Notes under the pieces: generated by a model | What the model was told of the DNA's origin: nothing | The model's input: the letters and a program-made list of their open reading frames with translations, nothing else | Databases searched by the model: none | Translations under genes and position numbers: made by a program | Assembly (NCBI GenBank): GCA_026874595.1 | Contig: CM049308.1 | Location: forward strand, 25,384,367-25,448,366 | Length of the DNA: 64,000 nt | Source: Sipunculus nudus | Taxonomy: Eukaryota > Annelida > Sipuncula > Golfingiida > Sipunculidae | Direction: 5' to 3' | Shown here: one piece after another, positions 1 through 64,000 of the stretch | How positions within the stretch are numbered: the stretch's first letter is position 1 | Layout of the letters: each line of letters starts with the position of its first letter

Positions 1-789
1 CCATTAACTCTGTCAGCCCGAAAGGTAATCAATATGGATTGAACATGCACATTAAAAATGAATATTTATTTGAGACAAACGAAATTGAAACATTTACAGC
101 TATATATTTATAGCTAGATACTTGCCATTAAAATGCATACCTGTATTTGGTCATGTGCTGTCCTTTTTTAATAACTTTTATGAGGAATTGAGTAAAAGGT
201 CAGAAATCGAACAATTTTGAGAATTGCGTACATTTGCTTAACCCGTTCCTCCCAGCAGCTGTCGGTCAGGTAAGGATAACAAATTTGGTATCACTGGACA
301 GCTATGACTCCAGGCGTATTGATGTACGCGTATAGTCTAGAAATCTTACTGAAATGTAGCAAAAATTGAAAAATAAAATTAGCCCCTATCCTTTAATTTC
401 ACTCGATTTTTCCATGGATTTGATCTGCATCACTGAGATATCGCTTTTTTCTTCTCTGGACAATATCTTATTTACTTACTGTGAACTATTTATTAATATT
501 ATTGAGATAATTTAAAGTAATTTTGCTTCTTTATCCTGTCTGTATTGTCGAAAAAGGTATCAAGTAAAGTTCTATCAATCTTTTGTTATTTATCAACATA
601 AGGAGGGTAATACGTAACAATGAATTTACAACTTATTATCAGAGTAGGTGTTCGCCTTCGCGCCACGTTGAGTCGAAGTTTTAATTTGTTTTACTTTGGT
701 AAGGTTATTTTAGATGTTTAATGAAACAAGATGTGTCGGAACGACACGAATGCCCCCGCCTTGGGCAAATTAGAAACATTTGTAAAATT
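1..789. other. AT-rich non-coding DNA
   Basis: No reading frame with coding character, RNA gene or recognisable repeat was seen here. The satellite array begins at its right edge. Confidence 0.5.
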
Positions 790-2540
790 TTGAAATTTTT
801 TTTAAGTTCAGGAGGTGTCGTATGGTCAAAAGTAGGTCAACAAGGGCAAAATGCAAACTCGATCTGTAACGGGTCATTATCAAGCAACACACCAAAAATC
901 ATGCCAGTATATGCAGGCATTGTGAAAAAAGTCCATACATGTGCATTTTCCATAAAAATTTCTGTCTTTCATGAAATTTTCTATGTTTAGGAGCCGTAAA
1001 ACAATCAAAAGTAGGTCAACCGGGATGAAACGCGAACTCGATCTGTAACTGTCATTATCTGCCCACACATAAAAAATCAGGGTGGTATCTGCAGGCATTG
1101 AGGAAAAAGGTCAGTACATATGCATTTGTTATGAAAATTTATATTTTTCATGAAACTTTCTATGTTCAGGAGCAGTCAAATGGTCAAAAGTAGGTGAACT
1201 GAGAGAAAACAAGAACTCGATCTGTAACTGGTCATTATCTGCCTACACACCAAAAATCAGGCCCGTATCTGCAGGCACTGCGACAAAAAGTCCATACATA
1301 TGCACCTTTTTATGAAATTTTTCTATGTTAGAGCACCGTCAAACGGTCAAAAATAGGTCAACTGGGACAAAACGTGAACTTGATCTGTAACTGGTTATTA
1401 TCTGCCCACACACCAAAAATCAGGCCAATATCTGCAGGTATTGTGAAGAAAAGTCTGTACAAGTGTATTTGTCATGAAAATTTATATTTTACATGAAATT
1501 TTCTATGTTCAGGAGCCGTAAAACCGTCAAAAGTAGGTCATCCAGGACGAATTGCGAACTCAATCTGTAACTGGTCAATATCTGGCTACACACCAAAAAT
1601 CAGGCCAATATCTGCAGGCATTGCGAAAAAAAGTCCGTACATGTGTATTTGTCATGATATTTCATATTTTTCATGAAATTTTCTATGTTCAGGGGCCGTA
1701 AAACGGTCAAAAGTAAGTCAACCAGGACGAAACGCGAACTCGATCTGTAACTGGTCTATATCTGCCCACACAACGAAAATCAGGCCAATATCTGCAGGCA
1801 TTGCGAAAAAAAAAGTCTGTACATGTGTATCTTTCATGAATATTTCTATTTTTCATGAAATTTTCTATGTTTGTACAACGGTCAAACGTTGGTCAACCGG
1901 GACGAAACGCAAACTCGATCTGTAACTGGTCCATATCTGTCCACACACCAAAAATCAGGCCAATATCTGCAGGCATTGCGAAAAAAGTCCGTACATGTGT
2001 ATTTGTCATGAAATATTATATTTTTCATGAAATTTTCTAAGTTCAGGAACCGTAAAACAGTCAAAAGTAGGTCAACCAGGACGATACACGAACTCGATCT
2101 GTAACTGGTCTATATCTGCTCACACACTAAAAATCAGGCCAATATCTGCAGGCATTGCGCAAAAAAAGTCCGTACATGTGTATCTGTCATGAATATTTCT
2201 ATTTTTCATGAAATTTTCTAAGTTTAGGAGCCGTAAAACGGTCAAAAGTAGGTCAACCGGAACAGAACGCGAACTCGATCTGTAACTGGTCTATATTTGC
2301 TCACACACTAAAAATCAGGCCAATATCTGCAGGCATTGCGAAAAACAGTCCGTACATGTGTATCAGTCATGAATATTTCTATTTTTCATGCAATTTTCTA
2401 AGTTTAGGAGCCGTAAAACGGTCAAAAGTAGGTCAACCGGGACAGAACGCGAACTCGACCTGTAACTGGTCTATATCTGCCCACACACCAAAAATTAGGC
2501 CAATATCTGCAGGCATTGCGAAAAAAATCCGTACAACTGT
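790..2540. repeat. ~180-bp satellite array, about 10 monomers
   Basis: The core CTCGATCTGTAAC recurs near 858, 1037, 1216, 1379, 1559, 1739, 1914, 2093, 2274 and 2454, a period of about 180 bp (one monomer is shorter, 163 bp). Each monomer also carries a motif like CAATATCTGCAGGCATTGCG and a stretch with two short TTCATGAAA-type palindromes. Monomers differ at scattered positions, so the array is not newly made. Two further monomers lie at 36.93-37.24 kb. Short open frames on both strands here are repeat artefacts. Confidence 0.93.
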
Positions 2541-2546
2541 TTGATT

Positions 2547-2628
2547 TCGGAATGACGGAAGGACGGAATGACGGAATGACGGACATGGGTAAAACTATAT
2601 GCCCCGGCCACTTTGTGGCGGGGGCATA
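2547..2628. repeat. GACGGAAT short tandem repeat and a hairpin
   Basis: A run of GGAATGAC/GGACGGAATGAC units (2547-2583) closes the satellite array. At 2598-2628 there is an inverted repeat with 14-bp arms (TATGCCCCGGCCAC against GTGGCGGGGGCATA, one mismatch) and a 3-base loop. It could mark the end of a small mobile element; no partner end was found. Confidence 0.6.
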
Positions 2629-2632
2629 AAAA

Positions 2633-5498
2633 ATCAAGCGCAACCAATAGTAAGTCATCTGATCGATGGTGTTTGTTCTTTTTCGTCCGTCGGTTATTCT
2701 TCCGGTTGGCCTGCCGGACAGACGTCCATTAGGGTACAAATCAATACCGTTACACTGGTAGTTTCACACATGACATTTTTATATAGGTAGGGACTAAAAC
2801 TATAATTATACCTGAAACTTTATTTACTCCATGAAATAAAGCAGCAAGCTGCGTTTTTCATTATACATATGTACATTGTTACATTTCCAGATGGCCTTAC
2901 ATCAAACCATTAGTTTTTATATCCTGTATTATCGAGCGTGTCCTTGTCCATGATCCAATATCCAAAGTGTTTATTTAGAATATATATATTTTATTCTTCT
3001 TCATATGCTTCTATCCTTATGATAGTTACAGAAAAGTCTGGTTTTAATTAATTACTTTTATGCGGTGTTTATATGTGTCACTCAAAGAGAAGTATTTGTA
3101 ATGCAATAGTTAAACAAGAGACCCATGATTCACGGTGCTCAGCTGAATTATAATATGATTGTAGATTTGTAAATTTCAGCAAATGGAAAAGGACTTAGTT
3201 GTATAGTTATATGTTCTTTTATATTAGCAATCGGAAAACACAGAGGAAATGCTTCTTAAATTGTATAATGTGTGAAATACAAAATGTAGATTGCTTAACC
3301 AAAGTGCGATATGATTGCTATTTATGACTCTCAAAATAATCATTTCACTAGCACAAAATACGATAATCATAACCTTAAATTAATTAAATGAAAATTGCCT
3401 AGGTCAACATTCATAGCAATTATCAGGTCAATTCAAACTTTGGAATTTGTACCTTTTTTCTCTGAATGAAACAGTAGTAGTGAAATTCTAAAAATGTTAG
3501 TCACATTTTTTTAGAAGTTGTTGAAATGCTTCATTTTGTTCCACATTTATAATTCAGATTAACTTTCTCTAAATTAATTTAATGACACAAAATGCCAAAT
3601 AACAGGTGGTGAGGTACCAAAGTTAACATTAAATTTACAAAATGAAATGAAATATAAAGTATTTCAGTAAACTAATGGTCGACTGAGCTTTTACTTCTTA
3701 GAGAGACAGGTAAGTCGACTTAATTCTACCAAATTATTAATTGCTTACAATGGGGTCATTATAAAGTATTTCCAGCAGTACTGACGGTCATTAAATAAGT
3801 AAATTACTGCTGTCAATCCTATTGTGAAGTAAAATATTATACATTAAGGTGTTCCTGGTAAAATTAATAGGCCTATAACAATAGCTGAAAATATGTTGAC
3901 AGTTTGCTTATATTTAATACTGTTCAATTTATAGAGGGAATCAAATGTAATTGATTAAAAAAAAGAATAACCTAAAAATCAAGACATCAATTTGATTATT
4001 CAGCAAGGAACAAGTTTTTAGCAAGTCCAGCAAAGTTCTTTCTTAGCATAAAATGTTTACTTGCTTTACTGTTGAACTCTTACAAGTAGCTTAACTTCTT
4101 GTTTTCAGGTAAATATGATATGGGTGCGTATATTTTATGGACACTTTCTACAAATAAACAAATATTTTGTATATAAACACATTATCCTTCCTCCTTCAAC
4201 TAATCAAACTAATTACATAAAAGTCACGCAAGGCTAGAGGCAGCCATAAACTATCCCCATCCAAAGACGGCGAATTACACCTTCTATTCAGGCATAGTGG
4301 GACGGGGTTGAACAGCGGCAACCTGCCACCCGAACGTCAATATTGTATTCTGCTTTACAGAAAAAGTTATAGGGTTCGGATCAGTTATATGTTAAGCAGA
4401 TAAACTAACTATGTCTGACATTTTTCCGTCAAGTTTTTATAACTTGAAACTGTCATTTTCACAATTTTGATAAAAATGTTACCACATACCTTTTCAAGAA
4501 CTAACAGCTCATACATCTCCATGCCGTAAAAATTGATAACAAATACTTTTTTCATCACAAATTTGCCCAAATATCACTTGAACTATCACTCCAAAATTTT
4601 AATTAAAAAGTTAAATGATTAGGTTAACCTCTTACATCGAAATGGGTGCATAAACAATAAATGAAAATTTATGAAAAGTGCTATGAAATAGGATGATATA
4701 TATGGTTAAGATTTATGTTTAAGCTCATAACTAGTAATTCAGATCTAATGGCTGGTATGCACTTAAATGTAAAATTAATAAATTGAATTAATATCTTGAG
4801 GGATATAAAAGAAGTGGTTTCGATATAAGGCCATCTTGAAATGTAACATTTGTTTATCCAAGAGAACAGGGAGCTGTTTGCTCAAATTCTCGACGGAGAA
4901 ATTACAAACTTTCGGGTAGGAAACAATAATTGTTTTGATTTGTGAACTGTTAACTGACATCGAGAGGCATAAAAAGGAAGACAAATGGACATCAAATTCC
5001 GTTGTGATGAGCAGTTTTTAGTGTTTCTTTTGGAGGTAGACTCCTTTACTGTTAAAATGTGGATAAGTTAACTTATCCTACCCAGAAGAAAGGCACCCCA
5101 CGTTGATTGCGAATTTGTAACATATCGCTCAGAGCTGGCTCAAATGAAACCCTAGGCCAGTTAAATCCATGTTTAAAATATATAAAATAAATAATTAAAA
5201 AAAGATAAAATATATGATAAGGTTTTCGATATTTTAATCAAAGTCTCGTGGTAAAAATCACTGATTATACTGCATACAGACACATGCATATCATTTCAGT
5301 ACACAAGTTTGTTAGCTTGAGGCTATACTTATAATCAAATAGTCTTCGGTAAAAACAATGCACAAAATGCCCAAACCTATATGTTATATGTTATTTGGCA
5401 AAAGCCCCGATTGAAAACCTGTTTACAAACTATCATGACTGGCCTATAACTGCTTCATACTCAGAACCACCAAGGACCATATCAGTTAAGTGTTGTAG
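2633..5498. other. AT-rich non-coding DNA
   Basis: About 2.9 kb without a convincing gene or repeat. The one ORF in the stretch, near 4775-4984 on the minus strand, lacks coding character. Confidence 0.45.
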
Positions 5499-5500
5499 CA

Positions 5501-5522
5501 TATATATATATAGCATATTTTA

Positions 5523-5580
<58 letters not shown>
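5501..5580. repeat. (AT)n microsatellite
   Basis: A nearly pure AT dinucleotide run, with a short interrupted run just before it. Confidence 0.97.
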
Positions 5581-5582
<2 letters not shown>

Positions 5583-5880
5583 AATTTCGATTAATTGATT
5601 TAATCGATGATAGGTAGTTATCTTTCAAAATCGGTTAAAACAACTGCATTTTTGAAGATTCGATAAAAAGCGATTATGTATGCACATGAAAAGAATCTTA
5701 AAATAAAAAAAATGATGTTTCATTATGAATACCGATGTACATGTCACACTATTTATTGGGGTAATAATTTTTGACATTAATATACAGCTGATTTCAAGGT
5801 AACATAGAAAGTACATAACATAATCGATTAATAATCGATTATCGCTTTTTTTCAATCATTGATTATGATTTTAATGCCAA
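5581..5880. other. ATCGATTA-rich segment between microsatellites
   Basis: Several TAATCGATTA-like palindromes lie near both ends (around 5590-5610 and 5822-5845). The segment sits exactly between two AT microsatellites. This arrangement suggests a short dispersed repeat, but no terminal repeats or target duplication could be fixed. Confidence 0.35.
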
Positions 5881-5886
5881 TTCCTA

Positions 5887-6380
<494 letters not shown>

Positions 6381-8935
6381 AAGGTTTTAGCAAATATTTA
6401 GTACACATATATAAATGTTTTGATAAAATCCGCTTAGGAATAATTATTCAATAAAACTAGCACTAAGAATTGTATCATTTAACATAATGTATCTATTATA
6501 AGGGCAAACAGAAATGAGTACGTCAATATGAGGTTATTCATCCACTGCAGAAACGTTAAGTATTATTAGACCGGGATATAACTTGGAAACATTAAAATTC
6601 GAAAACATTACGATACGGAAATGACACCACATAAAAAAGATCCATTCACACTATAAATGCAATGCCGGAAATAAACTAATTTCAGTGAAACTTAAGAAGG
6701 CCTGAAGACTGTAAAATATTGATTAACAGTCCAGAAATATTTATAATTTGGAACGGCAATTTTTTTTGCGGCAAATAGGTATGATTTAAGGCATAGGTAA
6801 GACGATGTGCCTGGATAAAGACATATTTTTCTGAAAGTAGATGATGGCAAAAGGTCAGCAAAATGCAAGAAATGAAAAATGAAAGAACTCTATATATAAA
6901 TATATAAATTATAAAGATGCATATAATACAAACGGGGGCATTAAAAACTACGGATACTTCCGGTATTTCCATGGCGCCTTTATAAATAATATTATTGGGA
7001 GTTAACGTTATCAAAAACTATATATATATATTTATCCTAAAACTATATACATAGTTATCACAGATATTTGTGCATTACATGTACAAAGCTCAGAGCAGCA
7101 GAAAATTTTACATGAGGTAACTCAATATTTTAAGTAGATAGCACCCGAGTGTCTGGAACTGGGGAGTGAGAGCTGTCCGCAGTTTGTGAAAAATTTTTTC
7201 AAGAGACAGAGGCATGAAAGTCATTATAAGAAAGAAATATGTGAAATGCTTTTCCTTCCTAAAATAAATAATTAGAATTGGGATTTAACATATCCTATAT
7301 TATATCCCATGAGGCTAGTGCCTGTCATTATAAAAAATACCCCAGCTGTCGTGACTACCTGCTTTAATAAATGCTGACATTTTATTGGCAGCCAGTCACA
7401 ATTAAATTGCTAATCTAAAATGCGCATGAAAGGCATTCACATTATAAAACCTATTTATTTAACTCCCCAAACGATTCTATGACCATTTTAGTTGAGGCGG
7501 TAGCATTAGTATGATATCCATTCGCTATTAAATCAAAATAATATACACGGCAAATGATAGATGAAGTGTCAGCTATAAACAGACACATGTAGTTTAAAAA
7601 CCTTATTAGGAAACGTCAATACAATTTAGAGTGGATTTCAGTGTTTTTGTTAAATAAAGATACTTCAATATTATCCCAAAATAGACATATGGACGATTCT
7701 ATTAAAATGCAGTACATTGGTATCTATTGGTACACAGATACAAATGCATATATTTCTTTGGTTAATGATGTGCAAATGTTGTATATACAATCATAACGAA
7801 GGTGTTAATTTAAAAAAAGGCAATTCTGAGCTACCACTATTGCTATTTTACGCTTGTTATCATTTAAAAATTGGTGAAAACATCTCCCCGTTATGTCTTT
7901 TGACCAGAAATATATTTCTTAATCAAATATTGAATGTTTTGATTTTCTGTTTTAGTGGAGAAAAATGTGTAATTATGTGTGCTTAGGTGCAGAGTAAACT
8001 TTTCAGCATAAATTTAAATGGGTCACTCAGACAAAAGTATAAGTATTTCTCAGTTTAATTTTGTCTGATCATTTATTTATATGTCACGTTTTATGCCACA
8101 GAAAAAACTGGTAATAGTTAATTTTCGCAAAAACACTAGGGGGCTCTGAAATTTACAGTACGGACGGCAATCATAGGATTTCACAGAGAGAATTAATAGT
8201 TAACAATAAGTACAAACTGTTATAAATCATTTTTGTAACAATTCAGTTTTAATAGTTTGTCACAAACAGAAATGACGAAATACACGTTTTATGTTACTTG
8301 TAATATACTTTCATTTATATTATAATCCTGTTTCTATTATTTCTTCAATATGATTACAACTCGTTTATACTGAATGGTTTCCTTTTGTGTTTGAGTAGAA
8401 TACGGCGATTGTCAGAATAATAAACCTAGTAATAAAGAGCGACAGACTGCATATAGACAGATGATCTAGGAGGGAGACACACCGGGTCAGATAAAGGAAA
8501 ACACAGACTCATAAAGAAGAAAAAGTACAAAATAATTAATAATTAGGCAAAGTTTAGTAAAAACACGACTGATCGTGAATAAATACAAATAAGACAGTGG
8601 AAAATAGCGGCCAGAAAATACAGAAAAAGAAATTTAAAATGTAAAAAATGCACCAATGACACCGAGAAGTAAGACAAAAATGTTACTTACAACTTTCACC
8701 CTAATTAAATCACTGTAAAGAAATACCTTTAACCACATTCTGCTATAAGTGACCAAACAAGAGGCCAATGGGCCATGACGTTTAGCTGAATTTCACATAC
8801 AGACGATTCATGTATAAATTATCAGTGTTATTATCCGATGAAAGATATTTGTTAAGATACCTTAATATGGATAGGATGACTCCACGAGTTCTGAGAATCA
8901 TGCTTGTTTGTCTATCAGCCTTGAAAAAAAAAATT
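6381..8935. other. AT-rich non-coding DNA
   Basis: Nothing recognisable beyond homopolymer runs and short AT repeats. The ORFs near 6682-7014 (-) and 7717-7986 (+) have no coding signature. Confidence 0.45.
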
Positions 8936-10080
8936 ATTATTTTCGCGACCTTATTTAGGGTTTCCTGGCAGATGTTACCAGGAACTCCCTATTTTTCTAT
9001 GTCAAATGGCTATAATTTGTGTCCATCTTACTTAAAGGGTATGAAATGCTCGCAGAATATTGTTCACACTTACCTTATTTAGGGTTTCTAGAATTTTTTA
9101 CAGAGCCCTCCTCAGATCTCAGTTAAATCTTAATTAAGTTAAATTCTGCTGCTACAAATTGTGCCCGAATGCCGAAATCATGCCCCTTTACATAGCTCAC
9201 AGAATATACTATAATGATCTCCATATACAATAAATAAGATGTTACTGGATCGGGAAATTAAGATTTAGGCCTTGTCTGACTCTCTGGATGCTAAAGTTAG
9301 GTTTTCCACAGCTCACAGAATATAATCTATCATGAGCTAATCTAAGGTGCTGAAGGAATATTAAGTTAGAAGGTTAAAGGTCAACCCGTTATGATTTGAT
9401 AAATAAGAAGATTCCAAGGCTAATGGATACAAGTTGTTCCCTGACTGACTTGGTGCTCATCTTTTTCCCAATATTTCACAGAATATCGGTTAGCGTGACC
9501 TTATTTTAGGTTTCCATGGAGATTTTCCTAGGTAATCCCTTGATGTTATGTCAGAAAAAATTGGGATGAATTTATAAAATTTGTGCTTGTCTGACTGCTC
9601 GAAATCCCGTTTCAGACCAGAATTAAAAGTCACCATGACCTTATTTTAGAATTCAAAGGAGATGGATGTTGCCATAGAAGACTCTAGGCCTAATGCATAC
9701 CATTTGTGCCCATCTTCTGGGTGGCCAAATCTTTTTTTTTTTTGCCTGTAGCTTGCTTGACCTAATTCCAGGTTTGCAGTGAGGTTTGCCAAGGATCTCC
9801 CTGGATATTTTGTAAAAAGGTTCAAGAGAAAACAGATTCAATGTGTGCCCTATCAGACTGCATGGGTGCAAAAAAAATCATAGTTTGACTGGTAGCTCGC
9901 AAAATATGTCACCATGACCTACTTTCAGGTTTCCTAGGAGATTTGCACAGGACCTCCCTGGATGTTGCAATAGAATATCCTAGACCTAACGGATACAATT
10001 TGTGACCATCTGACTGTCTGGGAGCTCAAAATCATGTTTTTAGCCAATCGATGGCAAAATCACCATAGTCAATTCTAGGT
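8936..10080 (+). repeat. Diverged tandem array of a dispersed-repeat core
   Basis: A block of the form GACCT(A/T)ATTTCAGGTTTCC recurs near 8948, 9070, 9500, 9638, 9758 and 9914. It is followed each time by a phrase like ACCTCCCTGGAT and then ATTTGTGCCCATCTGACTG. The same core appears singly at about 46.4, 62.8 and 63.1 kb, so this looks like an old tandem expansion of part of a dispersed repeat. Copies are strongly diverged. Confidence 0.7.
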
Positions 10081-10864
10081 TTACAGGTATCAGTTAATAA
10101 AACAGAGTAATGGCCAAAGTAGATTAAGCTCGTTTTCCTATGAAATAAAAAAGATTAGGTTTTTCTATTAGTTTTTTTTTTTAATGGTTTTATAGGTGTG
10201 TTACCTTCAAAATGTCGAATAAATGTTAAATTACTTTGCTTGGTTAATTATCAAATGATGGGTCACATGAATTCATCTGCTTTTTTTAATGAAATTCTGA
10301 AACGATTGTTGAGATCATATTTGTTACCTTTGCCTTTGAAAGTAAACCCATAAAGAAACGCTTGAGACCGATAATCATTATTTGAGTGTGTGTTGTACCA
10401 GATACATGTTTACTTTGAGATGTAAGTATTTATTCACTTATCGGGCAGATAAATTGCTTTAGTGAAACGATAATGTGTTTTGTAACATAAATAAATTTTA
10501 CATCTACCATCTATTAAATAAAAGTTAAATTGTTTTGAGTGTGTGAAAATGGGGGACAATCATCTCTTACGGGTCTCGGACCCACGCTGGTTACAGTTGC
10601 CACATTGTTATGGATAGCTTTTTCACTAAATGTCCATTATATTATGTAATGGTAGGTATGTTAAGCTGAAAAACCGCAATCGACATATCCTGAAATACAA
10701 TCCTGGTTGAGTAATACAAAAGCCCATTTGTTATCCCCAAGCAGACTCGAAATCGAAGTAATCAATCGCAGTTACCGCGTATTCTCAAATTTGAGAAAGG
10801 ATTATGAATATGGGATATTGAATAAGAAAAAGATATGCAGAATAAAACATAATAAAACAAACAC
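10081..10864. other. Non-coding spacer
   Basis: No gene or repeat unit recognised between the two tandem fields. Confidence 0.45.
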
Positions 10865-12150
10865 TTCATGGCAAGGACAAATGCACTTTAGGATCTTAGG
10901 GAACAGTGGACTGGGGACAGCGGACACGACGCTTCATGGCAAACATGAAAATCAGTGATCATGGGGCTGAAAGGACAGGAGATAGCGGACAGGACGCTTC
11001 ATGGCAAGGAAAACTGCAATTCAGGATCATGGTGCTACCGAGGCCAGGGTATAGCCTACACAACCCTTCATAGCAATGAAACATGCAATTCGATAGCGCG
11101 GAGGGGGGGGGGGTCACAGGACAGGGAACAGTTGACACGACGCTTCATGGCAAGAAAACACGAAGTTCAAGTTCACGAAGATCAGAGGACAGGTGAAAGC
11201 GGGCACGAAGGTTCAATGCAAAGAAAAATGCAATTCTGGATTATGTGTATAAAAACACACGGAAGAGAGGACTCCAGGCTTTATGGCAGGGAAACAAGAA
11301 TACAGCAGAAGGGGAATAAAAGGACATTTGACACGGGTATTCACTGCAACCAAATATGCAATTCAAAGCAAGGGGATCAAAGAAAAGGGGACCGCGGCTT
11401 CATGGCAAGGAAACATGCAAATCAACAGCAAGGGGACCACAAGGCACATGGAAACTTGCAATTCAGGATCATGGGTATCAGAGGACAGGGAACAGCAGAC
11501 ACGAAGCATCATGGCAATAAAACATGTAATTCAGGATCATAGGTATCGGAGGACAGGGGACAGTGAACATGCAATAAAGGATCATGGGGCCCAGAGGACA
11601 AGGGAAAGCGGACACGACGCTTCATGGCAAGGAACCATGCTATTCAGGATCAGGGGGCCAAACGGACGGGGAGTGGACACAATACTTCATGACCACGAAA
11701 CCTGCAATTCAAAAGCATGGGGATCACGACGATACGAGGCAAGGAACATTCCAATTCAGGATCATGGGATCAGGGGAAAGCGGTTTATTGCAAGGAGACG
11801 TAATTCAGGATCATGAAGATTAGGAGGCAGGTGATAGAGGACACGTCGCTTGAAGACAAGGAAACATTTAATTCAGGATCATGGGGCCCACAGAACAGGG
11901 GATGGCGCCCAAGTCTTTTCATTGCAAGGAAACATACAATTCAAAATCATGGGGAGAACAGGACAGGGGACAGCGGTCCCTTTATGGCAGGACCCTTTAT
12001 GGCAACGAAACATGCATTTTAATAGCAGGGTTGGGGGGGGGGGGGGGCTCACAGGAAAGGAGGCACAGCGGTCACAACGCTACATGGCAAGGAAACATGC
12101 ATTTTAAGGATCATTAGGATAACAGGACATGGGGCAGTCGACACAGTGCT
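10865..12150 (+). repeat. Purine-rich ~60-75-bp tandem repeat field
   Basis: The phrase CTTCATGGCAAGGAAACATG, followed by CAATTCAGGATCATGGGG and GGACAGGGGACAGCGGACACGA, recurs at least 15 times at intervals of about 60-76 bp (for example near 10868, 10936, 11000, 11144, 11400 and 11620). Two copies contain long G runs (about 11103-11112 and 12029-12049). Stop codons are rare on the plus strand, so overlapping open frames up to 195 codons appear. Those frames translate the same DNA repeat in several frames, so I do not call a protein here. Confidence 0.88.
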
Positions 12151-12169
12151 TCATGGCTTCATGTCTATC

Positions 12170-12500
12170 GGGAGGATATAGATAAGATCAGCTATTGGGT
12201 CAGCACTGTTCTGGTAAATGTGGAAGATAAAGATAAGAGCACCTATTGGGTCAACAAAGCCATGTTAAATCGGGGCGATAAAGATAAGACCAGTAATTAG
12301 TCAGCTAAGTCGTGTTAAATCGGTAAGATATAAAAAAGATCAGCTATTTGAATAGGAATGGGGAAGATAAGGATGATACCAGCTATTGGGTCAGCAATGT
12401 CCTGTTAAATGGAGAAGATAAATATAACATCAGCTATTGGGTTAGCAATGTCCTGTAAAATGGGGATGATAAAGATAAGTTCATCTATTGGAACAGCAAT
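12170..12500 (+). repeat. ~58-bp tandem repeat with GATAA motifs
   Basis: About six units share a GATAAAGATAAG-like block followed by CAGCTATTGGGTCAGCAATG and TCCTGTTAAATGG. Most units carry one or two (A/T)GATAA words, the consensus of GATA-type transcription factors. The array directly follows the purine-rich field. Confidence 0.85.
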
Positions 12501-14830
12501 AAAAAAAATTGTATATATGTTACACCTGAAGTGAAAAAAAACCTCCATCCTTTAAACAGAGTGAAATGAAACCTCGGAGGTAAAACCTGAGAGGAGGTAC
12601 AGAACTTCTCCCCAAACAGTAGGAAATGAAACCTGGGTTAGAACTAAAGGTTCGTCAGTATCTGAACAAAATTGGTAAAAGAGGTTCTACATAAAAATTG
12701 GAAACACATCCATAAACTAGAAATCTGCATTCTAAGGAATGCAAGCCTTTCCGATGTAGGAGTGCAAATTGTGGGATGCTCCCAAAACCATGTGTGCATT
12801 CAGTGTAGAATTGCGATTGTTCCTTGAGGTTGTTCCTGATTCGGGATCAAATGCCGGGCGATACCAAAATATGATCAAATCATCATTGGCTGATTCCTGA
12901 AGTGCCCTGAAATTTCAAGAGATTGCATTCCTGATTGCTTTAGTACCGTCGTGAACAAAAAATGAAACACGCGACTGAGAATATGCATGCATATCCTTCT
13001 TGCGGAGACAATGATGAAGTTTGCTGAATGTTCTTAACTTTGCAAACCAGTGTGCACTATTGACCACAGTATTGCCGTCTGATAATCAACCTTTGGTCCT
13101 TCTGTGTCAGGAGAAACCTTTGGGCTTTTCCAGGATTTGAAAACAAGGCAGTATTAACAGGATGATCTGTAATGAAAAGCATCATACTCAGTGCAAACGA
13201 AGTTTTGTTAAATGACAGGCTGGACACCAGGGGCGCTAGTTGTGTGCTTGCAATTTTTCAACTAGCCAAGCATTTTCTACCTGAATACACGAATGTATGA
13301 ACATCAGCGATATCCCCTCTTTGGGCAGATCAGTTTGTCGGTGTATGTTATTTTCAATGGAGATGGACATTATTTACACTAACGATTTGTATACCTAGAG
13401 TGTGAAACAAATGTGCAGAAATGACTGAACCTGCTATTTTGCTTAAGTTCACGACAGCTTTAAGTCTTTACCAAATTACAGCTCACATTTTACATTTCTT
13501 TTTTCGCACACATATCTTACCTGGTAAAAGACATATATGTTTACGTTTCTCTAAGATAATGCATATATTGTAGAGTTAAGTTGACCATTATTTGCGCAGT
13601 TATATTTGAAAATGTGCAGTTGCCATTCTGAATTTCAGAAGTTTTTGTTCCCGTCATCCACTTTTATGGCCATGAGTAGATAACTGAATTTAACCGTTCA
13701 CTCATACCAGAACTGTACACCATATAATAAGCTCTGGTACGAGTTTGCCAATATTCTGTCATATTTCTATAAAAAATTATCTATAGTCATATTTTCATTC
13801 ACAATTCGTTGATAATATTGATATTTTATTTTTTTTAACAATACATACACAGACATAGAATCAATTGGTAATAGTTCAGCCTTAAACCCTTGTCGTTTCA
13901 GTATCTTTATATCGCCGGGTAGTATAGGGAGCCTTTTATGCTGAAGGGAATGCTTGATTAGAAGTTTGTGCAGTTCTGCAATTTCCTTAAAATATACCCC
14001 GATGCACGTGCACTTTTGTGGTCCCACCTACATTTTGTATAAAGATTTTGTGGAATTAAAACATTTGAAATATTCATTTAGCCTCGGACATAACCGGGAC
14101 ACGGTCACCGTACGGCGGTGTTTAGGGTTATTCCCTATTATTATATTGTAGCAGGTACAGATTTATTTTAAAAGGAATAGGCTATTTTGGTGTTAATTCA
14201 ACATACTTTATAGGTGATTGGGCACCTTTAACTTAATCAGAAATAATGCAATATGATCACTTGAAAGTTTAGAGTTTAAACTATATTTCAGTTAAACAGT
14301 ATTGTTTTATTTCTTTAAATTGTGCAAGTACATACTGTCCATTCGCGATTTGCACCTAGAATGGGAAAGCAAATTACACCGTGTTTATTTATAAACCGCT
14401 CATTTAATATTTCTCCAGGTATTGTCTTATGCAAAATGGTCAAGGTGAACTTTGAAGTCTTTGGCTACTTGTTTATTATATATACTTGTGCAGATATTAT
14501 ACTGATAGATTGCTGGGGGGGGGGGGGCTTAGTGCAAGGAACTTGCTATAATTGTTTTTATTTGTATGATAATTAACCTAAGACAATAATGGAATCGTTG
14601 AACAATTCGTCAATATTTAACATGTAAAGAGTCTTTTGAATTATTTGCCGTACCTATCGAACCACAAGACGTAATATAGGCATAGACGAAGGTCTCAAAA
14701 ATTTTAAAACAGGAATAATTGATGATTCCCTTTTCGAGGTCATCAAGGTTTCAGTCCTCTTGAATGTATGGCTCTCAGTATGACATACAATAATTTTAGT
14801 CACTCTCTCACTCTCAGCGAGCTCTCCTGC
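12501..14830. other. Mostly non-coding; one doubtful minus-strand ORF
   Basis: Upstream flank of the fibrinogen-like gene. An 86-codon minus-strand ORF at 13767-14027 is basic and has a plausible composition but no recognised domain, no clear splice signals and no close polyadenylation signal. I leave it uncalled. A G run lies at 14516-14527. Confidence 0.4.
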
Positions 14831-14884
14831 ATCAGGCCGCCTGATTATAATTTTGTAATCGATACGACACAGTTGAAATATAAA
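14831..14884 (+). promoter_or_regulatory. Candidate core promoter of the fibrinogen-like gene
   Basis: An ATATAAA box lies at about 14878-14884, some 50 bases before the start codon at 14934. This leaves room for a transcription start about 30 bases downstream. About 33 bases upstream of the box is a perfect palindrome with a 1-base centre, ATCAGGCCGCCTGAT (14831-14845), a possible dimeric factor site. Assignment as a promoter is inference from position and motifs. Confidence 0.4.
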
Positions 14885-14933
14885 CAGGAGTACAGCGCAC
14901 TTTGGATCATACCTGGCTGTCATCAGTTCAGAC

Positions 14934-17900
14934 ATGGATCTTAGAGGAATCGTACTCCTGATTCCGTTTTACTTCACATCAAACCTTCATGGCGCTGAGG
15001 GTAGGTAAAAATTCAATTACGGGTGTAAAACCAAATAAAAGAAATTAAATCATTCCTTTGAACTAAAAATTACACATTTTGTTTTATGGTCATATTTTTG
15101 CATCATATCCCAGTCCAGTTACATTATGTATAACAGTATTTAAACAACCATTCCTAGAGTTTCCTGTTAATACTGACAGAGCATTCCATAATTTAAAAAT
15201 AATTAAATCCGAATCTAACCATTGTTGCCACTGACATTTTCTTTTTACTTATTTATTATTATCAGTGTGTAGCTGCCATGCCTCATATTTAACTGAACAT
15301 TTATATTTTTGAATGTTATAATGGATAGGTCAATGGTCTGTTGGTAGCACTGTCTATTGAATTATAATTGAAGCAATCATACGATAGGAAAGATAAGTCT
15401 TGTGTCATGGTTCAACTACAATTTATATACAACTATCTATAGATAGGTTTTGATATTGTAAACACTACCAGAAATATGTCTCTAGCAGAACCAATAATCA
15501 GTGCTCTGTCAAACGCCCTCTTATTGTTTTTCTTGATTATTCCCAGTTGCACAACGATCCTGTTATGACCATCTTGTTGACAACCTTTTTCTTGATGTGA
15601 CGTCACAAGATGATGTGTACAACGTCACGATTAACGGGGTCGTCACGCCTGTCTACTGTGACATGACCACTGACGGAGGAGGCTGGACGCTTCTGGTTGC
15701 CATGGTGGAGGGGTTGAACTGGACCTTGCAAAACATCCTTGAGCGCAATGAACAGATGCCCGGGTTATCTGTTGACTATTCGGTGCTAAGGAAAGCTGAT
15801 TACATCAAACAAAATGCGAAGGGAAAACGCTTTCAGGTATATTCATACAATATATCATTACATAGAGAACTAGGCGGGTCAAATACATATTTGTATTGCT
15901 TTGAATATACAATAACTGCATCACACGGCAGCTGCGACCGTAAGAAATAAATCTCCGTTTGCTAAATTTATTGCTTTTAAACATGTTTGTAAACATGTTT
16001 GACCGTTAATGATGCACTTTAACACCAGGTGGTAAGCCTGTCTGCTGAAAGACTGCTGATGTGACTAGCAGCCAACCAAACGCAAGTCAACAAACACGCA
16101 ACAGGCATCAGGCTCCCACTTGTAGGGCCATTCTCTCTGAGCCTGTGGCCTGTTCAAACGGTTGCCGAGGCGATAAGCTGTCACGCAAAACGAAATGAAC
16201 AACATTGGCTCCGTGTATTCCTCGCTTGGCTGGTAAACCATTGTGTCTTCCAGCACAGGGTCTCATCCGATGAGACCAAAATATAGTGCTCCCCTCTGGT
16301 GTAGCAATTCAGGACACGAGGTCAATACAAACTACGCTTACGATATAGGTAGTAGGCCTATAGGTAAAGCGCTGTGTAAAGAGCGTAAGTAATATGACAC
16401 GAACGAATATTTATGTCGTTTCGAGAAAAATCCTGTCGCATCCGAAATTTTATTCCCACCAAATCCGAACGATATTTTAGCTTCCAGTCAATTAAATTCC
16501 GTAGATATTCTGATCTTGGTCGACAGCCTCATCGGCAAAATGGCATATATGTATATGTATATTATAAATATAATTCAAAACTTGATATGTGCTAGGCATT
16601 CTGATTCGTGTTAAGCGCAGACCCTGTGCACTGCAGTGGGAGCCGCACTTGCTGAACTATCGCGGAGTGTAATCACAGCGCTCACTGTAGTCTAGAGTTT
16701 TCCGGTCTGTTCAGGCGCTTTGGGCGCAAGTGTATTATGTGGAGACACAACGTTCTTTGTGTTCTATATGGTTCGGGTCTATTCAGGCGCTGTGGACGCA
16801 CGTGTATTGTTGTGTGGAGACACAACGTTCTTTGTGTTCTATATGGTTCGGGTCTGTTCAGGCGCTGTGGCGCACATGTATTTTTGGTTCTTTGGAAAGT
16901 TCTGCGCTTCAGGTAAACAGCCATAAATGGGGGCTGTTTGAGCAGAGAGAAAAATACAAGCGTATACGGAAGAGTGTGACTCTCTCGTCAGTTTTTGGAC
17001 CATTCCGATAATTGCAGAACTTCTAGATATTCTTTGGACTTTGAAACAGATTTTATACGGATTGTCTTCAGTTTGCCTTTTGGATTATTACCAGAACCTC
17101 ACTTTTGTATTACAACAGATTGTTTTCGCGATTATATCGGACTATTCTCTAAGAAGATTGACATGAACTATTCATCTGGAATATTTGTGTTAAAGGACTC
17201 TTGTTGAGCTGTGACAGTGGTGGTATCCAGAAATAAAAGCCTAGGATCCGAACACTCTGGTACTGTACATTTTTGTTATTGTTATACTGTGTAATTGTAT
17301 TGATTTAGTGTTTTGTACTGTAAGAATAAATAATAATTATCTATTTAAAAAACACTGACTTCTATATTCATTCCCTTAGACATTTCACGCTGCCTAGTTT
17401 TGCGGATTTTGTATTATCCGGGATGCTTAATAGTTTTGAAAATTTATTAGGCCTTGAACTAGATACATTGTTATTAATACATTGTTTACAAGATTTATCT
17501 CAGTGTTTTTTTTGTTATTGTTTTAACATCTTAACAAGGCAGATTTCAAACCTGAGGCATTTTTGAAGATCTCGACCCTTATCAACTTGAACAGCTGACA
17601 AGAGATCAGTATGGGAAAACACTTAGGGCTAGGTGTGAAAGCCGGATATCATTGCTAAAAAGGTTTAATTGAAGAGAGTGAAGTGGAAACTTAAAAAATG
17701 ACAGCCTTGCTATGCAGTTAGAATTAGAAAAGTTAGAGCTGCAACATGAGCTAGCACTAAAAGAGAGGGAAGAAAATGAAAGGTTAGAAAGATGAAGTCT
17801 AGAAAAAAAAGAAATTGAGTTAATACGACTGGAGTAAAAAGACTTAAAAACATAGTTTACATGCTGCCCCAACTCACAGTATTGATTTTACTAAACACAT

Positions 17901-20900
17901 TAGAAAAAGAGCTTAATAAATATATCTTACACTTTGAGAAAGAAGCTGAAAATTTGAAATGGCCTAAGGAAAATTGGACTGTGCTATTACAAAGTGTATT
18001 GACTGGCAAGGCAAGAGAAATTGATACAGAGCTGTCAGTAAAACCGCTGCTGACTATGACCTTGTTAAACGGTTAATCGTTAGAGGTTATGAGTTACTTT
18101 CGGAGGCTTACCGCAAGAAGTTCAGAAATTGGGAAAAGCGCAAAGATAAGACCTATGTAGAATTTGCTTGGACTAAAAAGTTGTTGTTTTATATCTTGGG
18201 TAGTTATAAAAAGTAATGAAAGATTATGACAATTTGCGCCAGTTGATTTTGCTTGAAGATTTTAAGCGCTGCATTATTGCAGATGTTAAAACTTTTCTCG
18301 ATGAGAAAAGTTCTGAAACACTTGACATTGCTGCTCAATTAGCTGTTGATTATTCATTAACACACAAAATGTCCTTTACTAGCAAATCAAATCAGTCATT
18401 TACAAACAAGAATTTAAATCAGTATGGTCAAAAGAAGTTTAAGACGCAGTCACCCAGTACTAGTATTCCTGATAGTTCACCAATGTCCATTGCTGCAACC
18501 CAGTACACGTCCACTGTGTCCGAGTCCAACAAAGACCAGTCATTTTCAAAGAAAATCTGTAATTACTGCAAAAAGGAAGGTCATCTAATATCTGACTGCT
18601 GGAAACTTGCAAATGAACCAAAGAGCAAACCTTCTGGTTTTGTTTCAAAATCTATGCATAGCATAATACAAAATCCAAGCTCTTTCCATGTGAATAAGGG
18701 ATACAACTCGTTTATTGACTCTAAAAATTTTGATGCTACGGAGGCAAAAGAAGAATCCGTAGCTTGCAGGGTAAAAACCTCAGTTGATTCCTGCGAGGAA
18801 TTTAATAGGGCTAGGTCCTTTCAAGACTCCTGCGAGGAGTATCCTCTAAATAAGTATCCTCTAAATAAGGCTAAGTCATTTTATGACTCTTGCGAGAGTA
18901 TTTCAAATGAGACCAGGTCCTCTTATCACAAACAGAAGTTTGTTTCTGCTGAGGAAAATTCCTCTGTTGACTCCCATGAGGGGTTTGATTGTAATAAGGA
19001 TATAGATTCCTTTTGTGACTCTGAAAAAGAGTTTATGACTGAGAGTGTCGGTGTCACATCTTTGTTTGATGAAATTGAGGAAGTAGACTCCTCACTTGAC
19101 TCTGAAATGGAGTTATTTGAGCCAGTCATACATGATGGTTTTGTATCACTTTCAAGTGATTTTTAAATTCTACCCCTATTAGAATTTTGATTGACACTGG
19201 TGCAGGCCAAACTCTCATGTTTGCAAACACTTTGCCATTTTCTAATAGGTCTTTTACTGGTGCACAGGAACTGGTGAATGGTGTGTTTTCAGACAAAACA
19301 CTTCACTTCCGCTTCAAAGTGTAAATTTTATGTCAGATTTGATTTATGGGAATATGACTGTGGGCATAAGAACTACTTTGCCTTTTAAGGGAATTCAGTT
19401 GCTAATAGGCAATGATGTTGCAGTAGATAAAGTACAGCCTGTACCAATAGTGACAGAAAAGCCATCGCTTGATCAGGACACTGATCCTGAAAATCAGGAA
19501 ATTCCTGCTTTATATCCTTCATGTGCTGTAACTAGATCTATGGCCAAGAAAAACACTCATGAGGATAATGGTCCAGATAATAACACTTTGGGAGTCAACT
19601 CTTCTAACGACTCGCCCGTACAGGATGCAGCATTTTCAAGGTCAGAACTTATCACGGAACAGCATCAGGACCCTGATATGTCATGTTTGTTTCCCAGGGC
19701 AGTTTCGAAAGATGGACTGTCACAAGACCCAGTTTGTTGCTTGATTTTCGGCAAGCATGTTAGTCAGTTGCGTATGTCTGTTTGTTGGTCTGTTTGTTTG
19801 TCACGATCTTTGTTTGTCAGTACCCTCCTGGCCACAACTTTGTAGCAATCGTCCTGAAACTTACAGGGTTGATTGAAAGTCAGAAGTCCTTGAAGCCTAT
19901 TTTTTTGTCATAATAGGTCAAAGGTCAAGGTCATCGAAAACGTCGAAATTTTATTTTGTTAAATTTGTCAATATAGGTCCTGTCTTTACAAACCCAGGCT
20001 TATTTTCTTCCTCTGCGTCTTCTTCATAATATGTTCTTGTCATCTTTTCTCAACTTTGTGTCACTTTGTCAGTAAATCTGTCTGTCCGTCAGTTGACCTC
20101 AATTTCGCCTACTTGCTAGTGCCTGAGTCTTAAATATAGCATTCTACAGGCAACAGTTTTGCTGGAATCGTTTTGAAACTGGTGAGTCTTATGTCTCACT
20201 CTTATATCTCAAAATCTATTTTTCTTTATCGGGGTATGGTCGCCGGGGGGCGCTACATACGAACTTCATCAACATATCATTTTTTTTTGACAAAATCTCT
20301 AAAATTATTAACCTGAATTACATAAACTTAAGCTAAATTTCTTTCTTTGAGTCTTCTCCATAACCTGGTCAAGTCATCTGGTCTCAGCTTTGGGTCACTT
20401 TGCCAGTATGCCCGTCTGTCAGTTGTCCTCAATTTCGCCTTCTTGCTGGTTCTCGTGTCCAACATATAGCATTCTACAGGGCACAGTTTTGCAGGAATCC
20501 TTTCGAAACTGATACTTTTAATGTCATACACTTATATCTCGAAAACAATTTTCCAGTTTTGGAAAATAGCCGCTAGGGGGCGCTGCACAGGAAACACTAC
20601 AACACATCCTTTTCAGCAATATTTCAAAAAATTTAAACCCAAATTACATAAAATATCGCTTTTTTCTTCCTCTGCCTTCTTCGTAACATATTCAAGTCTT
20701 CTTGTCTCAACTTTTTGCTGTTTTGTCAGTACGTCTGTCTGTCTGTCAGTTGTCCTCATTTTCGCCTTCTTGCTGGTTCTTGTGTCTATTATATAGCATT
20801 CTACAGGCAACAGATTTGCAGCAATCCTTTTGAAACTGATACATCTTATGTCATGCCTTAATATCTCGAAAGTGATTTTTCATTTTAGGAAAATAATCGC

Positions 20901-21839
20901 CAGGGGGTGCTGCACTTGAAACAGTACAACATATCATTTGTAGCCATATCTCCGAAGCTATAAAACTTAATTACATAAACTAAAGCTTATGTTCTTCCTC
21001 TGGGTCTTCTTCATAACATAGTCAAGTCATCTGGTCTCAGCTTTGTGTCACTTTGTCAGTATGTCGGTCACTTCAGAACACTTCAATATGTTATTTTCCT
21101 CAATTTTGTCAATTCTGGTCCTATCTTCACAATCTTTGGCTCATTTTTTTTCACCTTTGTCGTCTGCATAACTTAATCTAGTCAACTGATCTCAACTTTG
21201 TGTCAATATGTCTGTCTGTTTGTCAGTTGTCCTTAATGATGCCTTCTTGCTGGCTCTTACCTCTATTATAATAGCATTCTACAGGCCAAAGCTAAGCAGG
21301 AATCACTCTGAAAATTTCATCTATCGTATATTGGAAAGAATTTTTGAAGCTGTTTGTGTATTTTAAAAATAGGTCAAAGTTAAAGGTCAAAGTCATAAAA
21401 ACACGTCAAATTATTATTTCCATTGTAACTTGGTTAATATTGGTCCAATCTTTACAAACTATGGCTCACTTTTCTTCCTCTTTGTCTTTTTTATGACATG
21501 TTCTGGTTAACTGTCTTCCAATCTGGGTCAGAGAGTTTCCGGCAAGCGCGTGACCTCTGGTCGTATTGTTTTTATTTCTTTGTTAAATATGGAGTGCTTA
21601 TGCGTTCATGGCGACCACCATTATACTGTGTAATTGTTTGAATTTAGTGTATTGTAATGTAAGGATTGTTCTAAGAATAAATATTAATTATTTGTTAACA
21701 AAAAACCACTGACTTCTTTATTGATTCTCCTAGACATTTCACGCTGCCTAGTGTTGCGGAATCTGAGTTTTTTTTTTTTATCTCCGTTACAAATATTTAT
21801 GCTCGTCACGATAACGTGATCTGTTGTTATTAGGTTCCG

Positions 21840-21900
<61 letters not shown>

Positions 21901-24860
21901 CTGTGTGTACATATATTATATATCTACATGTATATATGTACCTTTTAGCGTATTCTTCTTTATGTTTAATTTCAAATATATCTACTAAATGTAATTCAAA
22001 TAATTAGAATGCTTTGGTATTAGGTTTTACAAAAAAAAGTAATGTTTCCAATATAAGTTAATTATTAAACAGATTTGGATAAAATATTTTATAATAAACT
22101 CATAAATTGAAGTAAAGTATATAATCCTAATTCCTGAATGATTTCATTTGTAATATATTAATATTATTATAAATATATTGATATTATTCTCTGAATAGCA
22201 TTTGGTGGTGGGGAAGATAACAATGATTATCCCCCCCCCCCACCCGCCAAAAAGTGTGTGTGTGTCAGTGTGTGTGTGAAATTGAGCATGTACATAGATC
22301 TTGGAAACCTCCATCTCATATTTTGGTATTACCTCGATGCATTTTCAAAGGTCAAAGGGGCCATAATGCTCAAATGATGTTAACACAATAACCTGAAAAG
22401 AATTTAAGACAAAGTCACAAAACTTGAAGCATTGACACAATTCACGAAGGACTAGGTAAAAAGTATGAACAAGGATGACCTTGATGCAGTTTGCAAGGTG
22501 ACAGAGGTCATCTTGGTGGGTAACTTATTGAACCATCTAAAATTTCATACAGTTATTCAAAACTTTTCTCCAGCTATTTCGAAAACTTCTTTATCTTTGC
22601 GTGACACAATACGTGGAATTTTGCAAGCTTGCAGGGGGGGGGGGGGGGTTATTCTCAACACTGTATTAAGTCCATTTTCCATACCTTTAAGAGTTATTAC
22701 AGGAATTCATACCGTAGCTCAGATAAGCGTTATTCATTTTGATAAAAAAAAATCCACAAAAAAAGGAGAGACGAATCCGTAGAACGATAATAATTTTTAT
22801 ATGGCTTTAATGTAAGTGAATGAAACACCTGGTATTAAAAAAACACCATTAAAACATTGAGTTTTGTTGCTACAGAACCTTAGGTCTTTGCGTATACATT
22901 GAATATTTTCAATACTTACTAGTTGTTTCCCCAGACAAAGTCGTTAAAACAGTGAGTTTTGATGCTACAGAACCTTAGGTCTTTGCGTATACATGGAATA
23001 TTTTCAATACTTACTAGTTGTTTCCCCAGACAAAGTCGGGATACTATGGTTTAGGCTCAGGCGAGATAACTATAAATATATTTCACGGATCTTTACTAAA
23101 CTGGACATGTGCATAGATATGGGTCAGAGGACGAAACCTATTTTAAATGTGGTCATGACCTTCACTAGGAGGGTGACCTTGACCTTGAATAATCCCATTT
23201 TTGGGGAAAATCAAACAAATTCTTCAATATCTATAGAAATATTGCATTGACTGATCCAATAATCAATTTGACCAAAGATCTTTAATAGTGTTGTCATTTA
23301 CCCGAAACTGGTGGCGCCACCTATTATCCTTTTCTTTTGTTTGTTTCATACTCCAGTCATTGTCACTTAACAGTACTGTACGTGAGCATTATCAGTCAAA
23401 AACTAATAGACAGATTTTTTTCATATTGTAAAATGATCAATCATATTGGTTATGGGATGATGAATATTTAAACTTGGGTCGTAACCTTTCCTCTGAGTGG
23501 CCTTGACCTTGAATATTACCATATATGGTAAAAATCACTCAAAATCATAAATATCTCAATGAAAGTCTTGGATAGCTTTGTCTTTTGTGCCACCTTCTGT
23601 TCTTTTTTTTTCCTGTCTTAAATACCCCATCAATGCCACTTGACAATACTGAGAGCATTATAAGTCAAAAACTAATGGACAGATTCGGTTGAAATTGTCA
23701 ATGTCTATTGATCTTAGATACATATATCTCAAGTTTAAGACTGGTGGCGCCATCTGCAATCGTTTCCGTGTGGCGTCCATCGGTACATTTGCTTTAGGCG
23801 TAAATTGTTCATATATCTGGAGTGGGTCAATATATAGGTCTTGAATAAGGTTTTGGAAAATAAGCTTTAATGTTTCCAATGTAAGAGAATTATTAACCAG
23901 GTTTAGATATAATAATTATAATCAGCTCATAAATTGAATCAAAGCATATAATTCTAATTACTGAAATGTTTTAGTTGTAATATATTTATATTTTATAATT
24001 ATATTGATATTATTCTCTGAATAGCATTTGGCGGTGGGGAAGATAACAATGATTTTCCCAATAGTGTGTGTGTGTTTTGCCGGAAATTGTGCATGTACAT
24101 AAAAAAAACTGTACTAGGTGGCGCCACCTACCTCTCCGTTTTCATAAAATAAATAAATGCTCTTTTCTAAGAAGTGACTTTCTGTATTGGCCTAAAATTG
24201 TGCATGTCCATCGATCTTGGATACCTCCATCTTCCATTCAAAACTGGTGGCGTCGTCTGCAATTGTCTTTCGGTGGCGTCCATCCATCTATTTGCCTTGG
24301 GTAAAAATCGCTCAATCTGAGGATTGGATGGATGTATCAGCCTTTTGGAATGTTTGGCGTCTTCGATACCCTTGTTTTCTTTATAATTCTTACTGACGGG
24401 TTTCGGGTCACCTTCGAAAGAAATTTAACTTTGTATTAATATTATTCTTATTATAAAATGCTTATCTGTGTCACGTGGAGGACACACAAGGATTTTTGTG
24501 AAAAGGTTTTAGTTTATTATTTTTTATTAACAGATTAATGTGTAAACTTTGCACGCCGGGGTATCGAGTCCTATATCATGGGCGCTCGTATAATGTTTTT
24601 AGTTTTATAAATTGACAAGATTGTATCTGCAGATTTAAAATAGCAGGATTACAAGTCAAAACGCCCTGATTAGAGTCATACTTAATTAGCATTCATAGAT
24701 ATTATCGACAGGTAACAAAATCCAGGATGTGATAGGTTTTACCGTTTTAGTGTATTTTTTTAAGGAAACCAGTATATATGATGCGGAGAGTTGTGCAGAG
24801 AAGTCGTCAGTGGTACAGGTCGTATAATTGTCAAGTACCAGGCTACCAGCGAGGAGTCAT

Positions 24861-24914
<54 letters not shown>

Positions 24915-25798
24915 AGATAACTTGCATCCAGAAATATTATATTCTGAGAGCTTTTGGTCTTTAGGATGTACATTACTTGTCATTGCGAGACTTTTGTGCT
25001 CTGAACAAGCGAGGTTCATAAAATGTCGTGTGGAAGTGGATTTCTGTGTTTTGTGTACTGAGTTCAGGAACTGTCAAGATATATATCGGGAACATTTAAG
25101 TGTCAGGACTCACTGTGATGACTCTGTATTATATGGGATTAAATTTTGTGAATATGGATGGTTATACACCCTCAGAAACTCAGAAAATGTTAGTACATTT
25201 GTAAGTCTCGTTTAAATCCATTTTGTAATGTTTAGATCTCTGACTTTGTGGTTTTCGCCCATTGCGGTTAGGTCAAGAACCGTCCAGGTCTTATCCGTCT
25301 GATATTTACAATACCTGAAGTCATATAGATCGGGATCATAACAGTGGTATAACCATCAACACGAACTTCAAAGGTTTTTTTTTTTCAAATACCTAATTCG
25401 TTGTCTCGTTATATCTGTATATCACACAGTATGCTCTGGAAGCAACAGAGAGAGGACGATGGGGAGGAAGATTTTCTGCCCCGACAACATACTACCTCGT
25501 CAACTACAACTCCAACCAGACGGACATTCAAGTCCTCACAAAATATGACAGTTGGGACTTTCTTGACAATTATTCAATCGGGAAGAATTTGCCGTGGATA
25601 GACGTGGAACACAAATGTGCCCTGTTGACTACCAGAAATAATAAGGGTCATTGGTACGGCACTTTGGTGATGAAACAATGCGATGAATGGTCAAGATACG
25701 GACCTTCACCTTGGCTTATATCACACACTGTGAAACTGGAACGTGCCAAACCCGTTTACTACTGGTTACGTGAAAATGACCCAGGTATGTGTGTTTGA
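14934..25798 (+). CDS. Secreted fibrinogen-like (FReD-type) protein, 3 exons
   Basis: Three exons fit together: 14934-15000 (donor GTAGGT, phase 1), 15547-15836 (acceptor TTCCCAG, donor GTATAT, phase 0) and 25430-25798 (acceptor CACACAG, stop TGA). They total 726 nt, 241 residues. Residues 1 to about 20 form a hydrophobic signal peptide. Residues 58-70 read VYCDMTTDGGGWT, the hallmark opening of fibrinogen C-terminal and intelectin-type domains. Exon 3 is rich in Trp and Gly (RWGG, LPWID, WYGTL, YYWLRE). The rest does not follow vertebrate fibrinogen closely, and the usual calcium-site region is not evident, so this is probably one of the divergent invertebrate FReD-like families used in innate recognition (inference). 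There are four cysteines. The final exon could instead splice at CCAG|GTATGT (25792), but the stop follows four codons later, making a terminal exon likely. Intron 2 (9.6 kb) carries a Gypsy remnant and tandem repeats. Confidence 0.78.
15837..16689. other. Intron 2 start, with one dispersed-repeat fragment
   Basis: Intronic. About 16155-16250 resembles 58.00-58.10 kb on the same strand, with a shared phrase AGCTGTCAC(G/T)CAAAACGAA followed by similar CTCGCTTGGCTGGTA text. No ORF of note. Confidence 0.5.
16708..16890 (+). repeat. ~73-bp direct duplication in LTR/leader
   Basis: Two and a half copies of a unit starting TTCAGGCGCT(T/G)TGG and containing GGAGACACAACGTTCTTTG and ATATGGTTCGGGTCT lie head to tail at about 16708, 16781 and 16855. 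The first two are nearly identical over the central 45 bp. Confidence 0.85.
17650..19850 (+). pseudogene. Gypsy gag-protease remnant
   Basis: Segments in different frames give a recognisable Gypsy gag. There is a Glu/Leu-rich coiled-coil stretch (about 17700-17850, with stops), then the capsid-like core at 17861-18076, which continues in another frame to about 18200. An open stretch at 18216-19166 (316 codons) carries a CCHC zinc knuckle (C-X2-C-X4-H-X4-C, 18558-18599). After its TAA the frame shifts to an aspartic-protease motif, LIDTGAG (about 19187-19207). It shifts again to the protease tail and linker (19330-19740), which includes a typical linker word, CAVTRSMA. The half of the 316-codon frame after the knuckle has Ser/Asp/Glu-rich repeats built on DSCEE. 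At least three frame breaks plus loss of pol mean it is dead. The capsid and linker style fit Gypsy elements common in marine invertebrates and fish (family knowledge). Confidence 0.82.
19750..21540. repeat. ~330-bp tandem repeats replacing Gypsy pol
   Basis: The phrase AGCATTCTACAGG recurs at about 20138, 20469, 20796 and 21264. It is embedded in a longer unit that also contains CTGTCTGTCAGTTGTCCT, TTCTTGCTGGTTCTTG, ATATCTCGAAA, CCGCTAGGGGGCGCTGCAC and a CTTCCTCTG(C/T)GTCTTCTTCATAAC stretch. Spacing is about 331, 327 and 468 bp. Copies are diverged and the ends are ragged. ORFs across it are fragments without coding character. Confidence 0.8.
21844..21900. repeat. (AT)n microsatellite
   Basis: An AT dinucleotide run just beyond the right Gypsy LTR remnant. 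Confidence 0.96.
22041..22233 (+). repeat. Direct repeat, left copy (partner 23.87-24.06 kb)
   Basis: This ~195-bp block begins TAATGTTTCCAAT and ends GGGGAAGATAACAATGATT. It is matched in the same orientation at about 23866-24056. The two copies share phrases such as CTCATAAATTGAA and ATTATTCTCTGAATAGCATTT, and differ by scattered changes and small indels. Confidence 0.8.
22849..23038 (+). repeat. ~95-bp tandem duplication
   Basis: A unit beginning TTAAAACA(T/G)TGAGTTTTG and ending CCCCAGACAAAGTCG occurs twice head to tail (starts about 22849 and 22944). Differences are very few, so the duplication is recent. Confidence 0.9.
23866..24056 (+). repeat. Direct repeat, right copy (partner 22.04 kb)
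   Basis: Second copy of the block at 22041-22233, about 1.8 kb away. The DNA in between (23.1-23.8 kb), and the DNA after this copy (24.2 kb), contain related phrases such as CTGGTGGCG(C/T)C and GTGGCGTCCATC, so a larger repeat family may be involved. Confidence 0.78.
24057..25429. other. Intron 2 end; (GA)n microsatellite, no exon seen
   Basis: Last part of intron 2. A GA dinucleotide run at about 24864-24909 sits inside a 145-codon open frame (24778-25215). That frame owes its length to the microsatellite and shows no family resemblance. The stretch about 24470-25340 might be a solo LTR because it ends in ATAACAGTGGTAT, but no paired terminus was found. Exon 3 of the fibrinogen-like gene starts at 25430. 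Confidence 0.5.
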
Positions 25799-27109
25799 TA
25801 TAACACTCATAAAGGGGCCTTATATAACATTAACATTACACGGAGAATACAAACCAAGCACCATCATCCAGGCCCGCTAGAAAAATAATCAATCCGACGT
25901 AATTGAGGTGAAATCACAGACGCAATAACACTACACTTCAAATACGCTTCCACCTAGTTAAAATGAAAATACATTGTAAATGTTTGGATATATTGTAAAT
26001 GCGCATAGATAACATTGACAGTTTTATTGTGTTAAGGCCCCTTTTTGTTGTCATACAAATTGAGTCGTACTGTCCGTCACTAGAGGTCACTGAAGTTAAA
26101 ATTTTATCCTTTCTTCGTTCCTCTGTATGATTCATTAACTCAAGAATCAACCACCCTTCTGTGATTCAAATTGCCTCTGAATTGTAACAAATGCTCGTTT
26201 TCACAAAAGTAAATTGATATTCATGGGATCTTTCATTTTTTTCAAAGATATAACAAGACTGACAGAAAGAGTCGCAGAGGTCTTTCTGTCAATTGAGAAA
26301 ATATATCTATTCGATGAAACGAAACTTTTCGTTACTTTTACTAAAACATTTGCAGTCAAGCCCGCTTCTTGTCATATCGAAGGCTCATGCATAAATTATG
26401 ATAATAACCGGGATATGACATTATGCGGGCTTTAACGTCAATGTTCTTTTTAGTCATAGAAAGAGCATTATGTCTCAAACGATATTAAATAAATCGTCAA
26501 TAAAAAGAAAACAAATTTTTTTGAATATTCTTTGCGCAATGGAATATCAAATTACGATTATGCTCACCTGACAATTTATTTCCTGTAAGTTTTGTGCCGC
26601 ATGCCGCAATAACTAAAAAAAATCCGACTTGTCAACAGAAAGAGACGTACCGTCTGGGTCATGAGGTCAAATGTGCGGAAATATGTGGCACAGTTATAAT
26701 GTTATTATATACGTAGGCAAACTATTTTACTAGATAATTCTTTCCCGACTTATTTTGCGTCTTATTTTCCGGATGTCTTAATAATGACTCAAACTTCCAT
26801 GATCGTCTTAATGATAGGACTGTTTCGGGAGCGGGATCGTCATGCCATTGTCAACATTTTTATGTTTCGCCGCGATTGAGGTTTTGGACCGGGTATCTCG
26901 ATCCTCCAGTGCTTACAAAAGCTCCTGCTTTTCGTGGACCCTACAAGGAAATTTCCAGACGTAAACAACGTTTAGAGCTTGTGCTTCATATCATCTCGGC
27001 GAAACGTCACATGTGTGATATGTGATCGCAAACATCACCCTTGTTAACGTATGAAGAAACGCAATGATCTGGATCACCGTGGTATCTTAAGACATTAAAA
27101 AGCTAAGTG
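25799..27109. other. Intergenic DNA upstream of the 125-residue ORF
   Basis: AT-rich until about 26800, then GC content rises towards the next ORF. AATAAA-type signals near 26485-26505 could serve the fibrinogen-like gene. No TATA box or clear upstream exon for the next ORF was identified. Confidence 0.45.
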
Positions 27110-27487
27110 ATGGCGTGCGACAACTTGAACCGATTGGTTGATAAAAACCTTCAGACCGGTCTGACTCTACCCGGACGTGGAGGACCCGGATGTACAGCCT
27201 CTTTCACGATCAACGTCCCATCAGACAACATCGCAAGCATGAACTTTCTGGTACGTGTTTTCGGGGGAAATCTTGGCACAGAAAATCTGATCGTGGCCCA
27301 CGCAGAAACACTGTCTCTGCCCAAAGGCTGGTTCAAATTGTGTCACGTGATCAAACATGTCGCCGGAGTAGACAAACTTGATTTCGCCTGTGACATGACC
27401 ACTCCCAGCGTGCTACATTTGGTTGTGTTCGCGAAGGAGGAGGACATTGCAGTCACAGAAATCGCAGCGATCAGAATAAATAACTGA
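27110..27487 (+). CDS. Small intronless protein, 125 residues, unassigned
   Basis: The ATG at 27110 follows an in-frame TAA (27104-27106), so the start is well limited; the stop is TGA at 27485-27487. The frame is clearly more GC-rich than its surroundings and has balanced, coding-like codon use. I do not recognise the family. The protein has no signal peptide or membrane segment, four cysteines, and alternating hydrophobic stretches such as MNFLVRVFGG, ENLIVAHAE, LHLVVFAKEE and VTEIAAIRIN. These suggest a compact beta-rich fold (inference). There is no intron, and an AATAAA at 27677-27682, about 190 bases after the stop, fits a short transcript. It lies 1.3 kb downstream of the fibrinogen-like gene on the same strand with its own start. 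It could be a retrocopy, a transferred gene or a lineage-specific gene. Confidence 0.6.
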   Translation: MACDNLNRLVDKNLQTGLTLPGRGGPGCTASFTINVPSDNIASMNFLVRVFGGNLGTENLIVAHAETLSLPKGWFKLCHVIKHVAGVDKLDFACDMTTPSVLHLVVFAKEEDIAVTEIAAIRINN

Positions 27488-30400
27488 ATTGATGTTACAC
27501 CATCATTCCAGCTATTTTTATTTCGGATGGCTTAAATTGACAGGACATTAAAAGCTTTGGTTGTGAAAAGCTTGATATAAATTTGGAAAGACTGCACGAA
27601 AGTAATTAATTGAGGATAGCGTTATATTACCTTTTGAATCTATTACACATTACCGTCTTTAAAATTCTCATATTTGAATAAATATAGAACAGGTGGGTTA
27701 ACATGCATAAAGAATGAAAAATTTTAAACTTAATCATGAAAGTAGAATTCTGCAGCTGTACATAGCACTTAGTTAAGCTTATATGAAATAAAATGTAGGC
27801 AGTTACCTCTACAAAAAAAATAAAGAAATATTATTATACAATAATGTATACTTCTTTTTACTGTCACAAACTGGTGTTGGCAATGTAAAATTATTTTTTT
27901 TAAATATTTTATTTATATCATGATAAAAGTATTTAAAAAGTCGTAATCAACGATTGATTTGTAAACTGTAAGAAAGTGAATTTGATAGGAATTCCCTGCG
28001 TCCTTTGATGTCAGCTATAGATGTTTTGGAGTTTGAATTCCTTTGTTTGTCTCTATAATAGTAGGCGCTTTAATCATGTGTCATGTGCTCTTTCTTACGA
28101 TCGGTTGATTACAAGGGTTGTCTCCAAAGAATGGTGTTTCCAGGAGACCTTTGCTGTCCAAGGGCGGTTCCAAGTTATGAACAATCAAAAAGCCCGAGAA
28201 AGTGCATTAATATTATTTCTTGAGGCATTTACATTTACGGACCGAGATAAAATGCATTGAATCAGTTTAAAAAATTCTGGTTTTCAACTTTCTTAAATAC
28301 TAATGGTATTAAGATATTTTAGTCTAGTGTAAGATAATTATGTATACCTTTGATACCACGTGTGGTCACTGAAAGCAGTTTTCATTGAGAAAGTGATGTG
28401 AATATATATAGAATATGTTACATCCCTTTCAAATAGAGTTATACATGTTATAGAGTATATATATGTTATGGTACTTCGGCTTTCATATTAGTACGTGTTC
28501 TATTAAAAGAATAAATCTTTAACTTAAGCGTCCAAATGTCTCATTTCTCTATTCCCAGGCGTTTGACATATGTGGCAGGAAATTAGAGAATATAGGTGCA
28601 GAATGCTTTTTAAACCACCGAGCATTTGGTATTAAAAAAAGCATCAAAACATGAAGAGAATTAAAATTGTTACATTATTTCACCTTTTGGTGACGTTTTG
28701 TCTAATTAAGGGAGAAATTCAAATTATTATTTGCAAAATTATTATAGAACATTTAAAGCCAGGTATTCACCTACATTTTCTATAGAATTTACGTAATTTT
28801 TTCTGGCTAAATATGATGAAATCTAGGCAATTCCTGTGAGGAAAAGTTCTTGTAACGCTTCTGTGGAGAATGTATGCGCTCGTTTATCTATAATCTATTT
28901 GTAAACACAGCAAAATTGTCAACAGGAAAACTATATAACGTGAGGTGGTTGACTGCATATATGTCGAAGTTGAAGGGTTATAAGTTGTAAACCGCCATTG
29001 GCAAACTGTGGTTCCTCTGACTTGCCGCTAGATGTCCTTGATGAATGTGTTTGGATTATTTTTGAGTACAAAACAGTTTAAAAAAAGTCGATATAAACAA
29101 AACAAACAGCATGTGTGCGATTGATTCGGCGATTTCTGACCTATTTGTATCAAAAGACTAAGGATTATCTTTTGAGTATAGCCCATTTCACCTCCTGCTA
29201 TCCACCTGTTTTTGTAGATACTTAAAAGTTTATATTTTTCAATAATTTCCAAGAAAAAAACAAATGGAAGTGACAACCTAATATGGCAATTAAGAATCTT
29301 ACAATAAATCACCTGTTTATGTTTCACAACATTTTAGTCTCTTCACCATGCTCTGGCGGATATGACGTGTCCCTCCATAAGTAGCCATATTTGTTTTAGC
29401 TGGTTATATTTTTAGAGTGTTTACATGAGATCATCCAATCAGAGGCTGTCAGTTGAGGCTGTTTTTGCATGTGACCCACGACCTTGACCGCCATAAGTGG
29501 GTCTGATATGTTGTAAAATGTAGACTGATTTCTCATATTTTCAAAAAATTCTTAAATGAGGTGTTAGGAAGGTATTAATTTGCCTTGATGAAAATAAGGT
29601 CCTTTAATCCTCTACTCTACCCTACACTACAATTGATTCCCTTGAAATGTAACTATTAACAATTTTCATAGCAAAAAAAAAACAGGTGGACACGAGGGGA
29701 TGAAATAGACTATAATAAACATCAGATATCGGAATAGGCCCCTTTATTTGGCGAATTCTACAAATGATTCTAAAGCAGGCTCCCGAAACCTTTGATGAGA
29801 CCTATACCTCAAAGGTTTACTGAGGCCCTGCAGATTGTTGGCCGAACATGATCTGCGTTGTTTAGAATAACCGTGTTCATGTTCATCCGCATAGTCATCA
29901 CATTTTACGCTTTAGTGCCGTAATTTTCTTCCACGCCACCAGATGGCGCCATGACAGCAAAACTGGTGCTCGAAGAAAGCACAGGAAAGGAGCACAGAAA
30001 ACTTGTCTTGCCCCTACTTTTTTTACGCCTGTGGGAGATATAATACTTATAACTATACATATGATCTTCCAACTCAAAAATACAACTATATGACATAAGA
30101 CAATTAGTGAAATTTAAGAAGAAAATGACTTTACAATTCTATTTTGAACGTTCAAAAATAAACACCATTGGTTATTCTTAATCAGATTTATTCGCATGGT
30201 ACCGAGGAAGTCTACCCTTTAATTTATTTGAAGCTTAGTCCTTTTTAAGTGTTTTTCAGGGGCAGATTTCGAGTCTAACAATTTTGTGCACAAGCGAACC
30301 TTGGTCCAAGTGCGTCGCAGACCATGATCTTAAGTGTGGATTGTTATTGGCCCTTTACACATTCTCCTTTTTTATCACCGTAGACTACTGTGAAAAAAGA

Positions 30401-30999
30401 TAAAAAATGTGTGTAATCTCGACATATACCTGTTATAAAGCATATTTTATGAAAATGTGCCCAACCAATTTTCAGAAATATATTTTATTGGTTAAATGTT
30501 TGCTATTGTCTATGAATTAAGACACATCTGACAGCTTTTTTCTCAGCAAAGTGTATATGACTTTGAACAAAAATATAATAATCACGTTGACAATAGTTTG
30601 CCTGGTGAAAGTGATGGTGTGATCCACATGTTTAACTATATTAAAAGTTGTTTTGTTATATTTTAACAATTATAAAATGGCAGTCACGAATGAGTATTAA
30701 GCCTGACTCCGATCATCTTTGAATATTTCATTAAAGTTAAACAAAGTGCATCGTCCTCACATATGATCTTGCCGCCGTGCAAACTTATAAAAGTTAGAAT
30801 AAGAAGTATGTTAAAGTTGTTTTCTCCTTATAATATTGGTGTCCGCCAATATTTCTCCCTCAGGTACGAGAATGGAATTATGCTTGTATCGGCCGTGATC
30901 AGTGGCATTTACCTTGAATATATATCGCGTACACGCCATCTTGTGGCAAACCTTCTAACTGTTGCTTCTCGGTTTCTTCTTTCCTTTAAGAAGCTTATA
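27488..30999. other. AT-rich non-coding DNA
   Basis: About 3.5 kb with no recognisable gene. ORFs at 28021-28260 (+) and 29028-29327 (-) lack coding features. No repeat unit is evident. Confidence 0.45.
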
Positions 31000-31190
31000 G
31001 GGAGGTACGGAGACCGTATGCTGGGATAGTTTTGCCTGGAAACCTTTGTATAGCCCAAACTTTAACTGATAGTGTGAAAGAATAAGTAAAATATTGGTCC
31101 TGATTATGTCCCTTTGACTTCTCCTAATTTTGGAGATCAGATGGTCTTGTTATTGTTAACAAACACACACTAACTGTGTTTACTCACACA
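31000..31190 (+). repeat. Dispersed repeat B, permuted old copy
   Basis: The segment with TATGCTGGGATAG, AACTGATAGTGTGAAAGAATA and CCTGATTATGTCCCTTTGA matches 58.54-58.64 kb. The following TGTTAACAAACACACAC...CTGTGTTTAC stretch matches 58.45-58.49 kb. The two blocks occur here in the reverse order of the 58-kb copy, as if permuted. Confidence 0.6.
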
Positions 31191-31979
31191 CTGAAGCTTT
31201 TCAACGTATGAAGCAGTAGACTGGCCCAGTCGATGTAATGGTTAAAACATAATTCCTCTCACTAATAGAGTCATCAAACTTTGCTGTGTCGCAAAGCTAA
31301 GAACAGGTACTACCACCTCGTGGCAAATTATATAACTAAAGTACGGCTCTCTGGTCGACTAATCATCGACTGGTAAACTCCGGTCATTATGGAGCGGTCA
31401 GCGCCGCACATCACCGCCTCGCTAAACTAAGGTCTTTTCCAGTGACGTCAGCGGTGGTCTTTCCCAGAATCTTTTTCAAAACCAACATGGTTCATTTAGT
31501 CATCGCCTATTCCGGGCTACAGTTTGCTACTTATATCCCATTTAATCAGTCTTGATATTTTTAGGCCGTCGCTTATGTTGAGTTCGGCGAGACTTTAAAA
31601 CACTTTAACCCTCAGCTTCAGTGTTAACGTTTATAGGACCACCACTATGCAAAATGGGCCTGTTTGAACATAACGTAGGCCTAACAAACTCTGACTCGGC
31701 CAATCAGCGCGAGATATTCAGGTGCACACGCGAAGAGCGCAGTCAAAATGTACCGGCTGGCTGAAATGGTCACGATTCGCGAGTGGCACTTTGGCAGTTA
31801 ATACACGGGTACACACAAATGCTGCCAGCTGTTCTTGTCACCACAGCAGAGGTGATATTACTGGAACTGTCGTTACAAAATTGTTGTGATAGTGTCTACA
31901 ATATGCACTTACATTTGGCCCATGGACCGTAATATTCTTTCAGCAGAGATATATCATTCAGTGCGAATGTTACCAAGCG
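31191..31979. other. Non-coding; CRE-like and CCAAT words
   Basis: Moderately GC-richer than its surroundings. It contains a TGACGTCA palindrome near 31442 and a CCAATCAGCG word near 31700. These may be promoter-type sites, but no adjoining exon was found on either strand. Confidence 0.35.
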
Positions 31980-31990
31980 AGTCGAGCTGT

Positions 31991-32526
31991 AGACTGGTTT
32001 CCTGCTCTATTATGGCCCTCTGCCAAGCATAGAGACAGGCGTACAACGCCATCTTGAGTACTCCCAGTTGCAACTCCTGACTTACCTAGAGACTGGTTCC
32101 AACTTCAGTATGCACGCTCATACCGGTTATCATGGACGTTCACGCGATCCTGGTTGAGTATCCGTGAAGATTTCTTATAAAATAACTTTCTTTAGTTATT
32201 TCTAGTTTTCAAATATTGAAGAATGAGTTTTTTGCACAAAAATGAATGATGGATGCATAGATAATACGATATACTTAATCTTTGATTTTCCACTGTACGT
32301 AGCAGTGATTTATTATAAATATCCATAAATCTAATCATTAATGTCACATTTAATATACAGCCAACTTTTGGTAACTTTTTTGAGCAAAAGAAATGCTTAT
32401 TTTTATCAAATATAATATATACTGGAGTTGGTACCAGTCTGCCAAGAGTACAAAAGATGGCGTTGTACGCCCGTCTCTATGATTGGCCTAGAGCAGCGGT
32501 GCCATAATAAAGCGGGGTACCAGTCT
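31991..32526. mobile_element. Non-autonomous Mutator-like (foldback) element
   Basis: Long imperfect inverted repeats of about 115-123 bp form the ends: 31991-32113 pairs with 32411-32526. Both begin AGACTGGT and share TATTATGGC, GGCGTACAACGCCATCTT and CCAACT(T/C)CAGTAT. Each arm repeats AGACTGGT again about 90-100 bp inwards (32090 on the left, 32440 on the right, complementary). The element is flanked by a perfect 11-bp direct repeat, AGTCGAGCTGT, at 31980-31990 and 32527-32537, directly abutting both ends. Long terminal repeats with a 9-11-bp target duplication are typical of Mutator-like elements (family knowledge). The roughly 300-bp centre has no ORF, so any movement depended on another element's transposase. 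Confidence 0.82.
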
Positions 32527-32537
32527 AGTCGAGCTGT

Positions 32538-33289
32538 AGGACCGCTGTTGGCGTTCTCATAGCAACGATGTCATTCACATGAGGCGTGGCGGTATGATAT
32601 GCAAATGCGGGGGAATCGTCAGGTCCTCAGAAAGCCTTGTGACGCCCTAATATGCAAATATCAGGGATTCACCCAACGGACTTTACAGGGCTTTAGTGAT
32701 AAGAGCTGGCACTGAGTTAGGTCTATCGGTACATGGAATCACGTTTAATTTTTAGCACTTTTATAAGTAAACGCATACACTAAAGGACAGGGCTAATAAA
32801 GCAGGTGAATTGGCGATTTCATATGTTTATGTGCTGGGATCAATGTTGATAGTTGGCTGAGAAAAAATGAAAATATAGCGTCAGATGGCTTATGCTCAAC
32901 AAATATTAGTAACGCAGGGGCAGATCCAGGATCGAGGAAAAAAGCAGGGGTCCAACCGTGGAGGACTACAGACAAAATCTAAAAAAAGGTCCCTATGTCA
33001 AGAAAGGGGGGGGGGGGGGGCTTATATTGCTTAAAAAGTTGAAGAGTCTGAAAAAGGCATATGCATTATATGCATTATATATAATTAAATTTAGATATAT
33101 TTTATTTTTGAACTTAACATATATATTTTTTTTACTATCTAAGCAATAGATGAGACATAAGTTAATTTAACATCAAACTTGCCACATATTTCATTAATAG
33201 AATCTTATTAATATCAGCAGAATACTTGTTTATAGCTTCCTTGCAAGAGGCTGACAGGATTTTCTTTAGTTGCTTTTCCTTGTTTTGTC
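32538..33289. other. Non-coding; octamer words, G run
   Basis: Two ATGCAAAT-type octamer words lie near 32599 and 32652. A G run follows at 33006-33020, near a CAGATCCAGGATCG phrase typical of invertebrate dispersed repeats. No gene seen. Confidence 0.4.
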
Positions 33290-33725
33290 TTTAAATCTGT
33301 CAGCAACTTTTGGTCTATCATCTTTATTCTAATGGCTGTGTGGCTATTGGTGATTTTCTTCACCATTTCTTGTTGTTGTGTTTCTGTAAGAGTCTTTTTC
33401 TTGTGTTATTTTCTTTTTTTTTGTCTGTCGATCTATCAGTAGCTTTTGAGATTTCATCATTTTTTGCCTAATAGCTGCTTTGATATGTGTTTTCTTCATC
33501 ATTTCTTATTATAGTGCTTCTGTAAGAATCCTTGTCTTGTGTTCTTTTCTCTTTTTGTCTTACAATCTTTCTGCAGCTTTATATGTTTCATCTTTCTTCT
33601 TCCTGATGGTTGCTTGGCTTTGGGTGTTTGTCTCTTTTTTTCTGGTTGTGTGTTCGTTTATGTACTGTTTCATTGAATCTATCTTTCTCTGAAGAAAATC
33701 ACGAATCGAGGGATAATTTCGTGTT
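33290..33725 (-). repeat. ~140-bp tandem repeat, three diverged copies
   Basis: Three copies share (plus strand) a T-rich start, ATCT(G/T)TC, AGC...TTT, TTTCATC, a GGCTTTGG/GGCTATTGG-like word, CATTTCTT and TTCTGTAAGA. On the minus strand the last copy opens as a 65-codon Lys/Thr/Gln-rich frame (33560-33757). The other copies contain stops, so this is either a decayed repetitive coding exon or plain DNA repeat. Confidence 0.6.
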
Positions 33726-35364
33726 ACCATTGTCACCTTAAGTATTGTTACGGACATATCACTCCTCTTTTGGTTTCAAGGGTTTATTTAAAACGAATAT
33801 GTAAAATAAAATGTACAATATATCTACATATTAAAACAAATCAAATCGAGATCAGATCAAGATACATAAAAGCACATTCATAAAACAAAACTTCACAATT
33901 AAATGGTGTTTGTTTCAGCACCTATCAGATTGAATTTTTTCTTTGATAATGTTCAAATACCATATATTATGACCCTTGTAATATTACAACAAATAGTATG
34001 CTTCTGTTTGATTAACACAGATGCTGCATGAAGAATATGTGAATCCAAAGTAGCTAAAAAAGGGAAAACAGAAAAAATAATAAGTTGACACAGAATGATG
34101 ATATTTATTTCAGATATTTATGAGCTAAATGATCGTGGTAATTACAGCATACAGGACAACAGAATTTAAACATACTGATAATTTTTACCAATTTGTTATT
34201 TAATAACTTATTTGAAACGCACTTTGTTATAGTCACGTTATAATACTGATCTAATTTACTAATTTCTTGATGAGTTATTTACATGAATCATAAGGCAAAG
34301 ACTATTATATATTTGTAAAAAAGAAGATTTACTATTATCAAAGGAATGGATTGGTTAATAACCATGACTGAAAAAAAAAACAGAAATAGATTTAATGTGT
34401 GAAATTATGTCAGAAAAACTTAGGGAGGTCTAATTTTTTTCAATGTATTAACCATTTAAAACTTGTATAGACTCTAACATATTATTGCTGCAAACATGTC
34501 TTATAAAGCAACTAAAAAAAGATATCTTCAACCAGCCATAATTTTCTATGTCATTTTAAGATGAAATATAATAGAAATTATATTTTGAAGTCTTGTATTG
34601 TTAGCATAATGGATTTACAAAGAACCTTATATGGGAAAACCGAACAAAGATTAACTGTCAAAAAGCTTTGTAAAAAAAGCACTGTACTAACTCTCTTTTT
34701 TAATATATCACCATGAAAACTTGTAATGAATTTCCGTTGGAAATATGCCATATTGAGGGACTGATAATGAATCCTTAATAAGTAAATCCAAAAAAAAACC
34801 TTTTAAATTAGAAGAGCTAAAGAAGCAATGCTACGTGTGAAATACATATTTTTGTCAAAATCAGCATGTAAACAGTTTCCAAGGAATTTGCTGTCATACA
34901 AGTATTCCTAGCCCCATTTAATACATTATGTAAAAAGGAGTTTGAAGACCTTTGGATACATCTCCTGAAATGTTTTATTTAAATCATAATTATAAAAATA
35001 CAGAAAATAATTTCATATATATAAACAGCACATAAAACAAAACTATTTTTTCACAACTTACTGTAATTTGATTACAACACAAAAAAACTTAAATGATTCA
35101 GTAATGTTTATCAATTATTTCCAATGTTATTATATTAACAGCCGATCAGTCAATGAAACAGATACATCTTACTGCAGGACAAATAGCACTTACACCTCAG
35201 CTTACAGCTGTACAATATAGTGATGTTACACATTTTGACACAGAACAATATCAGTAAAGAAATATTTCATGGAATACAGCCTACTGAACTACAGGGAACC
35301 AGAGACTGCTGAACTACATATTATATACTACTGCAATACAATAATATGAACATTAATAACAAGA
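33726..35364. other. AT-rich non-coding DNA
   Basis: No ORF or repeat of interest seen. Confidence 0.4.
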
Positions 35365-36105
35365 GTTACATTTAGAACTTTCACAACAAACTTTTGTGAC
35401 AGATATTTCTTTTATTACATGTAGTTTTTTTAGATACAAATCACCGAAGTAATGATTTTGAACAAGCTTTATTATTGAAGCACCAAAAATTAGGGCGTAT
35501 TTCTTCTTCCATTTCTTGTCATGTGCAGTTTTCTCCTGTGAAGGTTTTGGATGTTTCTAGTCTTAATATCCCCCTTTTGCCTGTCGGATCTTCACCTGAA
35601 GGCTTCATCTTATATATACATTTGTTAAGCACGAGTCTCTACTGTTGAATAGGGTCAGGTAGGCATGTCAGCTGCTGTGTTGCTGCTATAAGGAAATCAT
35701 CAGAGATATCCTCATCAGGAAAGATACTATTCTTGGAATTTGCAGTGCATTCTCTTTTATCTTGTGTTAAGTAACATTTTAATTTTTCTGTAGCTTGGGC
35801 TTCTCATGAAAGTGAGACTAACTTGAAGACCTGTAACTCTGGATTTTAATTCTTTTTTCAAATCTTTCTCCATTATTCAAAAGAAATGTCTTACTGACTG
35901 GAATGTTCTGACATTTGTTCAGTTTTGTCATTCATGAAAACCAGAGTGTCGTTCAGTTCTACAAGCTCCTCACATTTTTCTGGTATGCAATCTTTTCTGG
36001 CTAAATATGAGATAAGCAACCGGCTAGAGTTTATATATGCATGAAAGTTCTTCATTTGCTCTTCTAAATCAGGTTTTATGTATGCCATCTTGTCCTGTGG
36101 AAGAC
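35365..36105 (-). pseudogene. Possible broken gene, minus strand
   Basis: On the minus strand a good acceptor (TCTGTCTTCCACAG) at about 36086-36099 precedes an exon-like frame whose ATG is near 36079. The frame runs about 65 codons to a TAA at 35891-35893, with a GTAAGA donor-like site overlapping its end. It has several amphipathic helices and looks superficially like the first half of a death-fold (CARD-like) domain; this is a weak inference. Downstream, further open segments lie in other frames: about 35650-35815, ending in a TAG, and about 35370-35545. Either introns or frameshifts separate them. I could not establish a family or a single consistent model. Confidence 0.3.
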
Positions 36106-36929
36106 AGAAAAAATCAGAAATACATATTAAAAATGAAAAAAACACAATGGATTCTGTTTACTGTTCAACAACATTAAAAATTATGTGAAATTGACACAAT
36201 AATCACATCCATTCATTTTTAATAATATTTGTATTATTTATCTATAAAATTATGCAGAACATTGAAGAATAAAAACATTTTACATATAAAAGAAAGTATA
36301 TAACATTAAATTCACAATTATAGATAAAAGTCTATTTATTTGTAAATAAAAAATCCGCTCAGTAGTCTGTGCAAAGGTAAAATTGCAGAGACGGATAGAA
36401 TCATTGCCCTAAAGAAAGAATAAAGAACTTGTATAGAATATTGATTTACTCTGGTGATGACCTAGACATGCTGATAGAAATTCCTGCAAAAGGAACTCCT
36501 GTGCAAGTTCATGAAGGCAAAACAGAAGACATCATGAAGGTATAATAGTTGTTGTACAGTTCCTTCCAAATTACAGTTAAAACTGAATGCCAGCGCAGTG
36601 CCTAAGTTGCTTGTCAGTCAAATTAAGTGAGTCATCAAAACATAGAAGTGTTATTGAATTCTGAAAAATATGTGTCACAAATATCAAAAGGTAAATACTT
36701 AAAAAGAGTCATAAATTGATGCTTTTCACCAAATTAGAACTAAATCCAATGAATATTCTGGATACTACAACGCTAACAATCACATCTTGAAAAAAAGGTC
36801 AAGATCACAGTACCAGGAAAAATGTTGTAACCCCTGTAATATAAGAATATGATATAATGTTGATAAATGGCAGTGTGTCAGAGATACAAAGTTTTCAAAT
36901 GTGTGGACGCGAACACGGATAAAGACGCT
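36106..36929. other. Mostly non-coding; one exon-like fragment
   Basis: A short plus-strand frame at about 36428-36541 ends at a GTATAA donor-like site and reads like a domain fragment (it contains MLIEIPAKGTPVQVHEGK). No neighbouring exons were found, so it stays unassigned. Confidence 0.3.
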
Positions 36930-37240
36930 TACTCCCGTCAGAGTAGTTCAACCGGAAGAAAACGTGAACTCGATTTGTAACTGGTCATCATCCAAACACA
37001 AACCGAAAATCAGGTCAATATCTTCAGGCATTGCAAAAGAAAGTCTGTACAAGAGCATTTAACATGATATTTTCTATTTACATGAAATTTTCTGTGTCAG
37101 AAGCCGTCATACTAAAAATAGATCAGCCGGGACGAAACGCAAACTCGATCTGTAACTGGTCCTCATCCATCCAGATCACACATAAAAAATCAGGCCAGTT
37201 ATTGGAGGCATTGCGAAAAAAAGTACGTTGGAGGCGTTGA
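36930..37240 (+). repeat. Two further ~180-bp satellite monomers
   Basis: Copies of the CTCGAT(T/C)TGTAACTGGTC and CAGGCATTGC blocks at about 36968 and 37144, spaced as in the 0.8-2.5-kb array and in the same orientation. The family is therefore dispersed as well as tandem. Confidence 0.88.
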
Positions 37241-37484
37241 AACAAGGTCGCATGTGTGAACCTCTATTGCATAAAAACATTGCGGATTTGCAATCCGAAA
37301 TTCGCAAGTCATTTTAAGCAAAGTTGTAGACATAATTAATACATTTTTGTTTATGAAGTAAAGTGAAAAGAAGTTTAATAATTTTTCGCATATAACGCAT
37401 TAATTTCCCATACATAAGGCATGTTAGCCAGGAAGACAGACATTGATTTGATCTTTGGTGTGACACAGGCCGTCTTCGAAACTC

Positions 37485-37860
37485 TTTAAAGGGGCCCAAA
37501 CACATAAAGCATGTTGAGTCAACACGAAAAATAGCTTCTTTCCTTTAAAATAAATCTGTACCTGCCAAAATATTGTCTTGAAACCGTTTGCTTACTTCTG
37601 AAAACGAGTGTTAAAAACTGTAGACCGGGCGCGATCGCAAGGTGTCAACATAAACAAAGTGCTTGAGGCTGCAACACGGAGCCACAATACGTGTCAATCA
37701 GGAGATGCCTTGACTAATTTGGCCAAAAAAAATATAATACATGTTCCCGCTGGCTGAAATAGCGCTGGTAGGAAACTTTTGAATAAAGCAAAACTGAACT
37801 GACAGTGTCAAAGAATATATATAGTATTGCTCCTGATTATGTCTCTTTAATCTACCAAAA
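37485..37860 (+). repeat. Dispersed repeat B, 37-kb copy
   Basis: Matches 58131-58640 at high identity: GCATGTTGAGTCAACACG, GACCGGGCGC, GGAGATGCCTTGAC, AACTGACAGTGTCAAAGAAT and CTCCTGATTATGTCTCTTTA are all shared. It lacks about 150 bp present at about 58409-58557, with the join at GCGCTGGTAGG. Strong similarity implies recent dispersal. No coding capacity is seen. Confidence 0.85.
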
Positions 37861-39691
37861 TTGATAATGCTGAATGAGAATTCTTTCCTTCAAGTCCCTT
37901 TTTTCCCCTCCTGAAGGGTATCTAGGCATATCGAAAAAAAAAGAATTAATTAAAATACAAAATGGAGACTGCTGCTTTAGTCTGGTACAGAGCATATGAT
38001 TCAAGGCAGGAATAACGTGACGTCACTGATTTGAGCTCCCACTGATATTGAATGCTCTACAAGCTTAATTGGAAGGCCGTGCCCCACGGCCATGAACCAG
38101 TTACAAAGAGTGAGACATTTACTAGTTCGTCGGTTTTTTTATACTCAGCTGCATGGATGATTAAACATCTAGGCAATTGATTGACTTAGGCAATTGATAA
38201 AATGACAGTAACTTATTTGTAAGTCTATTGTTTCACATGTCTTCATTATTGAAAAAAACAGGCATTGACATACTATTACAAGCTACTATTGAGTAATATT
38301 TATTCCTAATTCTTCTTTCTAGCTCATTCATGAAGAAAACTGATGAAATAATAAAATACACAGGATGAGTAACCAGAATCATATAGTTGATATATACACA
38401 TTATTATAACATAATGATATTCGCATACTATTTTACAACTCATATGACAACATTCTTGCTTAGAACCTGAGTACCAAGTACTAGGACTAAGTCAAATGGA
38501 AGCTTTTGATTAAATGAAACATTAAAATGTATGATAATATGTGAAATTTATGATGAAGAAAGGTAAAGGATAAACAGAGTAACATACAGTTTTTGATATT
38601 AAATACCTGATTAACATAAGCTTAAGCAAGTTAAAAAGGCTTGGGTTTAATCAAAATACCGACTGTGTTTGTTAATTTATATGTGTTTGCCAAGTACATT
38701 CTTTGAGTAGAGCCAAACCTTTATGGCTTGGTATGTTGAGCAGTTAATTTTTCCAACCGTAGTGGACTAAGCATAGTAAACCCCCCCCCCCCCCCCCCGG
38801 ATCCCATATTGTCATGTAAAGAATGTTATTTTGCCATTTAAATAGGCTCTAATATCAATGCGTAAAATATGTTATTAATAAAAAAAATTGTGACTGTTTC
38901 CTCAAATATTAATGAAGTGTCTTTCAAAAATAACTCAAAAAGATGATAAATAAATTGCATGATTCATTTGTTTCCCTGTTAATGAAATGATCCTATCTCC
39001 ATGCAGATTTCGAGGAATCAAACCAGGAAATTAAAATTCATTAAAAATTTTAGAGTGAAATAACCAGCGGCGGATCCAAAGGAAGGGGGGGGGGGCTCTC
39101 AGAGACGTTTGTTCCAATAAGTATTTTTTGGATCAAACACTTTTACATGTTTTTTGTTTGTGAAATAAGAATATTCTGTTATTTTAGAGCTAAATTGCTT
39201 CGAAATTGCTTAGATTTCCCCGCACTCTGGTAGTGGAACACAACGCCCACTCCTACTCCCAAAGTACAAAAGGAAATTTCGTGCCTTAGACGGTATAATT
39301 TATGCGTGTGGTTTATTTCTGTTTCTAGTAGAAATAATCTTGTAATGATATGAGATGTTAATATACTAATATATTACTCTACAAAAAAAAAACGAAGCCA
39401 AATCTTCGGACGCTTCTGATTATATGAAACAATAAATTATGCAGTAATATGATGAAAAACATATATACATATTTTGTAACACTAAGGTATCTTCAGTAAA
39501 TGAAATGTCATTTAAATCTTTCTTATTGTATAGCATAAGTATTTTTATTCTTTTTTTACATTCCAGTCAATATGTCAAATAAACTGACTGATATATTTAA
39601 GTCAATTTGTTATGTGCCTGGCAATGTCATTATATTAAGTGAATGAGGAAATTTTTGTATTACAAATTGACTAATTTTACACATTGGCTGT

Positions 39692-39693
<2 letters not shown>
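37861..39693. other. AT-rich non-coding DNA
   Basis: Contains a C run at 38781-38799 followed by GGATCC and a G run at 39084-39095 preceded by CGGCGGATCC. These resemble facing ends of a dispersed repeat. No gene seen. Confidence 0.4.
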
Positions 39694-39745
<52 letters not shown>

Positions 39746-39757
39746 TATATATATATG
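39694..39757. repeat. (AT)n microsatellite
   Basis: An AT dinucleotide run ending in a short GT run, about 150 bp left of the Harbinger element. Confidence 0.96.
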
Positions 39758-40350
39758 TGTGTGTGTGATTAGGTTGAGGGGGTACAACTTTTACGGCCGG
39801 ATCGAAAGCATTTTAGCAGCCGTCAATTAAAGCATCTTGTATACTTAAACGATTCCCCGCCAGATGAGCTACTTTCTTAAGAGCGACTGGCAGTTACGCG
39901 ACTTTAAGCCACGGTCACACTGGAGATACGACCAGGTTACGACCTGTGCACGACTGAAAATTTGAGGAATCGCCGGACAATCGTGACAAGAACGTGCCAC
40001 CGATCGCGGATGTCGTGGCTGATCACTGGGTGAAAAATCGGTCGCAGGTGGTTTTTTAACATGTTCAAAATCCAGTTGCGACTGATTTGTAAATTTTGAG
40101 GTCGTAGGAGCAGTCGTGCATGATCGTGCGGCAACTTGTTGCACGATTGGTCATGCCATTGCTCGTGCCACCTCGCGATTGGTGGCACCACTGGTCGTAC
40201 GACCTTGTGATCAGAACTGCGACTTGCCAAGATCTCCCCCGACTTGTGGCACGACCATACGACTGGTCGTGCTATCAGCTCGGCAAACGTTATAAAACTG
40301 TTTTGATCTAAGGCTAAGCTCATTGAGCCGTATTTACCTCTATTGTAAGT

Positions 40351-41625
40351 ATGGATCAGCTGATGCCTCCTTGTAGACTCGAGTTTATGCTGGTTCGGCT
40401 ACAGCTGGAGCAACAACAACAGCTTGGTGCTTTTGCCGCAGCTGCACTTCTGCACCGAAGAAGCCAGCGAAGACAAAGAAGAAAACGTAAGTACTTGGTA
40501 CGCCCATGGATTGAGAGACGACCATTTTACGGGAACTACGAAAACCTTATGCGGGAACTGGAGAGGGAGTCAGAGGGTGATTTCAGGAACTTTATTCGCA
40601 TGGAGCCCCACATGTTTCATGAACTGTTGCTCAGGCTGACACCCAGACTGACGAAGCAGGACACGAATTGCCGACGCCCTCTCGAGCCTGGGCTGAAGCT
40701 GGCGATCACGTTACGTTTTATGTCCAAAGGGAACAGCTACCATAGACTAGCGTACTCTTTCCGGGTGCCCAACAACACCATCTCCGGCTTTGTTAAGGAA
40801 GTTTGTGCTGCTATCACATCCGAATTCAAGGACGAAGTCTTTGATTTCCCAGCCACTCCAGACAGATGGTCGTCAGGTAGCTGCAGGTTTTGGACAGCGC
40901 TGGAACTTCCATCATGCTTGTGGAGCTCTCGACGGCAAACACATTGCAATAAAGGCCCGAAAAAACTCCGGTACACTATTTTACAATTACAAGGGGTTCT
41001 TCTCCATTGTGCTTCTAGGGTTGATTCGAAGTACAGGTTGCTGTGGGCAAATGTTGGCAGTAACGGATCTTGTTCAGACAGTGGAATCTTCAACAGTTCT
41101 ACTCTTAAGACCTCCCTTGAAAATGGTGACATCGGATTCCCGGCAGCTGAACCGCTACCTAACGATGACTTCGACATTCCCTACTTCACCATCGGGGATG
41201 ACGCATTCGCCCTACAAACCTGGATGATGAAGCCTTTTGGACATCGGAACCTGAGTTTGCAGGAACGCATTTTTAACTACCGACTGTCCCGTGGCCGCAG
41301 AGTAGTGGAGAACGCTTTTGGGATCCTAGCCCACCGCTGGAGGTGTCTCCTATCGACCATGCAGCAAGAACATGAGACTGTCTGTGAGATCACTTGTGCG
41401 TGCCTCTGCCTGCACAACCCTATGCGAATGAGGTACCCCGGACTGCAGAACCCTGACCTTGACCATGAGGGGGACGACCATCAGATTATCCCTGGTGCTT
41501 GGAGGAATGAGGCTGTGCTCCAGGACGTACAACGCGTACAAGGCGGTAACCGTGCCACGCGGCAGGGAAAGGCTGTCCGAGTCTATCTGAAGCACTACTA
41601 CAATATCATTGGCAGTGTTCCATAG
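40351..41625 (+). pseudogene. HARBI1-like transposase, frame-broken
   Basis: A 424-codon open frame of the DDE_Tnp_4 (Harbinger nuclease) family. The N-terminal part (residues about 45-175) matches the family's helical region, with PWIERRPFYGNYENL and ITLRFMSKGNSYHRLAYSFRV. The second and third acidic residues are visible in IGDDAFAL and VVENAFGILAHRWR. The first one, in the conserved LDGKH motif, is not in this frame. It lies in the next frame, within an open stretch of about 40870-41020. One extra base near 40870 (in TGGTCGTCAG) and one lost base near 41020 (in CTAGGGTTGAT) explain this. The frame stays open by chance across about 50 garbled residues. Product, if made, should be inactive. 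An intron is unlikely because the skipped stretch itself encodes family sequence. Otherwise length and order are normal. Confidence 0.88.
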
Positions 41626-42283
41626 CCACAGGATATGATTTGAACTTTGACTCTAATATTTGGACTTTTTAAATGTACGTGCATGATATATAATCTATGC
41701 TCGAAAATTTGAATATTGCAATGATAAATATAATATATGGTACAACATGGAAGTTATGGAACCATCTTATATTGGAATTTTAAGATACAAGTCTATAGTT
41801 TTACGTGCAGCAGTTACTATACACCGTAATATTACATAAAATGAACACCGTCATAACACGCACACGTTTTGAAACAGTTTTCTTTATTTGCTAGGTGTAA
41901 TAACTGAATGAAAGTATTAAATTGCAACATACACATTGAAGATCATTTATATTTTGCAGAAATTATTTGTTAAACTAAAATGTGTGTTAACCGATTATCC
42001 AGGAATTTATTAACAATTATACAGACAGTTTAGGCTCATGCTGGTATATCAAGTACAGTGAAACACGAAGTTTATATAAAATAATTTGCGTAAACATATT
42101 ATTCGCCTAAAGAACTAGTACATTTGTAAACGGTCCACGCACATCCTGCGGCATCCATCCTGAAATCTAGAATGTGTTCGGAAGACACACATACACGCAC
42201 AAGGAAAGAGAAAGAGTCAAATATTCGGCTTACTATTATATCAAAGTTATGATTTAATTTCCCCTTTGTACTCTCTACCTTAC

Positions 42284-42327
<44 letters not shown>

Positions 42328-42699
42328 GTTTTTTTCTTAAACTGGTTTGTCATGCACATTTTTAAAAGCGTGAAACGATATGTTCATACCACACACGGTC
42401 AGTCATTTATATTAAGACAGATTGATATAGATTTCAAAATAAAAATAGAAATAAAGATAAAATGCAAAATAAGGACCATACCCTGAAATAATGTTGTGAT
42501 AGAAAAATTTCCATGTAATACTGTGTTTCTAAAAAATTATAATGAAACTGACTTTTTATTGTTCTGGACCCATAATTTCAGAAATTTTATTAACATATGA
42601 TATATATATACATATATATATATATATAAATTGAAATATTTTAATTATAATACAAAAAAAGCAATATGAAACTGTCTTCATGAAAAATTTAAATGGTCA
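41626..42699. other. Harbinger interior without genes; (CT)n run
   Basis: Non-coding part of the transposon between its two converging genes. A CT dinucleotide run lies at about 42286-42324 and a short AT run at 42600-42628. Confidence 0.6.
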
Positions 42700-43430
42700 T
42701 GATAGAAAGGCAATACATACAAACAATTTATACAAATAATTTCAGGATATTTATTAAACTTTTCATGTAAATATTTTTTTAAATTTGTAATTAAAATGAC
42801 AAAAATACAAAATATTATTGTCTTCATAAAAAATAAATGGTCATCATGAAAAGGCAATACATGCAAACAAAGACATACAAAGGAAACAAATATGCAAACT
42901 AAACGTGGTCCAAAATCCCAATCACTGCTAGAGATCCTTAATATTGAATTTCATATCAATTATAATATTAAATTTTCTATTGTTGTATATCCATACGTTC
43001 AGAATATATATTAAACTTATCATGTAAATATTTTTAAAATATGTAATTACAATTACAAAAATACAAAATATAATCGTCTTCATAAAAACTTTAAATGGTC
43101 ATCATGAAAAGGCAATACATGCAAACAAAGACATACAAAGGAAACAAATATGCAAACTAAAAGAAGTCCAAAATCCCAATCACTGCTAGAGATCCTTAAT
43201 ATTGTGTTTCATATCAATTATAATATTAAATTTTCTATTGTTGTATATCCATACGTTCAGAATATATATTAAACTTATCATGTAAATATCTTTAAAAATA
43301 TGTAATTACAATTACAAAAATACAAAATATAATCGTCTTCATAAAAACTTTAAATGGTCATCATGAAAACGCAATACATGCAAACAAAGACATACAAAGG
43401 AAACAAATATGCAAACTAAAAGAAGTCCCA
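42700..43430. repeat. ~258-bp tandem repeat inside the Harbinger
   Basis: The phrase GCAATACATGCAAACAAAG followed by ACATACAAAGGAAACAAAT recurs at about 42855, 43111 and 43371, with a partial earlier copy near 42709. The last two full copies are nearly identical, so the expansion is younger than the transposon genes around it. It ends just beyond the 3' end of the MADF gene. Confidence 0.88.
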
Positions 43431-43466
43431 AACACTAGGAGGGATCCTTTGTCATCAAACAGGTTC

Positions 43467-44701
43467 TTAATCATCTTCATTGCCTTGCAGGATCTGTGTG
43501 CTGCGGACAACCTGAGCTCTAAGTTCGGCGGTCGTGGAAGGGGTAAGTGGCGTGTGTAACGGGGGGGGGGGGGGGGGGGGGGGCCTGAACGGCGACTGGC
43601 TGAATCCACTCAGGTTTAGGGGGGATCCACAATGCAGTGGTGCTGGGGTTGACTGGTCGAGCTGGGGAAAGCCCAGGGCATGGGTCCAGTCAGGGGTCTG
43701 GTTCATGGTGGGGGCGTGCCAGTCGGACTGTGGAGCGGAATAAGGACGAGGCGGCATCCCCTGATGTGTGCTAATCGTTCGTAGCATGGCAGTTTGTACG
43801 GTCGGAACTTGGGCCTGGGCCGCAGCCATGTCACGGTAGCGCATTACGGTGCTGAAGACCTCTTTCTGGAAGCAACGAAAAAGCTCATCAGGAAGACACT
43901 CTGTTTCAGCTGTTATCCACTGGGAGAAGGCTACCTTGGGATTTTTGCTGGAGCGCAACACCCCATCAACCTGCTGGCAGAAGCGCTGGGTCCCCGAAGC
44001 CTGCTCCACCAGTTTAAGCAAGGCGTTGTCTATAGCAGCTGGCTGCCGGCGTTTCCGCTTAGAAAAACATGAGCTGGCCTGTGAGGTGCTAGGACCCTCC
44101 TCTCTAAATTGTCTGACGTAGACGGCGCAGCGAAGTCGGCATCTGATACGAGTTCATCGTCTTCCGTCCCTGGAGCTGAAGCAGGGACTGTCCCAAGCTG
44201 CTTTGTGGCCGTTCTAACCGCAATGTGGGACTTCAGGAACTCAAAGTTCTTCAGGTTCCATCGCTGCCTGTCTGTAAGCTTTGACGGTGCCTGCCTATTC
44301 TTCTTCTTTTTAAGTCTGCCGTACATCGTCCGTTGTTACTTCCACCACACAGCTATTTGTTCAGCACTCATTCCCAGCTCCTTGGCCTTATCTTCGAGCA
44401 ATCTGTTTTTCTTTTGCCGGTTTTTAAAATTAGCAGTGCTTTGGTCATAAAGTAGTGGATGCTCGGCAAACCACTCACACAGGGCCTGCTCCACAGATGC
44501 CTCGAGCTCTGGGCTCTTCTTCTTTTGTAGGGCCATGTCTTCCGCTGAGTCAGCACTCTCAGAGGCATCTGTTTCCTGCACAGATTCAGGCTGCGGATCA
44601 TCTTCTGCCATTGGTGCCGTGTAGATTTCTGCTAGCACCGCGGTGTCTAAAATAAGCTGTTTTCGGCCTTTGCCACGTCCTTTTCCTTTTCGTGGAGACA
44701 T
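43467..44701 (-). pseudogene. Harbinger MADF/Myb-like accessory protein, broken
   Basis: The minus-strand frame starts at 44701 with a basic Gly/Lys-rich leader and an acidic stretch. It then enters a MADF-type three-helix DNA-binding domain (ALCEWFAEHPLLYD, FKNRQKK, WW). A TAA at 44336-44338 interrupts it; the same frame resumes at once (YGRLKKKK, LTDRQRW, RTATKQLGTV), so this is a nonsense mutation, not an intron. Near 44100 a frameshift separates this from the C-terminal part (43467-44060), which has an RKRRQPA-like basic patch and later a run of eight prolines encoded by the G run at 43561-43583. In live Harbingers this protein brings the transposase to the nucleus and the subterminal DNA (family knowledge). 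Two breaks make this copy non-functional. Confidence 0.85.
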
Positions 44702-45103
44702 ATCACTGTACTTTCTTTACGAGATCTAGTGAACGAATGTTTAGGGCTGATATCGGGCCCAGGAATGCATATCAATACGATCGGTGGCACGTACAGTTGA
44801 ACGACTAGTCGCAGGTCATTACGACAAGTCCTACGATTAGTCGCTGGTCAATAAGACTGATCGTCAATCGATATTAATCGCAACGACTTGTCGCACGACC
44901 GATCTTGCGACCGATCGTCACTAGTTCTGGTTGATCGTGCAACCGAGCGTGCCACCAGTCGTACGATTACCTACCACCAGTATCAAGTACTCACGACCAT
45001 TTTAGAATCAGGAAAAATTTGTGGAGACTGGTCGTGCAAACTACCTGATCGTCGGTCAATCGCACGATTAAACAGTCGTACGATTCAGTGTGACCGTGGC
45101 TTA

Positions 45104-46012
45104 CGGTGAGCGACTTTCACATGCGGGACATTCCAGTTGGACAACATGCCATATGAACGACAATCTATGATAATAAATGTGGACTTACATTTCGTTCTGG
45201 TTACAATAATTTATTTTGTATCACATGAAGGCTTCCACATGTAATCCAATACGGTACGCACGGTACGGTGGGATCAAACCCTTTACATTTTGAGCGACAT
45301 GGTTCGGTCAAACACAAGTGTAGTTTCTCACTCATTAAGGTAGATAACGCTGCAAACAGTAAAGTGTTAATAAAGAATAAAAATTCAAGATACGCAGAAC
45401 TGACATCCATACGTGTTTTAGCAATGATGTAATAATATCATCATACTGTTTGCTTAGTTATGAATAAATATTCTAAATCTACATTGTTTCATTCATTTAT
45501 ATGTTTAGTTTACCTTGTTTGATGGGTTTACCTTATACATTCGCTTCCTTTTGTATTGTAAATACGAAGTACACCAGGACGTATGTCTATAAATCTGATG
45601 GGATACACAAGGGCAATAAACAGAATGAATATATATTGATGTCTAGTTGATTTATTGTTATATTGAAGTCAGTATCTTCAGAAAAAAAATACTTAAGATG
45701 TTAAGTTAAGATGTTTTCTTACATTAATTCTTACATTTAATAATAATATTAATCGTGTTCTTAACCCTTCAAACAATGTGGCTTTAATTACTGATTAAGA
45801 ACGTAAGATGAAACATTCTTTGTCATCGTGTCTGCGATATTTAATCTGGTCGTTTTAGTAACGTCGGGAATACGTGTCATAAATGTTTGCTCTTACTTTA
45901 ATGGTAACGTGTTAACAACATTTCTGTTAAACGTTCTTTGCACATAAAAATGGGGGTTTATTTAGGGATTTTAAATGTAAGAAAACATCAGATTGCACAT
46001 TTTTTGTCGTCG
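45104..46012. other. Non-coding spacer
   Basis: No gene or repeat recognised. Confidence 0.4.
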
Positions 46013-47002
46013 TTTTTAGCTCAGGTGAAAGTAATCTGAACTTTAGCGACCCCTCTCTGTCTGTTGTCCGGCCGTCCGTTATCAAGGTCCAGATCCTAAC
46101 CATTGGATCTAGGATCTACTTACTAAACACCCAGAGAGGTCCTTGAAACATCTGCCTGTATATTTTGCTCAACCCTACCTTTGAACAGTACATAGGTTTA
46201 TGATATGAGTAATTAAATATTTTTATCGATTACAGTCCTTTTGTGAATACTGTGTTGAGTTTCATATTCGAGAGGTTAAAATTTCGCGATTTCCAATGTT
46301 TCAGGGTTTCGCGAGGGTTCTATTCGAAAGCAGTCCGTGAATTAATTATTCAGATACTGGAACTTTTGTTTCAAATTTTTAAATATTCTGGGTAGTACTT
46401 AGGAGCCCCATAGCTCGGAGGATATGAGTAACAGAGACCTAAATTCAGATTTCCAAGGACATTTTTCATGGACCTCCCATGATTGAAGTTGGAAGATTAG
46501 AGGTCCAGCGGTTACGATTTATGCCTGGTTAACGGACGATTGCTTCTTTGAAGGTCTCAAAATAGAGAAGACAAGGGAAAAGTTGACCTGTGAGCAGATC
46601 TAGTATGTCCCCGTCTGATGTGGGATTATATGGAAAAAAAGTTGTGAATACATGTATGAAAAATTGATATGGGTCAATGTCACACACGGGATTACATTTG
46701 TGACCTTGAAAACTACAAGAAGGGTATCCATAATCAATCTTGTCCTAGCCCTTCATTGGGTACGTCATTGCTGCAAGTTTGGTGACTGTGCCAGTAATTC
46801 TTTTTGAGTTATTGCGAAAACATCATTTTAGCATTATCACTGCTGTGAGCTTGAAAAATGCGTCGAGGTTATTCATGTTCGAGCTTGACCTAGCCCGTGA
46901 TAAGGTGCATCAATGCTGCAAGTTGATGACTGTATCTCTAATTCTTTTTGAGTTATTGTGTTAACATATGTGTGACGGACTTTCAGTCAGCTGAGCTAAA
47001 AA
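46013..47002. mobile_element. Possible 990-bp element with TTTTTAGCTCAG ends
   Basis: TTTTTAGCTCAGGTGA at 46013-46028 is matched in inverse orientation by TCAGCTGAGCTAAAAA at 46987-47002 (15 of 16). Inside is the dispersed core GAGACCTAAATTCAGATTTC and GGTCCAGCGGTTACGATTT (about 46430-46525), also found at 62.8 and 63.1 kb, where the 63.1-kb copy ends in CAGTCAGCTGAGCCAAAAA. A GTCCGGCCGTCCGTT phrase follows the left end. Two direct repeats around TCTAATTCTTTTTGAGTTATT lie at about 46795 and 46935. No transposase frame and no clear target duplication were seen. Confidence 0.55.
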
Positions 47003-48509
47003 TATGCGTGCCCTTTATTGGGCACAAAGAGTTCTACGCATGGTGAGCAGATTCGTGCTCAAATGTCCCCCACACTATGCTGTATTCTGAACACGAACCT
47101 CGTTCTTTGATTGAGTTCAGGTATAGGGGGCTATTAGGCGTTGTTAAGCCAAAAGTGACCTTCCCTAGTTGACTAATGCGGTAACTTACTGATTTATGTT
47201 TTTTTTCAGTATATTTATGGGGTTTCCTGTTCCAAGCATTTTGGTAGTAAAAACTGAAGACATGCCATTTTGATTATGAATTTTGTCGCTTTTACGCCGA
47301 AAACCTGAGGAGTGTAATTACAAAAATTATGTAAATGGGGCAACCATGGAGTCTTCATCGACAACATCCATGCAAAATATTACCAACAAAAGGTAATTGT
47401 CCGTTAACATGTATGGTATATTGATAAATCAGCGGATCTATTTTGAGGTGTAATATACGTAACGCGCTATTGTAAACATAAAAGAACTAATGCACGTGCT
47501 TTTTTGGAGAGTGTACGTGATACAACTGTTTCCAGAATTGTTGATATAATCATAAGATGTAAATGCTAGACGATAGTGCAGCGACACTTGTTGCGGTCTA
47601 TTCAACACTAAGCAAACTTTTCGCTCTCTAGCATAAGAGTTGAGTACCAAGGGGCCTTGAGACACGTTTTCACATTTACTGCCATGCACGTGGGTCAGAG
47701 ATTGGGTCAAATGTCAAGCCAAACATGCTAAAATTCGTCACCGACAGCAGGGTTTATTCATGTGCACAGTAGTCCTTAATCCTTCGCTTGAGGTTTATGT
47801 GTCAGTTGGTATTTGTGTAAGCAGGTATTAAGGTCATTGCCCAAGGCAGTTCGGTTGTTCTCGATGCATGATAGCCCCATTGTAATTAAGAAACCACGAA
47901 GAATCATTCAAAATGATGTGTACATTAAAAATTACTTATCAATAACTTTTAAAATGAGGTATGGCACAGTTTCATACATAACGGGGTTTTAGAGGACGTT
48001 GAGAACAAAAGTGGGCCCAATTCCTTTTATATGTATTAGATTGAATGTATTAATAATGTAATGACTGTAAAAGTATATCTTAGGATATACGTAACTATTG
48101 ATTATGTAACTTGTAAGCAGTACGTCATAGTTGATACCACCTTTTGGTATACCGTTACTGCTGAAATGGTACTGTTACTTTCAACGAGTTATTTCTTGAT
48201 CACCCATTATCTTACATAGTATATGGCAGCATAACATTAACCTCTGAGTACATTCCTTTGAAGTATCTTGAAAATTATATATATCATATCCTGAATTATA
48301 GTATTTTATCTCTTTTAGAAATGGTTAAAGTCAAAAATGTCAAAAGTGGAGTTAGTATTCAGACGCCGTTTCAGATCAATTTCTTTGTAAATTTAGCTTC
48401 GTATGTGCCTCTTACGTCGTGATCACCTAATCGTGTACTTGTAAAATGGTCATATACTAAACCTGTTTCATGATTAAATACTCTTCAAAGAGTGAGTTTG
48501 TCCGTTAGT
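47003..48509. other. Non-coding DNA downstream of the glycosyltransferase gene
   Basis: No gene recognised. It is the 3' flank of the minus-strand gene starting at 57.2 kb. Confidence 0.45.
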
Positions 48510-48606
48510 TTTATTCTTATTCAATAAACGGTCTATCTCGCAATATCTTGTGTGTGAACCCATGTTTTCGACATAAAAAAAATCACTAAGATCTGTCGTA
48601 TTTTTA

Positions 48607-51600
48607 TCATACACATCTGTTGTAGGGCTGTTTAAATTCTCCAAATTCATTATACAAATTTCCGATATACGCATATGTTTCTGAAGAATTTTCAACATTC
48701 TTTGTGGAAGCTTTCTCACACTCTACCAAATTTTCGCACTGTTTCACGTTATTCTTTTTTTCTAACGTTTTTTTAAGAAAATATTTTTCTGTCAGTTCTG
48801 AATCCTCCAGCAAAGTTAGAATAGATTTTTTAAAATGTGGTTCTTGAAACCACTCAGGTTTCCCGCCCCATAATCCTTTAGGTACCGTGCAGTTACAATG
48901 TGTCCAGTGGTCGCGCACACATAGGAATGGTACATCCTGCTCAATTAACCTTTGGGTTATGTCATAATCTCTCTCCGACAATCTGCTGTTTGCATCTCGT
49001 ATTAGGAAAAACTCAATGTCAGGATCATCGGCCACTAGGAGGCGCCACATGCCAGGCGGAATGTCGGTGCTGAAAGGATTAATTTCTCTTACGTCCACAT
49101 TCAACCGTACCAGTGATCGGATGATCTGATCCGGAACAGCCAAGGGACTTTCAGGAACAGAAACATAAACTCTGAGCGTCCATCCAGGGAACACAACCGG
49201 AAGAAGCTGGGCGTTTCTAATGGCGCCGTACGTGTAGGATTTGTCGTTTCCGTACAGTGACATGCTGACGACCTTCTTTCCATCAGGAACCAGTCTTGAC
49301 CGGTTAGACGCTTTATACTCGACATACCTGGAAGAGAACTTTAAACATGTATGTTGTCTAGGGTTAGACACTTTATTTTCGATATACCTTGAAGAGAACT
49401 GTTAACGTATATATTAACTGAGGTTAGACGCTTTATACTCGATATACCTCGAAGAGAACAGTTACCGTATACAATGTGTGAGGTTAGACACTTTTAACCC
49501 GATTTACCTGAATGAGAACAGCAAACGTATACTTATATATTGTCTGAGGTTAAACACATTTTCCTCGATATCCCTGGAAGAGAACTGTAAATGTACATAT
49601 TGTCTAGGGTTAGACCCTTTGTACTCGATATACCTGGACGAGAACTGTACACGTATATATTGTCTTTGGCTCGACCCTTTATACTAAAACAAGATGAAAG
49701 TTATTCCTTAAGTTCAATCAGTTGCAAAAGTAAAAATAAGTGTTAAGAGGATTTTGAAACATTTTAGTGTAATAAAAACAGGCTTACGAACTAAATAATA
49801 TTGAATTAGGGTCGTTCAGTGCGCGACAATGCTGCATTGCGCAGGTGAGACAGCACAGGAAGTATAATACGTTTGTCATCCCTGAAGAAAAGCGGGATAA
49901 AGAAGATAGCTGTGTAGACTTACATTCCCTCATAGACTTATTTGAAAGCTATTGTACACCGAAACATAATGTCACGTTGGAGAGACATGTCTTTAACACA
50001 TGGGTACAGAAACCTGGTGAAACGTTTGATCAGTTTATGACGGAACTGAGGATTTTAATATAGAACTGTGAGTACTCAGAACTCAAAGATGGTATCTTAA
50101 AAGACCGTATGTTGAAGGGATCAGAGATAAACCCTTCGTGCTAGACTTCTGAGAGAGACTAATCTAAGTTTACATATGTGTATAGATTGGTGTAAAGCAG
50201 CTGAAGCTTCCTCACAACACATGAAGGCTTTGTCTACAGAACCATGTCAGGTTCATTCTGTCATTTCCCAGAACAGAAGAAGATTCCGCGGTAGAGGTTG
50301 TGGCTATGCAGGTAGAGCCTACCTAAAGGTCAAGGGGCCAGTAAGCCATCTAGGAATCCTAATACAAGTACACAAGTATGCACCAGATGTGGCTTTCAGC
50401 AACATGATGTAGGCAGATGTCCAGCCATGGGACGGAAATGCAGATTCTGTGGTAGACTAAATCATTTCAGCAGGATGTGTAGAAATAAACATCAGCTGGT
50501 GAGAAACCCATCCTGGAGACAAGTGCACATTGTTAGTGATGAGACTGTGATTGACTCTAATGATTACTAAGATGAGTTTACTACTGACTCTGTAACTGAT
50601 GGTTCAGATGATGCTTGGATTATTCCATTACATATAAATGATGTTATTATACCAATGAAACTGGACACAGGGTCAGATTTGAATATTCTGGGTTCAAAAG
50701 ATTTTCGTCCGTTGTTGAGTTATCCCAAGTTGCATGATTGTAACATAAAGCTGACTGGTTATGTTGGAAGTAATATAGCCAATTAAAGGTAAAGCTATAT
50801 TAACTGTGAGACACAGGGGCCAATGTTATAAGTCAACATTTATGATATTTGAGGTGATGTTACTCCAATTCTGAGTAGAAATCCTTGTGAAGAATTTGTT
50901 TCGATACATGGAGTGCTTGCTTTTGACAATACACCAAATGAATATAGATATGTTGTTAGTGAAAACCATGATGTATTTAGAGGTATAGGTTGTCTTCCAG
51001 GTAAAGTCAGGATCAGGACACGTGATGACATTGAGCCAGTTGTAGAGCCTTGTAGGTAGGTGCCTTTTGGTCTAAGAAGTCTTAAAGAAGATTTAGATAG
51101 GACGGAGTCCATGGATGTTATTTGCAAGGTAACAGAGCTTACAGATTGGGTTAGTTCTTTGGTAATTGTATACAACCCAAATGGAAAGCTAAAGATAGGC
51201 TTAGATCCTAGACATTTGAATCAGGCTATTTGTAGGGGACATTATAATGTTCCTACCAGAAAGGAAATCCAATCAAAGGTTGCAGGGGCAAATTATTTCT
51301 CAAAGCTTGATGCATTAGTGGTTTCTGGAAATTGAAGCTAGATGAGCCAAGTTCACTATTGTGCACATTCAGTACACCATATGATAGGTCTAGATATAAA
51401 AGACTTCCGTTTGGAATATCATGTGCACCGGAAATATATCACAGAACTATTCATCAGTTATTTGAAAATGTCACAGGTGTTGATACATCTATGAATGACA
51501 TTGGGGTCTATGCTAGTTCTAAAGAAGAACACGATAGGCTTCTCAAACAGGTTTTTGAGATGGCACGTAGTGTAGATCTCAAGTTCAACAAAGAAAAAAT

Positions 51601-54439
51601 GTATCTTTGGAGTTGGAGAATTGAAATTTCTTGGTGATGTGATTAGTGATCAGGGACTTAAGCCTGATGAGAGTAAAGTGAAGGCCATTGAAAAGATGGA
51701 CTGACCTGCAAACAAAACAGAAATCCAAATGATAAACTACTTAACCAGGTTCATCCCAGACCTGTCAACTAATCAGCACCACTAAGAGTTCTTCTAGACA
51801 AAAAGATTCAGTGGCACTGGAATCCTGAGCAGGAAAACGCATGATATGAGTGGAATCATCTTAATTCAAGGAAAACAGTTTTACAGTACTTTGATGTGAA
51901 CAAAACGATAAAGATATCAACAGATCCTAGTCAGCATGGTCTAGAAGCAGTTATACTCCAAGGAGAAAATGAAGACTGGTCACCAGTTGCATAAAATAGA
52001 GGCACTTTGTATTGTATATGGTTGTCAAAGGTTTCATCAATACATATATGGTCAGACCGTAGAGGTAGAGACAGACCACAAACCACTTATTGGTATCTTT
52101 AACTAACCACTGAATGATTGTCCTGCTAGACTTCAGAGGTTAAGATTAAGATTACAAAAATATGATCCCTAAACTAAAATTCACTCCTGGTAACTAGATG
52201 CATACTGCTAATGCTTAATCGAGAAGTTTTCTTCCAGATTTTGGAAGCAGTGACATAGAGAGAGAGGTTTGTGCATTTGTAGATTCTATTATGAAATGCA
52301 TACCAATCACAGATAATAAACTGAAAGAAATACAAACTGAGACTGAGAAAGATGTAACCGTGATGAAACTTTGCCAAGTTATTCTTAAAGGTTGGCCAGA
52401 TGAAAAGTACAAGTGTCCTCAAGCTTTGTGTCCATTTTGGAATTATAGAGATGAGCTTACTGTTGTAGAAGGTATTATTATGAAGGGAACTCGTGTTGTG
52501 GTTCAACAGAGTTTAAGGAAAGATATTCTGAATAAGACTCATGCTGGTCACGTAGGCATAGAAAAGTTGCACACAGAGAGCACGCAGTTCTGTATTTAAT
52601 CAATCAGGATATAGAGAACAAAGTGAAGCAGTGTGATGCTTGTATAACACATAGAGACAGACAAGCAGATGAACCACTCATTTCACATGAAACCCCAAAC
52701 CGTCCTTGGCAAAAGGTTGCAACAGATTTGTCTATGTATAATCAGAAAGATTTTCTTATTATTGTGGATTGTTCTCATGTTAATCAACTGAAAGGTAAAA
52801 CAAGTTATGCTGTAATTTTTGGTTTAAAGAATATTTTCTCTAAACATGGTATTCCTGAAGAAGTATATAGTGACAATGGACCTTGTTATGCAATTGCAGA
52901 ATTTGCAAATTTCAGCTGATTGGGATTTTAAACATTGTACATCAAGTCCACTGTATCCCAAGTCCAATGGACAGTTAGAGATAACAGTCAGAACAGTTAA
53001 GAACATTCTGAAAAGTGTTCAAATAATGGTGAAGATCAATTCATGGGATTACTTGCTTACAGAACAACTCCTGTAGTAGATATAATATAGGGTCACCCGT
53101 ATTACTATTGATGGGAAGAAATATCAGGTCAATTTTGCAAAGTACACAGGAAATATTGGAATCAGATGTTAATGAGTCAGTGTTTGGGCAGAAACAGACT
53201 CAGAAAAAAACACTATAATTACAGAAATACTAAGCAGTTGTCAGTCTTGTAAGAAGGTGATGTTGTCAGAATTCGTGATGACGAGAACAAAAATTGGTCA
53301 GATAAAGCTATTGTATTGAAACCAGTAGCTGTCAGGTCTTATCTTGTGAAGACAGAGTATGGTGTTATATGTAGAAGAAACAGAAAGGACTTGTTGTTAA
53401 CAAGAGAACCATTTGTGATCAAACTAAGCTTTTGCCTACTACTGATGTAAATGTTAACCAACCAGAGATGTCTACAAATGATTATTTTACTGATTACACT
53501 GATATGACACAGTCAGAGAACACACGTTATCCTGGTTATATGTCGAGATAATGTGTTACAGAAACAAAGTGATATGCATGGTACTTAAACTGAAATTGCA
53601 GTGTCTGTTCAAACTACAAAATCAGGCAGACTGATAAAGAAGCCAAATAGATTGATATAGTCTTGTTAAACCGGATTTCATTATATCAGTATACTTTTAT
53701 AGCTGTACTTGGATTTTAATCATTAACTTAATATTACAGTCTGTTTACAATTGTTCTTGGTACTTCTATATATATTTTTTAAAGAAACAGAGGTGTAGTG
53801 ATATGTGTTTATATTGTTTTGAGAGTGCTGCCACCTTGTGGTAGGTTTTCTACTAGTACTATTGTTTAACACGTCTTTATGGTATGATTGGCACATGGCG
53901 AAATAAAAGTGTGAGCTGCCAGTAGTCGTCGTTGTTCATATTTGCGACCTATATGATAAACTATCAAATAACAGTACAACCACTACCTCATATTGTGAGT
54001 TTTTCGAGTCGAGTCCTCATGGGATGAGTGTAATATATCTGCCTTTTATATTAAATGTGTATTTTGATATCATATGTGGATACAACTGAAATGTTCACCA
54101 GACACAGAACCCTATTGTAAATCAGCATACTGTGCTGAATGGGCATCCGCGTAAAATACCGTTGAAATAAAAAACAAAAACAAAAAACCCCAAAAAATAA
54201 CCTCTTATGTTCAAGCATCGCACGTGTACCCCGACTTATCATATTTTGTGCCCCCGAGGACTATACGATCAGAGCCACCATTCCCTTGCCCTCCCCAACA
54301 CGCACTAAACATAATCTCGCACAGCCTCGGCGATTCAAACCATGCCGTCAGCTTCATTCTAACAACTTTAACCTAAGAAACTTGTCTCATCCAACGAAAC
54401 AGTCTGTAGTGAATTTACAGTTATTTCTCTTTATCATCT

Positions 54440-54501
<62 letters not shown>

Positions 54502-57215
54502 TTCTGTTTTTTTTTTCTCGAACTTCTCAGGAAAACAACGAATATGCAGCTTTCAGTCACTTGTTGAATAATACCAGCTCATTACAAAGCTGTTTATCTG
54601 AAAGAACAGTTTATATCCCCGGTTGCAACTAGTGTCATATATATACCAGTGACCTTCAGAAAGGCACGATGTTTGGAGTTTTTCTTGTCCATCTATTGAA
54701 TAGGATTTGCCGTCAGTATATTTAATGCATACGTAAAGGGATAGTACATCTTACCAAAGTAGAAATATGGATCCACACAAACATAACTCAAAAGTGTAGA
54801 TATCACACCAACCTGTGTATGAGAATTCTTGATTTTTTCTCCACGTCTTTGAACGTTAGCCTGTTTTCATCAAACAGCTGATACCGCCTTCCATGTGCCT
54901 CAGTATGAGACACAGTAACATTCCCTAACTTTGCAGTACGGTTTGGCAAATATATATTAGTGATCCAGTCATCTGCATACCACGCCCTATATGTGCGAGG
55001 GTAGTACACACCAAATATCTCTATATGCGTTCTGTGTGTAAAATCGTAGGTTAAAATTCCTGTATTTCCCGTGTAGAAAGTGGGTCCAACCACGCCGACA
55101 TTTGGCGGGCTAAAATTCCGGAGTTTCTGAATAAAATGTTCCGTCCAACCAGATGACGTGAACTTCGTATCATCATTCACTCGGTAAAAATACTCGGCGC
55201 CGTCAATGTAAGCCTCCATGCAGGCGGCGTTCTGTGCCCAAACAGGTTTCATAGAGTCAGGAAACGTCAACAACTGCAGACTTATGTTCTTGTTATAAGC
55301 GCAATTCCTATGTACTACATCATTAAACGTCTCATTGAACAACTGGTGGCCGGTCTCGTTGGAAAGAATCGGGTCATCGAAGTCATAAGCTATGTAAAAA
55401 TGATAGCTATATCCTATACTAACTGTCTTGCAAAATGACGGTAAAAAAGCACTGAATATTTCTGCTGTTGACATGTGTTTCATTATGCCCTCAAAAGCAG
55501 GTCCGCGAAAGGAGATGCCCATACAAACCCCAATAGGTACATAATGTTTGTATTTTCTAATATATCCTCTCTGTCGGTACATATCAGCATGAAGTCCATA
55601 TGTGATGAAATACAAACAGATGTATGTACACGTGGCTAAAACTGCAAAAACGAAAAAAACCTTTTTTATTCCAATCCGTAAAACGGCTCTGGTTGCTTCA
55701 TCAGCGGGTCGAGAGACTGAAAACGAAACCAGAAAATGAGTTAGATCATAGCAAGTGTCCAGACATTGAACAAATCTATACATGTTCACCTGCCTACACT
55801 CTTCTATAATGGTTAAAAATCAACGGAAGTAAAATGTTACGATGCACAGGAAAGCACAGTCCTTCATCAAATTAAAAACACAAGACACACGGGGTAGAGA
55901 AGACTATAACGATGTACAGGACATCAAAGTCCTTTATCTAATGAAAAGAACACAGGACACAGGCTAGAAAAACCAGTGTTGTACATTACAGCAGTCCTTT
56001 ATCCGTTTAACTTACAGGACACATGGTGGAGATAAATAACGATGTCAGGACATCAAAGTCCTTTATCTAATGAAAAACACAGGACACAGGCTGGAAAATC
56101 CCTAAAATGTACATAGCAGCAGTCCTTTATACGTTTATCTTAAAGGACAAACGGTGGAGATAACGATGTACAGGACAGCAGTCCTCTATCTTATGAAAAA
56201 CACAGGACACATAGGGTGGAGAAAACAAAAACACGACACATATGGTGGAGCAAACAATGAATATGTACAGGGCAGCATAGTATTATTAAATTAATTAAAT
56301 GAAAAACACAAGACACACATACGGTGGAGAAACCAACGATGTACAGGGCATCACAGCCATTAATGTAATGAAAAACACAGGACACTTAGGGAGCAGAAAG
56401 TAACAATTTAACAAGGCAGCTGAGTCCTTTATGTAATTAAAACAGAGGACGCACAGGTTGGTGAAATCTATGAAGATGTACAGGGCAGCACAGTGCCTTA
56501 TCTTATTAAAATTACAGGACATACTGGGTTGAGAAAACTATAACATTGATCAGGGCAGCACAGCCTTTAACCGATTTTAAACACATTACACACGCGGTGG
56601 AGAGAAAACAGCGATGTACTGGGCAGCACAAAACATGTACTTCTGAAAAAGGTTTAAGGAAAATAGCGAAAACATGATTTTTACAAGCTAGAGTGACTCT
56701 GTATAACAGAAAAAAAGTTTCAGGGGCCAATATATAATACCCATGCCTGCAGGTATCTGTATAACAGAAGTTTAAGGAAATGCAGACTGTAAGATGATAA
56801 ACCTGGATAATGATGTGATATGTTCTTGCGTCTTAATACCACCTTAAGGTTTCTGGTCTCAAAAATGAAAATCTCACAGTTACACAACTAAAAAATAAGT
56901 AAAAGGTAGGAGCATTTCTCCTGACTCAAAATATTTAGATATTCCGTACAATTGTAAAATATTCTGTGACTCGCAAATTGTGATTTGGTTATAAATTCTT
57001 GTCCTCTACAATGACTAAGACCCGTTTTATCTTTGTCCCTTGTGCAAGGAATGTCAAATCGTGACCACGATAAGTTATATACCACCCCTGCCAAGAAGAA
57101 TGTGCTCGTAGCAATACAAATACTGAGAATAGAAAAACTACTTCAAGTAGACCATAACAAGTAAAAAACCTCAATTTAATTAAAACTTACCACCGTCTGA
57201 TGTAACCGTCATCAT
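48607..57215 (-). CDS. Type II membrane protein with two glycosyltransferase-like modules
   Basis: Three minus-strand exons fit by phase: 57215-57191 (ATGATG start, donor GTAAGT, phase 1), 55716-54813 (acceptor CGTTTTCAG, donor GTTGGT, phase 2) and 49327-48607 (acceptor TTCTCTTCCAG, stop TGA). They total 1650 nt, 549 residues. An AATAAA lies at 48515-48510. Residues about 28-50 form one membrane span after a short basic tail, the topology of Golgi enzymes. The first lumenal module (about 85-300) has Trp-Ala-Gln-Asn, FYRVNDD (metal-site-like, residues 189-191), VGVVGP, HRTH and ADDWITN. The second (about 325-500) has GAIRNAQLLP, FPGWTLRVYV, MWRLLVADD and LIRDANSRL. Family resemblance points to glycan transfer in the secretory pathway; donor and acceptor are unknown. 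Position 423 is Asn where related enzymes usually have Asp, and the C-terminus after about 500 is low-complexity and may be shortened. A possible upstream 5'-UTR acceptor lies near 57286. Confidence 0.82.
49303..49690 (-). repeat. 60-bp minisatellite containing the exon 3 splice acceptor
   Basis: Six units carry (plus strand) GGTTAGAC(A/G)CTTTATACTCGATA and ACCTGGAAGAGAACTGT. On the gene strand each holds a pyrimidine-rich acceptor ending in AG followed by G. The AGs are at 49329-49328, 49389-49388, 49449-49448, 49509-49508, 49575-49574 and 49635-49634, spaced 60, 60, 60, 66 and 60 bp. The first unit is the true intron 2/exon 3 junction, so the repeat includes about 25 coding bases (residues 311-318). 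Reading from the second acceptor is open into exon 3 and would add 20 residues; from the third and fourth a stop follows. Confidence 0.9.
49830..53990 (+). mobile_element. Mag-type Ty3/Gypsy retrotransposon, dead, in intron 2
   Basis: Gag, protease, reverse transcriptase, RNase H and integrase remnants occur in the usual Gypsy order on the plus strand, antisense to the host gene. A purine tract (about 53783-53793) is followed by a likely 3' LTR of about 200 bp (53793-53990) that includes an AATAAA near 53902. No matching 5' LTR was found before gag, so the copy is 5'-truncated or the left LTR has diverged. It lies wholly within glycosyltransferase intron 2. Confidence 0.85.
49845..53560 (+). 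pseudogene. Gypsy gag-pol remnant
   Basis: Visible pieces: gag core (49845-50063), two zinc knuckles in tandem (C-X2-C-X4-H-X4-C twice, about 50371-50487), protease KLDTGSDL (about 50658-50681), reverse transcriptase (about 50940-51640), RNase H (about 51885-52110), and integrase with its zinc-binding part (about 52545-52660). The integrase core has its three acidic sites in ATDL, YSDNGP and NGQLE (52715-52980). A C-terminal basic domain follows (about 53262-53400). Many stops and frame changes interrupt it, for example near 51060 and 51320 in the transcriptase. The catalytic pair normally read as MDD is MND at 51491-51499. The layout and double knuckle fit the Mag/SURL lineage (family knowledge). 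Not functional. Confidence 0.87.
53991..54812. other. Intron 2 start with (AT)n microsatellite
   Basis: Intronic. An AT run lies at about 54440-54498 and produces an Ile/Tyr repeat in a spurious ORF. Nothing else recognised. Confidence 0.6.
55838..56630 (-). repeat. ~70-bp tandem array in intron 1
   Basis: Units of the form ACACAGGACACA(N)GGTGGAGAAAAC, AACGATGTACAGGGCAGCACA and GTCCTTTAT(C/G)TAATGAAAA recur about eleven times. The array fills much of the 1.5-kb intron between the first two glycosyltransferase exons. Copies differ by point changes and small indels. Minus-strand ORFs here (56191-56522) are repeat translations. Confidence 0.88.
56631..57184. other. Rest of glycosyltransferase intron 1
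   Basis: No recognisable feature. ORFs at 56512-56730 and 56888-57174 on the minus strand lack coding character. Confidence 0.5.
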
Positions 57216-57299
57216 GGCGCAGGTGTCCTGTTCTAGTTTAACTGACGCACGTTTATCAGTAAACAGCAGGAACAGGTTATCTGCAATGGTAAGTGACAT

Positions 57300-57950
57300 T
57301 GGTGCATTGAAACTTGTATCGGGTATCCGAAAATAAATGCCCCACATTTTGACTCGTGATATCTAATTATATTGAATTTCCAATGTTGTAAGAATTGGAA
57401 ACTATCTGCAAGCTTTTAAAATATCAAAGAAATCAGATGGCGTGGAAGTATACCTGAATTCAAAATAGCATATAAAAATGCAATTTCAGATAAAAAAGTT
57501 TTATAAACCTGTGTCTTCCTCGACAACTGAAGGCTCACTTTTCTAGATTTCGTTTAAAGAAATGTATTTCCTTGACGGAAGTGTTCAAAACTTCAACACC
57601 TTTCCCTAATATTTTTCCCTCATGTTTCAGTAAAGTTTTTCTTTATCGAATCCTAAATGCCATGCCCCCTCCCCCTTTGTATCCATTACTTTCCGTCCTC
57701 CCTGATTTCACTTAGTTAAATAGTGATTAAATTAATTTTTAAAACATAATCATGAAATTCCTATCACTGAGATCAGCAGATTTGGGACTCATTTCAGGTT
57801 CACATTAATGCACTAATTAATTTATTGTTTACTGATAATTCTACACTTCATTTTGTTTGATCTTGCAAATTTGACATTTTTATTTAAACATTATGTACAA
57901 TTTATATTTCTAATTGTCATTAAAAGACTCAGAAAGACTGGCCGGACATC
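57300..57950. other. 5' flank of the glycosyltransferase gene
   Basis: AT-rich. It probably contains an upstream intron and promoter, but I could not place a 5' exon or a core promoter motif. Confidence 0.35.
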
Positions 57951-57959
57951 AAGCCAGGT

Positions 57960-58110
57960 GCGTTAACAAGCCTCTGTGAGCAAGGGTGTTTGGGCTCTAT
58001 GCACGGGGATGCTGGGCCGACGAGCTGTCACTCAAAACGAATGAAACAACATTTGCGTTGTGCACACCTCGCTGGGCTGGTATCCGTTTTCTGGCAACGG
58101 TTACGTACAT
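57960..58110 (+). repeat. Dispersed fragment shared with 16.1 kb
   Basis: The segment with GAGCTGTCACTCAAAACGAA followed by CACCTCGCTGGGCTGGTA resembles about 16155-16250. It immediately precedes the repeat B copy. Confidence 0.55.
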
Positions 58111-58130
58111 GGCTACGACAAAGTAGTTTC

Positions 58131-58640
58131 AAAGGGGCCCAATCACTTATAAAGCATGTTGAGTCAACACGAAAAATAGCTTCTTTCCTTTAAAATTAAT
58201 CTTTACCTGCCAAAATATTGCCTTAAAACCGTTTGCTTACTCCTGAAAAAGAGTGTTAAAAACTGTGGACCGGGCGCAAGCGCAAGGTGTCAACATAAAC
58301 ACAGTGCTTGAGGCTGCAACACGGAGCCAAAACACGTGTCAATCAGGAGATGCCTTGACTAATTTGGCCAAAAAAATATAATACATGTTCCCGCTGGCTG
58401 AAACAGCGCGTATTGTCCCTCATAATCGGACCTCCGGTCACGCGGTCTTGTAATGGTAAACAGACACACGTGGACTGTGTTTACCAACACGCAGAGCCAT
58501 AACAAGATGTTAAACAGCCGTACGCCAGGAAATGAGACTGTGTGCTGGGATGGTTCTGGTAGGAAACTTTTGTATAAAGCAAAACTGAACTGATAGTGTC
58601 AAAGAATAGATATAATATTGCTCCTGATTATGTCCCTTTA
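58131..58640 (+). repeat. Dispersed repeat B, 58-kb copy
   Basis: Closely matches 37485-37860, with about 150 extra bases at 58409-58557. Its right half (from 58451) is the start of the 1.5-kb triplicated unit. Confidence 0.85.
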
Positions 58641-61600
58641 ATGACATAAGAGCTCGATGGAGCGGGAACACAGTGAGAGCAAAATGCGACCTATTATTAC
58701 ATAAAAGTAATGAAGGAGGAGATATGAATGAAGTCTTATGATAGAGGAGAGATGACTGAATTTTTTTATTATCGTACATCCGACCGTTCTGTAGATTTTT
58801 CACAATTTCTTGTCTTTGAAGATGATTCTCCCGACATCTGCGGCTGAGTAACGGTTATTTAAAATTCGACATCCAGTTTTACTTTTTCTAATAGTACTTA
58901 CTAATACTGAGATTATGGCCCGTTACCACAACATGAATGCAACCTGGTGCAAGACAACTGCTATACTTTCCTCCATATTACTTGTATCACCACTCGAGTA
59001 GGCTCACCAGCCCAATTATCCTATTGTCTACTGAGTCGGGTTGTCACGGCTACTCTGAGATGACATCTAGAAATACAAGGCCAGGCCTATTAAAAAATCT
59101 CCATGATTCTTAATCTTAGGATATGGTCCTTTCTAAGAGGTATTACTTCGTCCTGAATTCAAGAAATAAAAAAAAACATTATTTTTAATACACATTTTTA
59201 AATACAAAATTCTCTGTAACAGGCAACACATCTATAGTAGTCATTAATTACTAGTTTATTAATCATAGCAGCAAGTCATAAGTATACAAACGGTTAGCTT
59301 TTCACACATAACTTGCTTATACTAGCACCTGTATTTTGATTCTTTGACTCGCGCAAGTTTTACCTGGTACAAACTAAACGTGCTTATAACAGAGATAAGG
59401 TTCTGTACTTGGGCAGTGCCTCCCATCTTCAAGCGTGCTTATACCACACCGTGTAACATGTCCATCTGCTTATCGTACTAAATTTATTTTTTCATTACGT
59501 ATCCGGAGAAACTACGTAGTGTATTTTTAGTGCTTCAGCGTGCGAATTTACTACGAGTTCCACAGATGGTATCTATAAATATACAACATCTCTGAATAGC
59601 CGTATCGCCCTCCGGTATATCATGAGTCCGACATTGGGACATATAAGGTACGGCATTGTCACAGTCTTGCTCAACATTGCTACGTACATTGATCTCTCAG
59701 CAAAGCTCAAACATTGGTACATATAAGAGATAAACATTGGTACAAAATTTACATCCTAACTATTCCTGTCGTCCGAATTTTATAAACAAATAAATAAAAA
59801 ATATGTGAAGACCAAGTACTATGTGATCTAAACTCATCCTGGGGGAACTTTACATATGATTACCAGCCCTCTTTTACTTGCAAGTGATCCTTTATTTATT
59901 ACTTAAAGCTGTTATAAAACATACCATTAAAGTTTGGATTGCTACGTATATAATGGTAAACAGACACACGTGGACTGTGTTTACCAACACGCAGAGCCAT
60001 AACAAGAAGTTAAACAGCCGTACGCCAGGAAATGAGACTGTGTGCTGGGATGGTTCTGGTAGGAAACTTTTGTATAAAGCAAAACTGAACTGATAGTGTC
60101 AAAGAATAGATATAATATTGCTCCTGATTATGTCCCTTTAATGACATAAGAGCTCGATGGAGCGGGAACACAGTGAGAGCAAAATGCGACCTATTATTAC
60201 ATAAAAGTAATGAAGGAGGAGATATGAATGAAGTCTTATGATAGAGGAGAGATGACTGAATTTTTTTATTATCGTACATCCGACCGTTCTGTAGATTTTT
60301 CACAATTTCTTGTCTTTGAAGATGATTCTCCCGACATCTGCGGCTGAGTAACGGTTATTTAAAATTCGACATCCAGTTTTACTTTTTCTAATAGTACTTA
60401 CTAATACTGAGATTATGGCCCGTTACCACAACATGAATGCAACCTGGTGCAAGACAACTGCTATACTCTCCTCCATATTACTTGTATCACCACTCGAGTA
60501 GGCTCACCAGCCCAATTATCCTATTGTCTACTGAGTCGGGTTGTCACGGCTACTCTGAGATGACATCTAGAAATACAAGGCCAGGCCTATTAAAAAATCT
60601 CCATGATTCTTAATCTTAGGACATGGTCCTTTCTAAGAGGTATTACTTCGTCCTGAATCCAAGAAATAAAAAAAAAAACATTATTTTTAATACACATTTT
60701 TAAATACAAAATTATCTGTAACAGGCAACACATCTATAGTAGTCATTGATTACTAGTTTATTAATCATAGCAGCAAGTCATAAGTATACAAACGGTTAGC
60801 TTTTCACACATAACTTGCTTATACTAGCACCTGTATTTTGATTATTTGACTCGCGCAAGTTTTACCTGGTACAAACTAAACGTGCTTATAACAGAGATAA
60901 GGTTCTCTACTTGGGCAGTGCCTCCCATCTTCGAGCGTGCTTATACAACACCGTGTAACATGTCCATCTGCTTATCGTACTAAATTTATTTTTTCATTAC
61001 GTATCCGGAGAAACTACGTAGTGTATTTTTAGTGCTTCAGCGTGCGAATTTACTACGAGTTCCACAGATGGTATCTATAAATATACAACATCTCTGAATA
61101 GCCGTATCGCCCTCCGGTATATCATGAGTCCGACATTGGGACATATAAGGTACGGCATTGTCACAGTCTTGCTCAACATTGCTACGTACATTGATCTCTC
61201 AGCAAAGCTCAAACATTGGTACATATAAGAGATAAACATTGGTACAAAATTTACATCCTAACTATTCCTGTCGTCCGAATTTTATAAACAAATAAATAAA
61301 AAATATGTGAAGACCAAGTACTATGTGATCTAAACTCATCCTGGGGGAACTTTACATATGATTACCAGCCCTCTTTTACTTGCAAGTGATCCTTTATTTA
61401 TTACTTAAAGCTGTTATAAAACATACCATTAAAGTTTGGATTGCTACGTATATAATGGTAAACAGACACACGTGGACTGTGTTTACCAACACGCAGAGCC
61501 ATAACAAGATGTTAAACAGCCGTACGCCAGGAAATGAGACTGTGTGCTGGGATGGTTCTGGTAGGAAACTTTTGTATAAAGCAAAACTGAACTGATAGTG

Positions 61601-62484
61601 TCAAAGAATAGATATAATATTGCTCCTGATTATGTCCCTTTAATGACATAAGAGCTCGATGGAGCGGGAACACAGTGAGAGCAAAATGCGACCTATTATT
61701 ACATAAAAGTAATGAAGGAGGAGATATGAATGAAGTCTTATGATAGAGGAGAGATGACTGAATTTTTTTATTATCGTACATCCGACCGTTCTGTAGATTT
61801 TTCACAATTTCTTGTCTTTGAAGATGATTCTCCCGACATCTGCGGCTGAGTAACGGTTATTTAAAATTCGACATCCAGTTTTACTTTTTCTAATAGTACT
61901 TACTAATACTGAGATTATGGCCCGTTACCACAACATGAATGCAACCTGGTGCAAGACAACTGCTATACTCTCCTCCATATTACTTGTATCACCACTCGAG
62001 TAGGCTCACCAGCCCAATTATCCTATTGTCTACTGAGTCGGGTTGTCACGGCTACTCTGAGATGACATCTAGAAATACAAGGCCAGGCCTATTAAAAAAT
62101 CTCCATGATTCTTAATCTTAGGACATGGTCCTTTCTAAGAGGTATTACTTCGTCCTGAATCCAAGAAATAAAAAAAAAACATTATTTTTAATACACATTT
62201 TTAAATACAAAATTATCTGTAACAGGCAACACATCTATAGTAGTCATTGATTACTAGTTTATTAATAATAGCAGCAAGTCATAAGTATACAAACGGTTAG
62301 CTTTTCACACATAACTTGCTTATACTAGCACCTGTATTTTGATTATTTGACTCGCGCAAGTTTTACCTGGTACAAACTAAACGTGCTTATAACAGAGATA
62401 AGGTTCTCTACTTGGGCAGTGCCTCCCATCTTCGAGCGTGCTTATACAACACCGTGTAACAAGTTTGGATTGCTACGTATATAT
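58451..62484 (+). repeat. 1.5-kb unit in three near-identical tandem copies
   Basis: Copies start at 58451, 59951 and 61453 (TAATGGTAAACAGACACACG), periods 1500 and 1502 bp. The third copy stops matching at 62460 after CACCGTGTAAC and jumps to AAGTTTGGATTGCTACG, the unit's last bases. It therefore lacks about 470 bp present in copy 2 (about 60961-61431). Copies differ at only a handful of bases and in A-run length. A 97-codon minus-strand frame is preserved in all three (58510-58803, 60010-60303, 61512-61805), but it overlaps repeat B, has no family resemblance and probably is not a gene. No transposase or terminal repeats were seen. Confidence 0.95.
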
Positions 62485-62784
62485 AAAGCTATCATTTCTT
62501 AACTCAAAATGAAAAAGTAAGGTGATCTCCTTGTCATACTCTTTTTTCAAGTTACCTGATGAGTGACCATTATTCATTATACAAGCATGAGCATTACAAC
62601 ATTACAAACACAATTTCACCAATTTTATAAAAAAAATTCCATTCCATATTTTCGAAAGCTTTCTAAACGTTTACTGTGATTATTATTCCATTAAGGTTTC
62701 TCTTTCATTACCATAAAATATATGACATACAAAAGAGTTTGGCTGCTTCGGTAGTATATATGAATTTCATAAGATTTTGTATCA

Positions 62785-63310
62785 ATTGTACTCATGGGGT
62801 ACTTCGAAGCCCCATAGCCGAGAGGTTTTGGGTAACAGAGACCTAATTTTAGGTTTCCTAATTGTAGGTCCAGCTTTTACGATTTGTGCCCTGTTAACAG
62901 ATGACCACATCTTTAAATTTCTCAATAAAAGAGAGAAAAAAAATGTATAAAATAAAAAAATGGCAGGTGGCGCCACCTGTCCACAGTAACTAGTTAAACA
63001 CTCCATGATAAATATTTATCCAAAACATCATGGTGATCAATGTATTAGTTGTTCAGATACTTGAGCTTTTGTATGACATTTTCCATTATTCTGGGGGCTA
63101 CTTCAGAGCCCTTTAGCTGGAAGAATATGGGTAACAGAGACCTAATTTCAGGTTTCCAAGGAGATTTTTCATGGACCTCTTTGGATATCAAGTCAGAAGA
63201 TTCATGGTCCAGCGGTTACGATTTGTGCCCTGTAAACGGACAGACGACAGGACGGACGACGAGTGATTGCTAAAGCTCAGATGACTTACAGTCAGCTGAG
63301 CCAAAAATGC
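62785..63310 (+). repeat. Two copies of the GAGACCTAATTT dispersed repeat
   Basis: The phrases GGGTAACAGAGACCTAATTT and TTACGATTTGTGCCCTGT occur at about 62829-62892 and again at 63128-63234. The second copy adds GACAGGACGGACGACGAG and ends CAGTCAGCTGAGCCAAAAA (to about 63308). The family also appears at 46.4 kb and, expanded, at 8.9-10.1 kb. Confidence 0.75.
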
Positions 63311-64000
63311 ATCACCTGTATACAGCTTACAGACTGCTTTAAATTACTGACTTTTTCTGCAAGTGCACCCATTCAGGTTACAGCTGGATCATCGTCGCGA
63401 CTGACTGCGTCCCTGTGCACTGGGTTGGCTTGTTGAAAAAAATACTGGACTTGGTCTTCCAAAATATAATATAACCTACAATGTGTTAATAATTGCTTTC
63501 AATTTCAGATTAAAAATGCTTTAATCCCTATCTTTCCACAATGTGGAAATTAAATTAAAAATGCTTACAGGAAAAAGTGCCGATGTCAAAATTGGGCAAA
63601 ATTTTAATGTTATGTTCGACATATATATGATAATAAATTCCAAAATATTGATCTTGTTACAGGTACGCAATTGACACTAAATTAAATGTAGTTATATGGT
63701 CGATAAACACTCTCTAGCTAATATAAATATCAACATAAGTGAGTATAATTTTCCTGATTTTGGACAAAGTGCATTATGTTCGGGCCCATAACTTCAACAG
63801 GTTACGCGATATTGACCTAGTTTGTAGCATTTTCATAGGAAATATATGCAGACGTACAAAATTTGAAGAAAACAACAGCAAAGGTTTTTATGGTGTGCAA
63901 CCTTGAAGTGTAACAATAGGTTTTTATTGGAAAATTTTACTTAAAACTCAAAGGAAGGTAGTCGCAGTTATAAGTTAGGTTTTTACGGGGCATGCGAACG
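63311..64000. other. AT-rich non-coding DNA
   Basis: Nothing recognised up to the window end. Confidence 0.45.

Follow-up and report, generated by a model that had tools for sequence, protein, structure and literature searches.

Tandem copies of a splice acceptor across an intron/exon boundary in a multi-copy gene of Sipunculus nudus, most likely an old mirage-type relic

Minisatellites spanning an exon–intron boundary were named mirages in amphioxus, where they occur in Adh3 with units of 10–72 bp, and where the globin gene BflGb6 repeats the 3′ end of an intron together with the 5′ part of an exon, with 6 and 3 units in two haplotypes; in the accessible text of that report, the authors consider splicing of the mirage genes seemingly undisturbed (PMC3087553). 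The globin gene BflGb9 is also listed among the amphioxus mirage minisatellites (PMC3087553, PMC3902484), and the accessible part of the latter report describes imperfect 60- and 108-bp repeats over the splice sites of PGBD5 and names TnC as well. In human paralogues, variable internal tandem repeats lie at exon–intron boundaries, with a repeat number that varies by paralogue (PMC2812944). In human CBS 844ins68, the more distal site, which the paper terms a 'donor', is strongly favored and normal mRNA is made (PMC2630376), and polyubiquitin UBC contains an array of dual-specific splice sites with AGGT at the repeat boundaries (PMC10809524), according to the available portions of these reports. 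A literature search for minisatellites with splice acceptors in bivalves returned no match.

The locus studied here lies in a window of 64,000 nucleotides of the Sipunculus nudus genome (GCA_026874595.1, contig CM049308.1, positions 25,384,367–25,448,366 of the forward strand), to which all positions below refer. On the minus strand, the end of an intron is occupied by six tandem units of 60 bp each, except one of 66 bp, and each unit is composed of 34 bp of the intron end and a copy of the first 26 bp of the exon. Their AG|G acceptors stand at 49327, 49387, 49447, 49507, 49573, and 49633, with spacings of 60, 60, 60, 66, and 60, so that the six in-frame copies described in the first-pass annotation can be read directly. 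TRF reported a tandem repeat at 49302–49685 (period 60, 6.3 copies, 75% matches), and the identity at an offset of 60 was 0.677, far beyond the maximum of 0.378 reached at any period of 20–149 in 500 dinucleotide shuffles. The observation of tandem acceptor copies is therefore confirmed. Unit 1 (49302–49361), which contains the authentic acceptor (CAG|GTATGT at 49327), is joined by unit 2 (49362–49421; AAG|GTATAT at 49387), in which TCTAAC at 49363–49368 lies 37 bases ahead of the authentic AG, by unit 3 (49422–49481; GAG|GTATAT at 49447), by the 66-bp unit 4 (49482–49547; CAG|GTAAAT at 49507), by unit 5 (49548–49607; CAG|GGATAT at 49573), by unit 6 (49608–49667; CAG|GTATAT at 49633), and by a partial unit 7 (about 49668–49685) holding only the exon-derived part, with the branch motif lost (TCGAGC), all on the minus strand. 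As had been stated previously, use of 49387 would keep the frame open into the exon and add 20 residues, and both 49447 and 49507 meet stops, the latter an immediate TAA. The acceptors at 49573, which has the top score with the family matrix described below, and at 49633 also run into the unit-4 stop just after 49507, leaving one productive site among the five extra acceptors.

This array fits as a further example of the mirage kind. Its unit spans an exon–intron boundary, the position of which is fixed by homology, and the splice signal is copied along with each unit, AG being present in all six units here and in all five of the array in a paralogue designated D. It differs from the amphioxus mirages in that every acceptor is in frame, and from BflGb6, for which the accessible text gives units 81–100% identical, in that the units here are about 26% diverged and are shared with a paralogue. 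The likeness to the human paralogue repeats is that the repeat number varies among paralogues at exon–intron boundaries (PMC2812944), whereas transcripts there support new introns and the repeats here are older and known from DNA alone; CBS 844ins68 is one extra copy, polymorphic in people, in contrast to five extra copies in one assembly. UBC, too, has AGGT where its repeats meet, as most though not all units here do at their acceptors, and its unit length is likewise divisible by three (PMC10809524), whereas its units are coding monomers with demonstrated splicing and those here are mostly intronic and read from the genomic letters only; these comparisons extend to the available parts of the reports.

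The array-bearing intron (intron 2 in the numbering of the first-pass annotation) separates the upstream coding exon (exon 2; 54813–55819, minus strand; open frame 54806–55819, donor CACAG|GTTGGT at 54813) from the terminal coding exon (exon 3; 48610–49327, minus strand), which begins at the AG|G of 49327 and encodes a predicted GT-A-like domain. The intron measures 5485 bp in the window gene, against 520–2730 bp in four paralogues. The predicted structure of the exon-3 product matched a GT-A-type fold, in line with the glycosyltransferase label assigned earlier, at the level of a predicted fold; residues 1–34 fell below pLDDT 50, and the domain matches begin at residues 30–38. Pfam searches at E 1 gave no match for either window exon, a PDB profile search gave none, PDB sequence searches gave nothing usable, and Pfam searches with members of both family alignments yielded nothing beyond sporadic single or double matches to unrelated families. 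In the genome (1.43 Gb, 153 contigs), at least 65 matches to exon 3 and at least 59 to exon 2 were found, fragments included; the gene is a multi-copy one with a predicted glycosyltransferase-type fold in its terminal exon. Among the copies, L010 and L011 (C9:16127376 and C9:16174660) have exon-3 sequences at near-zero tree distance and form a very recent duplicate pair, and a tandem cluster of fragments at G000:C9:26134261-26152683 (minus strand) contains more than 10 short matches in a row, most of them covering only about residues 187–265 of the exon-2 protein. Within the window intron, just beyond the array, a stretch noticed by eye on the plus strand (49880–50300) is presumably gag-like.

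The authentic acceptor was located by comparison with the family. The pattern AG|[G/A]TA was found at the same codon in 24 of the 30 exon-3 loci fetched (the remaining six being L019, L020, and L031–L034), and the donor AG|GT at the same codon in all 21 loci in which the match reached the exon-2 end with identity of at least 66%, a count that omits two re-fetched copies; the match of L056 (85% over 69 residues) stops before the exon end. In the intronless homologue L065 (C4), 37 residues lie between the two matches, exactly the number expected via 49327 (57 via 49387). In L066 (C1), the linker of 19 residues is nearer to the 12 expected via 49327 than to the 32 expected via 49387 and fits neither, so that the linker length is not fixed. 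Mainly from the paralogues, we take 49327 as the ancestral acceptor, which upholds the previously proposed junction from 54813 to 49327.

For the history of the array, the window gene (L005) is denoted W and its relatives D (L002/L008; C3:41684882-41687813), E (L003/L007), F (L004/L009), and G (L006). A whole-genome DNA search that skipped very common words located the repeat four times, always at this exon, in W and in three paralogues; its residence elsewhere in the genome was rejected on these matches. TRF applied to the 30 family loci detected a boundary-crossing array only in W and in D (L008; 4.8 copies). D has five units and one partial, with one of four extra acceptors productive and leading into the exon; E and F each have about 1.4 units, that is, one unit and an exon-derived piece of another; and in G a single 47-bp match lies at the start of its own exon, with no extra copy. 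From about 5 units in one paralogue, through about 1.4 in each of two others, to no extra unit in the fourth, the series lets the history of the array be read. Units shared 74.2% identity in W and 76.7% in D, and 74.6% when those of W were compared with those of D, values that gave no sign of recent homogenization; because the units have diverged by about 26% and resemble one another within an array no more than they resemble those of the paralogue, the array appears to be old. In the 5′ intron outside the array, identity was 84.7% for W–E, 81.8% for D–F, and 76.4% for W–D, and 136 bp of G aligned with W at 69%. Since the units are less alike than the 5′ introns of W–E and D–F, the expansion is probably older than either split, and E and F would then be contractions that most likely lost units; in G, units may have been lost or never present. 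The closest paralogue of W differs by gene part, being G for exon 3 (by tree), E for the 5′ intron, which also pairs D with F, and F for exon 2 (90%), so that conversion between copies is likely and probably clouds the dating, and the order of events is not firm. As the gene parts disagree, the exon-3 tree joining W with G was not used for the array history. Differences in unit number between individuals seem less likely, given the divergence of about 26% and the lack of a sign of recent homogenization in the one assembly seen.

Collectively, the array is most likely an old relic, and we consider it quite probable that a mirage-type tandem duplication at the intron/exon boundary of a multi-copy gene expanded before W parted from D, and has since drifted in W and been trimmed in other paralogues. 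The original duplication would have spanned the boundary, taking the intron end and the exon start together. In the main, the spliceosome would join 54813 with 49327 and treat the extra units as intron, with occasional leaky use yielding mostly stop-containing mRNA. Less securely, the authentic acceptor may take its branch point from TCTAAC in the exon-derived part of the neighboring unit; this would account for the retention of that piece of an upstream copy in the trimmed forms E and F. In each unit, TNTAAC, a plausible animal branch point, lies about 37 bases ahead of the next AG; E keeps TCTAAC at −37, F keeps TCTAAT at −36, and the chromosome-9 relatives L010–L013 have TTTAAC at −33. Against this step, D has TATAAC ahead of its authentic acceptor, a motif that departs from yUnAy, and in the family yUnAy is absent at −15 to −50 from 8 of 24 acceptors. 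The paralogue series may offer a natural set in which to study how copied acceptors are passed over or tolerated by the spliceosome.

The best-surviving alternative, improbable in our estimate, is that the array supplies functional alternative acceptors, in which 49387 would give a protein longer by 20 residues and the upstream units would give stop-containing mRNA and lower output; repeat number would then be tied to protein length and output. With a matrix built from 17 family acceptors and applied to 272 AGs of intron 2, the six array acceptors ranked 1, 3, 4, 8, 9, and 10, all in the top 10. The scores were 15.0 for 49573 and 9.6 for 49327, against a family leave-one-out mean of 12.5 (sd 4.6). 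The extra acceptors thus score like or above the authentic one, and acceptor strength gives no reason to expect that 49327 alone is used. The in-frame position of 49387, the one-productive pattern also found in D, and the location of the extension in the low-confidence predicted stretch ahead of the folded domain are likewise consistent with such use. On the other hand, units 2 and 3 carry AAG and GAG, which are weaker acceptors, and E, F, and G lack a full extra unit, with exon 3 still in open frame. The idea of coding selection in the extra units was rejected, because in the exon-derived part of the nine extra units codon positions 1/2 and 3 differed equally (1.57 mean differences each); the values were 1.79/1.57 for all 11 units, 0.57/0.86 for W2–6, and 1.00/0.71 for D2–5. 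Open segments between acceptors numbered 6 of 9, against 44–58% expected at 15–25% divergence (p 0.15–0.43), and with a drifting unit about as likely as not to remain open by chance, the open 20-residue extension would be expected in roughly half of cases. The earlier suggestion that the extra acceptors create length variants or tune output is therefore not supported by frame openness, codon constraint, or the paralogues. Nor can the keeping of AG|G by each unit be read as evidence of use, since AG retention by itself is within chance (p 0.07–0.12 with partial left units included) and unit D5 carries AG|C.

Still less probable, in our view, are selected splice-site cassettes, in which each 60-bp unit would combine the branch motif TNTAAC, a pyrimidine tract, and AG (mostly AG|GT), and would act as a ratchet or buffer: the upstream exon could join any unit and then be re-spliced farther downstream, in frame and 60 nt at a time, the stops of units 3 and 4 serving as an output valve. 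AG and TAAC taken jointly showed 0 differences in 54 cells over the nine extra units (p 0.0009–0.0012, or 0.004–0.007 once partial left units are included), and 0 of 49 single-copy changes fell in them (p 0.01, or 0.04–0.12 with partial left units); TAAC alone reached p 0.01–0.07 with those partial units included. Such invariance appears to be more than inert drift predicts and stands as a counterpoint to the preferred relic. The branch motif was picked after inspection, however, other columns, e.g., +19/+20, are also invariant, many copies have a second branch-point candidate at −15/−16, and the exceptions to yUnAy in D and in the family apply here as well. The joint conservation (p 0.001–0.007, motif post hoc) is the one remaining hint of use.

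It is more doubtful still that the array is dual-specific or recursive, with AG|GT in most units doubling as acceptor and donor and the intron excised piecewise, in frame and 60 nt at a time. Of the columns following AG, neither the G nor the T is invariant, and GTATAT, read at the putative donor position of units 2, 3, and 6, is a poor donor. AGGT is nevertheless present in the authentic unit and four of the five extra units here (5 of 6), and in the authentic unit and three of the four extra units of D (4 of 5), and UBC arrays can be spliced in this manner, as the available part of that report describes (PMC10809524). An assembly artifact is very improbable: tandem repeats can be misassembled and a single assembly was seen, but units about 26% diverged are easily assembled and a related array stands at the independent locus D.

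Two other tandem repeats were observed in the window. One, with a 128-bp period and 2.4 copies, lies at 55906–56211, just upstream of the exon-2 open frame; the other, with a 258-bp period, 2.7 copies, and a 94% match, lies at 42741–43432 and is far less diverged than the acceptor array.
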